From Flaviaestuariibacter sp. (GTDB lineage: Bacteria > Bacteroidota > Bacteroidia > Chitinophagales > Chitinophagaceae), in assembly GCA_025963645.1 (NCBI GenBank), contig JAOQAI010000003.1, positions 1 through 64,000 on the forward strand: 64,000 bases of DNA, in the 5' to 3' direction. The notes under the pieces were generated by a model, which was not told the DNA's origin, did no database searches, and saw only the letters and a list, made by a program, of their open reading frames with translations. Position numbers and translations under genes: made by a program. Shown in pieces: positions 1-64,000 of this stretch (its first letter is position 1; the number at the start of each line of letters is the position of its first letter).

Positions 1-156
1 GTGTTTCATTGGTTAGCGATTTAGATTTTTCTAAAAATTGTGTTAGGTGTTAGCCAGACGAATGGTGTTTGTTTCATCCAGCCGCAAAGAGTAAATCCAA
101 CGAAATGCCAAAAATGAAAAAGAGAGATTTTTCGCAATGAAGTTATAGAAGAGTTT

Positions 157-197
157 AAAAGCATACAACCCGCTACAGGAGCGGGTTGTATGCTTTT
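157..197. terminator. strong bidirectional hairpin
   Basis: Perfect inverted repeat of 18 bases (arms 157-174 and 180-197) with a five-base loop. Both flanks carry A/T runs, so it can stop transcription from either side. It would insulate whatever lies left of the window from the ribosomal operon. The first 156 bases hold no gene that I can support. Confidence 0.75.
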
Positions 198-218
198 ACA
201 AAAAAAGTGAAATAAAAA

Positions 219-247
219 AAAGACCCCAACTTCAAATTGGGGTCTTT
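219..247 (-). terminator. rho-independent terminator of rpsF-rpsR-rplI
   Basis: An 11-base stem (219-229 with 237-247) around a seven-base loop, followed on the minus strand by a run of T. It lies 20 bases after the rplI stop codon, so it closes the ribosomal operon. Confidence 0.85.
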
Positions 248-267
248 CGATAAAAAAGTGTAGAATA

Positions 268-714
268 TTATTCTGCGATCACCTCAAAATCAACATCGGC
301 AGTTTTGCCGTTGCCGAAATCAATTGTGGCTTTGTACGATCCTAATTCTTTTACATCGTCAGCGATCGAAATTCTCTTACGGTCAATATCGTAACCTTTC
401 TGATCGCGAATTGCACGGCTGATTTGTAAAGAAGTAACGCTACCGAAGATCTTGCCGCTGGTACCCGTTTTAGCACCAACAGTTACAGGACCTTCCTGCA
501 GCTTAGCGATAACGCTGGCAACCTGTGCCAACATTGCATCTTCTTTCTTCTTCGCTACTTTTTGGCGCTCTTCCATCTGCTTGCGGTTAGAAGCATTTGC
601 TTCTACTGCCAGCTTTTGCGGAATTAAGAAGTTACGGGCATAGCCGTTCTTTACTTTCACCAGTTCGTTCTTGCCGCCCAGGTTATCTACGTCTTGAATT
701 AAAATAATGTCCAT
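268..714 (-). CDS. rplI: 50S ribosomal protein bL9
   Basis: bL9 binds 23S rRNA near the L1 stalk of the large subunit and influences reading-frame maintenance. The 148-residue product has the expected length and the typical N-terminal domain (start MDIILI, then the conserved NLG and GYARNFLIP motifs), a long charged connecting helix (about residues 40-80) and a C-terminal domain with the KIFGSVT motif. It is the last gene of rpsF-rpsR-rplI on the minus strand, 124 bases after rpsR, and a terminator follows. No Shine-Dalgarno lies before the ATG, as is normal in Bacteroidota and unlike its neighbour rpsR. Confidence 0.97.
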   Translation of the reverse strand: MDIILIQDVDNLGGKNELVKVKNGYARNFLIPQKLAVEANASNRKQMEERQKVAKKKEDAMLAQVASVIAKLQEGPVTVGAKTGTSGKIFGSVTSLQISRAIRDQKGYDIDRKRISIADDVKELGSYKATIDFGNGKTADVDFEVIAE

Positions 715-838
715 TGTTTGTTTTTTAGTCCCAAGAGCCCAGCTTTGTAGCTGTCTGACGCCATAGCGCCATTAGGGAGTGGTTACTAAGAAGTAAATGA
801 TGGCAGCTAATTTATTCACTACCCACCATTCACCTTGT

Positions 839-1105
839 CTATTTCAGAAGATCCGTTACATAAGGCAACAAGGACATCTGGCGTGCTTTCTTTATGGCAT
901 CGCTCACTTTACGCTGGTACTTCAGGGAGTTACCGGTAATGCGGCGAGGCAACATTTTACCTTGCTCGTTCAGGAACTTTTTCAGGAACTCTACATCTTT
1001 ATAATCAATGTAGCGGATACCATACTTTTTAAAACGGCAAAATTTCTTTGGACGCTTTTCCTGTTTGATCGCTGTCAGGTACTTGATCTCATTTGCTCTA
1101 GCCAT
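839..1105 (-). CDS. rpsR: 30S ribosomal protein bS18
   Basis: bS18 pairs with bS6 on the platform of the small subunit, close to the 3' end of 16S rRNA. The 88-residue product has the family core (KKFCRFKK near residue 20, then DYKD, the [10 protein letters not shown] motif and the basic [12 protein letters not shown] helix). Its start overlaps the end of rpsF by eight bases. The outstanding feature is a near-perfect Shine-Dalgarno just before the ATG, while rpsF and rplI have none. In Bacteroidota, bS21, bS18 and bS6 sequester the anti-Shine-Dalgarno of 16S rRNA, and strong Shine-Dalgarno sequences before the bS21 or bS18 genes have been proposed to autoregulate their synthesis. Confidence 0.97.
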
Positions 1106-1463
1106 TAACCACCTCCTTTACTTTTTCGTTGCCGGTTGGCAAGCCGTTTCTCTTTCTGTGATTGTACTCGACAGCAAATTTGTCGAGCTTGGTGACCATG
1201 TGGCGAAGCACACTTTCGTCACGCAGAAGCTGGATCTTCAGCTTCTCATTGAAGTCGGATGGCGCAATAAATTCAGAAACCCAGTACAAGCCTGTGGTTT
1301 TCTTCTGAATAGGATACGCCAGTGATTTCAGTCCCCATGCATTCTCCGCTACCATCTCGCCACCGTTGTCGGTAACCAGCGTAGCAAATTTGCGTTGAGC
1401 GGCTTTAAATTCTTCGTCGCTCAGAACGGGGGTAAAAATCACCATCAATTCGTAATTGTTCAT
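1098..1463 (-). CDS. rpsF: 30S ribosomal protein bS6
   Basis: bS6 forms a heterodimer with bS18 on the small-subunit platform. The 121-residue product begins [10 protein letters not shown], the classic bS6 start, and carries the NGG, WG.K.LAYPI and GLYW motifs with the [11 protein letters not shown] segment near residue 85. It is the first gene of the operon and overlaps rpsR by eight bases. No single-stranded-DNA-binding protein gene sits between rpsF and rpsR, in contrast to many Firmicutes. A TAnnTTTG promoter element lies 40 bases before the start. Confidence 0.97.
1110..1119 (-). promoter_or_regulatory. strong Shine-Dalgarno before rpsR
   Basis: On the minus strand the bases read AAAGGAGGTG, a ten-base complement of the usual 16S rRNA 3' tail. 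The GGAGG core ends six bases before the rpsR ATG. The site lies inside the last codons of rpsF. The other genes whose starts were inspected have nothing like it, so this is probably a regulatory site rather than a routine ribosome binding site. Confidence 0.85.
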
Positions 1464-1502
1464 TACCCTGTGTTTTTTGTTAAAAAATTAAATTTCGGAG
1501 CG

Positions 1503-1510
1503 CAAAGGTA
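1503..1510 (-). promoter_or_regulatory. -7 element of the ribosomal operon promoter
   Basis: On the minus strand this reads TACCTTTG, matching the Bacteroidetes TAnnTTTG element. Transcription would begin near 1497, giving rpsF a leader of about 34 bases. No clear TTTG element is visible 19-21 bases farther upstream. Confidence 0.55.
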
Positions 1511-1597
1511 GGATTTAGAATTCAGAATGGAGGAATGGAGAATGGAGAATTTTCGGATGCTAGTGTTAAAAAAGGCTCAAGACGCAAGTGGCTTCCA

Positions 1598-1629
1598 TTA
1601 AAAAGGCGACCCTATGGGCCGCCTTTTAA
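1598..1629 (-). terminator. terminator after the secreted nuclease gene
   Basis: An interrupted hairpin: arms AAAAGGCG (601-608 of the second kilobase) and CGCCTTTT (1620-1627), with an inner CCC/GGG stem and a TAT loop. It lies 20 bases past the stop of the minus-strand gene that ends at 1649. Confidence 0.7.
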
Positions 1630-1648
1630 TTATAGATAGCTATTAAGA

Positions 1649-4600
1649 TTAACGCTTAATAAACTGTTGAACAGTGAAATTACCGTTGTTTACAATCTTA
1701 AGCATGTAGCTACCCGCAGGTAAGCCGTTGATTCCAATGGCTTCAACCAACTTATTAGCTGTTACTGATTTAGCTGCAGTTTGTAAAACGATCACACCTT
1801 TTGCATCAATCACCTGGTAGCTTACTTTGCCCGCTTTTGGCAGGAAGGTAAACTTCAGGTTATTGCTGGTCGGGTTCGGCTGTATCACAAAAGCTACGCT
1901 TGCCGGGTCCACCGATGGTACGGCGGTAATAGCAGTTGTAAAGAAGACAAAAGTGGTGGATCCGCTAAAGCCTGCATACGCATTTCCGGAAAGGTCTTTA
2001 AATGCGGTATTCTGGATCTCTACAAAATATTGTGTAGAATTAACTAAGCCAGGGATCAGGAATACAGCATTTGAACCATTGATAATAGCTGAAGTAGCTG
2101 GAACAGTGGCTGCTATAGAGCCGTCAATCATACGCTTTATCAGCAGGTTGCCTGTTCCGGCAGCAATTGCTTCCGAGAAGGTGAAGCTCAATGGAGTTGG
2201 ATTGATAGGAACGCCTACCTGGTTATTTGGCGGTGCAAAAGTTACCAGTGTAGGAGCGGTATTATCCAATGTAGTGAACTTCCATGTGCCAGAGCCGCTA
2301 AAGCCGGCGAAGAAGTTGTTCGCGGTGTCTTTATAAGCCGTAGCCGGCACTTCCACATAGTATTGTGTCTGGCCCGCTAAACCGGTCACCGGGATAGAAA
2401 CCACGTTATTGGCAATAGTAGTAGCTGAAACAGCCACCGTTGCCGCAACCGTATTGTCGCTTACTTTTTTTACCAGGATATTACCTGTACCTGCCACCAC
2501 CCGCTCAGAGAAGGTCATTTGCAGGGTTGGCGTTACTGAAACGTTTATGGCGTTATTTGCTGGGTTTGTGCTAACCAGTGTTGGCGCGGTTAGATCGGCG
2601 GTAGTGAAGGCCCAGGTAGCACCGGCGATGCCTGCAAAGCTATTGCCTGCGATGTCGGTTATTGCCGTAGCGGGCACTTCCACATAGTAAGCGGTAGCCG
2701 ATTGTAAGCCTGTTACTGACCATGACAGTTGTGAGCCGTTTATAGTAGCAGCCGATACAGCCGTAGTAGCCACAACCGAGTTATCCGATGCTTTCTTCAC
2801 CACCAGGTTGCCGGTGCCGGCAGCGATGGATTCGGAGAAGGTAATACTAAGCGTAGGCGTGAGCGATACGCCGGTAGAACCATTTGCCGGACTCAAAGTA
2901 GTTACTGTTGGCGCTGTAAGATCAAGCACTGAGTAACGGGTCATTACAGGGTAATGATCGGAGGTGGTGTTTGCATAATCCGCAATATTCGCCAAAGCTG
3001 CGATGTCGTTATAGATCGTAACGGAAAGTGGCACATACTTGCTGCCCATTTCGTTGGAAACTACTACGTGGTCAATCACATCCGGGAAGCCTGTAGTAGA
3101 AGCCAAACCAGCATTGCTTAAGAAAAGCGTCAGTGATTTGTAATGATTAGCGTCTGTTGAATCAACAACGATGGGTTGCCAGGACGAAACTGTGTCAACC
3201 CCGGTAGTAGGCGCAATGGTACGGTCTAAGTCGTCATTGAAATCTCCAAGGATAACAATATTGGCGTTCGCAAAATGCGTATCCAGTGTATCTTTTAATT
3301 CCTGCACACCCGCTTTCCGACGATTGTAAGCATCGATCTGTTCTGCTGTATTGCCAGTATTGGCTTTGGCATGAACGACGATAAAGTTGATATTGGAAGT
3401 CTGACCATTCTTCGTCACATTGGCATTCACCAGGTAAGGGAAACGACCACTGGACCAGTTGCTTTCCGCTGACGCACTGCCTCTCAATAACGGACGTGCT
3501 GTAACGTTAGAGAACATGGAGGTTTTGTATACAAAAGCCAGTTTTTGATCGGTGTTGCAGCTACCTCCGCTGGAGCAGAAGTCACTGCCGATCACATAAG
3601 AGTAGCCTCCATTTAATGAGCTGACCAGGTTACCAAAACGAGTGGTGTTTACAATTTCCGCCACACCATAAGCATCCGCACTCATATAATCCATTACCTT
3701 CTTTGCGTTGGCTTGTGCCAGGTCATCGTCTGTTGGACCTTGGCCACTGGAGGTGCTGCCAAACCATTCAATGTTCCAGTTGGCGATATTGAGCGTGGTA
3801 GCTTGCGTATAAGAGTTCCCTTTTGCAAGTACCTGCGAGTTGCTTACGCCAGTGCCTGAAAAAACGATATTGCCGGAATACACAGTGTTAGCCGCTGTAG
3901 GCTTGAACCGAACAGACACTGTATTAAAACCAGTACCTTCTGCAGCCGTATAAGAGATGGACGTGCTGAACGTTGTACCGTCTTTAGATAGCTCATAGCC
4001 GGCAGGCGCTGTCAGTGTAAGGTTAGATGTAAGATTAGCGCCGTTAAAAGTAAAAGTTTTGGTAGCTGATGTAGCCCCGGCAAGCACTTCACGGAAATCC
4101 AGCAAGCGACCGGTTACTACCAGTTGTGGGAGCGGCATCACGTTGCTGTTATAAAACCCGATATCATCAATCGTCCAGCGGGCGGCATTTGTAGTATTAG
4201 ATGTATAAACCCATGCTACATGCACATTCGCTGTTTTATAAGCGGATAAGTTAATACTGTCGGATAGGCTCCATACATCAGAATTGGCTGCTGGAAATTC
4301 ACCATTAAGCGTAGTCCAGGTAGCCAAGGTTGGGTCGCCGGAACCGGCATAATTAGTAGATACTTTTAATTGCAGATCCGGACCTGCAAAAGCTCCGCGG
4401 CTCGAGAAATTGAGCAAAGGAATATTGGTGCCCGTGAGGTCAAATTTTGGTGAAATAAGCCAGTCCTCGTTGTTTTGCGCACCGCTTGCAAAACCGTTCA
4501 TCTGCATGGCAGAATCCGTAGAGGGGTCGGTGGTGTAGGTGCGTCCGAATTTAGTGCAGGACCAAACCTGGACGCCTGTGACGCTATAGGTTTTAAAGCC

Positions 4601-5692
4601 TTCATTGATATAATTAGCGCAAACGTTGAAGTTGTAAGTTGTGCCCAACACACCAGCACCGGGAGGGGCTACCGTTGTGAATGTCCACGTTGTAGCGGCA
4701 GAAATTCCAGCAAAGTCGTTGCCAGACGCATCTTCAAAGGCACCTGCATCAATAGTGATATAATAAGAAGTGCTGTTTGCAAGGGTCAAGGCAAAACTCG
4801 CTTGCGCACCTGAAACAGTGACCGCAGCATTAGAAACTGCAATGGTTTGAACAACAGAATTGTCTGACACTTTTTTTACAACGATATTACCCGTTCCTTT
4901 CTGGATCGTTTCATTGAACGTGATGGTGGCTGTTGTATTAATAGCTACACCTGTAGCATTGTTAGCAGGTAGTAAAGCAGAAATGGCGGGCGGTGTTACA
5001 TCGGAACTGGATGCTGCATACACCATTTGAAAGTCATCTACAGCATAGATACCATCAGAAGAGACATCATCTGTATCTCTCCAACGGATCCAAAAAGTGC
5101 TGCCAACAGCGATATTTAAAGAACCTAATGTTCCTGAAATGGCCTGGCGGTTTGCAGCAGCGTTACCATCGACGGCTGCCGCAACAGTAGTGCTCGTTAG
5201 TATTTCCACCAAATCCATTGCGGTAAATGCCGTCCAGGTGCCAGTGTTTAAAGAAGTAGCATTGGTGCTGTATTCAAAAACCACTTTTTCAAGGGCAGTT
5301 GCACTGCTTCCAGAGCGCCATTGCTCATGGACAGCCGAAAATGCTAATGAAATGATTGCGGAAGGTGTGTTATTGGTAAATGAGGCTCCAAAAACGGGTA
5401 CAGTTGATCCTGAGCCTAATGTGCCTAATGCCCGGTCCGCAGCGCTAGTTATGCCTACATTGTAAACAGCGCCACTGTTGGCACTACCGTCTGTTACCGT
5501 AGTGGGTAGTGTGGCGCCAATGGTACCGGTACCGGCAAAACGAAGACCTGTCCATCCGGCAGGGTAATTTGTGGTGGCTGCCATGCCATCGTAATTTTCG
5601 GTGTAGGTTGAGCCTGTCAAACTAATTGCCTGCGCAAAGCTTGAACTGCTAAACCAAGCCATCAGGCAAGCAAAGAGTACAATTTTTCTCAT
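1649..5692 (-). CDS. secreted T9SS multidomain protein with nuclease/phosphatase domain
   Basis: Predicted extracellular protein of 1347 residues. The start at 5692 is chosen because a clear signal peptide follows at once (MRKIVLFACL...SSFAQA); an upstream in-frame ATG at 5734 would only add a non-signal leader. Order of parts, by eye: an N-terminal beta-rich region (~25-230), an Ig-like domain of the SbsA/Big_5 type (~235-345), a choice-of-anchor region (~355-520), a beta-sandwich (~530-620), an endonuclease/exonuclease/phosphatase domain (~630-920), three further Ig-like repeats (~925-1240) and a T9SS type A sorting tail (~1265-1347) with the NPT and LPAGSY motifs. The catalytic set NWNIEW, HAK, LGDFND and SDHYPV is present, so the enzyme looks active, probably on extracellular DNA or a phosphodiester. 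Substrate unknown. Confidence 0.88.
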   Translation of the reverse strand: MRKIVLFACLMAWFSSSSFAQAISLTGSTYTENYDGMAATTNYPAGWTGLRFAGTGTIGATLPTTVTDGSANSGAVYNVGITSAADRALGTLGSGSTVPVFGASFTNNTPSAIISLAFSAVHEQWRSGSSATALEKVVFEYSTNATSLNTGTWTAFTAMDLVEILTSTTVAAAVDGNAAANRQAISGTLGSLNIAVGSTFWIRWRDTDDVSSDGIYAVDDFQMVYAASSSDVTPPAISALLPANNATGVAINTTATITFNETIQKGTGNIVVKKVSDNSVVQTIAVSNAAVTVSGAQASFALTLANSTSYYITIDAGAFEDASGNDFAGISAATTWTFTTVAPPGAGVLGTTYNFNVCANYINEGFKTYSVTGVQVWSCTKFGRTYTTDPSTDSAMQMNGFASGAQNNEDWLISPKFDLTGTNIPLLNFSSRGAFAGPDLQLKVSTNYAGSGDPTLATWTTLNGEFPAANSDVWSLSDSINLSAYKTANVHVAWVYTSNTTNAARWTIDDIGFYNSNVMPLPQLVVTGRLLDFREVLAGATSATKTFTFNGANLTSNLTLTAPAGYELSKDGTTFSTSISYTAAEGTGFNTVSVRFKPTAANTVYSGNIVFSGTGVSNSQVLAKGNSYTQATTLNIANWNIEWFGSTSSGQGPTDDDLAQANAKKVMDYMSADAYGVAEIVNTTRFGNLVSSLNGGYSYVIGSDFCSSGGSCNTDQKLAFVYKTSMFSNVTARPLLRGSASAESNWSSGRFPYLVNANVTKNGQTSNINFIVVHAKANTGNTAEQIDAYNRRKAGVQELKDTLDTHFANANIVILGDFNDDLDRTIAPTTGVDTVSSWQPIVVDSTDANHYKSLTLFLSNAGLASTTGFPDVIDHVVVSNEMGSKYVPLSVTIYNDIAALANIADYANTTSDHYPVMTRYSVLDLTAPTVTTLSPANGSTGVSLTPTLSITFSESIAAGTGNLVVKKASDNSVVATTAVSAATINGSQLSWSVTGLQSATAYYVEVPATAITDIAGNSFAGIAGATWAFTTADLTAPTLVSTNPANNAINVSVTPTLQMTFSERVVAGTGNILVKKVSDNTVAATVAVSATTIANNVVSIPVTGLAGQTQYYVEVPATAYKDTANNFFAGFSGSGTWKFTTLDNTAPTLVTFAPPNNQVGVPINPTPLSFTFSEAIAAGTGNLLIKRMIDGSIAATVPATSAIINGSNAVFLIPGLVNSTQYFVEIQNTAFKDLSGNAYAGFSGSTTFVFFTTAITAVPSVDPASVAFVIQPNPTSNNLKFTFLPKAGKVSYQVIDAKGVIVLQTAAKSVTANKLVEAIGINGLPAGSYMLKIVNNGNFTVQQFIKR

Positions 5693-5896
5693 AAATGAAT
5701 TTTGAAGTGCGGCAAAGCTAACCGCTAAAGCCATACAACGGTTAAGCTCCTGCTATTTAATTGCTAACAATTTTTAATATATTGATTATCAGGCTTAAGT
5801 GAAAATCAAGGGAAATGGGATCGTCTTTAGTAGGCAGGTTGGGCACGATTGCCATAATAAGGAAAAGGAAAGAAAAGTTGTACAATGGTACTACGC

Positions 5897-7624
5897 TTAA
5901 CCTGCTTCGCTCAGTTTTACATCCACAACTTTCAATTGCAGGTTCTTTTGCCCGTTCCACTCATTTTCATCAATCTTGTAGACAAGGTCCACCGGCTTGC
6001 CCGAAGTTAGCAAGTCTAGTTTATCGCTCATTCCAAACCCGATCCCTGTTATCGTGATGCCGTTTTGTTTCACCGAGAACCGGAGATGCTTCTCTTTTAC
6101 CACCTTGCTATAACCGGTGTTGCGTACATTTTTAGTGAGAAAGGTAGGACTCAGGTTGTCTGGCCCCATCGGCTCCAGCTGGGTGATGATATTGTAAAAG
6201 GAGGGCGTAATATCATTGAAATTGATCTCAGCATCTATGACAATTTCAGGAATCAGCAGGTCGGGATGAATGGAAGCTTCGACTACTTCTTCGAATTTTT
6301 TGCAAAAAGCTTCCACATTAGCGGGATCGAGCGTCATGCCGGCCGCATAAAAATGCCCGCCATAGCCAAGCAACAGGTCCTTGCATTGATGCACGGCTTC
6401 ATACACATTAAAACCGCTTACACTCCGGGCTGAGCCAGCCACATAATCGCCGCTTTGTGTGAGCACGATCGTTGGCCGGTAATAGTGATCCACCAACCGG
6501 GAAGCCACAATGCCTACCACGCCTTTATGCCAATGCGGCTGGTACAATACAGTGCTCAAGCGGTTAATAAGCGTTTCATCACCTTCAATCAGCGCCAGGG
6601 CTTCTTCGGTAATGTTCATATCCGCTTCCTTGCGGTTCGTGTTATCTACGTGTAATTGTTCCGCCCAATCCAGCGCTTCCTCGAGTGTTTCCGATACAAA
6701 AAGCTCAACGGCTTTGCGCCCTTCATCCATGCGGCCGGCGGCATTTACCCGCGGCGCTATCATGAACACCAGGTTGGTTATATAAATGGGAGTGACCAGT
6801 TTACTTAATTGGCTCAACGCCTTTATGCCCATATTGGGATTTTCGTTGGCTTTCTTTAAACCATAATATGCCAGCACCCGGTTTTCACCGCTCATCGAAA
6901 CAATATCGGCTGCGATAGCCGTCGCCACTAAGTCTAAATATTGATAAGCCGTTTCAGGAGGCAACTGTAGCCGTTCGGCTAAAGCTGAGATAAGTTTGAA
7001 GCCAACGCCACAACCGCATAGCTCTTTAAAAGGGTAAGGGCAATCTGCCTGTTTTGGATTTAGTACCGCCACAGCAGCCGGGATCATCTCGTCGGGTAAA
7101 TGGTGATCGCAAACAATAAAGTCAATCCCCAGGTCTTTCGCATACTGAATCAGCGAAACGGATTTGATGCCGCAGTCCAGCGAAATGATGAGACGAAAGC
7201 CCTCTTCATGAGCATGATCAATTCCTGCCTTGCTTACACCATATCCTTCGCGGTAGCGATGCGGGATATAAAAATCTACGTTTGGATATTGCTTCGATAA
7301 AAATTTATACATGCACGCTACCGAAGTAGTGCCGTCCACATCATAATCACCGAATACCAATATTTTTTCGCCTTGCTCAAAGGCAGTGAGAATGCGGGTC
7401 ACGGCTTTTTCCATGTCCTTCATCAGCCACGGGCTGTGCAACTGCGAAAGCTGCGGACGAAAAAAATCTTTTGCGGTTTCAAAAGTATCTATACCCCGTT
7501 GTACCAAAATGGCGCATAAAGCCGGGTGGATCTTCAGGCTGCGAAAAAGCGAAGCCGCTTTTTCCTGGTTCCACGGAACCTGGCGCCAGCGCTTTGTTTT
7601 ACCTATGATTGGTTTAGTCACCAT
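5897..7624 (-). CDS. recJ: single-stranded-DNA-specific exonuclease RecJ
   Basis: RecJ degrades single-stranded DNA 5' to 3' in RecF-pathway recombination and in repair. The 575-residue product has the usual length and the DHH-family motifs: DYDVDGTTS (~100), the D of SLDCG (~150), the CDHH signature (~170), the DHHA1 RVNAAGRMDEG region (~300), and the GGHFYAAGMTL motif (~415) of the DHHA1 domain, followed by the C-terminal OB-fold. Its ATG overlaps the stop of the upstream prenyl-synthase gene in TAATG, so translation is coupled. The last codons are separated by about 200 bases from the secreted nuclease gene. Confidence 0.95.
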   Translation of the reverse strand: MVTKPIIGKTKRWRQVPWNQEKAASLFRSLKIHPALCAILVQRGIDTFETAKDFFRPQLSQLHSPWLMKDMEKAVTRILTAFEQGEKILVFGDYDVDGTTSVACMYKFLSKQYPNVDFYIPHRYREGYGVSKAGIDHAHEEGFRLIISLDCGIKSVSLIQYAKDLGIDFIVCDHHLPDEMIPAAVAVLNPKQADCPYPFKELCGCGVGFKLISALAERLQLPPETAYQYLDLVATAIAADIVSMSGENRVLAYYGLKKANENPNMGIKALSQLSKLVTPIYITNLVFMIAPRVNAAGRMDEGRKAVELFVSETLEEALDWAEQLHVDNTNRKEADMNITEEALALIEGDETLINRLSTVLYQPHWHKGVVGIVASRLVDHYYRPTIVLTQSGDYVAGSARSVSGFNVYEAVHQCKDLLLGYGGHFYAAGMTLDPANVEAFCKKFEEVVEASIHPDLLIPEIVIDAEINFNDITPSFYNIITQLEPMGPDNLSPTFLTKNVRNTGYSKVVKEKHLRFSVKQNGITITGIGFGMSDKLDLLTSGKPVDLVYKIDENEWNGQKNLQLKVVDVKLSEAG

Positions 7625-8586
7625 TAGTATTTGCGGTCTGTTACATAATTGACTAACTGTATAAAACCGGACTTTATCTCTGATTGGGGGAACGTATCCA
7701 GAATATCCAATGCTTCGTGCTTGTATTGGAGCATCTTATCCTCTGTATACTTTATTCCATTATTAGCCACTACGGCATCCAAAATATACTGCACCTTCTT
7801 TTTATTCTTGTTCTCATTTTTTATGATGTAGATCAATTTCTTGCGTTCGCCTTTATCTACCTTATTTAAGGTATAAATCAATGGCAACGTGAGCTTTTTC
7901 TCTTTGATATCATTCCCTGTAGGCTTTCCTACATTATTAGGCGCATAGTCAAATAAGTCATCTTTGATTTGAAAGGCAATTCCCACTTTTTCACCAAAGC
8001 TCATTAATTTTTGGGTCAGGTTTTCATCCTGCGCTACCGACCAGGCACCCGCACCGCAAGCAGATGAAAGTAAAGAAGCGGTTTTGTTTTGAATAATCTC
8101 AAAATAGACCCCTTCATCCAGGTTCAGCGACCTAGACTTTTCCATCTGCAGCAATTCCCCTTCGCTCATCTTCCGAACCGCGTTGGAAAGTATTTGTAAA
8201 ATACGGAAGTCATTGTTATCTAATGACAAAAGCAAGCCTTTTGCTAACAAGTAATCGCCAACCAGCACCGAAACTTTATTTTTCCAAAGTGCATAAATTG
8301 AGAAAAAACCTCTACGTTCTAAAGAGTCATCCACGACATCATCATGTACAAGAGTAGCCGTGTGTAGCAATTCTACCAGAGAAGCCGCACGATAGGTTGA
8401 TTCATTTACTTCTCCGCACAATTTGGCGGAAAGAAAAACAAACATAGGCCGCAGCTGTTTTCCTTTGCGCTTAACGATATAGCGCATTATGCGATCCAGC
8501 ATGGAAACATGGCTGCTGGCGGCTTCCTTGAATTTTTTTTCAAAGATGCGAAGCTCTTCTTCTATTAAATGAACCGGTAGCTGCAT
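7624..8586 (-). CDS. long-chain polyprenyl diphosphate synthase
   Basis: Condenses isopentenyl diphosphate onto allylic primers to make the long isoprenoid tail of menaquinone or a similar lipid. With the start at 8586 the product has 320 residues. The first aspartate-rich motif HDDVVDD is at 81-87 and the second, DDLFD, at 209-213; the GKQLRP motif (~42-47) is the IPP-binding region. The residue five before the first motif is a small Ala (77), which in this family goes with long products. An in-frame ATG at 8610 is less likely because a near-consensus promoter element (TACCTTTC, minus strand, 8600-8607) lies after it. The gene is coupled to recJ through TAATG. Confidence 0.92.
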   Translation of the reverse strand: MQLPVHLIEEELRIFEKKFKEAASSHVSMLDRIMRYIVKRKGKQLRPMFVFLSAKLCGEVNESTYRAASLVELLHTATLVHDDVVDDSLERRGFFSIYALWKNKVSVLVGDYLLAKGLLLSLDNNDFRILQILSNAVRKMSEGELLQMEKSRSLNLDEGVYFEIIQNKTASLLSSACGAGAWSVAQDENLTQKLMSFGEKVGIAFQIKDDLFDYAPNNVGKPTGNDIKEKKLTLPLIYTLNKVDKGERKKLIYIIKNENKNKKKVQYILDAVVANNGIKYTEDKMLQYKHEALDILDTFPQSEIKSGFIQLVNYVTDRKY

Positions 8587-8707
8587 TCGTAAATGGGGCG
8601 AAAGGTACAACGCCTTCCACTATCCTCAGCCGATGGTATAAGAATTGCTGTTTTGGTGCGGGAAAAAGACTTTGAGCTACCATTTATCTGCAAATATTTT
8701 TTTAAAG

Positions 8708-8738
8708 TTTGATAATTGTTACTCAAGTTCTATTTTTG
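8708..8738 (+). promoter_or_regulatory. promoter of the OmpA-like gene (TTTG-N19-TATTTTTG)
   Basis: TTTG at 8708-8711 and TATTTTTG at 8731-8738 with 19 bases between: a full match to the Bacteroidetes housekeeping promoter. Transcription should begin near 8743, leaving a leader of about 37 bases before the ATG at 8780. Confidence 0.8.
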
Positions 8739-8779
8739 CCGCACATTAGGACTTTGTTTTTAAATTTTAATTAATAGTT

Positions 8780-10453
8780 ATGGCAATTAAAAAGTACTCT
8801 TTTCTGACAGGTGTGTTATGCCTGTTGGCTTCATACGGGTTTGCACAGACTGGCACTACCACTGGTACAACTACTAGCACGGTTAGCGATTCTTCTGTGA
8901 TTCCTTCCCGTAGAATGCCACAGCATACAGAATTTATGAATGGCACTTACAATTATCCGGCACGGCCCCGCAATCAATGGGAAGTAGGTATTAAAGGTGG
9001 ACTTGCCACTATAAGCGGCGATGTTCGTTCTCGCTTTGGAGCATTTGGCTTTGGAGCCCATGTGAGAAAGGCGTTCGGTTATATCTTCTCTGCTCGTTTG
9101 AATTACATGTATGGAACGCCTAAAGGCCAGAACTGGCAAAAATCAACCAATTATAGCTTAAACAGAGCATTAGCCGGTGCTGGATATGTTGGGGATAGAA
9201 GACTGCCAAGCGGACAGTTTATCGGTAGCAATCAGCCTGTTTTCTATAATTATAGGACAATGCTGCAGGATCTGTCATTAGAAGGATTATTTACATTGAA
9301 CAATATCCGTTTTCATAAATCTAAGACAGGCTATGCTGTTTATGCTTTAGTAGGCGTAGGAGGTTTGATGTATAATACTGATATTAATGCTTTTGATGCG
9401 AACCTACAACGTTATAACTACTCCAGCATTCCAAGCGGTACCTGGAAGAATCGTAAGCAAACACGTGATGCGATAAGAGAATTGCAGGATGATACTTATG
9501 AGACTCATGCAGAAGATTATGGACCCAACCGTCCTACAATCGGAGGGAATAGCTACAAAACGGTAGGTCATTTTGGTCTGGGTATTGCTTTAAAACTTAA
9601 TAACCGCATCAACTTAGCTCTTGAAGACCGTTTCACTTTCACAAACGATGACTTATTAGATGGTCAACGTTGGGCTGAGCAAACTCCGGGAAACCCTGTA
9701 ACGACTCAGAACTTTGATACTTATAACTATGCAACCCTTGGTTTGAACTTTAACCTCGGTGCTAAATCTACCGAGCCATTGTGGTGGCAGAATCCACTGG
9801 ACTACGCTTACAGCGAAATTCGCAACCCTCGCCTGATGAAGCTTCCAAAGCCAACCCTGCCTGATAGCGATGGTGATGGCGTAACTGACCAATTTGACCA
9901 GGAGCAAACGCCTGCTGGTTGCCCGGTTGATTCGCATGGTGTGAGCCGCGATACGGATGGTGATGGTGTACCAGATTGCAAAGACAAAGAATTGGTTACT
10001 CCAACATATTGCCAGCCGGTTGATGCTGATGGCGTAGGTAAATGCCCTTGTCCAGAAGGTTGTGCTCCAGCCGTTGCAACAGGCACATGTACTACTTTGT
10101 TAGGCGCTCTACCAAGCATCACCTTTGCTGCCGGAAATAATACCGTTAGCAATGATGCAAGAAGCCTGATGTCTTCTGTAGCTGCCCGTCTCCGCAACAA
10201 CCCAGGCTGCCGTATAGTAGTAGTAGGTTATTGCCAGTCAAGCAAAGCAGAACAGCAAAGAAGCTGGGATCGTGTGAATGCCGTTATCAACTATATGGTT
10301 GAGAAAGAAGGTATTGCTGCTGATCGCTTTATCTTTCAATATGGTCAGGAAGGCGGCGATTGCAACACAGTTGATCTGCGTGCTGCTAACGAAGGTGAAG
10401 AAGGTCCTACAACGGTACCGGCTCCTCACCCAAGCTTAAGAGGTAACAGATAA
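8780..10453 (+). CDS. OmpA-like outer-membrane protein with calcium-binding repeats
   Basis: Predicted abundant outer-membrane protein of 557 residues. A signal peptide ends near residue 22 (SYGFAQ), followed by a Thr-rich linker, a probable beta-barrel (~50-340), thrombospondin type 3 Asp-rich repeats (DSDGDGV and DTDGDGV, ~360-400), a Cys-rich stretch (~410-430) and a C-terminal OmpA-like domain (~435-540). The usual peptidoglycan-contacting motif GHTDS is replaced by GYCQS, so the normal Asp is missing; a second contact, the Arg of WDRVNAV, is kept. Binding to peptidoglycan may therefore be altered. A strong promoter precedes it and a terminator follows, so it is its own transcription unit. 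Confidence 0.85.
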   Translation: MAIKKYSFLTGVLCLLASYGFAQTGTTTGTTTSTVSDSSVIPSRRMPQHTEFMNGTYNYPARPRNQWEVGIKGGLATISGDVRSRFGAFGFGAHVRKAFGYIFSARLNYMYGTPKGQNWQKSTNYSLNRALAGAGYVGDRRLPSGQFIGSNQPVFYNYRTMLQDLSLEGLFTLNNIRFHKSKTGYAVYALVGVGGLMYNTDINAFDANLQRYNYSSIPSGTWKNRKQTRDAIRELQDDTYETHAEDYGPNRPTIGGNSYKTVGHFGLGIALKLNNRINLALEDRFTFTNDDLLDGQRWAEQTPGNPVTTQNFDTYNYATLGLNFNLGAKSTEPLWWQNPLDYAYSEIRNPRLMKLPKPTLPDSDGDGVTDQFDQEQTPAGCPVDSHGVSRDTDGDGVPDCKDKELVTPTYCQPVDADGVGKCPCPEGCAPAVATGTCTTLLGALPSITFAAGNNTVSNDARSLMSSVAARLRNNPGCRIVVVGYCQSSKAEQQRSWDRVNAVINYMVEKEGIAADRFIFQYGQEGGDCNTVDLRAANEGEEGPTTVPAPHPSLRGNR

Positions 10454-10469
10454 TCGCATCTTTTTATAG

Positions 10470-10496
10470 AAAAGCCCTCCGCTATGGAGGGCTTTT
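10470..10496 (+). terminator. terminator after the OmpA-like gene
   Basis: An 11-base stem (470-480 with 486-496 of this kilobase) with a five-base loop followed by T residues, 16 bases after the stop codon. Confidence 0.85.
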
Positions 10497-10567
10497 TATT
10501 TACACAAACCTTTAACGGCTGAAATGTGCTGTTTTGCGTGAATTAGCGAATATTTGCTTAAACTATT

Positions 10568-10575
10568 TACATTTG
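10568..10575 (+). promoter_or_regulatory. -7 element before bamD
   Basis: TACATTTG matches TAnnTTTG and ends nine bases before the bamD ATG, so the leader would be only a few bases. No TTTG element is seen at the right distance upstream. Confidence 0.5.
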
Positions 10576-10584
10576 CAAGCCTTT

Positions 10585-11400
10585 ATGAGATCCCTCCCCA
10601 TAATTCTATTCGTTTTCATTCTTTTTGGTTGCCAGAAAAGCATTGGTAAAGTGCTCAAAAGTAAAGATCCGGAGTACAAACTGCGCATGGCGGAAAACTA
10701 TTTCGCTAAGAAAAAATACAACCAGGCGCAGCAGGTTTATGAAGACGTAATGCCTTATTATAAAGGCCGGAAGGAATTTGAAGATATTTATTACAAGTTT
10801 GCGTATACCGCCTATTACCAGCAGGATTATCTAAACGCGGAGAACCTTTTCAAAACGTATCTGGAAGTATTTCCAAACAGCAGCCGGTCTGAAGAAATGG
10901 ATTATATGCGGGCTTACACTTTCTATAGGCAGTCGCCAAAGCCTGAATTGGACCAAACAAATACGATCAAGGCAATGGGGTTGATGCAGACCTTTATCAA
11001 TACGCATCCTGGCTCTGCTCGTAATAAGGAAGCGAACGATATTATTGATGCGTCCCGTAAGAAATTGGAGATCAAAGATCAGAAAGCAGCACAATTGTAT
11101 TACGATCTCGGTCAATTTCGTGCGGCAGGAGTGGCTTTCGAAGCTGTAATGAATAATTACCCGGATTCGCCTGAATCGGAGAATTACAAGTTAATGGCGA
11201 TCAAATCCTTTTATCGCTTCGCTGAAATGAGTGTGGAGGAAAAGAAGGAAGAGCGCTTTAATAAAGTAATTGAAGCCTGTAATGATTTTATAGATCGCTT
11301 CCCGCAAAGTAGTTTAGCCAAACAAGTAGAACAATATATAACTTTGTCTCAAAACAATCTTAAAACATTAGCCAATGAGTCGCCTAAGACGTCAGCATAG
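10585..11400 (+). CDS. bamD: outer membrane assembly lipoprotein BamD
   Basis: BamD is the essential lipoprotein partner of BamA in inserting beta-barrels into the outer membrane. The start at 10585 gives a lipoprotein signal with lipobox LFGC (Cys16) and a product of 271 residues; the in-frame ATG at 10534 would bury that signal. After the Cys, tetratricopeptide-like helices follow: the YFAKKKYNQAQQVYE repeat (~35-50), the YLNAENLFKTYLEVFP repeat and the AGVAFEAVMNNYPDSPESE segment (~185-205), typical of BamD/YfiO. It is the first gene of the conserved bamD-rpoZ-coaBC group, and its 3' end overlaps rpoZ by 26 bases. Confidence 0.93.
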   Translation: MRSLPIILFVFILFGCQKSIGKVLKSKDPEYKLRMAENYFAKKKYNQAQQVYEDVMPYYKGRKEFEDIYYKFAYTAYYQQDYLNAENLFKTYLEVFPNSSRSEEMDYMRAYTFYRQSPKPELDQTNTIKAMGLMQTFINTHPGSARNKEANDIIDASRKKLEIKDQKAAQLYYDLGQFRAAGVAFEAVMNNYPDSPESENYKLMAIKSFYRFAEMSVEEKKEERFNKVIEACNDFIDRFPQSSLAKQVEQYITLSQNNLKTLANESPKTSA

Positions 11401-11719
11401 TACTACTACAGCCAACAATGTAGAAACCAAGGACCTGAACGAATTGAAAGGTAAGACCGGCAATGTGTATGAATCCATTGCCATCATTGCCAAGCGCGCC
11501 AACCAGATCAATATTTCGCTGAAAGAAGAGCTGCATAACAAACTGGAAGAATTTGCCAGCCACACCGATAGCCTGGAAGAAGTGCATGAGAACAAAGAGC
11601 AGATAGAAATTTCCCGTGCTTACGAAAAAATGCCGAACCCGGCATTATTGGCCACGCAGGAGTTTATGGAAGATAAGATCTACCATCGCCGGAACGAAGA
11701 AGAGGATCTGTTTCAATAA
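11375..11719 (+). CDS. rpoZ: RNA polymerase subunit omega
   Basis: The 114-residue product belongs to the Bacteroidetes omega/Rpb6 family, which stabilises the beta-prime subunit of RNA polymerase. The core segment GNVYESIAIIAKRANQI (~30-46) matches the omega fold helix that contacts the polymerase, followed by a charged helical tail. It overlaps bamD by 26 bases, the usual arrangement in the phylum, and a terminator follows at once. Assignment rests on this core motif and on the conserved position between bamD and coaBC. Confidence 0.85.
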   Translation: MSRLRRQHSTTTANNVETKDLNELKGKTGNVYESIAIIAKRANQINISLKEELHNKLEEFASHTDSLEEVHENKEQIEISRAYEKMPNPALLATQEFMEDKIYHRRNEEEDLFQ

Positions 11720-11741
11720 GATTCTAATCAATATATTTTAC

Positions 11742-11771
11742 AAGCGGTCCTGTTCAAAAGCAGGACCGCTT
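11742..11771 (+). terminator. terminator after rpoZ
   Basis: An 11-base perfect stem (11742-11752 with 11761-11771) and an eight-base loop followed by T residues. It separates bamD-rpoZ from coaBC. A weak promoter-like TATTTTAG (11788-11795) lies just after it, ten bases before the coaBC start. Confidence 0.85.
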
Positions 11772-11804
11772 TTGTTTTTAGAAACACTATTTTAGTGCCT
11801 TGGT

Positions 11805-12992
11805 ATGTTGAAAGGAAAAAAAATATTGATCGGCGTCACAGGTAGTATAGCTGCCTATAAGATGCCATTATTGGTGCGGCAATTGGTGAAGGAAGGTGCG
11901 GAGATCAGGCTGGTAATGACCCAAGCGGCAAAAGATTTTGTATCGCCTCTTACGCTTTCCACCTTAGCCAGGTCGCCGGTGTTAAACCAGTTGTTTGATG
12001 AAGCATCCTGGGCCAATCATGTAGCTTTAGGGCGCTGGGCCGATGTGATGTTGATTGCCCCTTTGAGCTGCAATTCGCTTAGCAAAATGGCGAATGGGGG
12101 CTGTGACAACCTTCTTTTAGCCACCTATCTCTCCGCCACCTGCCCGGTAGTGGTAGCGCCTGCTATGGATGAAGATATGTGGCATCACCCCTCTACTATG
12201 GAGAACATTGACCGCCTTAAAAAGCATGGGTGTACTATTATTCCTGTAGGGTATGGAGAACTGGCGAGTGGACTGGTCGGTGAAGGCCGCATGGCAGAGC
12301 CAGAGGAAATAGCGGCATATATAAAAGAATTTTTTGCCACTAAGGAAACTTTAAAAGGTAAAAAAGCCCTGGTGACTGCGGGTCCTACATACGAATCCAT
12401 AGACCCCGTACGTTTTATTGGCAATCATTCCTCTGGTAAAATGGGATACGCTATTGCGGAAGAATTGGCAAGAAGAGGCGCAAGTGTGACATTGGTTTCT
12501 GGGCCTGTTTCTATAAAATGCAATAACCCAAAAATAGAAGTATTGAAAAGTACCTCTGCAGCCCAAATGGCAGCACATTGCTTTGATCATGCGGACTACG
12601 ATATTGCAGTGATGGCCGCAGCCGTAGCGGATTATACGCCGGTAGAGGTGAGCAGTCAAAAGATAAAAAAGGGAGATGGTGATTTTACCCTTGTGCTTAA
12701 AAAGACGGAAGATATTTTAGCAACGTTGGGTGATCGTAAAAAGGAAGGCCAAGTTTTAGTTGGCTTTGCCCTGGAAACGCAAAATGAGCGAGAGAACGCT
12801 TTAAAGAAACTGCAGTCCAAGAATGCCGATCTGTTGGTGTTAAATTCGCTGCAAGATGCAGGCGCTGGCTTTGGAACCGATACCAACCGGGTAAATTTGT
12901 ATTACAAGGACGGCCGGGAAATCTCCTTTGATTTAAAATCAAAAGACGAAGTGGCAAAAGATATCGTTGATGCAATAACCGAATTGTTATAA
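11805..12992 (+). CDS. coaBC: bifunctional phosphopantothenoylcysteine decarboxylase / phosphopantothenate-cysteine ligase
   Basis: Carries out two consecutive steps of coenzyme A synthesis: joining cysteine to 4'-phosphopantothenate (C-terminal CoaB) and then decarboxylating the product (N-terminal CoaC, an FMN flavoprotein). The 395 residues have the usual length. CoaC motifs: GSIAAYK (~11), the active-site His in ANHVALG (~75) and the substrate-clamp motif APAMDEDMW (~120), where Asp replaces the Asn of the classical motif, a variant I recall from Bacteroidota. CoaB motifs: TAGPTYESIDPVRFI (~190), SSGKMG and AAAVADY (~270) with a KIKK lysine cluster after it. The stop overlaps the next ATG in TAATG. 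Confidence 0.95.
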   Translation: MLKGKKILIGVTGSIAAYKMPLLVRQLVKEGAEIRLVMTQAAKDFVSPLTLSTLARSPVLNQLFDEASWANHVALGRWADVMLIAPLSCNSLSKMANGGCDNLLLATYLSATCPVVVAPAMDEDMWHHPSTMENIDRLKKHGCTIIPVGYGELASGLVGEGRMAEPEEIAAYIKEFFATKETLKGKKALVTAGPTYESIDPVRFIGNHSSGKMGYAIAEELARRGASVTLVSGPVSIKCNNPKIEVLKSTSAAQMAAHCFDHADYDIAVMAAAVADYTPVEVSSQKIKKGDGDFTLVLKKTEDILATLGDRKKEGQVLVGFALETQNERENALKKLQSKNADLLVLNSLQDAGAGFGTDTNRVNLYYKDGREISFDLKSKDEVAKDIVDAITELL

Positions 12993-13903
12993 TGAAAAAA
13001 ATAGTTGTTTTCTTATTTATCCTCACTGCTGCAAAAGGACAGGCACAGGAATTACAGGCGAAGGTTACCATACTCGCTAACCAAATTAGTACGCAGGTAG
13101 ATAAGAAAATTTTCAACACCCTGCAAACTTCTCTGACTAATTTCATGAACGGCCGTAAATGGACAACGGACCAGTTCGGGGTGCAGGAAAAGATCAAGTG
13201 CAATTTTTTGATCAGTATTGACCAGGTTTCGGATAACAATATCTTCAGAGCCTCCTTAACCGTGCAGGCTTCCCGCCCTGTTTACAATACCACTTACGAG
13301 TCGCCGCTCATTAACTTCCAGGATAATGATTTTGTATTTAAGTATGTCGAATTTCAGCCAATAGAGTTCAATGAGAACCGTATACAAGGCAATGACCCCT
13401 TGATTGGAAATATTACAGCGATGCTTGCCTTTTATGCGAATATCATTATTGGATTGGACTATGATTCCTTTTCACCACGCGGCGGCGATCCTTACTTTCA
13501 AAAGGCTTTGAACATTGTCAATAATGCTCCGGAGGGTCGTGATATTGCCGGATGGAAGCCTTTTGACGGTACCCGCAACCGTTTTCGGTTGGTGGAGAAT
13601 TTGACAGATAACCGGTTTGCCCCTGTGCATGATATCATTTATTCGTACTACCGCTCTGGTTTGGATATGATGTATGAGAACGAAGAGACAGCCAGAACCG
13701 GTGTTCTTAATACATTGAATTTATTAACCGCACTCAACCGCGATAACCAGAACATCATGTTCCTGCCGTTTTTCTTTCAAGGAAAAAGCAACGAGTTAGC
13801 ACGGTTGTTTTCGAAAGCAACACCTGAACTGAAAACCCGGGCCCGCGATATGCTGACCAAACTTGACATTACCAATTCAAGCACGTATAATAGTCTGCGA
13901 TGA
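12992..13903 (+). CDS. DUF4835 family secreted protein
   Basis: A 303-residue exported protein with a signal peptide (MKKIVVFLFILTAAKGQA). It belongs to the DUF4835 family found beside coaBC across Bacteroidota; some annotation schemes tie this family to type IX secretion under the name PorD, which I cannot confirm from the sequence. Features seen: a beta-rich N-terminal half with paired TTYESPLINFQDNDFVF segment, then a YANIIIGLDYDSFSPRGGDPYFQKA region and a C-terminal helical part. Start is coupled to coaBC by TAATG, and it overlaps the next gene by ATGA. Confidence 0.85.
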   Translation: MKKIVVFLFILTAAKGQAQELQAKVTILANQISTQVDKKIFNTLQTSLTNFMNGRKWTTDQFGVQEKIKCNFLISIDQVSDNNIFRASLTVQASRPVYNTTYESPLINFQDNDFVFKYVEFQPIEFNENRIQGNDPLIGNITAMLAFYANIIIGLDYDSFSPRGGDPYFQKALNIVNNAPEGRDIAGWKPFDGTRNRFRLVENLTDNRFAPVHDIIYSYYRSGLDMMYENEETARTGVLNTLNLLTALNRDNQNIMFLPFFFQGKSNELARLFSKATPELKTRARDMLTKLDITNSSTYNSLR

Positions 13904-14277
13904 GGGTTGGGTTGATCGCTATTCTACTTTTGGCTACAGTCTCTTGTTCGGATGAGGTTAAGGTACCGAAGGGTGTTTTACCACCGAAAAAAATGTCCGT
14001 TGTGCTTTGGGATATCATCCGGGTGGACGAAGCTGCCAACCACCTATTCCGATTAGACACTTCCTATAATCTTTTTCTTAAAAGCGCTTCGCTATATCAA
14101 TCCGTATTTCGCTTGCACCAAACAACAGAGTCACAGTTCAAACAAAGCTTTCGTTACTACCAGGCGCATCCGGACCACATGAAGATCGTATTGGATTCGG
14201 TAGACGCTATTGCGAAAAAGCCAGTTGATACACTTATTAAGAAGCCAATTGATTCATTGGTTATCAAGAAAGCCTAA
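13900..14277 (+). CDS. DUF4296 family lipoprotein
   Basis: A 125-residue lipoprotein with lipobox TVSC (Cys16). The pattern [17 protein letters not shown] followed by helices with [18 protein letters not shown] is that of DUF4296, a family of unknown function that recurs in this position in Bacteroidota. It overlaps the DUF4835 gene by four bases (ATGA). The C-terminus is a low-complexity Lys/Pro/Asp/Ser repeat ([15 protein letters not shown]). Confidence 0.8.
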
Positions 14278-14306
14278 TTGTTTCCAGACTTCTCTCGCTA
14301 TTTTTG
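14277..14306 (+). promoter_or_regulatory. promoter before the CoA-transferase genes
   Basis: TATTTTTG at 14299-14306 is a full TAnnTTTG element; ATTG at 14277-14280, 18 bases before, is a partial -33 match. Transcription would begin near 14311, 13 bases before the start codon. The -33 part lies across the end of the DUF4296 gene. Confidence 0.6.
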
Positions 14307-14323
14307 AGGCACATTGTTTCTAT

Positions 14324-15019
14324 ATGAATAAGGTTTATAAAAATGCGGGAGACGCCGTCGCAGATATAAAGGATGGCGCCACCATCATGCTGGGTGGTTT
14401 CGGACTCTGTGGCATTCCTGAAAACAGTATCCATGCATTAAAAGAGAGTGGCGTAAAAGAGCTAACCTGTATCTCTAACAATGCCGGCGTTGATGATTTT
14501 GGATTAGGCTTGCTTTTGCAAAGCCGCCAGATCAAAAAAATGATGAGTTCGTATGTTGGGGAGAATGCAGAATTTGAACGGCAGCTATTAAGTGGCGAGC
14601 TGGAAGTAGACCTGATTCCACAAGGGACCTTAGCTACCCGCATTCAAATGGCAGGTATGGGCATTCCCGCTTTTTTTACCCCGGCAGGTTATGGCACCGA
14701 AATAGCGGAGGGAAAAGAAATACGTGAATTTGCCGGCAAGATGTACCTGATGGAGCTGGCACTTCATGCAGATTATGCCATTGTGAAAGCGTGGAAAGGC
14801 GACCGCTTTGGTAATCTTGTTTTTCGTAAAACAACCCGCAATTTTTCTACCTCGATGGCAAAGGCCGGCACGATCACGATCGCGGAAGTAGAGCACTTGG
14901 TAGAGCCCGGAGAATTAGACCCGGATGATATTCATGTGGCCGGCATTTATGTGCATCGTGTCTTTCAAGGCATGAATTATGAAAAACGAATTGAAAGAAA
15001 AACAGTGAAATTAATTTGA
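14324..15019 (+). CDS. scoA: 3-oxoacid CoA-transferase subunit A
   Basis: Subunit A of the two-subunit transferase that moves CoA from succinyl-CoA to a 3-oxoacid such as acetoacetate, used in ketone body, fatty acid or amino acid breakdown. The 231-residue product starts at 14324, right behind a promoter; an in-frame start at 14210 would lie inside the DUF4296 gene. Family motifs: the glycine-rich [10 protein letters not shown] (~26-35), the SNNAG motif (~50) and the [20 protein letters not shown] segment near residue 110, which is the CoA-binding region. Subunit B follows 53 bases later. The acceptor acid cannot be told from sequence. Confidence 0.92.
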
Positions 15020-15072
15020 TTTATAACGAAGACTGCTTTCATCATCAAATCACCAAATCATCAAATTAACTC

Positions 15073-15729
15073 ATGGCTTTAGATAAGTACGGAATCGCAA
15101 AACGAATTGCACAAGAACTGCAGGACGGCATGTATGTGAATCTTGGAATTGGTATCCCCACCTTGGTTTCTAATTATGTGCCGGAAGGCATGTTCATTAT
15201 GCTGCAAAGCGAAAACGGTATGCTGGGCATGGGACCGTACCCGGTGGAAGCGGACATAGATGCCGACCTGATAAATGCCGGCAAGGAAACGGTTACAGTT
15301 ATTCCCGGAGGTGCTTTTTTCGATAGCGCCGAAAGCTTTGGAATGATACGGGCCGGAAAAGTAGACCTAACCGTTTTAGGCGCCATGGAAGTAAGCGAGA
15401 CCGGTGATATTGCCAATTGGAAAATACCTGGTAAAATGGTGAAGGGTATGGGCGGTGCCATGGATCTTGTCGCCTCTGCAAGAAATATCATTGTGGCCAT
15501 GATGCATACCAATCCAAAAGGTGAGTCGAAAGTATTGCCACAATGTACACTGCCGCTAACCGGTGTAGGTTGCGTGAAAAAGATCGTAAGCGACCTGGCT
15601 GTATTGGAAGTAACCCCAGAGGGATTTAGATTATTGGAAAGAGCGCCAGGTGTAAGCGTAGAGGAGATCCAGGCAAAGACGGCTGGTAAGTTGATTGTAG
15701 AAGGAGAAGTGCCGGAAATGAAGATTTAA
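15073..15729 (+). CDS. scoB: 3-oxoacid CoA-transferase subunit B
   Basis: Catalytic subunit of the CoA-transferase. The 218-residue product has the NLGIGIPT motif (~23-30) and the SENG motif with the catalytic Glu47, which forms the glutamyl-CoA thioester intermediate. The [19 protein letters not shown] and GMGGAMDL motifs typical of subunit B follow. It directly follows scoA; the spacer is a low-complexity stretch of repeated ATCAAAT. Confidence 0.93.
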
Positions 15730-15816
15730 AATTCGTTACACGGAAGAGTCTATCGCCCTGAACCCGCCAAAACGTCTTTTGAACGTTTTAGAAAAGTAAT
15801 ACCGGCAGAGCTTCTG

Positions 15817-15824
15817 TAGCTTTG
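15817..15824 (+). promoter_or_regulatory. -7 element before a 55-codon gene
   Basis: TAGCTTTG matches TAnnTTTG and ends six bases before the ATG at 15831, so the mRNA would be almost leaderless. This placement supports the small gene. Confidence 0.5.
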
Positions 15825-15830
15825 CCACCC

Positions 15831-15998
15831 ATGAAAGATTTGATCAACAGGCTGGTAGAACAGGGAATTACAGAGGACAAGGCCCAAACTGCTGTTAATG
15901 CCGTTGTTTCCTGGATGCAGGAACATTACCCGGTTGCCGGCACCCTCGCTAATACCTGGATACGCAACAACTCCGATGGCGAAACTTCTGCTTCCTAA
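15831..15998 (+). CDS. small conserved-looking helical protein, 55 residues
   Basis: ATG at 15831 and TAA at 15996-15998 encode a 55-residue protein beginning MKDLINRLVEQGITEDKA and containing VVSWMQEHYP. The pattern (amphipathic helix, turn, second helix with aromatic residues) looks like a folded small helical domain, and a promoter element sits right before it. It ends three bases before the convergent stop of tamL. No function is recognised. The alternative is a chance open frame, but the promoter, the compact gap and protein-like composition speak for a real gene. Confidence 0.65.
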   Translation: MKDLINRLVEQGITEDKAQTAVNAVVSWMQEHYPVAGTLANTWIRNNSDGETSAS

Positions 15999-16001
15999 TA
16001 G

Positions 16002-18281
16002 TTAGAACGGATAGCCAATTGCAAGGTTATAGATAATATTCTGACGGCGCCACGTACGGTCACTCAGGTCGATCTGGTTCATCACCCATGGATTTTGCTC
16101 CCAGGGCTTCCGCAACGGAATGCCTACATCAAAGCGAATCACAAAAAGAACAATATCCAACCGTATGCCTGCACCTGTGCCTACTGCCAATTCTTTTAAA
16201 AAGTCTTTACTAAAGCCCGAGCCCGGTCGGGTAGGGTCTTCATTCTTCAGCCACACGTTTCCGGCATCAATAAATACAGCGCCATATAATGGCCCAGAAA
16301 TATGAGGACGAAACTCCGTATTCACTTCAAACTTTATATCACCGGATTGATCGGCCAGGAAAGTTTTGCTCGGCAAAAAATAAGTGCCCGGTCCTAACGA
16401 ACGGCTGCGGAAAGCACGAATGCTATTGTTGCCACCAACAAAAAACTGTTTGATATAAGGAAGCTCCCGGGAGTTGCCATAGGGGTTTCCATAACCGAGA
16501 ATGATGCGGTTTGCCCAGGTAGATTTCAGTCCGAAACGCCGGTAATACCGTCCGTCAACTTCCAGCTTTATATATTGATCGAACAAGGCATTGAACAAAC
16601 GCTTACCTGAACCAGCTGCGTCTTGTTTCATCAGCAATCCGGCTACATTTCCCGAAATATCTACCAATCCATTAAAGTAAAAGGAGTTGAGCTTTTGCAC
16701 TCCTGTTGCCATCTCATTGTAATTAAATTGGAAAGTAGATCCAAGGATAAACTGTGAGTCGATAATTCGTCTGAGGAATGGATATTTAAAGACACTATCG
16801 CTGTATTCTTTTGTCACATTTATCGGCTGAACGTAATTGATGCTTACCGGGTAAAACTCAAATTGTTTTTTAGCGGAAGGTTTCCAGCTATAGCCTAAGG
16901 CGCCACGGAAAGAGTTAACCGTATAAAGCTTCATGCGGTTCAATACATCATACCCTAATTGGATATTGGTACGGGGCACATAAGAGTGCTCTGTTTTGAT
17001 ATTGAAAAAGGGCACTACAAAGCGTGGGATAGCAAAATTCATCTCCGCACCCGCCCGGTAGGTATTATATCCTTTAAAGCCACCACCGAACTGCACTTCA
17101 GTGCCAACGTAAGCACTAACGCTCAGTTGTTCTGCACCACGGAAGGTGTTGCGGTTCCGCCAGCTCAGATTCAGTTGTGTACCATTAAGATTATTTGACT
17201 TTGTGGTCAGGTTTATTTCGGCCCGTAAGGATTTTTTTGGAAGCGGCGTCAGGTAGTAATATGCATCCAGCTTAGCGCTATCCGTTACCGGCTCAAACCG
17301 GTTCTTTACATATTTAAATTCATTCAGGTTGATCAACCGGCTTAACGTGATATTATGGTCGGTGCGGTTATAAAGATCGCCGGGGTTGAAAACAAGTATA
17401 TCAGAAAAGAGGCGCGGCTTAAAACGTTTTCTGCGATCTATTATATAATAGCCATTGTGTTGTTGGGCATCGGCCAAGCTGGTATCTATACGGGCCGAAT
17501 TGAGGTTGTAATTGCTGTAAATAAATACATCCTGAATGCGGTAGGCTTGTCTTGCTGTTGTAGGAGTTTCGGGCTTAACCGCTACCCGCACATCTACTTT
17601 GTTGGTGCCAAGCGTGCTGTCCACCCGCACGATCAGGAAATCAGGGTTGAAGTAAAAGAACCCTCTTTCTTTTAACGCCGCATCTATTCTTGTCCGTTCA
17701 CCGCGAATGACATCCAGGTTATAAGCATCACCTACTTTTAATAAGGATGCTCCCGCTGTTTCTTGTATAGCAGCGGTTAGGGCGGTACTGTCGTTAACAA
17801 ATTGCAGGCTGTTGATCTTATACTGGCTTCCGGCATCCGCTTTATAAGAAGCCCTTCCCTTCTTTCCTTTTACAATAGTATCGCCGGTTACTTTAGCTTT
17901 GAAGAAACCCTTGTTCTCTAATTGATTCTGCAGGAGCTTTATGTTTTGTGTGAGGTCTACGCTACTTAATAAAACAGGCGGCTCCCCATTCTTGTCGCGA
18001 AACTTTCCTAAAAAGGAGTTAGGCTTCTTATTGCGAAACGCATTGTAGATGAAAAGCTTGAACGGAATGCCTAATAACCGGGAGTTAGGTCGTGGACGTG
18101 TTATGCCTTCCAAGTCGCTTTTCAAAACTTTTCGCTCTCTGACCGGTATATCCGTATTGGTCAGGGTAACTGTAGCTCCTGTGTAAAGCTTTTCATTAGG
18201 AGGTAAATGTTTAGTGGTGCTGCAAGCTGCCAAAACCAGGCAGACGCTTAGTAAAAATGTGTAAAGCCTTCCCATTGCCAT
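16002..18281 (-). CDS. tamL: TamL, lipoprotein-type TamA/BamA-family barrel
   Basis: Outer-membrane Omp85-family protein of 759 residues; together with TamB it is thought to move lipids or assist protein assembly between the two membranes. A lipoprotein signal with lipobox LAAC (Cys20) precedes POTRA-like repeats (~35-310; e.g. LQNQLENKGFF and LKERGFFYFNPDF), and a C-terminal 16-strand-type surface antigen barrel fills ~350-759, with the VGGNNSIRAFRSRSLGPG motif near residue 620 that marks the Omp85 lid loop. Having a lipid anchor at the N-terminus is typical of the Bacteroidetes form TamL. Its ATG overlaps the tamB stop (TAATG). Confidence 0.92.
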   Translation of the reverse strand: MAMGRLYTFLLSVCLVLAACSTTKHLPPNEKLYTGATVTLTNTDIPVRERKVLKSDLEGITRPRPNSRLLGIPFKLFIYNAFRNKKPNSFLGKFRDKNGEPPVLLSSVDLTQNIKLLQNQLENKGFFKAKVTGDTIVKGKKGRASYKADAGSQYKINSLQFVNDSTALTAAIQETAGASLLKVGDAYNLDVIRGERTRIDAALKERGFFYFNPDFLIVRVDSTLGTNKVDVRVAVKPETPTTARQAYRIQDVFIYSNYNLNSARIDTSLADAQQHNGYYIIDRRKRFKPRLFSDILVFNPGDLYNRTDHNITLSRLINLNEFKYVKNRFEPVTDSAKLDAYYYLTPLPKKSLRAEINLTTKSNNLNGTQLNLSWRNRNTFRGAEQLSVSAYVGTEVQFGGGFKGYNTYRAGAEMNFAIPRFVVPFFNIKTEHSYVPRTNIQLGYDVLNRMKLYTVNSFRGALGYSWKPSAKKQFEFYPVSINYVQPINVTKEYSDSVFKYPFLRRIIDSQFILGSTFQFNYNEMATGVQKLNSFYFNGLVDISGNVAGLLMKQDAAGSGKRLFNALFDQYIKLEVDGRYYRRFGLKSTWANRIILGYGNPYGNSRELPYIKQFFVGGNNSIRAFRSRSLGPGTYFLPSKTFLADQSGDIKFEVNTEFRPHISGPLYGAVFIDAGNVWLKNEDPTRPGSGFSKDFLKELAVGTGAGIRLDIVLFVIRFDVGIPLRKPWEQNPWVMNQIDLSDRTWRRQNIIYNLAIGYPF

Positions 18282-21200
18282 TACTGCTGATTTTGTTTTG
18301 TCGCTTCTCTTTCCTTTCGCCTTTCTGCCCGTTTTATTTTTCCTGCTTCAAATATTTGACGGAACCGGTTGTAGTCAACTGTTAGGATAAACCCAAGTCC
18401 GGTTTCCACGACATAACCGTCCACCAATCCTTCGTATTCATTCTTACGGTAAAAACGCAGCATGTAACGTCCATCCTTACTCAATTGATAATTAATGGCG
18501 ACATTGCCCGCGATATTGTTGGATCCCTGGGTAGATTGTTGCGGACCTTCCAGTTGAAAATTGCTTCCAACGGTTACCGTAAGCCGGTCATTCAGCAAGC
18601 GTTTGCTAAGTCCAACATTCAGATCGGTTCGGCTGCGGCGATTGCCGGTTGTGTAGTCATCACTTGATGCTACATCGAAATTGATATCCACGCCTTCAAT
18701 CAAGCCGCCAGCCAGGTTATTCAATTGTTCCGTCAATAATTTACTAACTGAGGTGCGGGCAAAGGAGCCGGCGCTAAAGCCGCTGCTATTGGATTGAAAT
18801 GGATTTTCACCGACAAAGCGATTTAGCAGGAGAATGGCAAACACCTGTTTATTCAACTCGGAAGGTTCCTGCCGTAATTGAGAAAGTCTGTTATTCACTG
18901 TAGTAATCACATCTCCGGAAACAGCATAGTTCTGGTCTTGGGGCAGTATAATGTCAAAGGTGAGCAATGGTTTCATCAGTTCGCCCTCAAGGTTAAGCAA
19001 AACCGTAAAAGGTAATTTCTGCAGGTAATAATTCCGCTGCGTTTGCTCCGTTATCTGGTCATCTACCAGGTCCAGCGGCGAAGTGTTGGCGATATATTTG
19101 GCAGTTACATCCAGTTGCGCATTGGTAGGTTCGCCCAACCAGGTAATGCGGCTGCCTTTTTCAATATCGAAACGGCGTCGTAAAAAGTTGAAGGAAAGCT
19201 GGTACGCACCCTCTTCTATTTCATACGTGCCTGTCAATGTGACCTTGCCGCTGGGGTCAATCCCGGTAGATAATTGCCCGGAGCCGCGAAGGTTCAGGAA
19301 ATCACCGTTGGCCACATCTACCACCACGTTGAAGTTGGCTTCCTTGCGAATATCAATATTGGCCGCAATGTCAAAACCTACGAGGTCGGAAACATTCAGT
19401 GAATCATAAGCCAGGAATAGCGAATCGTTTTGCGGATTATCAAAGTCAACGAACTCTACGACACCTTCGCGTTGCACTACGCCGGGCTCTGCCTGCGGAA
19501 TGACAATACTTAAATTGGTTCCTTCATTCACGATAATGTTCCCATCTACTATTGGGCTTTTCTCGGTTCCGCCCACATGCAGGTTGGTGGTAATATTCAT
19601 TTGCCCGTAATAAATATCGTTCGGCTTTTTGGTGGTATTTAACGCCCTGAAGTTGCGGGCATCTACATCCAGATCAAAAGCATAGTTTACAAAGTTGGCA
19701 GTGCTGATCGTGCCATCAAGCGTCATTGGGTTATTCGCCGAATCGCGAATGGCGAATTGGTCGAACACAAATCCATTTTCAGTAACAGAAATTTTCTCAC
19801 TGTCTATACGAAGCGGGCCGCCTATGGCAATGGTTGTTACGGAGGCGTTGTTGAAGTTAATATCTCCCAGCACTTTCGGGGCAGCCGTAGTGCCGCCGAT
19901 TTTTACCGCACCGTTAATAGAACCGGATGCTTGGGTAACGAAAGTTGCCATCGCGCCTTCGAGGTTGCTCAGCTCCAATTTCCTGATAGCCAAATCGAGG
20001 TCCATAGCAATGGCAGTGCCTTGTGGAGCTAATGAGCCCGTCAGTTGCGCGTCATTTCCACGACCACTTATACCAACATTTACAAAGTAGCGGTTTGATG
20101 CATTGTTGTAAATATTCATTTTTACATCCCCGATCGTGTCTTTCTTAAGGCTCAGATCAGAGACAGTAAGATCGGAAGTAAAGAGCGGTTGTTTGGTCAG
20201 GTCCTGGAAAGTGACATTCCCGTTCATGGTGCCATCCGCCAATAAAGAATCAGATTTTATAAAACCGGTTATCGTTGCCAGCCTGAAGTTAGTAAAGCTC
20301 ACATTCAGGGGCCCGCCATTGGCGCCAGCGCTTTGCAGGCTTAATTGCTGGTTGCCCTGTTGCAAGGTAAAGTTGTTGGCAATGATGCCATTTGGCGTAA
20401 TGCTTAGCTGGTTATTGGGCGCCACGGACCACGCCTGGTAATTCAGCATCAGGCTATCCGGACGTAATTGCAAAACATAACTACCGGTTGTGGGTTGCCG
20501 TAATACACCCGCTATCTTGTATTTATCCCGTTGCCCCTGGTCATCTACATTGAGCGCAAAGTCTATCACATTATTTAAGGCCGTAGCGGTTAGCTGGGTA
20601 TTATAGATATCAAAGCTGTTGCCGCTTTTGAAATGACCAACCGTACCATTGAATTGAAGCCCTTGCGGTGTGGTGGTGACATTTACATTCAAGCCACTAA
20701 TAGTATTGGCGCCATAAACAAGCGAAGGTGTATTGACCACTGCTTGCAAACCCTGTCCTGTTGCAAGGCTGCCTTCGGCATGTATAGGTTCGGAAATATT
20801 TAAACCCGGAACAAAAGCAGAAAGCGCAGGCGAGTTGACAACATCGGCAGTGAAAGTGAAATTGTAAGGCTGCACATTATACGTCTTAGTACTATTCGAT
20901 ACAGAGAAATACGGATTGATATTGTTTTGAATAATGAAACCAAGATCAGAGAAACGATATTGCCCTTGCAAAGAAGCATTCGCTATATCACTGGTCAGGC
21001 GCATGAATTGTTCGCCGCCATTCCTGCCTGATACAAACGAAAGCGTATCCATGGGTAACCGTTGGGTACCCGAAACCAGCAAGGCGTCAGTCACTAAAAC
21101 ATTCGCGTCTAAATAATCTGGATTCAGCGAGGCTACATCCGCATCGATTTTTCCACGAAAAACCAGTGGTTGTGTGGTAAAGCCCAATGGCAATGTTTTA

Positions 21201-23356
21201 ATGCTGTCCACAAACCCATTCACTCTAAAAGAAGTATTAGTGCCAAAACTACCGGATGCTTTCGCCGTCAGGTCGATGTTGCGGTCGCGGATATCTACAT
21301 TCGCTACGAATGAAGAACCACGCAGACTGCCATCGAGTTTGATATTGCGATAGGTGTAATTGTTATATCTTACAGAACTTACTGTTCCTGCAAATTTTGT
21401 ATTGATCGTAGCAGGTGTGGTGCCGCTCCCCGTAACGCGAATATTCGCCGTGATATTTCCAATCGGCACTTTATTGCGCATGATCTGTCCAATACGTAAA
21501 CTGTTGGTGCGAATGGTGGCATTGTACGTCAGCTTGTACGGGTTCATCAGGTTTACAAACTGGCCAGTCACACCTACATTGCCAACGGAGCTGGCAACCG
21601 TAAGATTCGTGTTCAACCGGCTAAGGTTACCTGATAATGTACCGGAAGCGCTAAAGGTTTCCGGTAAGGCGATCTCGGGTGTTGATAAACGTTGGCCGGT
21701 GAAAATGGATAGATCGGTTTGCGAAGTGCGGAAGCGCCGAATAGTGAAGGTGCCACCCGCCGCTGTTGGATTGTTCAGTCCCGCTAATGTACCCGATGCA
21801 TCAATGCTTGTGTTTTTTAGCCCGTCAAATTGCAGGCTTTCAAAATACATCCGGTTCATATTGCCGCTGCCATGTATGTTGATGCGCCAGACCGCATTCC
21901 GGTTGGCAAAGGCAGGGTGTGTCCGCAATTGTGGGGCAAAAGCCAGTATATCCTTCACCTGTACGCTGCTATTCTCCAGGTCAATATCCATCACGATCTG
22001 CTCCGGTGTTTTGGTCAATGCTTCCAGAGAAGGATATTCGAGTATAAGGCTGCGTTTCAATTCAGTACCCGGCGTTTTTACATAGAGGTCTTTTATGAAA
22101 GAACCTTTTGGTCCATAAAGAAATTCACCTCGTAAGGCATCCAGTTCAAAGCCACTTCTTTCCCGGAAGCTACCCTCTGCAATTGCACCCATAATCGAAT
22201 CGCCGATCATCGAAAGGTTCTGCATCTTCAGGTTGAGGCTATCGCCCCGGAAATGCGCATAGTCTATCCCGTAGGGTTGTTTCGGATTATTATCGTTGTC
22301 AAACTGGATGGTGTTGTTAACGATCTCGATATTATCTATTTGAAATGCCCAACCGTTTTTTTGCTGCACAGCCACTTCTTTCTTTACTTCATTGGCCAGC
22401 ACCCTGGCACCTTCTTTCCTGCCCAGGCGAATAATGGAAGAAGTATTGTCCAGTTTAAGATTGGCTAAATGGATCCGCTGGTTTTGGAGGTCCAAGTCTT
22501 TGCCTGTCAGCACAGCATTGCCAAAGTTTAGCTGGCTGTATAACGCCGATTCCGTATTGCCATAATCAATTGCCACATCTTTTAAGTTCACCGTTCCAAA
22601 AGCAAGTTTCATAGCAATGGGTTGTTCCACTTTTGCCATATCGGTTGCCAATGTCTCTGGTTTTAGGAGCGGTGTGTTTTGATAAAACCGCATCCGCATT
22701 CCAGTGATGGAAAGGGATGGAATGGAGTAATGAGAGTTCGCCAGATCAAGGCTATCAATTTTAGCGGTAGCTGATCTGATCCGTGCCGTCATATCATTGC
22801 CCGTGATCACATCTCTGTAAACAACATTGAGATTGTTGATGCCAAGATTACTTACAGCCAGTTTCATCACCGCTGTTTGCGCCGTATCAGCCTTGGCGGT
22901 TTTTTGCGTGGCAAAGGCATCTACAATAAATTGAAAATTAAAAGCTGTATCGGGAAGAACCCTTTTTACTTTGGCTGTAATATTATCCAGCTGCAGATTA
23001 TTTATTTGCACCTCGTTTGAGAATAATTTGAGTAGTTCAATATCCGCTTTGATGGTGCCACCGGAAATCAATGTATCCTTTGTCTGGTCTTCTACATAAA
23101 TATCATTTAAGACGACTTTTCGGGGAAGCCCTATAGAAATACTTCCGATCTCTACCTTGGTTTTTAATTTCTTTTCTAAATAATTCTCCACCCGTGACGT
23201 AGCAAACCGCTGCACCGGTGGGGTCAGAAGCAATAAGAAAAGCACCACCACGAAAAGAAGAATAAACAGGATCGTTTTAAGAATGATCCTGGCAATTCTT
23301 TGAACAGGTGTTCGGCTATGCGTTGTAGTTGTTGAAGTACTTGTTTGTTCTATCAT
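18281..23356 (-). CDS. tamB: translocation and assembly module protein TamB
   Basis: A giant (1691 residues) AsmA/TamB-family protein predicted to bridge inner membrane and outer membrane through a long hydrophobic beta-groove. One N-terminal membrane anchor lies at ~28-50 (ILFILLFVVVLFLLLL), followed by the ATSRVENYLEKKLKTKVEIGSI start of the AsmA-like region, a very long repetitive beta-helical body, and the C-terminal DUF490 domain (~1250-1660) with the LDVTAKYIAN and LLTEQLNN motifs. It is the promoter-proximal gene; tamL follows with a one-base overlap, so both products are made together. Confidence 0.93.
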   Translation of the reverse strand: MIEQTSTSTTTTHSRTPVQRIARIILKTILFILLFVVVLFLLLLTPPVQRFATSRVENYLEKKLKTKVEIGSISIGLPRKVVLNDIYVEDQTKDTLISGGTIKADIELLKLFSNEVQINNLQLDNITAKVKRVLPDTAFNFQFIVDAFATQKTAKADTAQTAVMKLAVSNLGINNLNVVYRDVITGNDMTARIRSATAKIDSLDLANSHYSIPSLSITGMRMRFYQNTPLLKPETLATDMAKVEQPIAMKLAFGTVNLKDVAIDYGNTESALYSQLNFGNAVLTGKDLDLQNQRIHLANLKLDNTSSIIRLGRKEGARVLANEVKKEVAVQQKNGWAFQIDNIEIVNNTIQFDNDNNPKQPYGIDYAHFRGDSLNLKMQNLSMIGDSIMGAIAEGSFRERSGFELDALRGEFLYGPKGSFIKDLYVKTPGTELKRSLILEYPSLEALTKTPEQIVMDIDLENSSVQVKDILAFAPQLRTHPAFANRNAVWRINIHGSGNMNRMYFESLQFDGLKNTSIDASGTLAGLNNPTAAGGTFTIRRFRTSQTDLSIFTGQRLSTPEIALPETFSASGTLSGNLSRLNTNLTVASSVGNVGVTGQFVNLMNPYKLTYNATIRTNSLRIGQIMRNKVPIGNITANIRVTGSGTTPATINTKFAGTVSSVRYNNYTYRNIKLDGSLRGSSFVANVDIRDRNIDLTAKASGSFGTNTSFRVNGFVDSIKTLPLGFTTQPLVFRGKIDADVASLNPDYLDANVLVTDALLVSGTQRLPMDTLSFVSGRNGGEQFMRLTSDIANASLQGQYRFSDLGFIIQNNINPYFSVSNSTKTYNVQPYNFTFTADVVNSPALSAFVPGLNISEPIHAEGSLATGQGLQAVVNTPSLVYGANTISGLNVNVTTTPQGLQFNGTVGHFKSGNSFDIYNTQLTATALNNVIDFALNVDDQGQRDKYKIAGVLRQPTTGSYVLQLRPDSLMLNYQAWSVAPNNQLSITPNGIIANNFTLQQGNQQLSLQSAGANGGPLNVSFTNFRLATITGFIKSDSLLADGTMNGNVTFQDLTKQPLFTSDLTVSDLSLKKDTIGDVKMNIYNNASNRYFVNVGISGRGNDAQLTGSLAPQGTAIAMDLDLAIRKLELSNLEGAMATFVTQASGSINGAVKIGGTTAAPKVLGDINFNNASVTTIAIGGPLRIDSEKISVTENGFVFDQFAIRDSANNPMTLDGTISTANFVNYAFDLDVDARNFRALNTTKKPNDIYYGQMNITTNLHVGGTEKSPIVDGNIIVNEGTNLSIVIPQAEPGVVQREGVVEFVDFDNPQNDSLFLAYDSLNVSDLVGFDIAANIDIRKEANFNVVVDVANGDFLNLRGSGQLSTGIDPSGKVTLTGTYEIEEGAYQLSFNFLRRRFDIEKGSRITWLGEPTNAQLDVTAKYIANTSPLDLVDDQITEQTQRNYYLQKLPFTVLLNLEGELMKPLLTFDIILPQDQNYAVSGDVITTVNNRLSQLRQEPSELNKQVFAILLLNRFVGENPFQSNSSGFSAGSFARTSVSKLLTEQLNNLAGGLIEGVDINFDVASSDDYTTGNRRSRTDLNVGLSKRLLNDRLTVTVGSNFQLEGPQQSTQGSNNIAGNVAINYQLSKDGRYMLRFYRKNEYEGLVDGYVVETGLGFILTVDYNRFRQIFEAGKIKRAERRKEREATKQNQQ

Positions 23357-23470
23357 CGGAAGTGTTAAACGAGCGATGGTATTCTCGCAAATAATAGGCC
23401 TTTTATTGCTGGGCTTGTAATGGTAGCTTTTAGATAAAATTAAGGGCGGGATCCCTTTAAAATCAATTCT

Positions 23471-23508
23471 CTGTAGAAGTTTTTCTACAGGAACTTGGGA
23501 TACTTTTG
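23471..23508 (+). promoter_or_regulatory. promoter with an overlapping 8+8 dyad
   Basis: TACTTTTG at 23501-23508 is a TAnnTTTG element 27 bases before the thioredoxin-like gene. Directly in the -33 zone lies a perfect dyad, CTGTAGAA at 23471-23478 and TTCTACAG at 23483-23490, separated by four bases. A dyad in this position is a candidate repressor or activator site. Confidence 0.45.
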
Positions 23509-23535
23509 TATTACATTTTGCGTCTATCTACTTCT

Positions 23536-24576
23536 ATGAAAAAACTCTGCGTTATTGTTGTGTTCTTTTTCTTCAGCATTGGCAGTCATTCACAACAAGC
23601 AATTGATCGAAACTGGTATTCAATAAAAGCGTTTGTGCCGCAATGGAAAGGCACGAAAGCGTCTTTGAGCGTTGATGGCAAACAGGTTAGCAGTGAAATT
23701 TTGGGCACCGATATCTTTAGCTATAATGGTATTTTGACGGAGCCCAAACTTGCTGTTCTTTCCTTTCAAAGGAGGGGTGGGAGTCTATTCATTCCGCTAT
23801 TTATTGAAAGGGGATTGATACGGGTTCGAACGCAGACGCAGTTCAACTTAATACCTTATGGCACACCACTAAACGATTTGTACGCCGCTATCAATAAACG
23901 ATTTGATTCACTTATATCCCTGCAACCTAACCGTTCCCATCAGCAGGTCAAAGATCGAAAACGGGAATTGGCTGTTGGATTTATAAAGGGAAACACAACC
24001 TCATTAATCAGCCTGAAGTTTCTGGATGATCTATTTTATTTAGATCGCACGGCGAATGATACGCTGTACTATTCTCTCTTTCAATCCCTCGACGCTGGCC
24101 TTAAAGCTTCGGCTGTGGGAAAGAAAATAGGGGAGGAAGTCAGTGGCCGTTTTGCTACCGCGGTGGGGAAAAGAGCTCCAATAATTACGTTGCCAAATAT
24201 TACCAATCAGTTGCAACCGGTTTATGAGCCCGGCACAATTACACTTGTGAATTTTTGGGCAAGTTGGTGCGTACCCTGCCGCAAAGAGCATCCATTACTT
24301 AAAAAGCTGGCTGGCAAATACGGGACTGATAAGTTTGCAATAGTTAGTGTCTCATTAGATACCAATCCGCTCCTTTGGCGCGAGGCCATCAGGAAGGAAG
24401 GATTGAATTGGAAACAAATAAGCGACGGGCAGGGTTGGGAAAGTAAGGCGGTTAAAGCGTACGGAGTAAAATCAGTACCTGCTAACTTTTTGCTGGATGC
24501 TAATGGCATCATCATAGCAAAAGATGTTTCATTAACTGAAATGGAAGCCGCATTGGAAGCATTGCTACGGCAGTAA
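23536..24576 (+). CDS. TlpA-like periplasmic thiol-disulfide protein
   Basis: A 346-residue exported protein with signal peptide (MKKLCVIVVFFFFSIGSHS) and a C-terminal thioredoxin fold of the TlpA/ResA type. The redox site WCVPC (Cys245, Cys248) sits in the typical NFWASWCVPCRKEHP context, and the cis-Pro is in VKSVPANF. The N-terminal ~190 residues form a separate domain, similar in plan to the DUF4369-containing thioredoxin proteins of Bacteroidota, but I cannot name it. The start at 23536 is preferred over an in-frame ATG at 23506 because the signal peptide begins here. Probable role: reduction or exchange of disulfides outside the cytoplasm; the neighbouring cytochrome c gene is transcribed in the opposite direction. 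Confidence 0.88.
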   Translation: MKKLCVIVVFFFFSIGSHSQQAIDRNWYSIKAFVPQWKGTKASLSVDGKQVSSEILGTDIFSYNGILTEPKLAVLSFQRRGGSLFIPLFIERGLIRVRTQTQFNLIPYGTPLNDLYAAINKRFDSLISLQPNRSHQQVKDRKRELAVGFIKGNTTSLISLKFLDDLFYLDRTANDTLYYSLFQSLDAGLKASAVGKKIGEEVSGRFATAVGKRAPIITLPNITNQLQPVYEPGTITLVNFWASWCVPCRKEHPLLKKLAGKYGTDKFAIVSVSLDTNPLLWREAIRKEGLNWKQISDGQGWESKAVKAYGVKSVPANFLLDANGIIIAKDVSLTEMEAALEALLRQ

Positions 24577-24594
24577 GTATATTTTTATTAAAAT

Positions 24595-24619
24595 AAAAGC
24601 TCCAAATATTGGAGCTTTT
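24595..24619. terminator. bidirectional terminator between thioredoxin and cytochrome genes
   Basis: An 11-base stem (24595-24605 with 24609-24619) around a three-base loop. It sits between two convergent genes with T runs on both strands. The 120 bases between it and the next stop codon hold nothing else that I can support. Confidence 0.8.
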
Positions 24620-24742
24620 TAGAAATGGTGGTTGGCTTATTGGTCTGGTTTATCATTGGAAGGTTAATTTTGAAAAATGCGCGGTGCATTGCTTAATGCC
24701 CGGGCTGTAGGTTTTTCATCCGATCCGGATTTTGGTTATGTA

Positions 24743-25342
24743 TCACGGTAGCATATTAGGCGGTATGGCAGCCGGTACTACATTCTCCACCGGTTGTGTT
24801 GATTTCAGGTATGTAAAAATGGCGCGTAGGTCTTCATCCGTTGCTGTGCCGATCATTTGCCAGGGCATGGGTGGCAGCAGTGGGCGGCTATTTTCTAAAC
24901 CTTTGTACTTGCCTTTACGTATGGCGGTAAAGAATTGTTCTTCAGTCCAATTACCAATGCCCGTAGGATCAGAAGTAAGATTGGCTGCAAACGATACACC
25001 CCAGGGTCCTACTGCTGCTGTCTGTGTATGGTTAAATAGCACCCATGATTTCAATGATTCGGGATCTATTTTACCTAAAGGCATTTTTGCAGGATGCCCG
25101 GAAAGTAAATGAGCGGTGTCTATTTCGGGTCCCATCGGTCCCATCTTTTTTGGTGAGTGGCAATCATTGCAGCCCATTAACGTGACCAGGTATCTACCAT
25201 GATTAATAAGACTATCCTGACTAACAGCTGAAGCAACCAAGCCTTCCGTTTTGGATGATGGCGAGCTATCGCTATTACAAGCGAGTATGGCACAGGCGCC
25301 TACAATTGCAATAACGCCAAGTGTGATAAATGTCTGTTTCAT
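24743..25342 (-). CDS. mono-heme cytochrome c lipoprotein
   Basis: A 199-residue exported c-type cytochrome. The signal ends in a lipobox-like ILAC (Cys22), so it may be lipid-anchored. One heme site, CNDCH (58-62), is present, and a Met in MPWQM (~150) could be the distal ligand. The segment GRYLVTLMGCNDCHSPK resembles small subunits of cytochrome-linked dehydrogenases. It lies 25 bases after the hemerythrin-like gene on the same strand, so the two may be one unit. Electron partner unknown. Confidence 0.87.
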   Translation of the reverse strand: MKQTFITLGVIAIVGACAILACNSDSSPSSKTEGLVASAVSQDSLINHGRYLVTLMGCNDCHSPKKMGPMGPEIDTAHLLSGHPAKMPLGKIDPESLKSWVLFNHTQTAAVGPWGVSFAANLTSDPTGIGNWTEEQFFTAIRKGKYKGLENSRPLLPPMPWQMIGTATDEDLRAIFTYLKSTQPVENVVPAAIPPNMLP

Positions 25343-25367
25343 ATTTTTCTGATTAAGTGATAATGTT

Positions 25368-26048
25368 TTACGCGGTCAACACACCTTCCAATAAGCCGTC
25401 CGATACTTTTTGGAACCGGCCGGGCGAAAGTTCTGTTTGCGCCTTGCTGTATAAGGTTTGAAAAACCACTTCGGGTGCTGTCTGTTGGACAGACTGCAAC
25501 CAACAGGTAGCTTCTGCATTATTAATTCCACGCAGCATCCATTTCGAATAAAAATCCATTAGCCAGGGAGTAGTGGAGAGTACAATTTGATGCTGAATGC
25601 TTACCAAATTTTCATCGGAATAATAACGCCATAAAATGGTGTTGATCAGGTCTTCTTCTTTGGCCATGTGTTGGAGATTGAAGATGGTAAACTCCATAAA
25701 AGCGATGGAAAGCTTTTGTCCTGCCATCACTCTTTCGGTAGGAGAAGTTAACAGGAAAAAGGTTTCCACCGATGCTGTCAGTTGGTTGGAGAGCATAATA
25801 TCTTTTTCATGCTCTTTCTCAAAGCAATCCATTACGCTGGGCTCGAAATCTGAAATAGCCGGCAGAATATACTTGTCCTCCTTATGCGCATGCTCATCAA
25901 AGAGTAAGACCGTTTCCCGCACTTTGTTCAGGGCCTCTTCCGCTTCTACTTCATTGGTGAAGTCGGTTTGTTGCAGGCAAAGTGCCGTATCAAAAAGCAA
26001 GGCTCGTAAGCCTTTGTGGATTTGGTTAAAAATGTTAAAGCGTTGCAT
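25368..26048 (-). CDS. hemerythrin-like protein
   Basis: A 226-residue cytoplasmic helical protein resembling the hemerythrin HHE cation-binding fold, which holds a di-iron site for oxygen, nitric oxide or iron sensing. Candidate ligands: His in FNQIHKGLR (~11), the HAHKED motif (~54-57), EHEKD (~80) and LQHMAKEED (~125-131). No signal peptide or membrane segment. The stop is followed after 25 bases by the cytochrome c gene. A link to iron-sulfur repair or to nitric oxide defence is possible but not shown. The 297 bases upstream to the next gene contain only the promoter noted for that gene. Confidence 0.75.
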   Translation of the reverse strand: MQRFNIFNQIHKGLRALLFDTALCLQQTDFTNEVEAEEALNKVRETVLLFDEHAHKEDKYILPAISDFEPSVMDCFEKEHEKDIMLSNQLTASVETFFLLTSPTERVMAGQKLSIAFMEFTIFNLQHMAKEEDLINTILWRYYSDENLVSIQHQIVLSTTPWLMDFYSKWMLRGINNAEATCWLQSVQQTAPEVVFQTLYSKAQTELSPGRFQKVSDGLLEGVLTA

Positions 26049-26315
26049 GAGTTTTTGGTTTATGGCTTTTTGAATGGTAGAATTGAGCTTCTGTTTTTAA
26101 GTTTCCAACTCCGTTCCTGGTGCAAAAGTGTTTGTAAAAGGAGTGAATGAAAAGGCTGCTATGCATGAACCGAGGAAAAATCGGCATGAATTGAATGGGG
26201 ATGTTTGTGCAATGAAAGTGGCTCCTGTAGTGCGTTTGAGGGCAGATTGTGTAAAAGCGTAAATGAATTGAAGCGTATTCTGTATAAATTGAAATGTTTT
26301 ATTGAAGCGTATAAG

Positions 26316-26323
26316 TAAATTTG
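26316..26323 (+). promoter_or_regulatory. -7 element before the propeller sensor gene
   Basis: TAAATTTG matches TAnnTTTG. Transcription would begin near 26328, about 18 bases before the GTG start. No TTTG partner is seen at the proper distance. Confidence 0.45.
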
Positions 26324-26345
26324 AGTTACCAGAACTTTTACCGCT

Positions 26346-29300
26346 GTGATACGAATTGTAGCCATCCTCCTTTTTATATCCGCATATATAACTACGCCTG
26401 CCCAACAGGCGCGTCAGTATTCATTTAGCCATTTTACTACGGCAGATGGGCTGAGCTCCAATTTCATCAACAGTATTATTCAGGATAAGGAAGGTTATAT
26501 ATGGATAGCAACGGTCAATGGGCTGCAGCGCTACGATGGCAATAAATTTTTAACCATAAAAAAACAGCTGGGAAAAGCCGGCTCACTTCCAGCGGACAAT
26601 GTGTTGGTACTTTTCAAGGACCGGAAGGATCGGATTTGGATATCCTGCGCGACCAATGCTGTCGGAATCTTTGACACACGAAAATTAATTTTTACAGAGG
26701 CGCCCGTAGAATCGAGAAAGGAAATGCCATTTTATTCCGGCAAATATTTCTTTGAAGATCTGAATGGTGATCTGTTGCTTCATGATTATGGGACCCTTTA
26801 CAAGTATGATGAAGGAGCGAAAAGGTTTTTTCCAGCCAATGAATTAATTCCGCATCCAAAGGATTGGAAGCTTTCTAAATTTATTGTAGATGCCAGGGAA
26901 AAAAAGTATTGGATGTGTGGCGATTCCGGTATTGCCCTTTATGACCCCCACACTAAAAACCTAAGTTATCGTGGCAACAACAGGGATAGGAACCCCATCA
27001 TTGAAAGAGTAACCGAAACTAATGTCTTTGCTATTTTCATGAAAGACAATAGCTTGCTTTATGCAGCCTGGCCCCCCTTTTCTGGGCACCCGTTTCTTTA
27101 TAGAATAGATAAAGCAATAAATCTCAAGCGGGAGTTTCTGCTATCCAAAAACATTAAAGTCGGCTATCATGAGATTTCGGGTTTCTTGCAGCAAAAATCA
27201 GGGCGCACCTGGATATATGGCAAGCCGCTATTAATAGAATGGGTTGACGGCACACAGCCATTTTTACAAGTGCCAAATGAGTATCGCAACGAGCAGAGTA
27301 TAAAGTTCGACCAACTGTTTGCCGCGTATGAAGACAAGGAACTGAATGTGTGGCTGGCAACCGATAACGGCGTTTTTCTTTTTAATCCGGATGCCCAGGT
27401 TTTTACGGCCTACAATTTAGTGCGCCCCGGGACACCAGCCCAGGAAGGACCTGTGCAAGCGATGGCAGAAATGAAGGATGGATCATTTTTCGTAGGGTGC
27501 TGGGGGTTAGGCATCTATCTTTTTGATAAGCACCTCGAGCCGCTCGCCCTGCCCTCAAGCCTGGCATCTTACCAAAACAGTTCCATTTGGGATATGAATG
27601 TAAGCGGTCAAAACGGCGAACTCTGGATGTCGCTGCAGCCCGGTGGTGTGATCGTTTATAACCCTGAAACAAAAAAAAGCATTTATCATCAGCCGCTGCT
27701 TTTCAACAAAAAAACAATCCGGCAAGTAGAGGAAGATGGCGATGGAAATATGTGGCTGGGCGCACAGGATGGAAAACTTTTTAAATGGGACCGGAAGAAG
27801 AGTGGGGGAGATCCAAGGAAAGGGTATGAGTTGGTTTTACAAACAGGGCAGGTGCAAAAGCTCCATATTGATCCTAAAGGGTATTTGTGGATAGCTACTT
27901 TAGAGCAGGGTTTATTGCAGGTAGATACGCGTACCCATAAAATTGTGCGCACCATAACCAACAGGGACCGGCAAGGATATAGCCTGTTCAATAACAGTCC
28001 TACGGATATGACGCAATACGATGATACAACCATGATTGTAACGGCGGGCTGTATAAATGTTATTCATACAAATACGGGGAAAATTGATTTTTTCGGGGTC
28101 GAGCAAGGGCTGCCTTCCAACACGGCATTATCGGTACAGAAAGACAATAAAGGGATTTTATGGGTGGGCATGTTGAATGGATTGTGCCGGTTGAATTTAG
28201 TAAAAGGGATTACTACTTTCTTTAACCGACGCGATGGTATCCCGTATGATAATTTTTCAGGTGCCGGTGTGGAGAAGCTTGCTGATGGGCGTATTGTTTT
28301 TTATACTGATCATAATTTCCTGGTCTTTGATCCGAGCCATTTTTTTCAAACGGCTAAGCCTGCGAAGCCGGTCATCACAACACTTGCGCTTGGAAGCAAA
28401 TCGCTTTCTTTGGATTCATTGCGAAAGGAAGGCGCCATCGACCTCCGGTATGACAATACCTCGCTTAGTTTCGAGTTCAGCAGCCTTAGTTTTATCAAGC
28501 AAAAAAAATATCACTATTACTATAAGCTCGAAGGGGTAGATGAAGATTGGGTTTACCTCGATAATGATAGCCGCGCCATTTATAACTATCTCCCGCCAGG
28601 CAAATATTTCTTTAAAGTAAAGAGTGAGAATGCGGATGGTTTGATGAGTGAAGAAACGGTTTCATTGCCCATTATTGTAACACCCCCGGCCTGGCGAACC
28701 TGGTGGTTTTATAGCCTTGTGATACTTATTCTTGGATTTGGGCTTTTCATTATTGACCGGGAACGCTTAAAGCGCATACGATCCTTGCAACAAGTGCGGA
28801 CACAAATAGCCGGCAACCTGCACCAGGAAGTGGAAACGACCTTGGGAAATATCAATGTGCTGAGTGAAATCGCTAAGATTCGCGCCGGCACGAATGTGGA
28901 GCAGTCTAAAGACTTCATTGACCAGATCAGTAAGAAGAGCCGAAACATGATGGATGCGATGGATGACGTGCTATGGAGCATTAACCCGGAGAATGACAGC
29001 ATGGGAAAAACCGTCTTGCGGATCAAAGAATTCACAGAAGGTTTACGAACGACTAACGGTATTGATATTGATTTAATAGTGGACAAGAAAGTTCATGGTA
29101 TGCGGCTGAATATGGTATTGCGGCATGAACTGTTTTTCTTTTACAAAGAAGCGATCCGGTTCCTGATCAATAACCACTCCTGTGAGCAAATATTCGTTCA
29201 TCTCACACAAAAAGGTTCGGTATTCAAGATGGAATTCCTATCAGAATGCGGCGATGATATGGAATATTTTAAATCCAGTTTTTGTGAAGCTACAGCTGCC

Positions 29301-29381
29301 AGGGTAAGCATTATTAAAGGAGTGTTAGATATAACCACAGACCGCAAAAGCATGTCTGTGGTCCTGTCTGTTCCGGTCTAA
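26346..29381 (+). CDS. propeller sensor with degenerate histidine kinase domain
   Basis: A 1011-residue membrane protein built like one-protein sensors of Bacteroidota. It starts with GTG (no nearby ATG), then a signal peptide, two seven-blade Reg_prop propellers (~25-690; blade motifs such as GYIWIATVNGLQRYDG and GILWVGMLNGLCRLN), a Y_Y_Y domain (~715-785), one membrane helix (~790-810) and a short cytoplasmic part. The His of the kinase H-box is kept (LHQEV, His826) but the ATP-binding part (~920-1011) lacks the N-box Asn (EAIRFL instead of EALNN) and the DxGxG motif. It may be a pseudokinase that signals through the neighbouring system. It ends back to back with the LytTR regulator gene. 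Confidence 0.85.
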   Translation: MIRIVAILLFISAYITTPAQQARQYSFSHFTTADGLSSNFINSIIQDKEGYIWIATVNGLQRYDGNKFLTIKKQLGKAGSLPADNVLVLFKDRKDRIWISCATNAVGIFDTRKLIFTEAPVESRKEMPFYSGKYFFEDLNGDLLLHDYGTLYKYDEGAKRFFPANELIPHPKDWKLSKFIVDAREKKYWMCGDSGIALYDPHTKNLSYRGNNRDRNPIIERVTETNVFAIFMKDNSLLYAAWPPFSGHPFLYRIDKAINLKREFLLSKNIKVGYHEISGFLQQKSGRTWIYGKPLLIEWVDGTQPFLQVPNEYRNEQSIKFDQLFAAYEDKELNVWLATDNGVFLFNPDAQVFTAYNLVRPGTPAQEGPVQAMAEMKDGSFFVGCWGLGIYLFDKHLEPLALPSSLASYQNSSIWDMNVSGQNGELWMSLQPGGVIVYNPETKKSIYHQPLLFNKKTIRQVEEDGDGNMWLGAQDGKLFKWDRKKSGGDPRKGYELVLQTGQVQKLHIDPKGYLWIATLEQGLLQVDTRTHKIVRTITNRDRQGYSLFNNSPTDMTQYDDTTMIVTAGCINVIHTNTGKIDFFGVEQGLPSNTALSVQKDNKGILWVGMLNGLCRLNLVKGITTFFNRRDGIPYDNFSGAGVEKLADGRIVFYTDHNFLVFDPSHFFQTAKPAKPVITTLALGSKSLSLDSLRKEGAIDLRYDNTSLSFEFSSLSFIKQKKYHYYYKLEGVDEDWVYLDNDSRAIYNYLPPGKYFFKVKSENADGLMSEETVSLPIIVTPPAWRTWWFYSLVILILGFGLFIIDRERLKRIRSLQQVRTQIAGNLHQEVETTLGNINVLSEIAKIRAGTNVEQSKDFIDQISKKSRNMMDAMDDVLWSINPENDSMGKTVLRIKEFTEGLRTTNGIDIDLIVDKKVHGMRLNMVLRHELFFFYKEAIRFLINNHSCEQIFVHLTQKGSVFKMEFLSECGDDMEYFKSSFCEATAARVSIIKGVLDITTDRKSMSVVLSVPV

Positions 29382-30161
29382 TTATTTTCCGAGCCAGGTT
29401 TTGAATTCTGTTACTTTTTCGCGGCTCACGATCGCTTCTTTATCGGTATCTGGTTTTAGATCAAGTAATAAACGATTGCCAAAATAATCATGAATTTGGG
29501 CTACGCTGTTTACCGAGATATAGAACGAACGGCTGATGCGGAAAAAATTGTCGGGATTAAGCATTTCGTTCAGTTCGTCCATGGTATAATCCACCACGAA
29601 CTTACGGTTGTCGAATGATTTGAAAAAGTTCAGGCGGCCATCACTGAAAAAATAAGCAATGTCATCTACCTCGATGGATACTAATTTTTGCCCCAGCTTT
29701 ACCAGGAAACGCTTGCGGTATTCTTTGGCTTGAATCTTTTGCTGAAGCTCTTTCACCAAATCTTCCAGGCTTACTTTCGGTCCGGTTTCTTCTTTCTGGT
29801 AAGTGGCCTTAAGCTGGCGGTATTTATCCAATGCTGCTTGCAGGTCTTCTTTCTGCACAGGCTTCAGCAAATAATCAACACTATTTACTTTAAATGCCTT
29901 TAACGCGTATTCATCATAAGAAGTAATAAAGATGACCGGGCTTTTTACCTGGGTGTGGTTGAATATCTCAAAGCTTTGCCCATCTGCCAGTTCAATGTCC
30001 ATGAGTATAAGATCCGGGGCATCGTTGTTTTCCAGCCACGATACAGTGCTTTTAATACTATCCGCTTCACCTACCACCACGGCTTCTTCAGCCACGGCGG
30101 ATAAGGTTTTTTTTAATTTTTTTACTGCCAGATCTTCGTCTTCAACAATTAGAATATTCAT
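29382..30161 (-). CDS. LytTR-family response regulator
   Basis: A 259-residue transcription factor. The receiver domain (1-125) has the acidic pair in VEDED, the phospho-acceptor Asp55 (LILMDIEL), the Thr/Ser of ITSYDEYA and Lys of LLKPV. A LytTR DNA-binding domain fills ~150-255 (FRISRSFYISVNSV motif). It is transcribed behind two LytS-type kinase genes on the same strand, with nine bases to the nearest one, so these three form a two-component system. Its stop codon abuts the stop codon of the convergent propeller sensor. Confidence 0.93.
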   Translation of the reverse strand: MNILIVEDEDLAVKKLKKTLSAVAEEAVVVGEADSIKSTVSWLENNDAPDLILMDIELADGQSFEIFNHTQVKSPVIFITSYDEYALKAFKVNSVDYLLKPVQKEDLQAALDKYRQLKATYQKEETGPKVSLEDLVKELQQKIQAKEYRKRFLVKLGQKLVSIEVDDIAYFFSDGRLNFFKSFDNRKFVVDYTMDELNEMLNPDNFFRISRSFYISVNSVAQIHDYFGNRLLLDLKPDTDKEAIVSREKVTEFKTWLGK

Positions 30162-30170
30162 ATAGCTGTT

Positions 30171-31256
30171 TTAATTGGTTGCGGTAGTTGTTTGGTTTAT
30201 AAAATTTTTATCAACGGCCTTGCTCCAGATCAGCGGCAGTACCACGCAAAAGTTCTTTTCATCTTCCAAAATATGAAAACCGCCTTGACCTATGAGCTCA
30301 TATTTCTGCTTGATATTGGTCAATCCGATCTTGCTGGAAAAACGGTTGATAGTGCGGCGCTGCAGGTTGTTGTTTACAACCAGTTTATTCCCGGCTGTAG
30401 TAAAAATATCAATGACCAGGGGCTTGCTTTTGGAAAGCACGTTGTGTTTGACCGCATTTTCTATTAACAGTTGAAGGGTGAGGGTAGGCACGAGGTATTG
30501 CTCGTATTTGGAATCTATCTCCACCCTAACCTGCACGGCGCTGCCATGCCTGGTTTGAAGGAGTTTGTAGTATGATTTGATGAAGCGTATCTCCGTTTCG
30601 AGTGTGCTCAAGCCATCTTCATTGTTTCGAAGCAGGTAACGATACACTTTGCTTAGCTCGTTTAAAAAGACTTCCGCCTGCTTGCGATCTTCTGAGATCA
30701 GCGACGACAAAGTATTGAAACAATTAAAAAGAAAATGAGGGTTTACCTGGCTTTTAAGCGTGTCAAATTCTTGTTGCAGGGTTAATTGCGAGAGCTTCTC
30801 TTTTTCTGCCTTTCGATCTTTTAATTGCTTGAACGTATAGTCTGCTTCCCACAAGGTTGTTGCCACCATCGTTAGCGCAATAGCCAGCAGCAAGGATGCC
30901 TGCAGCTGTTCCGGCTCCAGCACATAGCCTAAGAAATGAGTGACATCGTAAACAAGAAAGAGGGTAGTGAATGTTAAGCACGTGAGAAACAAATGTGCCA
31001 CTGCCAAGATGCTCAACCGCAGCCGCGTTTGCCGGATGAGCGGTAGTTTGTAGCGTAGCCAATGCATGACGGCAATGTGCAGGTACCATGAAATAAATCC
31101 TTGCAGGAAAACCAGGGGAACTGAGTAGATCCAAACATCCACATCGGTAAACATCCTTCCTTTGAACAGCAAATTGTTCAGGAGAATGCTAAGAAAAGGC
31201 ATCATTAAAAAAAAAGAAAGCCACTCTACTTTACTTGGTCTCGCCCAACTTTTCAT
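30171..31256 (-). CDS. LytS-type sensor histidine kinase (second of pair)
   Basis: A 361-residue inner-membrane kinase with four predicted helices in residues ~12-135, a coiled coil (~140-170) and a His_kinase-type core: phospho-acceptor His174 in NPHFLFN, the N-box LLIENAVKHN (~265) and the G2-like IGLTNIKQKY (~325). The set is intact by the standard of Bacteroidota LytS kinases. It overlaps the upstream kinase gene by four bases (ATGA) and precedes the LytTR regulator by nine. Signal unknown; the membrane part has no large external domain. Confidence 0.92.
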   Translation of the reverse strand: MKSWARPSKVEWLSFFLMMPFLSILLNNLLFKGRMFTDVDVWIYSVPLVFLQGFISWYLHIAVMHWLRYKLPLIRQTRLRLSILAVAHLFLTCLTFTTLFLVYDVTHFLGYVLEPEQLQASLLLAIALTMVATTLWEADYTFKQLKDRKAEKEKLSQLTLQQEFDTLKSQVNPHFLFNCFNTLSSLISEDRKQAEVFLNELSKVYRYLLRNNEDGLSTLETEIRFIKSYYKLLQTRHGSAVQVRVEIDSKYEQYLVPTLTLQLLIENAVKHNVLSKSKPLVIDIFTTAGNKLVVNNNLQRRTINRFSSKIGLTNIKQKYELIGQGGFHILEDEKNFCVVLPLIWSKAVDKNFINQTTTATN

Positions 31257-32320
31257 AAGCTTACCACCTCCTCTTTCTTTATCAGGGGTAAGTAAATGAT
31301 TCGCTCCGTTTCGCTGGTTTCAATGGTAAGTCCCTTTAGTGAAAGCAGCCGGTACTTGTTACTGATATTTTCTAAACCCGCATCTTTTCCGGCGCTTGTG
31401 TTAAGCTTGGTTAAAATGGAGTTAGTAACCGTTAAGCTACGTGCCGATGATTTTATCTCTATTTGAAGTGGTTCTTTCTTGCTGATGGCGTTTTGCGTAA
31501 TAATATTCTCTATTAGCATCTGTAGCGTCAGCGGTGGAAGCATATATTCTTTCGCAGTGCTGCCAACAGTGGTTTTTACATGAAAGGCATCGCCGTAGCG
31601 GGCTTTTAGCAGATAGGTGTAGGAGTTAATAAAGTTCAATTCGGTTTCTAAGGGAACAAGATATTCTTCATTATTGCGCAACAGGTAGCGGTACACTTTG
31701 CTCATTTCATTTAAGAAGGTTTCTGCTTCATCGGTATCTTCCTGAATGAGGCTGGAAAGCGAATTAAGACTATTGAATAAAAAGTGGGGGTTCATTTGGC
31801 TTTTTAACCCCAGCACCTGGCTTTTCATGTATTCCTTTTGCAGCTTTTCGGTTTGTTGCGATGCCATGCGGTACTGCTCAAACCGAGAAACACCTTCCAT
31901 CAGGAAGGTCAGGAAAACATTGATGACGATCATGCAAGCCAACCCCTTTCCAAAGGCGGAATCATTGAACCGGTATTCAAAAAAAGTAAAAAAATCATAC
32001 AACCGAAAGAGGATTGATATGGTCAGAAAAGAAAGGAAGGCATATAAAGCTATGGAGGCGCCAAGCCGTACGATATTTTGTTCTTCCGCAGGTAGCCGGT
32101 TGCGCAGCACTACTGCAATACTGCTGCAGAAGGTAAAAAAACCGGCTAAAAAAACAAACGTAATGATGCTTGCTGTGATCAATATTTTAGGTTCAGAAAA
32201 ATAACGGCCGTTGAATATAAAAAGGTTCAGAATGACAGTAAGCGGTAGCATACTGACAAGCAAGATGACAGCATCTTGTTCCGTAAAACGAAGGATATGT
32301 CTTGATTTTAAAAAAGGCAT
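31253..32320 (-). CDS. LytS-type sensor histidine kinase (first of pair)
   Basis: A 355-residue paralogue of the next kinase, with four predicted membrane helices (~17-140), a coiled coil and the kinase core: His179 in NPHFLFN and the FLNEMSKVYRYLLRNNEE block, almost identical in the paralogue. The N-box reads LLIENIITQN instead of LLIENAVKHN, losing the usual Lys-His, so ATP binding may be weaker. It begins the kinase-kinase-regulator operon. The 275 bases upstream hold no gene. Confidence 0.9.
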   Translation of the reverse strand: MPFLKSRHILRFTEQDAVILLVSMLPLTVILNLFIFNGRYFSEPKILITASIITFVFLAGFFTFCSSIAVVLRNRLPAEEQNIVRLGASIALYAFLSFLTISILFRLYDFFTFFEYRFNDSAFGKGLACMIVINVFLTFLMEGVSRFEQYRMASQQTEKLQKEYMKSQVLGLKSQMNPHFLFNSLNSLSSLIQEDTDEAETFLNEMSKVYRYLLRNNEEYLVPLETELNFINSYTYLLKARYGDAFHVKTTVGSTAKEYMLPPLTLQMLIENIITQNAISKKEPLQIEIKSSARSLTVTNSILTKLNTSAGKDAGLENISNKYRLLSLKGLTIETSETERIIYLPLIKKEEVVSL

Positions 32321-32537
32321 AGATTAAGTACAAGATATTTCGTTTTCACATAGGATTTCCGCACCCATTTCTAGGTTGTAAAGAGGGGTGAATGAATTGG
32401 GCAAACGATGGTTTCAAATGGCTTTAAAGGGGAGTTAGGCGTAATTAATCTTACGGCTGAGCTTAAGGCGTTGATAAAATGTGCGTAAACGAAGCATACA
32501 TATCCCCCAACGATAGATAATTGTGGTTTATCTATTT

Positions 32538-32569
32538 TATCTTTGCCTTCGATAAGTTGCATGCAACTT
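32538..32569 (+). promoter_or_regulatory. promoter element and 16-base palindrome before an 83-codon gene
   Basis: TATCTTTG (32538-32545) is a TAnnTTTG element. A perfect palindrome AAGTTGCATGCAACTT occupies 32554-32569, at or just after the expected transcription start, 26 bases before the ATG at 32596. The place suits an operator or an mRNA structure. Confidence 0.45.
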
Positions 32570-32595
32570 TGTTCTTCTAAAAAGGTCATAGTATT

Positions 32596-32847
32596 ATGAA
32601 AGACCATCAATTTTTATCCATGGAAGACGAGGCACAAAAAAGTGCTATCTGGGAAAGTGGTGTCTTTCTCATGGAACGCCTCCAGGGCTTTCATAAGATC
32701 AAGCTTTATCAACTTGAAGATTCGTCATATATCGAAGTTACTTCTCATACACACTTTAATGTGGTCCTGCGTGTCAGCCGCTTTACCGACACACATTACT
32801 TAGAGCCTTATCTGCATACAATTGATGTAAAGGATTTGGTGAGTTAA
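32596..32847 (+). CDS. small conserved-looking hypothetical protein, 83 residues
   Basis: An 83-residue soluble protein with no signal peptide or membrane segment. It starts MKDHQFLSMEDEAQ and shows a helix followed by beta-strand-like repeats (KIKLYQLEDSSYIEVTSH, NVVLRVSRFTDTHYLEPYL). The composition is that of a real folded protein, and a promoter element with a palindrome lies before it. No family recognised. The next gene begins 98 bases later with its own promoter. Confidence 0.7.
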   Translation: MKDHQFLSMEDEAQKSAIWESGVFLMERLQGFHKIKLYQLEDSSYIEVTSHTHFNVVLRVSRFTDTHYLEPYLHTIDVKDLVS

Positions 32848-32933
32848 TGCCTTCCTTATTTTTCTGCCCTGTCTAATTGATATATGCCATTCAGCATTTT
32901 GGATTAGATAAAACGTATAATTCATTATCGTCC

Positions 32934-32941
32934 TACTTTTG
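32934..32941 (+). promoter_or_regulatory. -7 element placed for a leaderless aminotransferase mRNA
   Basis: TACTTTTG matches TAnnTTTG and ends four bases before the ATG at 32946, so transcription should start at or within a base or two of the start codon. Confidence 0.55.
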
Positions 32942-32945
32942 TGGC

Positions 32946-34175
32946 ATGTTGCAAATCTCAACCCGCGCCGGGGCCATGCCAGCGTCCCCTATTCGCAAAT
33001 TAGTTCCGTATGCTGAAGCTGCTAAACGCAAAGGCATTCATGTTTATCATTTAAATATTGGCCAACCGGATGTGGAAACGCCTCCTGCCATTTTGGATGC
33101 GGTTCGTAATGCAGATATCAGGGTGTTAGAATATAGTCATAGCGCCGGTAACGAGAGCTATCGCCGCAAATTGGTAGAGTATTATAAAAAAGTTGGTATT
33201 GATGTTGATCACAATGAGATCATCATTACAACAGGCGGTTCCGAAGCCATTATGTTTGGCTTTTTTACCTGCTTAAACCCCGGTGACGAAGTCATTATTC
33301 CGGAACCTTTCTATGCAAATTATAATGGGTTTGCTGTAGCAGCTGGGGTGGGAGTGGTGCCGATCACGTCTCACATTGAAAATGGATTTGCCTTGCCCCC
33401 TATTGCGGATTTTGAAAAGGTGATCACGCCGAAAACGAAAGCGATCATTATCTGCAATCCTAATAATCCAACCGGCTACTTATACAGCCGCGAAGAAATG
33501 GAGGCCCTGAAAACCATTTGCCTCGAGCACAATCTCTTCCTATTTTCGGATGAAGCTTACCGTGAGTTCTGCTATGATGGCGCTTATGTAAGTGCACTTC
33601 ATTTGGATGGCATGGATCAGCATGTGGTATTAATGGATACGGTTAGTAAACGCTATAGTGCCTGCGGAGCCCGCTTAGGAGCTTTTGTTACAAAAAACAA
33701 AGATGTATATGGCGCTGCCATGAAGTTCGCGCAAGCTCGGTTAAGCCCTCCGGGTTTGGCACAGATCCTTGGCGAAGCCGCGGTAGATCTTCCGGATTCT
33801 TATTTTGATGAGCCAAAAGCGGAATACCAAAGCCGCCGCGATCTTTTGGTCAGCCGCTTAAATGCTATGGAAGGTGTTTTTTGCCCAAACCCCGGCGGCG
33901 CTTTTTATGCCATTGCCCGGTTGCCTATTGACAATGCCGATACTTTTTGCCAGTGGCTCCTTGAATCTTTCTCTCATAACAATAAAACATTAATGTTAGC
34001 ACCGGCTACGGGGTTTTATGGCACAGTAGGTTTAGGCAAAAATGAAGTGCGCCTGGCTTATGTATTGAACAAGCAGGATCTATCCGCAGCGATGGACTGC
34101 CTGGAAGCTGCCCTAAAGGTTTATCCCGGGCATATCCCTCTTTCTTCCACAACTGAACATGCTGTTACTTTTTAA
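32946..34175 (+). CDS. PLP-dependent aminotransferase, class I/II
   Basis: A 409-residue fold-type I aminotransferase of the aspartate/alanine-aminotransferase group, transferring amino groups between an amino acid and a 2-oxo acid. Motifs: the LNIGQPDVETP substrate region (~35-45), NPNNPTGY (~175), SDEAYREF (~205), the PLP Lys235 in VSKRYS and the CGARLG phosphate-binding region. The start at 32946 is favoured by a promoter that would put the transcription start right there; an in-frame ATG at 32877 would lie upstream of that promoter. Substrate cannot be named. A terminator follows. Confidence 0.92.
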   Translation: MLQISTRAGAMPASPIRKLVPYAEAAKRKGIHVYHLNIGQPDVETPPAILDAVRNADIRVLEYSHSAGNESYRRKLVEYYKKVGIDVDHNEIIITTGGSEAIMFGFFTCLNPGDEVIIPEPFYANYNGFAVAAGVGVVPITSHIENGFALPPIADFEKVITPKTKAIIICNPNNPTGYLYSREEMEALKTICLEHNLFLFSDEAYREFCYDGAYVSALHLDGMDQHVVLMDTVSKRYSACGARLGAFVTKNKDVYGAAMKFAQARLSPPGLAQILGEAAVDLPDSYFDEPKAEYQSRRDLLVSRLNAMEGVFCPNPGGAFYAIARLPIDNADTFCQWLLESFSHNNKTLMLAPATGFYGTVGLGKNEVRLAYVLNKQDLSAAMDCLEAALKVYPGHIPLSSTTEHAVTF

Positions 34176-34194
34176 AAAGTAATCTTATCATTTA

Positions 34195-34223
34195 AAAACC
34201 CTGCTTTCCAAAGGCAGGGTTTT
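34195..34223 (+). terminator. terminator after the aminotransferase gene
   Basis: A ten-base stem, AAAACCCTGC (34195-34204) with GCAGGGTTTT (34214-34223), followed by a short T-rich stretch, 20 bases after the stop. Confidence 0.8.
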
Positions 34224-34282
34224 CATTTGAGGTGTTATTGGCAGGGCATAGTTATTGCAAAAATGCTTTCAAAAATAATCTT

Positions 34283-35104
34283 ATGGCAAATAACGAACAG
34301 TATGGTAGTTGGCATGCCGACAGTGAATTGCAACCTAACGAAGGTCGTAGCGGCGTCGTGAACGTTGGTCAGAATGAACGCATCATCAGTACAGCCCTTG
34401 GTGCTTTCCTGCTTTCATCAGGACTCAACAATTTATTAAGTCACCCGGTAAACTCGCTCATTAAAACGGCTATTGGCGGAATGCTTTTATACAGAGGCGC
34501 TTCCGGACATTGCCCGGTCTATAGCAGCATGGGTAAAACCAAAGACGTGTCTCACACATCAGCGGTGAATATTCGTACTAACATGATCGTAAATAAGCCA
34601 AAGGATGAGGTGTATGCTTTTTGGCGCAAGCTGGAAAACTTGCCGTTATTTATGAAACACCTGGCAGCCGTTACCGAGATTGATGCGAAGCATTCGCATT
34701 GGGAAGCCATCATTCCGGGGAACATTGGAAAAATTAAGTGGAATGCAGAGATCGTAAAAGAAGAAGAAGGCGAAATGATCGGCTGGCAGTCCATTGCTAA
34801 CTCCATGATCAACAATGCCGGTAAAGTAGTATTCAGCGAAGCGTTGGGTGGGCAAGGCACTGAGTTGGAAGTAGTGATCAGCTATCATCCACCTGCCGGT
34901 GAATTAGGCGCTGGTATAGCAAAGGCATTGAACCCTGTTTTTGAGCGCATCATTCGACAGGACGTAATGAATTTCAAAGAATATATTGAAACAAAGCATA
35001 CATCGGCACCAAGCCACAACAATGGCGCTGCTAGTGCCGGGGCACCTGCTATGACCACGGAAGGCTCTGGCGAAGGGTGGCAGAATAGCGGGAATAATAA
35101 TTAA
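34283..35104 (+). CDS. SRPBCC-family protein with a DUF2892-like membrane part
   Basis: A 273-residue protein with two parts. Residues ~20-90 hold a DUF2892-like pair of membrane helices (GVVNVGQNERIISTALGAF, then TAIGGMLLYRG) with a GHCPVY motif; residues ~100-235 are an SRPBCC ligand-binding fold of the cyclase/dehydrase type (PKDEVYAFWRKLENLPLFM motif). The C-terminus is low complexity (Ala, Gly, Ser, Asn). The start at 34283 is favoured because the sequence before the in-frame ATG at 34232 looks like an untranslated leader after a terminator. Proteins of this plan are often stress-linked; the ligand is unknown. Confidence 0.83.
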   Translation: MANNEQYGSWHADSELQPNEGRSGVVNVGQNERIISTALGAFLLSSGLNNLLSHPVNSLIKTAIGGMLLYRGASGHCPVYSSMGKTKDVSHTSAVNIRTNMIVNKPKDEVYAFWRKLENLPLFMKHLAAVTEIDAKHSHWEAIIPGNIGKIKWNAEIVKEEEGEMIGWQSIANSMINNAGKVVFSEALGGQGTELEVVISYHPPAGELGAGIAKALNPVFERIIRQDVMNFKEYIETKHTSAPSHNNGAASAGAPAMTTEGSGEGWQNSGNNN

Positions 35105-35120
35105 TCGCCTTATAAAAATA

Positions 35121-35154
35121 AAAAAGTGGTTTAAGGAAGCTTAAACCACTTTTT
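35121..35154 (+). terminator. terminator after the SRPBCC gene
   Basis: A perfect 15-base stem (35121-35135 with 35140-35154) with a four-base loop and a T run. Confidence 0.9.
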
Positions 35155-35223
35155 TTATTCTCTTTTGTTGAAACGTAATTTGTTAAACGCTAAAAATGAT
35201 TTCTCCATAAAACCCTGAAACCT

Positions 35224-35231
35224 TATTTTTG
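35224..35231 (+). promoter_or_regulatory. -7 element of the tRNA gene
   Basis: TATTTTTG, a full TAnnTTTG match, ends ten bases before the tRNA 5' end. No TTTG is seen at the right distance upstream. Confidence 0.55.
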
Positions 35232-35241
35232 CACCCCTCTT

Positions 35242-35315
35242 GCCGAGGTAGCTCAGCTGGTTAGAGCATCGGATTCATAACCCGAAGGTCGGCAGTTCAA
35301 GTCTGCTCCTCGGTA
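35242..35315 (+). tRNA. tRNA-Met (anticodon CAT)
   Basis: A complete cloverleaf can be folded: acceptor arm 35242-35248 with 35308-35314, discriminator A35315, D arm from 35251, anticodon CAT at 35276-35278 in a seven-base loop, T arm 35291-35307 with the TTCAAGT loop. No CCA is encoded. There is an A-C mismatch at the top of the anticodon stem and a G-T pair at the end of the acceptor. CAT could also be the tRNA-Ile that carries lysidine; I favour elongator Met but cannot exclude this. Confidence 0.88.
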
Positions 35316-35326
35316 CTTTGTACTCA

Positions 35327-35379
35327 AAAATAAAACCTTATAAGTAATTATGTTTTAATTACTTATAAGGTTTTATTTT
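35327..35379 (+). terminator. very long perfect hairpin behind the tRNA
   Basis: A perfect 24-base AT-rich stem (35327-35350 with 35356-35379) closed by a five-base loop and followed by a T-rich run. It begins 12 bases after the tRNA and most likely ends its transcript, but is much longer than a normal terminator. Confidence 0.75.
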
Positions 35380-35439
35380 GCTTTTTTGGCAAAAATTTGC
35401 AGTTTTACCAGTCAACAATCGAAGATTGTCACACTGCTA

Positions 35440-35640
35440 TATATCGCAATATGTTGTTCTCGATTACTGGAAAAATAAACTCGTGTTGCCGCTCAAAACT
35501 AAAAACACATTGTAACTCGGGTTCGAAGGCATACAGTTGTTCTCGTCCCTACCGTTCCATGAGTTCGAACCGTAAAGTTTTACAATGAAAAACTTGAAAT
35601 ACTGCGATATATCTCAGTGTGTTGTTCTCGATTATATAAA
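35440..35640 (+). repeat. decayed repeats with GTTGTTCTCG cores
   Basis: Three copies of the core GTTGTTCTCG lie at 35453, 35536 and 35621, spaced 83 and 85 bases; the first and third extend to GTTGTTCTCGATTA. An imperfect dyad (ACTGCGATATATCTCAGT type) precedes the first and third, and GAGTTCGAAC lies before the third. A further copy with the same order of parts lies at 40302-40397. The segment encodes no convincing protein. Confidence 0.65.
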
Positions 35641-36157
35641 ACAACCCTGCGTGTACACGTAAACATCTACCCTCTTTACTTCCTAAGCCTGGCAGGAACA
35701 GTGATGCCTCAAGGAGGCGATATTTCCATTACTGTCTTCATATATTACCGAACAAGAGAAATTCAATTCCGAGTTAGACCATCAGGTAGTGGGCTTTGCT
35801 TGTTGTTCAAACACGGCTCCTTTAAACCTCCCAAGGTTGCCGTAGGTATAATCGTATTTGCGTACCGCACGGAAAGACTTGGATGTACCAAAAGCCGCTC
35901 ACCTACAGCGGCGAGCAGCCGTACGACGTAGCCGGGCGTAAAGACCAACAAGCCAAATCTGCCGCCCACAAGGAATTGGGAAATTGAATAATTTCTATCG
36001 TATAAGTACGCAAAAAAGTCTCGTAGTTCTACGGGGTTTTGGTGTTCTTATTCAGTATAGCTTTACCGTGCAGACAGAGAATATATCTGGATATAAATTC
36101 GGTTCTCCATCGCCAAATAACAGCATAACTTTATTAGCAACTACTAAAACCTAAGCC
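35641..36157. other. noncoding stretch, possible gene remnant
   Basis: About 500 bases without a supportable gene. A possible coding remnant lies near 35870-35987, where one plus-strand frame reads ...MYQKPLTYSGEQPYDVAGRK... to a stop at 35985-35987, with stops and frame changes upstream; it matches no family I know. A weak hairpin (CGTAG/CTACG with flanking A and T) lies near 36015-36045. Confidence 0.4.
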
Positions 36158-36688
36158 ATGAAATACTTTCTGACAGCTATCCTTTATTTGATGCTTACAT
36201 CAGTAAGTTGTAAGAAACATAAGGATAGCGATAAGCTACCGCCGATTACTCAAATAGGCGCTAATACATTTGGTTGTTTGGTGAATGGGAAAGTGTGGGT
36301 GCCTAAGGGCTATAATGGTAATGGAACGCCCAACCCGAGATTATCCCTTGATTTTTTCAATAGCAGGAACACTTTCTCAATAAATACATACCAGTTTGAA
36401 AACAATAATCCTGCGGGTTTTATAAGCCTTTCCTTTCTTGATACAATTATAAGAGCTGGTGTATATACCTATCCAGATAAAATGAATTTTAGTGTTGGGT
36501 GGGAGAAGGCAATTGGATCATGCTTTACCCAGGCTTTTGACACCAGTGTAAAGAAATGGGGTGAGGCTATTTTGACAAAATACGACAATACACTGCGTAT
36601 AGCGAGTGGCACTTTCAATTTTAAATTTAAAGCACAAACATGTGATACCGTTTATATAACTAGTGGACGCTTCGACTTCAAATTCTAA
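36158..36688 (+). CDS. lipoprotein of the DUF6252 type
   Basis: A 176-residue lipoprotein with lipobox SVSC (Cys18) and a KKHKD linker. The body is beta-rich: the FGCLVNGKVWVPKG motif (~45-58), which opens many DUF6252-like proteins of Bacteroidota, and a C-terminal YITSGRFDFKF strand. Function unknown; likely surface or periplasm. It sits in the accessory segment after the tRNA, 25 bases ahead of the secreted lipase-like gene, and may share its transcript. No promoter of the TAnnTTTG type is seen before it. Confidence 0.78.
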   Translation: MKYFLTAILYLMLTSVSCKKHKDSDKLPPITQIGANTFGCLVNGKVWVPKGYNGNGTPNPRLSLDFFNSRNTFSINTYQFENNNPAGFISLSFLDTIIRAGVYTYPDKMNFSVGWEKAIGSCFTQAFDTSVKKWGEAILTKYDNTLRIASGTFNFKFKAQTCDTVYITSGRFDFKF

Positions 36689-36713
36689 CTAAACCAAATA
36701 AACCTAAACCATC

Positions 36714-37382
36714 ATGAAAAAATTATTTATCCTATGGGCAATGCTCCTTGCCTGGCTCTACTCTTTTGCCCAGACGGATCCCTTGCGGGAAAAGCTGGAC
36801 TCGGTCTTTCAACATGTAAACAAATCGCTTATTCCTACCGGCTACCTCAAGGAATATGGTGCCGAATTTATGCCCCTGCATTGCTTTAACGGCGTGCTTA
36901 CAGATAGTAATGTGGTTACCAACCTCGATGCTTTTCGCTTCGCTTATACAGATTTAAGCACCGCGAAAATTCAACCTTCATTGCCTGACATGCCTGCGCT
37001 AACCGCCGTCAATGCCCGCATAGACAGCCTACGGGGCGGCGCAGCATCTCCGGTAGCTCTCCTGTATGGTTCCTATGCTTCGCTACGGGATGATGCCCTT
37101 GCGCAAAATTTAATGACCCTTAGCAACGAACAGGTGTTTGACGTTGCGGGGCGCACACAAAGCCCTTACCTTACCCACACGCTGTTTGCCGCCGCTGCCA
37201 TCCACACCCGCTTTAGAGATACGGTGCGCCTCACATTCAATTCTGCTCTTTACTACACCAACACCGGCGCTTCGGTCACTGCCCTTTGGGTTGACTTTAA
37301 AGATGGTGCCGGTTACCAAGCCATACCGGCGGGCGCCACTTTGACAAAGGTGTATGCCGACAGCACAGGCTTGAAAATGTGA
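36714..37382 (+). CDS. N-terminal part of a frameshifted secreted lipase-like protein
   Basis: A 222-residue open frame starting with a signal peptide (MKKLFILWAMLLAWLYSFAQ). The rest is a leader region and a beta-sandwich whose last strand is cut off: after ...KVYADSTGLK the frame hits TGA. The next open frame, shifted by one base, continues the strand at once (KFRAQLSTGTFVY). Adding one A to the AAAA run at 37374-37377 would fuse the two into a single protein of ~1134 residues, with the reading LKNVKFR at the joint. So this is a broken gene or a sequence error rather than a separate protein. Confidence 0.8.
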   Translation: MKKLFILWAMLLAWLYSFAQTDPLREKLDSVFQHVNKSLIPTGYLKEYGAEFMPLHCFNGVLTDSNVVTNLDAFRFAYTDLSTAKIQPSLPDMPALTAVNARIDSLRGGAASPVALLYGSYASLRDDALAQNLMTLSNEQVFDVAGRTQSPYLTHTLFAAAAIHTRFRDTVRLTFNSALYYTNTGASVTALWVDFKDGAGYQAIPAGATLTKVYADSTGLKM

Positions 37383-40114
37383 AGTTTAGGGCGCAGCTTA
37401 GCACCGGAACTTTTGTATACTGCCAGGGCACTCTTGCCGTGAAGGTAACGCCGCCCCTTACCACCAACCCTGCGGGGCGCTATGCCGGCGCCGACCCCTT
37501 TGCCCGCACCCAAACGGTAGCTCCCGCCGCCGGAGAAACCTGGGGTGCCGCCACCCTGCAGATACGCTATAGTGTGAAGAACACTACCCGCACCAGCCCC
37601 ACGCCCCGCCTTCGCAAGCCGCTGATCTATGTGGAGGGATATGATGTGGAGAATGATTATGATATTATGGACTTGATTAAAAACTCTTCGGATGGGCAAG
37701 GAGAGTGGATCGAACTGTTCACTAATACTGGATATGACTTCATGGGCGACCTCGACGACCAGGCAGAATACGACCTCGTATTCGTCAACTACGACACCAA
37801 ACGCAGCTTTACCGACAACACGGTGATGCTGCAACGGGTGATAGAATGGGTGAACACCGATAAGGCGCTGAGTGCCCTTCCACAGCCAAATGTAGTGATC
37901 GGCACCTCCGCCGGCGGGGTGCTGTCCCGCTACACCCTTGCCCGCATGACCAAGCAGCTCGGCTCCACATCCACCGGCACCCGGCTGCTTATTACGCACG
38001 ACAGCCCGCACCAGGGCGCCAATGTGCCCTTGGCCTTCCAGCACTTCCTGTTCGATCTGGGCGAGTGCTCGGTGCTAGGGCAAAAGATAAAAGACAACAA
38101 GAAAGATCTGAAGGATTTTTATGAGCTAAACACAAAGCCCGCCACTGCCGAACTCCTGAAGGCACGAGTGGTAGAGGCAGATGCGCCGGTCGTATTCAAT
38201 ACTTTTTTAGTCGGCGACAACAGTCCTTACCAAACTATGATGAGGTTCTCCGCCTCTGACCCCCAGCCGGCCTACCGCTTTATTGCCACGGCGCAGGGAA
38301 GCCAGTGCGGGGTACCGGTGATGCCGGCGGATAATCTGGTGCTTGCCAGCCAGAACGGACCTTTTTCCCGTAACTTCTTTACTGGATTGGGGCTTATCAC
38401 GTTAAGCACAAAGTACACCTTACAAACCACCCTGAAGGCATTACCAGGCGGCGGATCAACGCAAATTGAGTATTTCAACTTTTCCCGCCGGATTGCGCTG
38501 TTTGGCGTCGGTATCGGAAACAAGGTGCTGCGGGAACGCAACCGCTATAATCCATCCGGCTTTGCAAGTTGGGACGCAGCACCCGGGAGCACCCAAAGCA
38601 TTAAATCACGGACCAACGGTGCATTAACCGGGGGATTAACGCTGCAGTCGCCATGGTATGCCGCAGGGGTCATTGTTGCTTTGGCAGGTTTAAATATGAA
38701 CATATCCAATGACCTATTTTCCTTTGTGCCAACCGTTAGTGCCTTGGATGCGCCACTGGGCACCCCACTCAATCAGCCTTATATACAGCCAATAACAGGC
38801 AATGGCGCCACCCGTACCGAGAAGTATATAGCGCAAGAATCCTTTACATCCGGTGGTGCTACTTATTTCAATCAGGATCATACGGCCTTTACAGCCCGTA
38901 ACGCCAAATGGATATATCAGGAAATGGAAACAACTTCTGGCGGGCAGGCAGCGGTGTGTGAAAGCACTTGTAATACCTACGCCATTGAGGAAAGGGGCAA
39001 TGTGTGCGGCGGCACGAAAAAGTATGGCATTAATCTTCCTGTAAGCCTTGGCGTTACCTGGTCTGTAAGTCCATCTGGTATAGTAGCCCTGCAAACCGAT
39101 GCTAATGTCGTAAGCCTCTATTTTTTGCAGCCCGGTAACGTAACGCTTACTGCCTCTTTCACCAATGGCTGCGGAGTACCACAAACGCTTAACCTGCCGC
39201 TCAACATTACCGACCAGCGTAGTTTCACCAATGATTATGTATCAGTAAATGATGCCAACACCTGGTGTCCCGGCGACATCAAAAGCTTTAGCGTAGCCGG
39301 TATCTACCCACAATTTACCAGCTACCAATGGACCGTCACTCCAGGGCTGGTCATCGTAAGCCCTCCTCCTTATGGTCCTTCTGTCCAGGTTCGATATAAT
39401 GGTAGCAGTACAGCTCCGGAGACAATAGAGGCTATTGTTTTCTCCCCTTGTTACCAACCGGTGTCGGCCTCTTATTTTTTCCAGAACTTTGGCGACCATG
39501 TAGAAGGCACGATCACATGGCCCGGCACCCGCGGCGAGCCTTTGCAACCTGATAATAATGTGCCCGAAAACAACGCCACGGTTTCTATTACCGTAGCAGG
39601 TGCTGCTGCCGGTGTGCAATATGACTTAGTAGACGGTTTGCCGGAAGTATGGGGCGTCTTTGCTTCCCGTCCGAATGCAATGTTCGTATATAACCGCGCA
39701 GGCGGCTCATTCAAGTTCGAAGCCAGCTTTGCCAACAATAGCCCTTGCGGTCCCATAGCCCCTTTGCCGTTTACGATCAATCTTACCAATGCTCGACAGG
39801 ATTATACCAAGGTGTTCCGGGTATATCCTAACCCGCTTGGCATCACTACCCCTATTGCCACGGTAGATATTGATCCGGCAGCTACTGCCTCACCCCTGAT
39901 TCAAGATTGTATAAACAACCGCGGCCGACTGCGGGTAGAGATGCTAGATTTTAACGGCAATCCTACGGGCATCGTGATAAACGCCGCACCGGGCGCCTCG
40001 CAGGTATTTGTAAATATGAGCAGCCAGCCACAGGGTCAAACCTACCTGTTCGTTATCCGGGTGCTGGATTGCCCTAGTGGCATATATCAGGAAGTACACC
40101 AGGTAATTTATTAA
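37379..40114 (+). CDS. C-terminal part of the frameshifted secreted lipase-like protein
   Basis: A 911-residue open frame whose GTG at 37379 is only the first possible start; the natural start is that of the upstream frame. It opens in the middle of a beta-domain, then has an alpha/beta-hydrolase domain (~80-330) with the nucleophile motif GTSAGG (Ser177) and the DSPHQGANVPL segment seen in PGAP1/lipase-like secreted proteins of Bacteroidota. Then come PKD-like or Ig-like beta-domains (~520-790) and a weak T9SS-type tail that starts at FRVYPNP (~810). Alone it lacks a signal peptide and would not be exported. The region is C-rich compared with its neighbours. Confidence 0.8.
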   Translation: MKFRAQLSTGTFVYCQGTLAVKVTPPLTTNPAGRYAGADPFARTQTVAPAAGETWGAATLQIRYSVKNTTRTSPTPRLRKPLIYVEGYDVENDYDIMDLIKNSSDGQGEWIELFTNTGYDFMGDLDDQAEYDLVFVNYDTKRSFTDNTVMLQRVIEWVNTDKALSALPQPNVVIGTSAGGVLSRYTLARMTKQLGSTSTGTRLLITHDSPHQGANVPLAFQHFLFDLGECSVLGQKIKDNKKDLKDFYELNTKPATAELLKARVVEADAPVVFNTFLVGDNSPYQTMMRFSASDPQPAYRFIATAQGSQCGVPVMPADNLVLASQNGPFSRNFFTGLGLITLSTKYTLQTTLKALPGGGSTQIEYFNFSRRIALFGVGIGNKVLRERNRYNPSGFASWDAAPGSTQSIKSRTNGALTGGLTLQSPWYAAGVIVALAGLNMNISNDLFSFVPTVSALDAPLGTPLNQPYIQPITGNGATRTEKYIAQESFTSGGATYFNQDHTAFTARNAKWIYQEMETTSGGQAAVCESTCNTYAIEERGNVCGGTKKYGINLPVSLGVTWSVSPSGIVALQTDANVVSLYFLQPGNVTLTASFTNGCGVPQTLNLPLNITDQRSFTNDYVSVNDANTWCPGDIKSFSVAGIYPQFTSYQWTVTPGLVIVSPPPYGPSVQVRYNGSSTAPETIEAIVFSPCYQPVSASYFFQNFGDHVEGTITWPGTRGEPLQPDNNVPENNATVSITVAGAAAGVQYDLVDGLPEVWGVFASRPNAMFVYNRAGGSFKFEASFANNSPCGPIAPLPFTINLTNARQDYTKVFRVYPNPLGITTPIATVDIDPAATASPLIQDCINNRGRLRVEMLDFNGNPTGIVINAAPGASQVFVNMSSQPQGQTYLFVIRVLDCPSGIYQEVHQVIY

Positions 40115-40137
40115 ACCATTTAAACTATTGTCAAAAC

Positions 40138-40167
40138 AAAAACCCGCTGCAATGGTAGCGGGTTTTT
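40138..40167 (+). terminator. terminator after the lipase-like gene
   Basis: An 11-base stem, AAAAACCCGCT (40138-40148) with AGCGGGTTTTT (40157-40167), 23 bases after the stop codon. Confidence 0.88.
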
Positions 40168-40301
40168 ATATTCTGTAATTAATTTAGTACAATCGCTTTA
40201 AGGGGATAACTAAAGGTTGGGGTTCAATTTGTGCCGGGGCAGCATAAAGTTTAGTTCTTCAGGTAATCGGGCAAATTTAAGTTCACAGCTACCCAATTCC
40301 C

Positions 40302-40397
40302 GAGTTCGAACTATAGGTATTTACATAATATATTCAAAAAATGCGACACATCGCAATGAGTTGTTCTCGATTACTGAAACAGATAAACTCGAGCTGC
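40302..40397 (+). repeat. right-hand copy of the tRNA-side repeat
   Basis: From GAGTTCGAAC (40302-40311) through a TGCGA...TCGCA dyad (40342-40355) to GTTGTTCTCGATTACTG (40360-40376) and ATAAACTCG, this follows the same order as the copies at 35440-35640. With them it brackets the accessory segment 36158-40114. No gene is supportable between 40115 and 40694. Confidence 0.65.
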
Positions 40398-40562
40398 AGT
40401 GATGCCATTGGTATAAAATGAAAATAAAAAGCTATGACTTATCGCGGTATTGCAATTAGAAATGAGAAACACCTTTTATAGATGAGCTGTCAGATTTTTA
40501 CATTTTCTAAAGCAAAGAAGTCCAAAACCAAGTTAGATAATCGTCCGATTCTCGGTACGCTT

Positions 40563-40590
40563 TAAAGTCTCCAGAAATGGGGGCTTTTTT
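40563..40590 (+). terminator. weak terminator-like hairpin
   Basis: AAAGTCTCCA pairs with TGGGGGCTTT, using several G-T pairs, and is followed by a T run. No plus-strand gene lies just before it; it may be left from lost sequence. Confidence 0.35.
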
Positions 40591-40654
40591 GTGCCCTGCA
40601 CTTAATTAATAGCTGTAAGATAATCTGGTCTATCTGCTTCGGAAATCAAAAAAA

Positions 40655-40676
40655 AATCCCCGCAGTTGCGGGGATT
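40655..40676 (-). terminator. terminator after the DUF1573 genes
   Basis: A ten-base stem, AATCCCCGCA (40655-40664) with TGCGGGGATT (40667-40676), with a run of T on the minus strand. It lies 18 bases after the stop of the minus-strand gene. Confidence 0.88.
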
Positions 40677-40694
40677 CAAATATTATAAAAGCGC

Positions 40695-41195
40695 TTACGG
40701 CTTAGAAGATTTTGTTTTCACCTTCGTAGTAGCCGTTTTTACTTTTGTTTTGCTTGCCACCGATGCTTTAGTAGCGCCTTTTTTAGTGCCGGCGATATAA
40801 GTATCGTAAGCAGCAGGCTCTAGGGTTTCGCCTACGATGTGAACCACTTTCGGCTCAGCAATACCGGCAAAATTGATGGTAACCGTTTTGTCGAAAGTAG
40901 CCAAAGCAGCTGCATTATAGTTTACTTTCAGCCTTGTAGTAGCGCCGGGAGCAATTGGCTCTTTTGGAACTTCGGGTGTAGTGCAACCGCAAGATCCGGA
41001 AGCGCTGGCAATAACTAATGGCTTGTCACTAGTGTTCGTAATTTCAAAAAAGGTAGAAACAGGAACGTTTTGCTTAATCTTACCAAAATCATAGCGCTCT
41101 GTGTTTACTTTCACCGCCTGATCTACTTTCAACTCTTGTGCGTTCGCAGAAATGCCGGCTACTAAAACGGCAGCCATCATGAAAAACTTTCTCAT
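40695..41195 (-). CDS. DUF1573 family exported protein (downstream copy)
   Basis: A 166-residue exported protein: signal peptide (MRKFFMMAAVLVAGISANA), then a DUF1573 domain, an Ig-like fold with the SCGCTTPE motif (~67-74) and YDFGKI strand. The C-terminal ~35 residues are a Lys/Thr/Ser-rich low-complexity tail that the neighbour lacks. It follows its paralogue by one base, so the two are one transcript. Function of the family is unknown; the double Cys may be redox active or bind metal. Confidence 0.88.
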   Translation of the reverse strand: MRKFFMMAAVLVAGISANAQELKVDQAVKVNTERYDFGKIKQNVPVSTFFEITNTSDKPLVIASASGSCGCTTPEVPKEPIAPGATTRLKVNYNAAALATFDKTVTINFAGIAEPKVVHIVGETLEPAAYDTYIAGTKKGATKASVASKTKVKTATTKVKTKSSKP

Positions 41196-41196
41196 T

Positions 41197-41637
41197 TTAT
41201 TGTATTTGTTGTTTTAAAAATTGTATCGAAGGGTTTGCAGGAGCCGCTCCGGCAGGTGCCTGCCATACTTCTCCCTTTATCTTGATTTGTTTTGTCTCGT
41301 TTCCGTTGTATGTGATCGTAATAAATTTTTCGAAAGCTCCGTGGCTGGCGGCATTATAGCCCACTTTAATTTTTGAACTGCCTCCGGCAGGAATCTCATC
41401 CTTGCTCCACTCCGGGGTGGTGCAGCCACAGGTCGCCGTCACATTATCCAGTTTAAAAGCTTTTGAACTTTTATTAAGCACCTCAAAAAAATGATAAACC
41501 GGTTTGCCTTGCGGAATCTTCCCAAAATCAAATTCCATCTCCTTAGCTACTAATGCATCAGCAGGCTGTGCAGCCACCTGGGCTTTCATAGAAGCCACTG
41601 ATAAAAGAGCAAGCGCAAGGAAAAAGAATCTTTTCAT
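41197..41637 (-). CDS. DUF1573 family exported protein (upstream copy)
   Basis: A 146-residue exported paralogue of the next gene: signal peptide (MKRFFFLALALLSVASMKA), FDFGKIPQGKPVYHFFE strand and the TCGCTTPEW motif (~70). It lies one base before the other copy, with a promoter upstream and a terminator after the pair. Tandem DUF1573 genes point to local duplication followed by divergence (inference from shared motifs). Confidence 0.88.
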   Translation of the reverse strand: MKRFFFLALALLSVASMKAQVAAQPADALVAKEMEFDFGKIPQGKPVYHFFEVLNKSSKAFKLDNVTATCGCTTPEWSKDEIPAGGSSKIKVGYNAASHGAFEKFITITYNGNETKQIKIKGEVWQAPAGAAPANPSIQFLKQQIQ

Positions 41638-41657
41638 TCTTTCAAAATTAATGAATT

Positions 41658-41687
41658 CAAAAATAAGCCAAATCCTTTTTATGCAAT
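41658..41687 (-). promoter_or_regulatory. promoter of the DUF1573 pair
   Basis: On the minus strand TATTTTTG (41658-41665) with ATTG (41684-41687) 18 bases before it: good -7 element, partial -33 element. Leader about 15 bases. Confidence 0.6.
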
Positions 41688-41711
41688 AGGGATTTCGACA
41701 ATTCTCGTTTC

Positions 41712-41742
41712 TTTAACGGTGAGACAGTTACCCCTATTTTTG
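41712..41742 (+). promoter_or_regulatory. promoter placed for a leaderless E1 dehydrogenase mRNA
   Basis: TATTTTTG at 41735-41742 and a near match TTTA at 41712-41715, 19 bases apart. The -7 element ends four bases before the ATG at 41747, so transcription should start at the start codon. Confidence 0.6.
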
Positions 41743-41746
41743 CTTT

Positions 41747-44137
41747 ATGGAAAATTCGTTTGAGGCGCAGCAATCCATGGAAGGCTTATCGTTCGATAGG
41801 TTCCGGGAGGAAGTGCTGGGAGATTACCGTTGGGTCAGCCTGAGCCGCGAGGTTAGTTTGCTGGGCAGAAAAGAGGTGCTGACAGGAAAAGCCAAATTTG
41901 GCATTTTTGGCGATGGTAAAGAAGTGGCGCAGATCGCGATGGCAAAATTTTTCCAGCCCGGCGATTTCCGTTCCGGCTATTACCGCGACCAGACCTTCAT
42001 GTTTGCCAGCGGCTTGGCTACGGTAGAACAATTTTTCGCACAATTGTATGCCGATCCAAGCCTGGAGCGGGAGCCTTTTAGCGCCGGTAGACAAATGAAT
42101 GGCCATTTTGCTACCCGTTTTGTGGATGATAGTGGTGAGTGGTTAAATCTTACCGAACGAAAAAATGTTTCATCTGATATAGCACCGACCGCCGGTCAAA
42201 TGACCCGCGGCCTGGGATTAGCCTTTGCCTCTAAATGCTTCCGGGAGATAAAGGGTCTGGAAGATTTAAAAGGACTCTCTAATAATGGTAACGAAGTTTG
42301 CTTTTGTACCATTGGCGATGCTTCTACTTCCGAAGGGCATTTTTGGGAAACCATTAATGCTGCCGGTGTGTTGCAAGTGCCACTGGTGGTTTTTGTGTGG
42401 GACGATGGCTATGGAATTTCGGTTCCCAAAAAGTACCAAACGACAAAAGGCTCTATTTCAGAAGTCTTGAAAGGCTTTCAGAAAGAAGACGGTACCAACG
42501 GTTTCAATATCTATAAAGTAAAAGGCTGGGATTATGCTTCCCTTTGCGAAAGCTTTGAAGAAGGCATTCGCTTAGCCCGCGAAACTCATACGCCAACGCT
42601 TTTTCATGTAGAGGAAATCACGCAGCCACAAGGGCATTCAACCTCCGGCAGCCATGAGCGATACAAAGGTCCGGAGCGCCTGGAGTGGGAGCGCCAGTGG
42701 GATGGCATGGTGAAGATGCGGGAATGGATCATTGCCAATGCTTTGGCCACCGATGAAGAATTAGCTGCCATCGAAGCAGAGGTAAAAGAAGCGGTTCGAC
42801 AAAGCAAGCAAAAAGCCTGGGATGAATATTTAGCGCCTATCAAGAACCAAGTTTCGAAAGCCGTTGAATTATTGAATGACGTCGCAGGTAAAATTCCTGC
42901 GTTAACAACCGAATTGCAAGCTTTCGCAAAAGAGTTGTCTTCATTACGGGAGCCGCTTCGTCGTGATGTGATGCGGGTTTTGTCGGCTGCGCTGGAATTT
43001 GCTGAGGGTAACGATGCTGCTTATTGGTTAAAGGATTTTTATAAGGATCTTAAGAAAGAAGGAGGGGAGCTTTTCAATACCCATCTGTATAATGAAGGTG
43101 CTAAAAGTGCCCTGAAAGTGGCGACAGTAGCTGCTTCTTATGCCGATGATGCACCCTCGCTGAACGGCTTTGAAGTATTGAATCAATATTTTGATCAGCT
43201 CTTTGCTTCGAATAATAAGGTTGTGGCTTTTGGCGAAGACCTGGGCTATATTGGCGATGTGAACCAGGGCTTCTCAGGATTGCAAGGGAAATACGGCGCC
43301 GAGCGGATCTTCGATACCGGCATTCGTGAATTAACCATCATGGGACAAGGCATTGGTTTGGCCATGCGTGGTTTGCGTCCCATTGCCGAAATTCAATACC
43401 TCGATTATTTATTATACGGTTTGCAACCGCTGAGCGACGATGTGTCCACATTGCATTACCGCACACGGGGCCAACAATCCTGCCCGATCATTGTTCGTAC
43501 CCGCGGGCACCGCCTCGAAGGTATCTGGCATAGCGGCTCACCAATGGGTATGGTACTGAATGCGCTGCGTGGTATGCATGTCTGTGTGCCCCGCAATATG
43601 ACGCAGGCAGTTGGTATGTACAATACGCTATTGCGAAGTAACGATCCGGGTATCGTAGTGGAATGCCTGAATGGTTACCGCCTGAAAGAAAAATTACCCA
43701 ATAATTTGATTGATTATACGGTACCCTTGGGTGTGCCAGAGGTTGTAAAAGAAGGAAGCGATGTTACCATCGTAACCTATGGCTCCACCCTGCGCATTGT
43801 GCTGGATGCGGTGCAGCTTTTGGAGAAGAAAGTCATTAGTTGCGAAGTGGTAGATGTGCAGACACTGTTGCCTTTTGATATCAACCATAGAATTCTTGAA
43901 TCTTTAAAGAAGACAAATCGCATCGTGTTTGTTGATGAAGATGTGCCGGGTGGCGCGGCTGGTTTCATGTTCAATAAAGTAATGGAAGAGCAAGGCGGTT
44001 ATCGTCATTTGGATGTAGCGCCACGAACGATCACAGCCAAAGCCCACCGTCCGCCGTATGGCAGCGACGGCGATTATTTCACGAAGCCGAATGCGGAAGA
44101 GATAATGGAAGTGGTGAAGGAAATGATGGCGGAATAG
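41747..44137 (+). CDS. 2-oxoacid dehydrogenase E1, alpha and beta fused
   Basis: A 796-residue thiamine diphosphate enzyme that decarboxylates 2-oxo acids (pyruvate or branched-chain oxo acids) and passes the acyl group to the E2 lipoyl component. Alpha half (~1-385): the ThDP site GDASTSEGHFWE (~192) ending in DDGYGIS, and the STSGSHERYK phosphorylation-loop region (~297). Beta half (~455-796): AFGEDLGYIGDVNQG (~497), RIFDTGIRE, AEIQYLDYLLYG and the C-terminal VDVQTLLPFD domain. Alpha and beta are often separate genes; the fused form is common in Bacteroidota. No E2 or E3 gene lies nearby. Substrate not decided. Confidence 0.93.
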   Translation: MENSFEAQQSMEGLSFDRFREEVLGDYRWVSLSREVSLLGRKEVLTGKAKFGIFGDGKEVAQIAMAKFFQPGDFRSGYYRDQTFMFASGLATVEQFFAQLYADPSLEREPFSAGRQMNGHFATRFVDDSGEWLNLTERKNVSSDIAPTAGQMTRGLGLAFASKCFREIKGLEDLKGLSNNGNEVCFCTIGDASTSEGHFWETINAAGVLQVPLVVFVWDDGYGISVPKKYQTTKGSISEVLKGFQKEDGTNGFNIYKVKGWDYASLCESFEEGIRLARETHTPTLFHVEEITQPQGHSTSGSHERYKGPERLEWERQWDGMVKMREWIIANALATDEELAAIEAEVKEAVRQSKQKAWDEYLAPIKNQVSKAVELLNDVAGKIPALTTELQAFAKELSSLREPLRRDVMRVLSAALEFAEGNDAAYWLKDFYKDLKKEGGELFNTHLYNEGAKSALKVATVAASYADDAPSLNGFEVLNQYFDQLFASNNKVVAFGEDLGYIGDVNQGFSGLQGKYGAERIFDTGIRELTIMGQGIGLAMRGLRPIAEIQYLDYLLYGLQPLSDDVSTLHYRTRGQQSCPIIVRTRGHRLEGIWHSGSPMGMVLNALRGMHVCVPRNMTQAVGMYNTLLRSNDPGIVVECLNGYRLKEKLPNNLIDYTVPLGVPEVVKEGSDVTIVTYGSTLRIVLDAVQLLEKKVISCEVVDVQTLLPFDINHRILESLKKTNRIVFVDEDVPGGAAGFMFNKVMEEQGGYRHLDVAPRTITAKAHRPPYGSDGDYFTKPNAEEIMEVVKEMMAE

Positions 44138-44216
44138 TCTGAACCACGATTTATGGGATTAAAAAGATTAGCTAGAGATGCAATCCATATCCTGTAAATC
44201 GTAAAATCAATAAATC

Positions 44217-45011
44217 ATGGTTCTAAAAATATACCAGGTAGATGCCTTTGCCGATGCGCCTTTCAGGGGCAATCCGGCGGCTGTTATTCCTTTAGAAGAT
44301 TGGATAGATGAAAGCCTAATGCAGCAGATCGCGATGGAGAACAACCTGAGCGAAACGGCTTTTATTGTAAAGGAAGACGAAGGTTATGGCATTCGCTGGT
44401 TCACACCGGAATACGAGATTGATCTTTGCGGTCATGCTACACTCGCATCTTCGTATGTGATCAAGAATTTTTTAGAACCGCCTATCCAGGATATTCATTT
44501 TTCCACGCAAAAAGCAGGTCCATTAAAAGCTTCTACTAAAGATGGTGTCTATACTTTAGACTTTCCGGCCCGTATGCCGGAACCTTGCGAAGCGCCAAAA
44601 GGACTATTAGAAAGTTTAGGAATTTTGACGGCGGTAGAAGTGATGCGGTCGCGGGATTATTTTGTCGTGCTGCCAAATGAAGAAGCGGTAAGAAATGCCG
44701 AACCCGATTACACCATTATGAAAGAACTAGATACTATCGGTGTCATCATCACCGCAAAAGGGCATGAAGCCGATGTGGTGTCGCGTTGCTTTTATCCCGG
44801 CGCTGGTATTCCCGAAGACCCGGTCACGGGTTCGGCGCATTGCAATATTGTTCCATATTGGGCGGAGAAATTAGGTAAGACCAGTCTCTTTTGTCAGCAG
44901 TTGTCAGCCCGCCACGGCGACCTGGAGTGTCGGCTGGAAGGCGACCGGGTTTTAATGAGTGGTACTTGTGTATTGTTCATGCAAGGAGAAATTTTATTGA
45001 ATCATCTATGA
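44217..45011 (+). CDS. PhzF-family isomerase
   Basis: A 264-residue protein of the PhzF/diaminopimelate-epimerase fold. Motifs: VDAFADAPFRGNPAAV (~8-23), catalytic Glu46 in SETAF, DLCGHATLA (~70) and EDPVTGSAHC (~200) in the second half. PhzF enzymes isomerise carbon skeletons, but most members, including those outside phenazine clusters, have unknown substrates; no phenazine genes are here. The stop overlaps the next start (ATGA), so it is joined to two small membrane-protein genes. Confidence 0.9.
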   Translation: MVLKIYQVDAFADAPFRGNPAAVIPLEDWIDESLMQQIAMENNLSETAFIVKEDEGYGIRWFTPEYEIDLCGHATLASSYVIKNFLEPPIQDIHFSTQKAGPLKASTKDGVYTLDFPARMPEPCEAPKGLLESLGILTAVEVMRSRDYFVVLPNEEAVRNAEPDYTIMKELDTIGVIITAKGHEADVVSRCFYPGAGIPEDPVTGSAHCNIVPYWAEKLGKTSLFCQQLSARHGDLECRLEGDRVLMSGTCVLFMQGEILLNHL

Positions 45012-45295
45012 GTCAATCCACCGCCGATAAGCGTTTTATAAAAGAATGGGAATTGCAACGCAAAGGTTCGCCGGTCGGCTTTTTTATTTTATATACGATC
45101 ATCTGGAGCGTTATTCTTTACATCGCTACTTTCTTTTTCAGCCTGGTTCTGCGCACCATTGATATCTCTTTTGTTGTGCCTGTCATCCGTATCGCCAAAT
45201 TCGTTTTCGTTGGATTATTGATCACGATGGTCTTTTATTATAAAGGGCAATACCGTTATTATAAATTAAAAGCAAAAGCATCGGAGGAGTTATGA
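45008..45295 (+). CDS. small two-helix membrane protein
   Basis: A 95-residue protein with a basic N-terminus and two predicted membrane helices (~22-45 and ~55-75), then a Lys/Tyr-rich tail. The start at 45008 overlaps the phzF-like stop by four bases; the longer frame from 44891 is inside that gene. No family recognised. It overlaps the next small membrane gene by ATGA, so the two are probably made in equal amounts and may act together. Confidence 0.75.
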   Translation: MSQSTADKRFIKEWELQRKGSPVGFFILYTIIWSVILYIATFFFSLVLRTIDISFVVPVIRIAKFVFVGLLITMVFYYKGQYRYYKLKAKASEEL

Positions 45296-45606
45296 GTCTT
45301 ACTTTTTTGCAGGAACGCAAGCTGGCGCAATACAAAGAAGAAATTGCCTTTTTGGAGAAGCAAGTGGAAAAGCAAGATGGTTGGTATGCAGTTCGATTAT
45401 CCTGGATCGTAACTATGATTTTTTATATCCTCGGATTCTTCGTTGATTATATGACAGAGGGTTCTTCACTACCGGAATATGTCATTGCATATGGATGGAA
45501 AAAGCCGATCTGGAACTTTACCAGCTGGCTACTGATTTATTATTTCTTTCTGGTGCGTGGAAATAGACGCACTTTACGAAAGCGGCGGGAAGAATTAACT
45601 GAATAA
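45292..45606 (+). CDS. small membrane protein with a 2TM-like plan
   Basis: A 104-residue protein: an N-terminal coiled-coil-like helix (ERKLAQYKEEIAFLEKQVEKQ), two predicted membrane helices (~36-55 and ~72-90) and a basic tail (RRTLRKRREE). It resembles the 2TM-domain proteins often found near Bacteroidota signalling genes, but no kinase is next to it. The start overlaps the upstream stop (ATGA). It converges with the DCC-family gene with nine bases between. Confidence 0.72.
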   Translation: MSLTFLQERKLAQYKEEIAFLEKQVEKQDGWYAVRLSWIVTMIFYILGFFVDYMTEGSSLPEYVIAYGWKKPIWNFTSWLLIYYFFLVRGNRRTLRKRREELTE

Positions 45607-45615
45607 GAAAAGAAG

Positions 45616-46017
45616 TTAGTTAAGGAAACGGCTGCGTAAATCGGGTGTTGGCACCATGCAAACCTCTTTTTTGCCAAACCATTTATAACGATTCCTTGCA
45701 ACCCAATCATAGATCTGGTCTCTCAAAAAAGCGGGCACAATCCGCAATACCTGCACTTCTTTCCAATACCAGGGTAAACCATTCATTACCTTAAGTGAGG
45801 CAGTGGATCTTTGATAAGCCTTGCCATTTTGTATCAGTACAAATGAATTAAAGCCAACTTGGTCAAGCCCGTATTCCTGCAGCAATCGTTGTCCTGCTTC
45901 TGATTGCAGCGTGGCAAAACGAAAATGACCTTTTTTGTCCTGCTTAATTACGAAATTTATCATGCCATTGCAGAACTGGCAAACGCCATCAAATAATATT
46001 ACCGGGTGCTCTTCCAT
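45616..46017 (-). CDS. DCC-family thiol-disulfide oxidoreductase-like protein (DUF393)
   Basis: A 133-residue protein with the DGVCQFCN motif (residues ~10-17), the hallmark of the DCC/DUF393 family, in a thioredoxin-like fold. The rest has the FRFATLQSEAGQRLL and VLRIVPAFLRDQIYDWVARNRYKWFG segments typical of the family. Redox function through the two Cys is expected from the motif; the partner is unknown. Terminator of the upstream yebC gene lies just before it, so it is probably a separate unit. Confidence 0.9.
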   Translation of the reverse strand: MEEHPVILFDGVCQFCNGMINFVIKQDKKGHFRFATLQSEAGQRLLQEYGLDQVGFNSFVLIQNGKAYQRSTASLKVMNGLPWYWKEVQVLRIVPAFLRDQIYDWVARNRYKWFGKKEVCMVPTPDLRSRFLN

Positions 46018-46027
46018 TCTGTAAATT

Positions 46028-46055
46028 AAAAAGCCCCGCCTCCACAGGGCTTTTT
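46028..46055 (-). terminator. terminator after yebC
   Basis: AAAAAGCCC (46028-46036) pairs with GGGCTTTTT (46047-46055), loop of ten bases, three bases from the yebC stop. Confidence 0.82.
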
Positions 46056-46057
46056 AG

Positions 46058-46780
46058 TTATTGTAAATTATGAAATACTTTTTGCACATCTTCATCCTGC
46101 TCCAATTTATCCACCAGCTTCAACACATCCTGCGCCTGATCTTCTGATAATTCTACAGTCGTTGTTGGAATCCACTCCAGTCCAGAACTCAGCGGGTTAA
46201 TGCCTTTCTCTTCCAGTGCTTTCTGCAGACTGCCGAAATCGGTAAAGGCACAACGTAAGACCAATACTTCTTCTTCGTTCTCGCCGGTTCCTTCCCCTAG
46301 TTCATCTAACCCTGCATCAATCAATTCCAATTCCAGGTCTTCCGCACTTAAGCCTTCCGGGTTCAATTTAAAAACACCCATCTTCTTAAATTGGAAGCTA
46401 ACACTGCCGCTGTTACCTAAAACACCATCGCCCTTATTGAAAATAGATTTCACATTGGCAACCGTACGCACATGGTTATCGGTAGCCGTTTCTACCAAGA
46501 TAGCCACGCCATGCGGACCATATCCTTCGTAAAGAATCTCATCATAATTGACCAGTTCCTTTCCCTGCGCTCTCTTAATCGCGGCTTCCACACGGTCCTT
46601 CGGCATACCCACACTACGCGCATTCTGGAAGCAGCGGCGCAGTGCGGCATTGGCGCTTGGATCAGGTCCGCCGGCTTTTACGGCAATAATGATCTCCTTG
46701 CCAATGCGGGTAAAGTTCTTTGCCATTTTGTCCCACCGGGCAAACATGGACGATTTGCGTACTTCAAATATGCGACCCAT
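46058..46780 (-). CDS. YebC/PmpR family protein
   Basis: A 240-residue member of the YebC family, formerly called transcriptional regulators and more recently linked to helping ribosomes through proline-rich stretches. Motifs: [21 protein letters not shown] start, [25 protein letters not shown] (~55-70) and [14 protein letters not shown] (~85-98). The start at 46780 is at the conserved MGR...; an in-frame ATG at 46849 lies upstream of the promoter-like element position. Gene symbol left blank because YebC and PmpR cannot be told apart here. Confidence 0.92.
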
Positions 46781-46846
46781 AAAAAAGTTTAAAGTTTGAG
46801 GTTTGTAGTTGGAAGTTAAACGAATGCAATCCCTCCTAAAGCCGCG

Positions 46847-46854
46847 CAAAAATA
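46847..46854 (-). promoter_or_regulatory. -7 element before yebC
   Basis: On the minus strand TATTTTTG, a full TAnnTTTG match, about 67 bases before the start. The leader between is a low-complexity stretch built of GTTT/AGTT units. Confidence 0.5.
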
Positions 46855-46870
46855 CGCTTTGACCGCCAAC

Positions 46871-46900
46871 AAAAAAGCCGTCAGTGAAGACGGCTTTTTT
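46871..46900 (-). terminator. terminator after the amino acid permease gene
   Basis: A 12-base perfect stem, AAAAAAGCCGTC (46871-46882) with GACGGCTTTTTT (46889-46900), 16 bases after the permease stop. Confidence 0.9.
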
Positions 46901-46915
46901 GTAGTAGAAACCTTT

Positions 46916-48601
46916 TTAGCGTGTTTCCATTGGGTTACGCGGCTCACCATCATTGGTTGGTTCGGCTTTACCTAAACGGCTACCAAACACAAATAAATGG
47001 ATAACGGCAAATCCAATAGATATATAAAATAATGTTCTGTCGGTCTCAAAGCCTTCAACATATTGGTGCAGGAACCCGGCAACAACCAGTAACAGTGCCA
47101 AAGCGATTCCTGTATAGCGCGCTACTCGCATTCCTCTTCTGGCAGTAGTGCCATTACCTAAGTGGCTGTTCTTAACACCATAAACCAGGTAAATATCCAT
47201 ACCTATCAGCATCCAAACCAATAAACGGATCCAGGTATCCATTGGTAAAAATACCATCATGAACAAACAGGTTATAATGCCTAAGATCGGAACTAGTGGA
47301 ACCAGCGGTGTTTTGAAAGAACGCGGTAATTCCGGCATTTTGCGGCGCATTACCCAAACACCTATACAAACAAGTATAAAGGCAAACAGTGTACCGATAC
47401 TTGTCATCTCCCCAACCACTCTTGCCGGAACAAAAGCTGCAAATAGGCTCACAAACAGCATGAACAATAAATTGTTTTTTGCCGGTGTTTGAGTCTTAGG
47501 ATTTACACTGGAAAATATTTTAGGGATCAATCCATCTTTACTCATGCTAAAAAATACGCGGCTTTGCCCCATCAGCATCACAAGAATTACTGAAGCGTAG
47601 CCAGCTAAGATGGCTACTACAATGGCTCTATTCAACCAAGGATAATCTGGCTGAACAACACCAGCTGCATCTGCGGTTCCCATATTGTCAATAGCCAAGG
47701 CAACAGGAGCGATACCGTCTTTGCCGGCAAAAGTTGTATAGCTGGTAACACCAGTCATTACATGGGCGAATAATATATATAAAATAGTACAGATAGCCAG
47801 TGAACCTAAAATTCCCCAGGGCATATCCCGCTTTGGATTTTTAGCTTCCTGGGCTGCTGTACTTACCGCATCAAATCCGATATAGGCAAAGAATACAATG
47901 GCAGCTGCCCGTATGATACCGCTAAATCCATACTCTCCAAAAGTTCCGGTATTATCTGGTATGTAAGGCGTGTAATTGTCGTTATTAATATAGCTCCATC
48001 CAAGGAAAATAAAGACAAGCACTACGGCAATCTTTAAACCTACGATCACACCGTTAACCATGGCGCTTTCACGGGTTCCCTTTATTAAAAGCATACTCAT
48101 TAGCACAATAATGAAAACGGCTGGCAGGTTAATGACACCACCATCCCAGGGTCCAAGCGTTAATGCGGTAGGCAGATGGATATCAAATCCTTCCAGGAAT
48201 TTAACGAGATAGCGGCTCCAGCTAATACCAACAGTCGCTGCGCCAACAGCGTATTCCAGCACTAGGTCCCAGCCAATGATCCAGGCGATAAATTCGCCCA
48301 TCGTTGCATAACTATAAGTATAGGCACTTCCGGCTACAGGGATCATGGAAGCAAATTCCGCATAGCACAAACCCGCGAAAAGACAACCCAAAGCGGCTAC
48401 TACAAATGAAATAGTAATGGCCGGCCCGGCATGATTTGCTGCAGCCATCCCAGTAATTGAAAATAAACCCGCTCCAATGATAGCGCCGATCCCTAAGGCG
48501 ATCAATCCGCCTGCTCCAAGCGTTCTCTTTAAGGTGTGCGTTCCCGTATCCTCTGCCTCGTTCATTAAAGCAGCCATTGGTTTTCTGATAAATAAGCTCA
48601 T
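46916..48601 (-). CDS. APC-superfamily amino acid permease
   Basis: A 561-residue inner-membrane transporter with ~14 predicted helices, of the cationic amino acid transporter (CAT-like) type. The first helix has GIGAIIGAGLFSITG (~37-51), the unwound substrate-binding segment of the APC fold; FAYIGFDAVSTAAQEAKNPKRDMP (~240) is the conserved helix 6 and loop. Start choice: MSLFIRKPMAALMNE; the long cytoplasmic N-terminus is typical. Substrate probably an amino acid taken up with H+; exact one unknown. Confidence 0.92.
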   Translation of the reverse strand: MSLFIRKPMAALMNEAEDTGTHTLKRTLGAGGLIALGIGAIIGAGLFSITGMAAANHAGPAITISFVVAALGCLFAGLCYAEFASMIPVAGSAYTYSYATMGEFIAWIIGWDLVLEYAVGAATVGISWSRYLVKFLEGFDIHLPTALTLGPWDGGVINLPAVFIIVLMSMLLIKGTRESAMVNGVIVGLKIAVVLVFIFLGWSYINNDNYTPYIPDNTGTFGEYGFSGIIRAAAIVFFAYIGFDAVSTAAQEAKNPKRDMPWGILGSLAICTILYILFAHVMTGVTSYTTFAGKDGIAPVALAIDNMGTADAAGVVQPDYPWLNRAIVVAILAGYASVILVMLMGQSRVFFSMSKDGLIPKIFSSVNPKTQTPAKNNLLFMLFVSLFAAFVPARVVGEMTSIGTLFAFILVCIGVWVMRRKMPELPRSFKTPLVPLVPILGIITCLFMMVFLPMDTWIRLLVWMLIGMDIYLVYGVKNSHLGNGTTARRGMRVARYTGIALALLLVVAGFLHQYVEGFETDRTLFYISIGFAVIHLFVFGSRLGKAEPTNDGEPRNPMETR

Positions 48602-48757
48602 AAGTGTATTTAATGGTTTTTATTCAGGTCGTAAAATAAAGGAAAAAATGGCTAAGCTCCTTATATGATTTATACACGGCGCAATGTGCAAATCAATTAA
48701 GTTTCTATTGATGGCGTTTTTTTCCGATTTTCGGCGCTCTTAACGAAAACTGGCTAT

Positions 48758-50239
48758 ATGGGAAAAGGAAACCGTCTTACGCTGTATATACTGATAGCAA
48801 TGGTTTTAGGCATTGCGGTAGGTTATTTGGTTAATCAATATGGAGGAGGTCATGAGGTAAAGTATACTTCAAAAAGTGACTTTACAGGTGCTGACACTAT
48901 TTCTGTAACAACAACCTCAGGAAAAATTACCCAACCAATTTTCGTCTTTAAAGATTCTAGTGATTATAAGAAACGGAAGGATAGCGTTATTGGTAGCTTA
49001 ATTGCTTTTACAGGAAAAAGTATTAATGTTTCTACTTCAGATCGAATTGTCACTTCTATATCCCCAAGTGCAAAAAGTGGAAGCGCTGAAATTAAGAGCA
49101 TTAAGTCATTTTCAGATTTGGTTAAGCTCTTAAGCGCAGTTTTCATCCGCTTGGTGCAAATGATCATTGCGCCTTTGGTGTTTACTACCCTGGTGGTGGG
49201 CATAGCCAAATTGGGCAATTTAAAAACCGTCGGGCGAGTGGGCGGTAAAGCCATCCTTTGGTTTGTATCTGCTTCACTGGTTTCTTTATTATTGGGAATG
49301 TTACTGGTAAATGTGTTTGAACCTGGAAGGTTTATCGACCTATCGCAAAGCGACACTTCAGGCTTGAAAGACATCATGGGTAAAACGGAAGGTTTTTCCA
49401 TCGAGAACTTCGTCACGCATATCATTCCAAAAAGCTTCATCGAAGCGATGGCCACCAACGAAATTCTGCAGATCGTGGTCTTCTCTATCTTCTTTGGTGT
49501 GGCGGCATCCGCCATTGGCGATTATACAAAGCCGGTGATACACGCACTGGAAGTTGTTTCTCACATCATCCTGAAGATGGTGAACTACGTCATGAATTTC
49601 GCTCCGTTTGGCGTATTTGGGGCCATTGCTGCCGTAGTAGCAGCAAAAGGCTTAGGCATCTTCCAGTTTTACCTGATCTACTTTGGCTATTTCCTTTTAG
49701 GCATCGCCATACTTTGGGTGATCTTATTATCGGTTGGATTCGTGATATTAAAAGGTCGCATGAAAGAATTGATGCGTCGCATCAGCGGGCCACTCCTTAT
49801 TGCTTTTAGCACCACCAGCAGTGAAGCGGTTTTCCCTAAACTTACCGAAGAACTCGAGCGATTTGGCTGCAAGGACAAAATTGTTGCGTTTGTATTGCCG
49901 CTTGGCTATTCCTTCAACCTCGATGGCAGCATGATGTATATGACCTTTGCTTCACTGGCGATTGCGCAGGCTTATGGCATTGATCTTTCCTTAGGTACGC
50001 AGCTTACGATGCTGTTGGTATTAATGCTGACGAGCAAAGGAATTGCCGGTGTGCCACGTGCTTCTCTTGTTGTGGTGCTAGCTACCTGTGCCATGTTCAA
50101 CATTCCCCCGGAAGGCGTAGCCCTTATCCTGCCGATCGACCATTTCTGCGATATGTTCCGTACAGCCACCAACGTGGTTGGTAATGGTCTGGCAACAAGC
50201 GTGGTGAGCAAGTGGGAAGGCGAGTTGGATAATGGTTAA
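48758..50239 (+). CDS. dicarboxylate/amino acid:cation symporter (DAACS family)
   Basis: A 493-residue transporter of the glutamate/aspartate/C4-dicarboxylate family (GltP/DctA fold), driven by Na+ or H+. Motifs: the serine-rich AFSTTSSEAVFPK (re-entrant hairpin 1, ~348-360), NLDGSMMY (helix 7, ~386-393) and DHFCDMFRTATNVVGN (helix 8). An unusual feature is a ~85-residue polar Ser/Lys/Thr-rich insert between the first two helices (~33-118), facing outside the membrane. No Shine-Dalgarno or TAnnTTTG element is seen just before the start. Confidence 0.93.
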   Translation: MGKGNRLTLYILIAMVLGIAVGYLVNQYGGGHEVKYTSKSDFTGADTISVTTTSGKITQPIFVFKDSSDYKKRKDSVIGSLIAFTGKSINVSTSDRIVTSISPSAKSGSAEIKSIKSFSDLVKLLSAVFIRLVQMIIAPLVFTTLVVGIAKLGNLKTVGRVGGKAILWFVSASLVSLLLGMLLVNVFEPGRFIDLSQSDTSGLKDIMGKTEGFSIENFVTHIIPKSFIEAMATNEILQIVVFSIFFGVAASAIGDYTKPVIHALEVVSHIILKMVNYVMNFAPFGVFGAIAAVVAAKGLGIFQFYLIYFGYFLLGIAILWVILLSVGFVILKGRMKELMRRISGPLLIAFSTTSSEAVFPKLTEELERFGCKDKIVAFVLPLGYSFNLDGSMMYMTFASLAIAQAYGIDLSLGTQLTMLLVLMLTSKGIAGVPRASLVVVLATCAMFNIPPEGVALILPIDHFCDMFRTATNVVGNGLATSVVSKWEGELDNG

Positions 50240-50302
50240 GCCCGCTTCGTGTATTCGTTTTAACTTGCGGCAGCAAAATTTAATTACCTAAAGGGCTTCC
50301 TG

Positions 50303-51079
50303 ATGTTGGATAATTTAGTTACGTGGATCATTAATAATGGCGGATTATATATTTTATTGCTGGTGGTTTTCGCCGAAACCGGCCTGTTCGCCGGGTTCTT
50401 TCTACCAGGTGATTCCTTATTGTTCGTTGCGGGTATTTATGCGCATGAAATAGATGCCACCACTCCCGGATTAAGCTATGAATTCTTAAGCCTGATTGGT
50501 TTAGGTGCCGTACGTAATGAATGGCTTGACCTTGCAGTATTGATAGGGTTGATTTCTTTTGCTGGTATTATTGGCAATACGGTTGGCTATTGGTTCGGTC
50601 GCAAAATCGGACCTTCCATGTACAACTGGAAGGACCGCCTCCTCTTTAAACAAAAATACCTGCACCAGGCAAAAGAGTTTTACGAAAAGCACGGTGGCAT
50701 CGCTATCATCGGCGCTCGTTTCCTACCGCTGGTGCGCACCTTTGCACCCATCATTGCTGGCATCGTAGCGATGGATAAAAAGAAGTTCGCTTTCTATAAT
50801 ATCGTTGGCAGCTTCGCGTGGGTTTCCAGCATGGTGCTGGGCGGTCATTTTCTTCAAAAATGGGTGCTAAGCCAGTTTGGTTTTGACCTTAAATCGCACC
50901 TCGAAGTAATCGTGATCGTTATCGTATTGGTGACCACAGCGCCGGTTGCCTACAAAATGTTCTTTGCCCCTAAGAAATCAGCAACCCTGGAAATTGCGAA
51001 AGAAATTCCGGGAGAAGCGCTGGATGCCGACACTCCTGAAGACGATAACGACAACAGCAGACCGAAATCTCGAAGCTGA
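50303..51079 (+). CDS. DedA family membrane protein
   Basis: A 258-residue inner-membrane protein of the DedA/SNARE-associated family, members of which flip undecaprenyl phosphate or phospholipids. It has the helix-hairpin motifs ETGLFAGFFLPGDSLLF (~25-41) and GARFLPLVRTFAP (~140-152), including the essential Arg pair. The C-terminal ~30 residues are an acidic, low-complexity tail (TPEDDNDNSRP). It lies 63 bases after the symporter gene and 41 before the MFS gene, all one direction. Confidence 0.9.
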   Translation: MLDNLVTWIINNGGLYILLLVVFAETGLFAGFFLPGDSLLFVAGIYAHEIDATTPGLSYEFLSLIGLGAVRNEWLDLAVLIGLISFAGIIGNTVGYWFGRKIGPSMYNWKDRLLFKQKYLHQAKEFYEKHGGIAIIGARFLPLVRTFAPIIAGIVAMDKKKFAFYNIVGSFAWVSSMVLGGHFLQKWVLSQFGFDLKSHLEVIVIVIVLVTTAPVAYKMFFAPKKSATLEIAKEIPGEALDADTPEDDNDNSRPKSRS

Positions 51080-51120
51080 AACCGCTTGTTTCCAAGATGA
51101 TTTACGTTTAATGCCATTCG

Positions 51121-52368
51121 ATGACTGCAAAAAAAGAGACCTCGATATTTAGCCTTGCTGTAATTGTTGCCGCATTGGGCTATTTTGTTGACATCTACGA
51201 CCTACTGCTTTTTGGTATTGTTCGGGTTCCCAGTTTACAGTCATTGGGATTAACGAAAGAGCAAATCACTATTGATGGTGAAAGCATCATCATGTGGCAG
51301 ATGGCCGGGTTGCTTATCGGTGGCATCATCTGGGGAATAATGGGAGATAAACGAGGCAGGCTTAGTGTGCTTTTCGGTTCCATTATTTTATATTCCCTTG
51401 CCAATATAGCCAATGGGTTTGTAGAAACGGTAGGGCAATACCAGCTCATTCGTTTTATTGCAGGCATTGGCCTCGCCGGGGAATTAGGCGCCGGTATCAC
51501 ATTAGTCTCAGAACTTACACCTAAAGAAAAACGTGGCATTGCTACTTCCTTAGTGGCAGGTATTGGCTTAACGGGGGCGGTCGTGGCCTTTATCATGAAA
51601 GAAAATTTTCATTGGCGCACCTGCTATTTCATTGGTGGCGGTTTGGGGTTGGGACTTCTTGTTTTACGCGTTTCGGTTATCGAATCGGGGTTGTACAATG
51701 CGGTTAAAAATGCAGGTGTGCAACGCGGTAATTTCTTCAGTCTATTTAAAGGGGAGCGGTTAAAAAAATATATCCTCGGCATTTTAATAGGCTTGCCTAC
51801 CTGGTTTGTCATTGGCGTATTGGTTACGTTTTCGGGAGAGTTTGGCGAGCGGATGGGCATTGCGGATAAGATCGATCCCGGCAAGTCTTTGATGTACGCT
51901 TATGCGGGCATTGCGATAGGCGATATACTGATCGGTTTGTTAAGTCAATGGTTGCGCAGCCGTAAAAAAGCCCTTTTTATTTTTTATGGAATAACAGCGC
52001 TTTTCATGGTGCTATTCTTTACTACGCAATGGGGCGGCTCTGCCGAAAGAATGTATTGGATCTGCGCTGGACTTGGGTTCGGCACGGGCTTCTGGGCCAT
52101 ATTTGTTACCATGGCAGCAGAACAGTTTGGAACGAATATCAGGGCTACCGCTGCTACCACTATACCCAATATGGTCCGTGGTATGTTGGCCATTTTCATT
52201 CTTCCTCTTTTTAAATTATTACGGGGTCCGATAGAAACCTCCCAGCCGGAGCAATATATCAGGGCCGGTTGGATATCTGCCCTAATCATTATGGCCATTA
52301 CCGTTTGTGCGGCAGTCTTTACAAAAGAGACCTTCAATAAGGACCTGGATTATGTTGAGCCTTCCTAA
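51121..52368 (+). CDS. major facilitator superfamily transporter
   Basis: A 415-residue MFS protein with 12 predicted helices. Helix 1 contains DIYDLLLFG (~24-32), the loop 2-3 signature is GDKRGRLSVLFGS (~75-87) and helix 5 has GIGLTGAV. The Asp in helix 1 and the pattern are those of the metabolite:H+ symporter group, so an organic acid or sugar acid may be the substrate; this is inference. The stop comes 49 bases before the DUF4254 start, with a promoter element between. Confidence 0.88.
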   Translation: MTAKKETSIFSLAVIVAALGYFVDIYDLLLFGIVRVPSLQSLGLTKEQITIDGESIIMWQMAGLLIGGIIWGIMGDKRGRLSVLFGSIILYSLANIANGFVETVGQYQLIRFIAGIGLAGELGAGITLVSELTPKEKRGIATSLVAGIGLTGAVVAFIMKENFHWRTCYFIGGGLGLGLLVLRVSVIESGLYNAVKNAGVQRGNFFSLFKGERLKKYILGILIGLPTWFVIGVLVTFSGEFGERMGIADKIDPGKSLMYAYAGIAIGDILIGLLSQWLRSRKKALFIFYGITALFMVLFFTTQWGGSAERMYWICAGLGFGTGFWAIFVTMAAEQFGTNIRATAATTIPNMVRGMLAIFILPLFKLLRGPIETSQPEQYIRAGWISALIIMAITVCAAVFTKETFNKDLDYVEPS

Positions 52369-52392
52369 TTCTGGATTCAATCGTTGGTTGGC

Positions 52393-52400
52393 TATTTTTG
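52393..52400 (+). promoter_or_regulatory. -7 element before the DUF4254-GT9 unit
   Basis: TATTTTTG, a full TAnnTTTG match, 17 bases before the DUF4254 start. Expected leader about 12 bases. Confidence 0.55.
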
Positions 52401-52417
52401 CAATTCAAAAGATTTAA

Positions 52418-53026
52418 ATGACCGCTGCACAATTCATCTCGATATTCCAACAAAGCATTACTGATTATCATGGAAAAGATAATGTAGATACTTCCCTTGC
52501 CAATCCTTATCCGGAGAATGGGTTGGAGCATTTGCTGTACTTAAAAAACTGGATCGACACGGTTCAGTGGCACCTGGAAGATATTATCCGCAACCCTCAA
52601 ATTGACCCCGTAGAAGCGCTGCAAATTAAACGGCGCATCGACAGTTCTAACCAGCACCGTACCGATGTGGTGGAATTTATTGACAGTTGGTTTTTGCAGC
52701 AATACGGCGAAGTGCACCCGCAAGCAGACGCTACCATTAACACGGAAAGCCCTGCCTGGGCTATTGACCGGTTATCCATTTTAGAATTGAAGATATTTCA
52801 CATGCAGGCGGAAGTAGCTCGTGACGAAGCCTCCGAAGCACACCGCTTGGCCTGCCAGTCGAAGCTGGGCATTCTGCTGACACAACGGACTGACCTTTCA
52901 ACTGCCATTGATGGCTTATTGGAGGACATCGCTGCCGGACGCAAATACATGAAAGTGTATAAGCAGATGAAGATGTACAACGATGAAAGCCTGAATCCGG
53001 TTCTCTACGCTCAAAAAGGGTCTTAA
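52418..53026 (+). CDS. DUF4254 family protein
   Basis: A 202-residue soluble, all-helical protein of the DUF4254 family, found in Bacteroidota beside heptosyltransferase-like genes. Motifs: the AIDRLSILELKIFHM segment (~113-127) is the strongest conserved block, with an EHLLYLKNWID block at ~37-47. No enzyme motif is visible. Its TAA stop abuts the TTG start of the next gene with no base between, so the two are translationally coupled and probably act in the same lipid or glycan pathway. Confidence 0.85.
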   Translation: MTAAQFISIFQQSITDYHGKDNVDTSLANPYPENGLEHLLYLKNWIDTVQWHLEDIIRNPQIDPVEALQIKRRIDSSNQHRTDVVEFIDSWFLQQYGEVHPQADATINTESPAWAIDRLSILELKIFHMQAEVARDEASEAHRLACQSKLGILLTQRTDLSTAIDGLLEDIAAGRKYMKVYKQMKMYNDESLNPVLYAQKGS

Positions 53027-54064
53027 TTGGCGACGCCAACACATATCCTCGTTTTCCGTTTTTCAGCACTGGGTGATGTAGCGATGACGGTACCGGTCAT
53101 TAAACTGTTGCTGCAACAGTATCCACATCTTCAAGTTACCTATGTGTCCACTGCTTTTGTTGCGCCCTTGTTTGCCGGCATTGAGCGATTGCATTTTCAT
53201 GTTATCGAGCCAAAGGGGAAGCATAAAGGCTTTAGAGGCCTGTACGCTTTAAAGAAGGAGCTGCGCCAACACCACTTTGATGCTATTGCGGACTTGCACA
53301 ATGTGCTGCGTACTCAGATCCTCCGTTCCTTTTTTCTGCTGTCCGGTAAAACAACGGCTGTTATTGACAAGGGTCGAAAGGAGAAAGCGGAACTAACACG
53401 GGTGAATGGTAAAGTCTTGCGACCACTAAAATCCACCTTCCAACGCTATGCGGAAGTATTTGCAGAACTAGGTGTGCCGGTAAATTTACATGGTGATATA
53501 CCAAAGCAAAAAATGCCAGAAGATGGTAATGTTGCGAAATCAAGTGGAAACGAACGATCAATTGGAATTGCCCCTTTTGCCAAGCATGCCGAAAAGACTT
53601 ACCCTCCGGAAAAAATGCAAGAGGTCATTGCACTTTTAGTAAAAGAAAAAGAGCTGAAGATCTATTTGTTTGGAGGAAAGGAAGATGCTGCTACACTCAA
53701 TAGCTGGGCGGCTGTGTCACCGCAAATAATTTCTGTAGCTGGCGCCATGCCCTTTTCAGAAGAATTGGGCCTGATCTCTCGTATGGATCTGATGGTTAGT
53801 ATGGACTCGGCGAATATGCACCTGGCTTCTTTGTTTGGTGTGCCCGTTGTTTCTATTTGGGGATCTACGCATCCCTTGGCAGGCTTTTATGGCTGGCACC
53901 AAGATCCGAAAAATATTGTGCAGGTGGATCTGTATTGTCGCCCCTGCTCCGTGTTCGGCAACCGTAAATGCTACCGGGGCGATTTGGCCTGCCTGCATTC
54001 CATCAACCCCGTCACTGTATATGACCGGATTGCGCAGCAACTTTATAAGCAGCAAACTTCTTAA
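53027..54064 (+). CDS. family 9 glycosyltransferase (heptosyltransferase-like)
   Basis: A 345-residue GT-B enzyme of the heptosyltransferase family, which adds heptose or similar sugars in the cell envelope lipopolysaccharide core. Start is TTG at 53027, right after the DUF4254 stop, giving MATPTHILVFRFSALGDVAM, the proper family start; no ATG exists nearby upstream. Motifs: RFSALGDV (~11-18), FAKHAEKTYPPEKM (~182) and the C-terminal donor region MDSANMHLASLFGVPVVSIWG (~256-276). Overlaps the convergent MgtC gene by four bases. Confidence 0.92.
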   Translation: MATPTHILVFRFSALGDVAMTVPVIKLLLQQYPHLQVTYVSTAFVAPLFAGIERLHFHVIEPKGKHKGFRGLYALKKELRQHHFDAIADLHNVLRTQILRSFFLLSGKTTAVIDKGRKEKAELTRVNGKVLRPLKSTFQRYAEVFAELGVPVNLHGDIPKQKMPEDGNVAKSSGNERSIGIAPFAKHAEKTYPPEKMQEVIALLVKEKELKIYLFGGKEDAATLNSWAAVSPQIISVAGAMPFSEELGLISRMDLMVSMDSANMHLASLFGVPVVSIWGSTHPLAGFYGWHQDPKNIVQVDLYCRPCSVFGNRKCYRGDLACLHSINPVTVYDRIAQQLYKQQTS

Positions 54065-54693
54065 AAATCCAGTTCCTTTACTGATGGGTGATGCAGGATT
54101 CTTTTTGTAAATTGGTTGTGGTTCTTTTCTTTCCCATGAACAACCCAAACCCCTATAATATCATCGCCGCGCTTCATACGTTTCATTCGCTTATACTGAA
54201 GGTTACATTCCACAAAGAGGTTTTCATATTCCTTTAGCAGGTCTTCTTTATAGCTGCTTACGATCCGGTATGTATTGGTTTGATTTATCTTTTCCATCCA
54301 GGCTTCGAGCTTGGTCAGAAAAAGAAGTGCGGCAAGGATAAGCACCGTAGAAATAGCCACAATAAAATAGAGCTTATCCGCAATGCCCATACCCAGCGCC
54401 GCCGTGGCCCAAATAGTTGCCGCCGTAGTAATGCCGTTGATGCGGTTGTCGCTCCGGTAAATAACACCAGCGCCTAAAAACCCAATGCCTGTAACGATAT
54501 TAGATGCAATGCGGTCATTGGTAGAGCCGCTTATATAAATACCAAAAGTGGTGAAAAGATAGGAGCCAAGGCAGATAAGGATCATGGTGCGGAAGCCCGC
54601 CGATTTGCTGCGAAACTCCCGCTCGGCTCCAATGAGTCCGCCTACTATGACCACCATTAATAATTGTTCCAGTAATTCGATTGTTGAAGGCAT
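54061..54693 (-). CDS. MgtC/SapB family membrane protein
   Basis: A 210-residue membrane protein with five predicted helices at ~9-130 and a soluble C-terminal domain. MgtC-family motifs: GLIGAEREFRSKSAGFRT (~19-36), GIGFLGAG (~70-77) and the TTAATIWATAALGMG segment (~90-104). Family members help survival at low magnesium or in hosts, partly by acting on ATP synthase or ion homeostasis; here the role is not known. The C-terminal end converges with the glycosyltransferase gene by a four-base overlap. Confidence 0.88.
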   Translation of the reverse strand: MPSTIELLEQLLMVVIVGGLIGAEREFRSKSAGFRTMILICLGSYLFTTFGIYISGSTNDRIASNIVTGIGFLGAGVIYRSDNRINGITTAATIWATAALGMGIADKLYFIVAISTVLILAALLFLTKLEAWMEKINQTNTYRIVSSYKEDLLKEYENLFVECNLQYKRMKRMKRGDDIIGVWVVHGKEKNHNQFTKRILHHPSVKELDF

Positions 54694-54768
54694 GGGTTCG
54701 TTAAGTTGATTAGTTGAAGGGTTGAAAGTTGATAGGTTAGCTACTGATTATTCATTTCTCATCACTCA

Positions 54769-56658
54769 CTATCCCACGATCTCACTTAGCTCCAGCCACC
54801 GCATTTCTTTTTCATCAATAAGCGAATTAATGACACCAATGCGTTCGGTGTGTTGCTGGATCTTTTCGTAAGGCAATGAACCATCGCTTAACTTTTCCAC
54901 CAGTCCTTTCCGCTCATCATCCAATGCTACGATTTCTTTTTCCAGCATTTCATATTCACGTTGCTCTTTAAAAGATGGCTTGCGTTTTTCTTTTGGTGCT
55001 TCCGCTACTGGCGCTTGAACAACCGGCTTCACTTCTTTCTTTGGTGCAGCCGATTCTTCCGCCGCTTCTTTCTTCTGCATTTCGCGGAATTGCGAAAAGT
55101 TGCCGGGAAAATCACGAATGTCTCCACCGCCTTCAAACACAAAAAGGTGATCGACAAGGCGGTCCATAAAATACCGGTCGTGACTGATCAATATCAAGCA
55201 GCCAGGGAATTCAAGAAGGAAATTTTCCAGCACGGAAAGGGTAGGGAGATCGAGGTCATTCGTCGGTTCATCGAGTATCAAAAAGTTCGGGTTGCGAAAT
55301 AGAATAGATAATAAATGCAGCCGCCGCTTTTCACCACCACTCAATTTGCTGACGTAAGTATACTGCTGTTCCGGTGGGAAAAGGAACAAGCTTAAGAACT
55401 GTGAGGCGCTTAGAGACGCACCATTTGCTAACGGAAAGTTCTCCGCGATATTCTTTACAAATTCGATCACCCGCAGGTCTTCTTTTATCACGAGCCCGCC
55501 CTGCGAATAATTGCCAAAAACCACGGTATCTCCAATGTTAACCTTGCCGCTGTCCACCGGTTCCAGTTGCTGCAGGATATTGATGAACGTTGACTTTCCA
55601 GCCCCATTTTTTCCCACGATCCCAATGCGGTCGCCCTTTTTAAATGTATAGTCAAAACCTTTTAGTAATACTTTTTCGCCATAGCTTTTATGCACTTTTT
55701 TCAGCTCCGCAATCTTACCACCCAGGCGGCTCATCTTGCTTTGCAGTTCAAGCTGCTGCTCCGCCAGTTGTTGCTTCGCTTTCTTTTCTACTTCATAAAA
55801 GGCATCCTGCCGGCTTTTGCTTTTCGTAGTGCGGGCTTTGGGCTGCTTGCGCATCCATTCCAACTCTTTGCGGTAAAGATTGCGGGCCTTGTCTACGCTG
55901 GCGATTTCGCTTTCTTCCCGTGCAGCTTTCTTTTCTAAAAAATTCGCATAGTCGCCCTTGTGCGTATAAAGCGTTCCATCTTCTATCTCCCAGATCTCTT
56001 CGCAAACGGCATCTAAAAAGTAACGGTCATGCGTTACCATCAGGAGCGTGGTATTTTCTTTATTGAGATAATGTTCCAGCCACTCCACCATTTCCACATC
56101 CAGGTGGTTGGTCGGTTCATCCATAATAAGCAGCACATGCTTGTGCTCGAAGCCAATATCGATAAGCGTTTTGGCAAGGGCTACCCGCTTGCGCTGGCCG
56201 CCACTGAGTGTGCTTACTTTTTGAAGGAGGTTCTTGATATTTAGCTTGGCTAATATCTGGTGCACCTTGGCTTCAAAATCCCAGGCGCCCAGTTCATCCA
56301 TCAATCCCAGGGTGCGGTTGATCTCGTCGGCATCTTCGCTTTCCAGCGCCGCTTCGTAATCTTTAATCACATTGATCACCGGGTGCTTGTGATCGAAAAT
56401 GTTATCCAGCACCGAAGCGGTATCTTTCAGTTTCGGGTCCTGGTCGAAGAAGGCAACATCCACATCCTTATTGATCCAGCAAGAGCCATTGTCCGGCGTA
56501 TCCAGTCCTGAAATGATCTTGAGTAAAGTTGATTTGCCCGTACCGTTGCGGGCTACCAAGGCGATCTTATCGCCTTCTGAAATATGAAACGAGAGGTTCT
56601 CGAAAAGAGGCTTTATTCCGTATGACTTCGTCAAATCTTTTGCTGACACATAATGCAT
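54769..56658 (-). CDS. uup: ABC-F ATPase, Uup type
   Basis: A 629-residue ABC-F protein with two ATP-binding cassettes and no membrane part; ABC-F proteins act on stalled or stressed ribosomes, and Uup is linked to DNA transposition stability and ribosome rescue. Cassette 1: Walker A ARNGTGKSTLLK (~35-46), signature LSGGQRKR (~150) and Walker B LLIMDEPTNHLD (~170-181). Cassette 2: Walker A GKNGAGKSTFIN (~345) and signature LSGGEKRR (~440). The C-terminal coiled coil (~555-629) is the Uup-type tail. The start at 56658 fits the MHYVSAKDL start; the in-frame ATG at 56715 would lie in the repeat upstream. Confidence 0.9.
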   Translation of the reverse strand: MHYVSAKDLTKSYGIKPLFENLSFHISEGDKIALVARNGTGKSTLLKIISGLDTPDNGSCWINKDVDVAFFDQDPKLKDTASVLDNIFDHKHPVINVIKDYEAALESEDADEINRTLGLMDELGAWDFEAKVHQILAKLNIKNLLQKVSTLSGGQRKRVALAKTLIDIGFEHKHVLLIMDEPTNHLDVEMVEWLEHYLNKENTTLLMVTHDRYFLDAVCEEIWEIEDGTLYTHKGDYANFLEKKAAREESEIASVDKARNLYRKELEWMRKQPKARTTKSKSRQDAFYEVEKKAKQQLAEQQLELQSKMSRLGGKIAELKKVHKSYGEKVLLKGFDYTFKKGDRIGIVGKNGAGKSTFINILQQLEPVDSGKVNIGDTVVFGNYSQGGLVIKEDLRVIEFVKNIAENFPLANGASLSASQFLSLFLFPPEQQYTYVSKLSGGEKRRLHLLSILFRNPNFLILDEPTNDLDLPTLSVLENFLLEFPGCLILISHDRYFMDRLVDHLFVFEGGGDIRDFPGNFSQFREMQKKEAAEESAAPKKEVKPVVQAPVAEAPKEKRKPSFKEQREYEMLEKEIVALDDERKGLVEKLSDGSLPYEKIQQHTERIGVINSLIDEKEMRWLELSEIVG

Positions 56659-56672
56659 GGCGCAAAGATAAC

Positions 56673-56704
56673 ACCTCACCCCCGCCTCTCCTAAAGGAGA
56701 GGAG
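56673..56704 (+). repeat. CCTCTCC-type palindromic repeat, copy 1
   Basis: A CTCACCCC lead followed by CCTCTCCT-AA-AGGAGAGG (56685-56702), a perfect eight-base stem. It lies 15 bases upstream of the uup start. A partner in inverted order lies at 56822-56850. Such GC-rich palindromic repeats with a TAAA/TTTA centre occur between genes in many Bacteroidota. Confidence 0.7.
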
Positions 56705-56821
56705 CCCCTATTCACAAAGGCCAGCTTATTTAACGATAACTACAAAGCCCTAACAGTTTTTATGTCAGGGCTTTTAATTTCTATAATACTAACTGCACTA
56801 TCCGGTTTTGTGCTTTGGCAG

Positions 56822-56850
56822 TTCCCTCTCCTTAAAGGTGAGGGTGAGGT
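56822..56850 (-). repeat. CCTCTCC-type palindromic repeat, copy 2 (inverted)
   Basis: Reads CCTCTCCTTAAAGG then TGAGGGTGAGG, matching copy 1 on the opposite strand. It ends two bases before the csbD-family stop codon, so it may end that transcript. Confidence 0.6.
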
Positions 56851-56852
56851 CT

Positions 56853-57044
56853 TTATTTATCCAACCCTTTCAGCCAGTCGATCACCCCTTCACGGGTCTT
56901 GCCCAATTTCGATTGCAGGCGACCATATAATTCTTCGTCTTTGCCTTCTTCGTGGCGCAGATCATCATCAGTCAGGTCGCCATGGGCCTGTTTGGCTTTC
57001 CCTTTTAACTGGTTCCATTTGCCTTTTAAATCTAAGCTGTCCAT
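56853..57044 (-). CDS. CsbD-family small stress protein
   Basis: A 63-residue highly charged protein of the CsbD family, usually induced by general stress. The conserved core [23 protein letters not shown] (here residues ~7-29) is clear, and the C-terminal half has the Gly/Lys/Arg-rich [11 protein letters not shown] segment. Function is unknown in detail. The gene lies just left of a palindromic repeat at its stop. The 213 bases upstream to 57257 hold nothing else supportable. Confidence 0.9.
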
Positions 57045-57243
57045 AATATTATTTTAATTGAAGTGTTGAAAATTGTGTGCCAAGCCCTTGCCTTAATGAG
57101 AGCTTAAAACGATTGAGAATTCTTTTATAGGTAAGTGTCCAAACTTAAAGTAGTTAGTCCACGCAGGAAAAGGAGATGAAAAGAGAGCCGCAGAGATTAG
57201 TTTTACTTCTATAAACTTGGTTGCCACAACAAAAGCTCACCGA

Positions 57244-57280
57244 CCTAAGTTCCCCCTTTAGGGGGACAGGGGGTTTGGCA
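57244..57280 (+). repeat. C5TTTAG5 repeat, copy 1
   Basis: Thirty-seven bases with core CCCCCTTTAGGGGG (57252-57265) then ACAGGGGGTTTGGCA. The stop codon and last five codons of the minus-strand lipid kinase gene lie in it. Inverted copy at 59216-59248, same-sense copy at 59359-59394. Confidence 0.85.
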
Positions 57281-58154
57281 ACATCATTTTCAGAACGCCC
57301 GGTAAAATACTGGCTTTCACTTCCCTTGTCTTGCCCCGGTACTCACCATCCACTTGAAAATAAGCTTGCTTGCGAGTGGTCAGTGTAGCTTCTTTTGTTT
57401 TAAAGATCTCGATCTTCTCCGGGTCAAAAGATTTGTTGGTGAGCAGGGCTTTGCCGATCTCCACCAGGTTTAGCCGGCGTAGCACCACCACTTCAAAAAA
57501 GCCGTCCGAAACATCGCCCTGTGGATTGATATTGGCGCCGGTGCCGTACTTGCGGGCATTGGCCAGTACGACCATATAAGCGTTCCGCCTTTCAGTGCCC
57601 CCATCTGTTTTTATCGTCACCTTCATTTTCTGCTTTTCATACAGCACCCGGAAGACCGCTCGTCCGTAACCCCACATGCCACGCCCCTTTGAGCCTTCAA
57701 AATACTTCACCAGCATAGCGTTCAAGCCAATATCTGCCAGGTGAATGCAGCTTTCTTCGCCGTTTATCTTAATCAGGTCTATAGCTTGCTCCCTGCCATT
57801 CACCACTACATCCAGTGCCTGCAGTACATCTACCGGAACTCCCAGTTCCCTTGCCATGCCATTTGCAGATCCCGCCGGGATAATGCCTAAAGGCAGGTTG
57901 GTTCCTTCTACGATCTCGGCCACTAATTTCACCGTGCCGTCACCGCCTACTGCCACCACCCGGTCCGGCTGCACACTTTCTATATGATGCTTGACGGAGG
58001 CCTCATCCGAATCGCCATTCAGGAGAAAAAACTCCATACTGTGCGGTGAGGTTTTGAAATACTCACGGATAGTGGTTTCCCAGTTTGTTTTTTCCTTGCC
58101 GCCCGAAACGGGGTTGATGATAAACAGTAATTTTAGCTGGCCTTCTTTCTGCAT
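57258..58154 (-). CDS. diacylglycerol kinase-family lipid kinase
   Basis: A 298-residue soluble kinase of the DAGK/YegS family, which phosphorylates diacylglycerol or a similar lipid to a phosphatidate using ATP. Motifs: INPVSGGK (~16-23), the catalytic GGDGT (~69-73), GSANGMAREL (~94-103) and the C-terminal VDGEYR (~275). The start at 58154 is chosen over 58181 because the N-terminal MFNHHSSSY adds nothing to the family. Last residues ...NPLSP are read through a genomic repeat. The neighbouring divergent gene encodes the enzyme of the opposite reaction. Starts of the two are only 12 bases apart or overlap. Confidence 0.9.
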   Translation of the reverse strand: MQKEGQLKLLFIINPVSGGKEKTNWETTIREYFKTSPHSMEFFLLNGDSDEASVKHHIESVQPDRVVAVGGDGTVKLVAEIVEGTNLPLGIIPAGSANGMARELGVPVDVLQALDVVVNGREQAIDLIKINGEESCIHLADIGLNAMLVKYFEGSKGRGMWGYGRAVFRVLYEKQKMKVTIKTDGGTERRNAYMVVLANARKYGTGANINPQGDVSDGFFEVVVLRRLNLVEIGKALLTNKSFDPEKIEIFKTKEATLTTRKQAYFQVDGEYRGKTREVKASILPGVLKMMLPNPLSP

Positions 58155-58166
58155 GTAACTACTTGA

Positions 58167-59234
58167 ATGATGGTTGAACAATCTATTGTAACGGCGCCCC
58201 CTGCCGAGACTAACCCCGGCTTACGGTCAAGAATCTACCGGTTCTTCGGTATCACCCGGCAAATTGTAATAAAAGTGTACCACGGCTATGGGCACGCCGA
58301 CCAGCTGGTAATCTACGGTCAGGTCTTTCGGCAAAGCCCCTTGCCACGGAGGCGCTTCCGTAAGAATGTATTGAACAATACCTGGGCGCTGCTCCGTCTT
58401 TTTATGGTGAAACCTTATCCGTTGGCTAAGCTACAGACTGAATGGCAAGGACGAAAACTTTTCACGGAAGCCGACAAGGATGGCTTTTTTAAATTTGAAT
58501 GGAAGGACGAACCGCCGCTGGAACAAGGCTGGCACGAGATGACAGTGCAGATGATCAGCGACAGGGGAGAAGCTATTGAAGGTAAAGGGCAGGTCTATAT
58601 TCCTTACACCACGCAATACGGTTTTATCTCCGATGTAGACGATACCTTCCTCATCTCCCATTCCGCCAATCTGCGCAAACGGCTGTTTGTACTCTTTACG
58701 CAGAATGCCCGCAGCCGCAAACCGTTTGAAGGCGTGGTAAAGCATTACCAGTTGCTAGCATTGGGCAATACTACCGCCGCTGCACCGAATCCTTTCTTCT
58801 ACGTTTCCAGCTCCGAATGGAATCTCTACGATTACTTGCTGGAGTTTGTTCGGGTGAATGAACTACCGCAGGGGGTCTTCCTGTTAAATGTTTTAAAGCA
58901 ACTAAAACAGCTTTTGAAGACAGGGCAGAATAACCATGAAGGAAAATTTACCCGCATTGTTCGCATCATTCAAAACTACCCAAAGCAGCGCTTTGTATTG
59001 TTGGGCGATAGCTCCCAGCACGATCCCTACATCTACGAGTCCATCGTGAAGCATTTTCCGGCGCAGATCCATGCCGTTTACATACGTGATGTGTATAAGA
59101 AGAACAAGGCGAAGGTGCAGGAAGTGATGGCGAATATAGAAGCCTCCGGTGTACCGGTCTGTTTTTTCGAGCATAGCCAGGACGCCATTTCGCACTCCAT
59201 GAAGCTGGGGCTGATAAACCCCCTGTCCCCCTAA
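58167..59234 (+). CDS. App1-family phosphatidate phosphatase
   Basis: A 355-residue soluble protein of the App1/DUF2183 family, a HAD-type phosphatase that dephosphorylates phosphatidate to diacylglycerol. The catalytic motif SDVDDT (155-160) gives the nucleophile Asp156 and acid Asp158; FFYVSSSEWN (~208) and LLGDSSQHDP (~284) supply the Thr/Ser and Asp of later motifs. Its last residues INPLSP come from a repeat copy, mirroring the kinase next door. It shares a start region with the divergent kinase gene. Activity on phosphatidate is expected from the family, not shown. Confidence 0.88.
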   Translation: MMVEQSIVTAPPAETNPGLRSRIYRFFGITRQIVIKVYHGYGHADQLVIYGQVFRQSPLPRRRFRKNVLNNTWALLRLFMVKPYPLAKLQTEWQGRKLFTEADKDGFFKFEWKDEPPLEQGWHEMTVQMISDRGEAIEGKGQVYIPYTTQYGFISDVDDTFLISHSANLRKRLFVLFTQNARSRKPFEGVVKHYQLLALGNTTAAAPNPFFYVSSSEWNLYDYLLEFVRVNELPQGVFLLNVLKQLKQLLKTGQNNHEGKFTRIVRIIQNYPKQRFVLLGDSSQHDPYIYESIVKHFPAQIHAVYIRDVYKKNKAKVQEVMANIEASGVPVCFFEHSQDAISHSMKLGLINPLSP

Positions 59235-59248
59235 AGGGGGAACTTAGG
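59216..59248 (-). repeat. C5TTTAG5 repeat, copy 2 (inverted)
   Basis: The reverse complement of copy 1 over ~33 bases. It contains the stop TAA (59232-59234) and last codons of the App1-like gene. Confidence 0.85.
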
Positions 59249-59358
59249 TCCGAGAGGTTTATTTATACGCAGTTGTTCTTTTAGAAAGATTAAACACATG
59301 GAAGAAATAATTACGACGCTAATTCAAAATAGTGGCTGAGATGGGTAGAGCACATGCG

Positions 59359-59394
59359 CCTAAGTTCCCCCTTTAGGGGGACAGGGGGTATGGC
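59359..59394 (+). repeat. C5TTTAG5 repeat, copy 3
   Basis: Same sense and nearly the same sequence as copy 1, but between genes: CCTAAGTTCCCCCTTTAGGG start, then GGACAGGGGGTATGGCA. It lies 110 bases after copy 2 and 39 before the next start codon. Confidence 0.85.
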
Positions 59395-59432
59395 ATACGT
59401 TTTTAGTTTGTTTTTAATCTTAATCAATCGTT

Positions 59433-59936
59433 ATGGAAAAAAACCTGCAGAGCGAAGAGGCCTTGAAAAAATTTAAAAAACTGGTGGAAGAGATACGCAC
59501 TTGTATGTTCATCACCAACAGCGAAACCGAAAACGACCACACCCGCCCGATGTCCACTACCGAGGTGGAGGACAACGGTACGCTGTGGTTCTTTACCGAT
59601 ATACGTTCCATTAAAGTAGAAGAAGTGGCTACCAGGCGGCAGGTGCACCTTACCTATGCCCACCCCGGCAAGGAAAGCTACCTGAATGTGCGGGGAAGCG
59701 CATCCGTGGTAACAGACCGCCAGCTGATCAAAGACAAATGGACGCCCTTTGTAAAAGCCTGGTTCCCGAACGGACCCGAAGACCCGAACATTGCCCTGCT
59801 GAAAGTGGAGCCCCAGCAGTGCTACTACTGGGACAGCGAAGCGGGTAAGATGGTCAATTTTATCAAGATCGCGTTGGGTGCCATTACGGGCAGTGCTAAA
59901 GTGGCCGAAAGCGCGGAAGGAAAACTGCATCTCTAA
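59433..59936 (+). CDS. pyridoxamine 5'-phosphate oxidase-like stress protein
   Basis: A 167-residue split-barrel flavin-binding protein of the general stress protein 26 type. Seen: the RTCMFITNS strand (~21-29), the RPMST flavin-binding motif (~38-42), LWFFTDIRSIKV (~50-61) and the KAWFPNGPEDPNIALLKV stretch (~106-123). It is probably an FMN- or F420-type oxidoreductase or flavin binder; substrate unknown. A terminator follows. Its C-terminal AITGSAK recalls the AITGFAK of the next gene's product. Confidence 0.87.
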   Translation: MEKNLQSEEALKKFKKLVEEIRTCMFITNSETENDHTRPMSTTEVEDNGTLWFFTDIRSIKVEEVATRRQVHLTYAHPGKESYLNVRGSASVVTDRQLIKDKWTPFVKAWFPNGPEDPNIALLKVEPQQCYYWDSEAGKMVNFIKIALGAITGSAKVAESAEGKLHL

Positions 59937-59954
59937 GTAAAGCAGCATAAAACG

Positions 59955-59984
59955 AAAGGTCGTGTCGTCACTGGCACGACTTTT
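59955..59984 (+). terminator. terminator after the stress protein gene
   Basis: GTCGTG (59959-59964) pairs with CACGAC (59975-59980), extended by A/T pairs on both sides, then a T-rich run. Stem is interrupted by one bulge. Confidence 0.7.
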
Positions 59985-59999
59985 CCTTTTTTACAGGGT

Positions 60000-60602
60000 A
60001 TGGAAAAAGAGGATTTGGTACCACAACAGGAGACCGGTGCGCAAAGCAATACGGAATCCGTGCGCGGCTTTGAGACAAGCGAAGCCGCTGCCGATTTTTT
60101 TAAGAAGCTAAAAGTCCGGTTGCTAAATGTAGATGACTGGCATACGCTGTCCGGCAAAGCCACCGCAGACTTTTGTTTAACGGACAATAGGGGAGAAGAA
60201 GTGAACCGTCCCGTGCGGCAAGGCGATCATTTTAAAATAGATATTCCCGGCCCCGGCACGGCTACCGGCGAAGGCTACGATTGGGTGCAGGTGGAAAGCA
60301 TAAAAGAAGAACGAACGGAGGACGGCGAAACGCTGGCAATACAGGTGCGGCCCGCCACTAATCCCTTAAACGACAAACCCGACGTTGCCCACTTTTTTTC
60401 AGAAGAAGCCACTTCCTGCTTTATGGTGAAGCGCGAAGGAACGACCATCACTGCCGGGGTATATGGGCGAAATGAAAAGCCGAACACTGGTGCGGAAGCT
60501 TTGCTGGATAAGGCGCGAAATGTAGCGGTGGCTACGGGTGCTATTACTGGTTTTGCAAAGCTGCAATGGAAAAGCTTGGTGGAGGGGTTGGTGCGGGATT
60601 AA
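60000..60602 (+). CDS. hypothetical protein, 200 residues
   Basis: A soluble 200-residue protein without signal peptide. Residues ~20-45 form a helix (SEAAADFFKKLKVRL), the centre is beta-rich and polar (FKIDIPGPGTATGEGYDW, ~72-90), and the end carries a helix with KARNVAVATGAITGFAK. I do not recognise a family, though the plan resembles Bacteroidota hypotheticals found near stress genes. It begins 63 bases after the flavin-binding stress protein and past a terminator, and overlaps the next, convergent gene by four bases. Confidence 0.75.
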   Translation: MEKEDLVPQQETGAQSNTESVRGFETSEAAADFFKKLKVRLLNVDDWHTLSGKATADFCLTDNRGEEVNRPVRQGDHFKIDIPGPGTATGEGYDWVQVESIKEERTEDGETLAIQVRPATNPLNDKPDVAHFFSEEATSCFMVKREGTTITAGVYGRNEKPNTGAEALLDKARNVAVATGAITGFAKLQWKSLVEGLVRD

Positions 60603-60892
60603 TACAGGAACAGCAATGTCACCGTCAACAGCCAAAAAAGCAAAGCAACGATGTAATATATCCGGAAGGCTTTAGCACCTCTAAGTGTCACCATGATAAG
60701 CGCAGCCGGAAGGCCTGCTAACAACAGCAGCATGGGGAAGGCAGCCATTTCCGAAATAGCCCCGATAAGCGGATATTCATAAACGTCCTTAATCACATAA
60801 AGCGTAAGGATATAAAATAAAAGAACCGCTATACCCAGCACCAACAGCAGCTTGGCAAGCCCGGGCTTTTTCCAGAAGGAGGTTGTGGTCAT
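60599..60892 (-). CDS. small membrane protein, 97 residues
   Basis: A 97-residue protein with three predicted membrane helices (~13-33, ~45-65 and ~72-95) and a basic start (MTTTSFWKKPGLAK). The start at 60892 is favoured; a longer frame from 60961 has no sign of being translated. No family recognised. It converges with the upstream hypothetical by four bases. Confidence 0.68.
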   Translation of the reverse strand: MTTTSFWKKPGLAKLLLVLGIAVLLFYILTLYVIKDVYEYPLIGAISEMAAFPMLLLLAGLPAALIMVTLRGAKAFRIYYIVALLFWLLTVTLLFLY

Positions 60893-60989
60893 GGCTTTGA
60901 TGATTGGAATAAAGATACAGATCCGTGTATATTTATTGTTTGTAGTGACAATAAACTTCAAAACAATGCCAACCGTTTAAGCCGATCAC

Positions 60990-61625
60990 ATGAAAACCAA
61001 AGCAATAATCACTTTACTGTTTTCTTTAGCTTACCTGGTAGGTGCGGGGCAATACCAAAGCGATTCCAGCGTGAACGTAGTAGCACTAAAAGAAGTGATA
61101 GTTTCTGATAAACCACAAAGCAAACGACTCAGGCATTTTAAAATACAAGGGCACCCCAGTTACAGAAGCTTTCGGAAGGGAGATAAATACATCAACCTGG
61201 TATCGGGATACCCCAAAGGCAAGCTAAGCTATATCGAGTTCTTTTTCAATACCGGAATGCCAAACCTGCTAAAGAAGAAACTGGATATTGACTATCAGGA
61301 TGTAGATATTCAGCTATTGCTTTTTGAAGTAGCTGCAGGCAACAAGATCGGCAGATCATTGCTTCCCAAAGAAGTGATACTTACAGTAGGGAAGGACCAT
61401 AACGGTGCCTTCCGAATCCCCTTGGGCTATTTAAATATCCGGCAGGAACAGCTTTTTATAGGATTTGCCGTTGTCAGCGAAACCTCTAAAACCAAAGCAA
61501 ATATTTACGTAAGGATGAATGAGATAAAGGGCACTGTCGGCTACCAATGGAGTTCTTTTTTTGCCGACTGGAAGCCAATTTATGACAACGACATCTTTAA
61601 GCTTAAGATAGCAATAGAAGATTAG
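60990..61625 (+). CDS. exported hypothetical protein
   Basis: A 211-residue protein with a signal peptide (MKTKAIITLLFSLAYLVGAG) and a beta-rich body. Residues ~27-36 (VVALKEVIVS) recall the plug-like strand that precedes carrier domains in TonB-linked proteins, but no barrel or plug domain follows. Aromatic and basic residues (RHFKIQGHPSYRSFRKGDKY) are enriched around residue 45-65. Function unknown. Confidence 0.7.
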   Translation: MKTKAIITLLFSLAYLVGAGQYQSDSSVNVVALKEVIVSDKPQSKRLRHFKIQGHPSYRSFRKGDKYINLVSGYPKGKLSYIEFFFNTGMPNLLKKKLDIDYQDVDIQLLLFEVAAGNKIGRSLLPKEVILTVGKDHNGAFRIPLGYLNIRQEQLFIGFAVVSETSKTKANIYVRMNEIKGTVGYQWSSFFADWKPIYDNDIFKLKIAIED

Positions 61626-61728
61626 AATCTTTCTATCCTCAGCCGACGGTCATCCTTCCGGGGATCTTTGGGTGGCAACGTAAAGACGCTTGCAATCTGT
61701 TTCAGGTGTATCTTTCCTTTGATATCAC

Positions 61729-62136
61729 ATGAGCAATCAGAATAAAGCAAAGCCAATAATTACGTACTTACTTTTATATGGCTTGTGTATTGTCGGTTTT
61801 ACTGTATACTATTCAGAATATTTCACTGACTTTACTAGGTATAAAGGTGATGAATACATTTACTACTTTGGCTTTATAATCCCTATAACTTATTTGCTTT
61901 TCTTCTTGATCCATTTTGCATTGGCAAAAATTAATATTGCAAATACCTTATTTGCCCCAATACTCCTCCTATTTCTAGGAATAGCTATTGGATTAATGGT
62001 AGTATTATCATTACCTATTGAAGGGACGACTAAAGAAGCATTTTATGTACATAGTAGTATACATATTGTATTAACCTACTTCTTTGTGCGGTTTCTCTGG
62101 AGAAAGCATTTTAGTTCTTTTCCGGTAAGAAACTAA
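61729..62136 (+). CDS. four-helix membrane protein, 135 residues
   Basis: A 135-residue protein with four predicted helices (~10-30, ~45-68, ~72-95 and ~105-125). No motif recognised. The gene is AT-rich compared with its neighbours. It is followed after 21 bases by another small membrane-protein gene in the same direction. Confidence 0.65.
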   Translation: MSNQNKAKPIITYLLLYGLCIVGFTVYYSEYFTDFTRYKGDEYIYYFGFIIPITYLLFFLIHFALAKINIANTLFAPILLLFLGIAIGLMVVLSLPIEGTTKEAFYVHSSIHIVLTYFFVRFLWRKHFSSFPVRN

Positions 62137-62157
62137 GTATCCTTCTCAAGCCACTAA

Positions 62158-62364
62158 ATGAAACGCCTTCTAAATATTGCTTTAATCATTTTAGCCCTAT
62201 TAATCCTTGCCACCCTACTTTTCTGGGCAATGGCACTTGGAAGCGGGCATACGTTACCGAAAGCAACAACCAATACACTTTTGATCAACCTCCTTGTATT
62301 AGTTTCTTTGTGTGGGATTGTAATAGGAATTAAGAAGTATCTTGGTAAAGCAAAACGCCGTTAA
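62158..62364 (+). CDS. two-helix membrane protein, 68 residues
   Basis: A 68-residue protein with two predicted helices (~6-26 and ~40-58) and a basic end (KKYLGKAKRR). No family recognised. It lies in the same direction as the preceding four-helix protein and ends 56 bases before a long direct repeat. Confidence 0.65.
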   Translation: MKRLLNIALIILALLILATLLFWAMALGSGHTLPKATTNTLLINLLVLVSLCGIVIGIKKYLGKAKRR

Positions 62365-62420
62365 CCTTCTTACATCTTAAGCCCAGAACTCCACTCTTCA
62401 ACAAAAAAGCCACCAAACTT

Positions 62421-62565
62421 GCAGGAAATCCTTGCAACGCACCATCATGTTTTCTAGAAAAGGAGAAACGACTTATCCTCCCTGCCAAACCCTTTCCTGC
62501 ACCACCACTCACAGATACCCTCAGGTATGACCAGATGAGGCGAAAAAGTAAAAAAAATCTCTTCG
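62421..62565 (+). repeat. 145-base direct repeat, left copy
   Basis: About 85% identical by eye to 63364-63509. It begins GCA...CCTTGCAACGCACCATC and has a central TTTTCTAGAAAA palindrome, a CCCTGCCAAACCC block and a GACCAGATGAGG block, ending in a purine-rich run. The copies bracket the MntA/HepT pair. Bases 62566-62666 hold nothing that I can support. Confidence 0.85.
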
Positions 62566-62666
62566 TTCCCAGCCGAGTTACCCGCCACCACGCCACTGTA
62601 CCTCAAACCATCTTTAGCGGGAACTCGGCGGCATATAAACCCGCAAACCCTTCCAAACCCTAATTG

Positions 62667-62674
62667 TATATTTG
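62667..62674 (+). promoter_or_regulatory. -7 element placed for a leaderless mntA mRNA
   Basis: TATATTTG matches TAnnTTTG and ends four bases before the ATG at 62679, predicting transcription from the start codon or next to it. Confidence 0.5.
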
Positions 62675-62678
62675 AGCT

Positions 62679-62969
62679 ATGGAACCACTGGGAGAAATTA
62701 AAAAGATCCTACAGCAGCTCAAGCCCGAGCTGGCGCAAAGGTTCCATGTGCAAACCATCGGGCTGTTCGGCTCCGTGGTACGGGCTGATTTCTCACCGTC
62801 CAGCGATATTGACATTATCGTGGACTTTAACCAGCCGGTAGGAATCGAATTTGTAGATCTGGCCAATTACATGGAGCAGCGGCTTCAAAAGAAAGTGGAT
62901 CTCGTATCCCGGCAGGGTGTCAAGGACAAATATTTCAAAGCCATCGAGCGGGAGATTGTTTATGTCTAA
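62679..62969 (+). CDS. mntA: MntA-type minimal nucleotidyltransferase antitoxin
   Basis: A 96-residue minimal nucleotidyltransferase. It has the GS motif (Gly31-Ser32 in LFGSVVR) and the metal-binding DxD (Asp43, Asp45) with a third Asp (Asp49) later, so the active site is complete. In MntA/HepT systems this antitoxin AMPylates a Tyr of the partner toxin and silences it. The end overlaps the hepT start by eight bases. Promoter placement suggests a leaderless mRNA. It lies between two direct repeats. Confidence 0.92.
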   Translation: MEPLGEIKKILQQLKPELAQRFHVQTIGLFGSVVRADFSPSSDIDIIVDFNQPVGIEFVDLANYMEQRLQKKVDLVSRQGVKDKYFKAIEREIVYV

Positions 62970-63312
62970 GAGAGAACCGAAGCTCCTGATCGGCGACATC
63001 CTGGAAAGTGCCGGGAAAATACTGGATTACACCAAAGGACTTTCATTTGAAGACTTCACCAGGGACGGCAAAACCATAGATGCCGTTATCCGCAATTTCG
63101 AGATCATTGGAGAAGCCGCTAACCGTCTTCCTGATGCTTTCAAAGATAAGTTTCCGCACATAGATTGGCAGCGGATCAGGGGATTTCGCAACCGCATCGT
63201 TCACGACTACTTTGGCATTGACCATTCCATTGTTTGGATGATCAAAGAAAGTTTCTTGCCTGCCATGATCGCTGAACTTACCCCGCTTTCCGATGATGAC
63301 CAGGTGCCTTGA
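62962..63312 (+). CDS. hepT: HepT-type HEPN toxin (DUF86)
   Basis: A 116-residue all-helical HEPN protein of the DUF86 group. The ribonuclease motif RX4HXY is complete: Arg76, His81 and Tyr83 in RNRIVHDYF. In characterised systems the toxin cuts RNA, often tRNA, and its motif Tyr is the AMPylation target of MntA. The start at 62962 overlaps the mntA stop by eight bases; an in-frame ATG at 62917 would overlap mntA more than needed. Other regions match the family (EAANRLPDAFKDKFPHIDW, ~52-70). Confidence 0.92.
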   Translation: MSKREPKLLIGDILESAGKILDYTKGLSFEDFTRDGKTIDAVIRNFEIIGEAANRLPDAFKDKFPHIDWQRIRGFRNRIVHDYFGIDHSIVWMIKESFLPAMIAELTPLSDDDQVP

Positions 63313-63363
63313 GTGATGGTATTTAAGGCCCCAAACCTGTAATACAGATTGCTTGTCATCCCC

Positions 63364-63509
63364 GCAAGGATCTTTGCACCGCACCATCATGTTTTCTAGA
63401 AAAAGAGAAACGCCTTTCCCCTCCCTGCCAAACCCTTTCCTGCACCACTACTCACAGACACTCGCAGGTATGACCAGATGAGGGGGAAAAAGCAAAAAAA
63501 ATCTCCCCG
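63364..63509 (+). repeat. 145-base direct repeat, right copy
   Basis: Second copy of the repeat at 62421-62565, in the same direction, ~940 bases away, again with TTTTCTAGAAAA and the GACCAGATGAGG block. It ends 56 bases before the next gene. The stretch 63313-63565 contains no gene. Confidence 0.85.
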
Positions 63510-63565
63510 AAAATTTCTTCTTTTTTCCGTGAGGTTTTATATTAGCATTACCAAATTAACATACC

Positions 63566-64000
63566 ATGTCACGAATCATCCAACCTGTGGCAGTAGACGC
63601 TGCCCTCCAGCTCCTCACCGAAGTTCGCACCCGCAACACGGCTCTTGGCACCGAGTCGCCCATCAAACTGCTGCTGACACAGCACAACATTGACCTCGAC
63701 ATTGATGCCGACCGTATTAAAGAAGCCCAGGTGCACGACCAGGCCGCTACTGCCTTGCGCAGCCAGAGCGAGAACTACACCGCCCTGCGCAACCTGAAGA
63801 GCGAGCCCGCCCTGAAGACCGTAAGCAGCATGGGGCAGGTGCTCAAAACCTTTTACAAGCCCTCTTTTACCGAGGTGGCGCTCTGGGGCATCGACATTAC
63901 CGCCACCGGCAAGATCACCTATCCCGCCTCTGCGGTGGAGCAGCGGACGCTTGCCCTCAACCTCTGGGCTAAGAACGCCACCTATCCCGCCGGCGCCTCG
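63566..64000 (+). CDS. partial hypothetical protein, cut by the window end
   Basis: ATG at 63566 opens a frame that runs to the last base (145 codons seen). It begins MSRIIQPVAVDAALQLLTEV and is soluble: an N-terminal helical part (~10-85) and a beta-rich part with ALWGIDITATGKITYPAS (~105-122). No signal peptide, no family recognised. The codons are strongly C/G-ending, unlike the AT-richer genes just before, and similar in look to the frameshifted lipase-like gene. This may mark foreign origin or high expression; only visual impression. Confidence 0.75.
   Translation, partial: MSRIIQPVAVDAALQLLTEVRTRNTALGTESPIKLLLTQHNIDLDIDADRIKEAQVHDQAATALRSQSENYTALRNLKSEPALKTVSSMGQVLKTFYKPSFTEVALWGIDITATGKITYPASAVEQRTLALNLWAKNATYPAGAS

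Follow-up and report, generated by a model that had tools for sequence, protein, structure and literature searches.

Why should the gene for ribosomal protein bS18 carry a strong Shine-Dalgarno site in a lineage that otherwise ignores such sequences, and does the site belong to bS18 alone? The question is raised by the rpsF-rpsR junction in a 64,000-nucleotide stretch of Flaviaestuariibacter sp. DNA, hereafter the window. On the minus strand, rpsF (1098..1463; ribosomal protein bS6, 121 aa; PF01250, E 5.6e-26) runs into rpsR (839..1105; ribosomal protein bS18, 88 aa; PF01084, E 1.5e-25), so that, as originally predicted, the bS6 gene lies upstream of the bS18 gene in one operon, and rplI (268..714, minus strand; ribosomal protein bL9, 148 aa; PF01281 and PF03948) lies downstream. 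The rpsR start codon, ATG at 1103-1105, is located inside rpsF, whose stop codon TAG occupies 1098-1100; the two genes share an 8-base overlap, ATGGCTAG. The rpsR product is 99% identical to its counterpart in a Flavisolibacter MAG, and its best solved chains are 9i5v_I and 7jil_w. The last codons of rpsF (...AAG GAG GTG GTT AAT GGC TAG) contain the site AAAGGAGGTG at 1110..1119 on the minus strand, where a ten-base complement to the 16S rRNA tail had been predicted before rpsR and inside the end of rpsF. The start region of rpsR reads GTAAAGGAGGTGGTTA-ATG, with six bases between GGAGG and the ATG.

No 16S rRNA gene was found in the assembly (2.57 Mb in 21 contigs, 63% complete), and the tail was taken from 12 related genomes, 11 of the same family and one of another family of the order. 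It reads GGAAUACCUCCUUUUU / GGCTGGAATACCTCCTTTTTAGAG and was identical in 12 of the 13 genomes whose 16S 3' end could be read. Against this common tail the rpsR site forms nine Watson-Crick pairs and one G.U pair, with an energy of -18.1 kcal/mol. All ten positions of the predicted complement pair with the relatives' tail, one of them as G.U. Energies throughout are ungapped stacking sums on the common tail of the relatives, with no initiation term; the tail used for rpsR and rpsU genome by genome was two bases longer than that used for the 80 loci, the 389 open reading frames (ORFs) and the S10-spc genes described below, and for the tiny RNA gene it was extended by GGA at the 5' side. The two neighbours of rpsR, rpsF and rplI, have no comparable site (-5.3 and -7.7 kcal/mol, respectively), as had been claimed. 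In one genome from a distant family of Chitinophagales (G037) the 16S tail is changed to GGATCATCTCC, and neither rpsU nor rpsR of that genome has a site when scored on the common tail rather than on its own.

A lone match this strong could be luck. The site is, however, conserved: of the 80 best rpsR loci in other genomes, out of 462 confirmed stretches, 70 show pairing at -9 kcal/mol or better and 16 at -13 kcal/mol or better. One strain is represented twice in this set, and most titles name Chitinophagaceae or its genera, some giving only Bacteroidetes, Sphingobacteriales or bacterium. Within the genus, own genome included, 18 of 18 rpsR genes are at -13 kcal/mol or better. The codons of rpsF also respond to the site. 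At the 77 of 80 loci with a readable rpsF end, Glu at the site is encoded 73 times by GAG and 4 times by GAA, compared with 193 GAG and 141 GAA in the rest of rpsF (Fisher 1.7e-11; the counts come from related genomes and not from independent events, with two Glu codons at a few loci and none at a few others). Where Glu begins an EK dipeptide in the final 12 codons of rpsF, the choice is the opposite, with 68 GAA and one GAG. Valine preceding the site Glu is always encoded by GTG (43 of 43), a codon that serves 48 of 298 valines elsewhere in rpsF.

These counts bear on the possibility that the C-terminal protein sequence of bS6 produces the match by accident. Short E-A, E-G or E-V motifs are common at the end of bS6, which makes G-rich codons possible there, and one of 389 mock windows contained a match as strong. 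An accident of this kind accounts neither for the extreme codon choice nor for the residue before the site Glu, where any of V, A, Q, E, M, I and L may stand while G is kept as the last codon base in 64 of 70 cases, and we consider it improbable in the extreme. Because of the conservation (70 of 80 loci) and the codon test together, chance is very unlikely, and we conclude that the rpsR site is a genuine Shine-Dalgarno sequence, a nucleotide signal selected within the coding sequence of rpsF.

We infer that the site is read by 30S subunits with a free 16S tail. Such particles would be those in which the pocket of bS21, bS18 and bS6 is incomplete; rpsR initiation would be raised on them, and ribosomes ending rpsF would be delivered to the rpsR start, thereby helping initiation. 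The output of bS18 would then go up when pocket proteins are short and down when the pocket is filled. Autoregulation through bS18 is plausible, and we judge the complete reading, in which free-tail subunits aided by rpsF-terminating ribosomes would close a feedback loop on bS18, to have about even prospects of being correct. The pocket tyrosine Y54 is present in the bS21 of this genome (ungapped alignment to 7jil_z, with Y at 54 in both).

Autoregulation of bS21 and bS18 has already been proposed in the literature, by Jha et al. 2021 as cited in McNutt et al. 2023 (PMC9976891), which anticipates the present interpretation in outline. The sites before rpsR in other Bacteroidia attributed to Jha et al. 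2021 (via PMC9976891 and PMC8710568) resemble the present one in being strong, in their position before rpsR and in the autoregulation proposed for them. In Flavobacterium johnsoniae, initiation on rpsU, which has an extended site, is faster with ribosomes that lack bS21, an effect that requires extended pairing (McNutt et al. 2023, PMC9976891). The likeness to that system is considerable: a gene for a pocket protein, a strong site, a Shine-Dalgarno-blind lineage and an energy of the same order. It differs in that the F. johnsoniae rpsU site forms up to 13 pairs and was tested by experiment (PMC9976891), whereas here the gene is rpsR, the pairs are nine plus one and the case is made from sequence; moreover, the present site lies within an operon and within the upstream coding sequence. 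McNutt et al. 2023 (PMC9976891) describe rpsR pairing as weaker, at -7 to -14, which together with the extended pairing required at rpsU speaks against our reading; the site in the window is stronger than this range, although the comparison is approximate, our values being stacking sums. In the same paper, rpsR sites are described as frequent in Bacteroidales, Cytophagales and Sphingobacteriales, with Chitinophagales named only for rpsU; our results differ from this in that rpsR sites are common in Chitinophagaceae.

A different relation between the two genes is suggested by their overlap. Where rpsF and rpsR overlap, 7 of 7 loci reach -14 kcal/mol or better, compared with 3 of the 70 loci at which the two genes do not overlap (p 5e-8, uncorrected for kinship). 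Since site strength is tied to the overlap in this way, simple translational coupling stays a serious rival: the site would hold or re-bind ribosomes finishing rpsF at the rpsR start, with no feedback from the pocket, and would be a general feature of internal ribosomal cistrons. Two further observations agree with coupling, namely that the genes of the S10-spc region at -13 kcal/mol or better, rplE and rpsH, are internal cistrons, and that the second strong site of the window, before a histidine kinase gene, also lies at a gene overlap. On the other hand, most relatives keep the rpsR site without an rpsF/rpsR overlap, and the site is longer still at rpsU, a gene that runs divergently from the one upstream. 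Were tails generally buried, moreover, re-initiating ribosomes too would need a free tail. We regard plain coupling as somewhat less probable than the reading by free-tail subunits, but as a substantial possibility.

Control of the same operon by the same proteins is also known from Escherichia coli, in which a protein-binding RNA structure before rpsF, the rpsF_leader, provides feedback by bS6:bS18 (Babina et al. 2015, PMC4647458). A corresponding leader in the present operon would make the rpsR site secondary. Such a structure was not found here: an Rfam search of window positions 1-2400 with E values up to 5 returned 11 matches, none over its cut-off and none to the rpsF leader (the searched set may not include rpsF_leader), and no notable structure was seen in a stretch of 63 bases where rpsF begins (z +1.5). 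We therefore consider control by a leader improbable, though less so than an accident of the bS6 sequence. The rpsF/rpsR junction in the window does fold well (z -3.0). Concealment of the rpsR start by local RNA structure was rejected as a candidate, start-codon accessibility being 0.38, against 0.37 in upstream-shuffled controls (81 loci).

Returning to the reading by free-tail subunits, the original prediction went further and held the strong site to be reserved for bS18. This did not hold, as rpsU has a longer site, and rplE, rpsH, a small heat-shock gene (Hsp20) and a histidine kinase gene have sites as well. The rpsU gene of the assembly carries TAAAAGGGGGTATAACCGTATG, with 12 pairs including one G.U (-19.7 kcal/mol), a longer pairing than in any other ribosomal gene examined. 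In the same genus 16 of 16 rpsU genes have 10 to 12 pairs, each with GGTAT, the counterpart of the family-specific AUACC in the tail. At rpsR, the lineage-specific tail bases are rarely followed: GGAGGTA occurs in 8 and GGAGGTAT in 3 of the 80 loci (best 80 of 462). That the rpsR site rarely tracks these bases whereas rpsU does argues against a feedback specific to bS18, as do the sites of rplE and rpsH, the products of which lie outside the pocket, and those of Hsp20 and the histidine kinase. Among 31 Chitinophagales genomes, own genome included, sites at -10 kcal/mol or better were found at both rpsU and rpsR in 17, at rpsU only in 4, at rpsR only in 4 and at neither in 6, so the loop is dispensable. 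The genome-wise reading of rpsR used 33 of 38 genomes (G024, G034, G025, G027 and G028 were left out), and rpsU was read in all 35 genomes with a match.

In and around the S10-spc region of the assembly (G000:C20:62001-80000) 25 genes were scored, four of which reach -10 kcal/mol. Judged by their protein sequences, these four are rplE (-16.7), rpsH (-13.0), rplX (-11.4) and rpsC (-10.2); the first three have similar values in the same-genus genome G003 and rpsC has none such there. McNutt et al. 2023 (PMC9976891) list rplE, rplX and rplI among the site-bearing genes of certain Bacteroidia. The sites of rplE and rplX in the assembly agree with this list, whereas our rpsH site is off it and the listed rplI has no strong site here. 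The pattern of Flavobacteriales, with one such gene per genome, is likewise not matched, as rpsR is accompanied by rpsU, rplE, rpsH, Hsp20, the kinase and a tiny RNA gene.

Does the genome then use Shine-Dalgarno sequences generally? In a sample of 389 ORFs, drawn from the window and a further 400 kb of the assembly (2.57 Mb in total), the Shine-Dalgarno window reached -9, -11, -13 and -17 kcal/mol in 78, 16, 6 and 2 cases, respectively, against 79, 14, 4 and 1 in the mock set, to which the strongest value overall (-21.3) also belongs. The rpsR gene (displaced by an overlapping plus-strand ORF) and the short rpsU fall outside this list. General Shine-Dalgarno use in the genome was rejected on these near-identical counts, and we conclude that strong cases are few and that some of these may not be real. 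A scan of start codons had been proposed as a means of seeing whether rpsR and rpsU are outliers; few ORFs do reach -17 kcal/mol (two, against one mock), but those two, Hsp20 and a histidine kinase gene in the window, are as strong. The latter gene (30171-31256, minus strand; PF06580) is the second of a tandem pair, its start overlapping the stop of the upstream kinase gene (which ends at 31253), and is preceded by AAAGAGGAGGTG at 31265..31276 on the minus strand, with 12 pairs of which two are G.U (-19.95 kcal/mol). It contradicts the claim, when applied to the whole window, that the other genes examined have no such complement, although this site may be a chance match.

GGAGG-N3-9-ATG occurs 349 times in the assembly, a modest excess over the 258 of reversed controls, and the longer AAGGAGGT-N2-8-ATG occurs 120 times against 96 in five genomes and 15 times against 8 in our own. 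The rpsR site sequence itself was found at 9 places in the assembly, against 10 for the reversed control. One of the nine (L008) lies inside a 237-aa ORF, and another (L009) precedes a 63-aa ORF without Pfam match (L009:1305-1496, minus strand; G000:C21), which has AAAAAGGAGGTG before its ATG and overlaps the end of the upstream ORF.

The Hsp20 gene of the assembly (G000:C20:24004-24441, plus strand) has AAAAAGGAGGT before its start. Together with the 12 next-best loci (52-75% identity) it has a site of -10.9 kcal/mol or better in every case, 12 of the 13 being at -13 or better, and the remaining 17 of 30 Hsp20 loci reach -13 in 5 cases; these counts were made without a mock control and with preference for the strongest-site start among nearby candidates, which favours strong values. 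For rpsU initiation, McNutt et al. (PMC9976891) report activation energies of 42.9 kcal/mol in the wild type and 18.3 kcal/mol without the C-terminus of bS21. By our own arithmetic, these energies correspond to a rise of about 15-fold and 3-fold, respectively, from 30 to 42 °C. In the literature searched, Hsp20, Shine-Dalgarno sequences and Bacteroidetes were brought together by a single paper, on phage bS21. The difference between the two energies leads to the idea that heat could switch a site-bearing gene on at the ribosome: heat may free the 16S tail, as the published activation energies suggest, and thereby turn on Hsp20 translation, the ribosome acting as a thermometer.

The search for AAGGAGGT-N2-8-ATG in five genomes yielded one recurrent element, a structured RNA gene (G000:C8:29835-29954, corresponding to L336:1501-1620, plus strand) that combines a complement to the 16S tail, a tiny reading frame, a covarying hairpin and a terminator, and that exceeds no Rfam cut-off. 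A covariance model of five copies gave matches in 8 of 198 genomes of Chitinophagales, and a second model, built from 11 copies, recognised the element in 98 of 394 genomes of Chitinophagaceae, representing 34 of 101 genera, mostly as a single copy. The resulting alignment comprises copies from 93 of the 98 genomes, from G008 and two from G157, a member of another family (98 matches, 97 distinct rows). Its hairpins covary: 88.7% of cells are paired, and 23 of 31 pairs show changes on both sides (98 matches). The covariation score is 0.365, against 0.133 in shuffled and at most 0.067 in slid controls, for an alignment fitted to the same structure. AAAAGGAGGTAT precedes the ATG in 97 of the 98 matches, the other being partial, and takes the form AAAAGGAGGTATTC in 95 of 97. 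The helix with the 16S tail has 14-15 pairs (13 in one case) and lies directly before the frame. A TAnnTTTA-like box occurs at a fixed distance upstream of most copies (its T-A and T-T positions agree in 72-86%), and terminator-like hairpins lie downstream in the copies shown.

The tiny frame is 15 codons long in 87 copies, 14 in 9 and 13 in one. Five tiny RNAs of the same genus have a different middle, and in two that were aligned a lost and a gained base restore the frame. A peptide-coding signal was rejected, as diversity is equal at codon positions 1, 2 and 3 (0.21, 0.22 and 0.22 in 82 sequences) while the frame length is kept; the peptide sequence itself may thus not be under selection. 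The neighbours of the gene differ between genera, and a role as transcription attenuator was rejected, any neighbour family occurring at no more than 6 of 35 loci. Phage origin of the 17-base start was likewise rejected, with three viral contigs in unrelated contexts. An Rfam search of five members with E values up to 1 gave three matches, all under the cut-offs and two over the 3' end, and the literature searched, in which one query was too broad to weigh much, contained no description. The gene thus seems not to have been described previously. It may act as a sensor or sponge for free-tail 30S subunits, setting how much free-tail 30S remains for rpsU, rpsR and hsp20.

A speculative extension is a free-tail regulon of the Chitinophagaceae that would comprise rpsU, rpsR and Hsp20, with the tiny RNA as sensor or sponge and with translation of Hsp20 turned on by a heat-freed tail; we consider it rather unlikely in this complete form. 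For the rpsR site, the original interpretation proved half right: the site pairs with the tail of the lineage, is selected at the nucleotide level and precedes the gene of a pocket protein, and the exclusivity to bS18 has to be given up. For Chitinophagaceae, our results extend the published rpsU/rpsR pattern by evidence of selection at the level of codons, and correct the view that the site belongs to bS18 alone. Specialists may be drawn above all to the larger set of genes whose starts are complementary to the tail, in a lineage otherwise ignoring Shine-Dalgarno sequences. If this set is confirmed, specialised ribosomes without pocket proteins would serve their own supply, heat-shock translation and a dedicated RNA, and the purpose of Shine-Dalgarno sequences in Shine-Dalgarno-blind bacteria would become directly testable.
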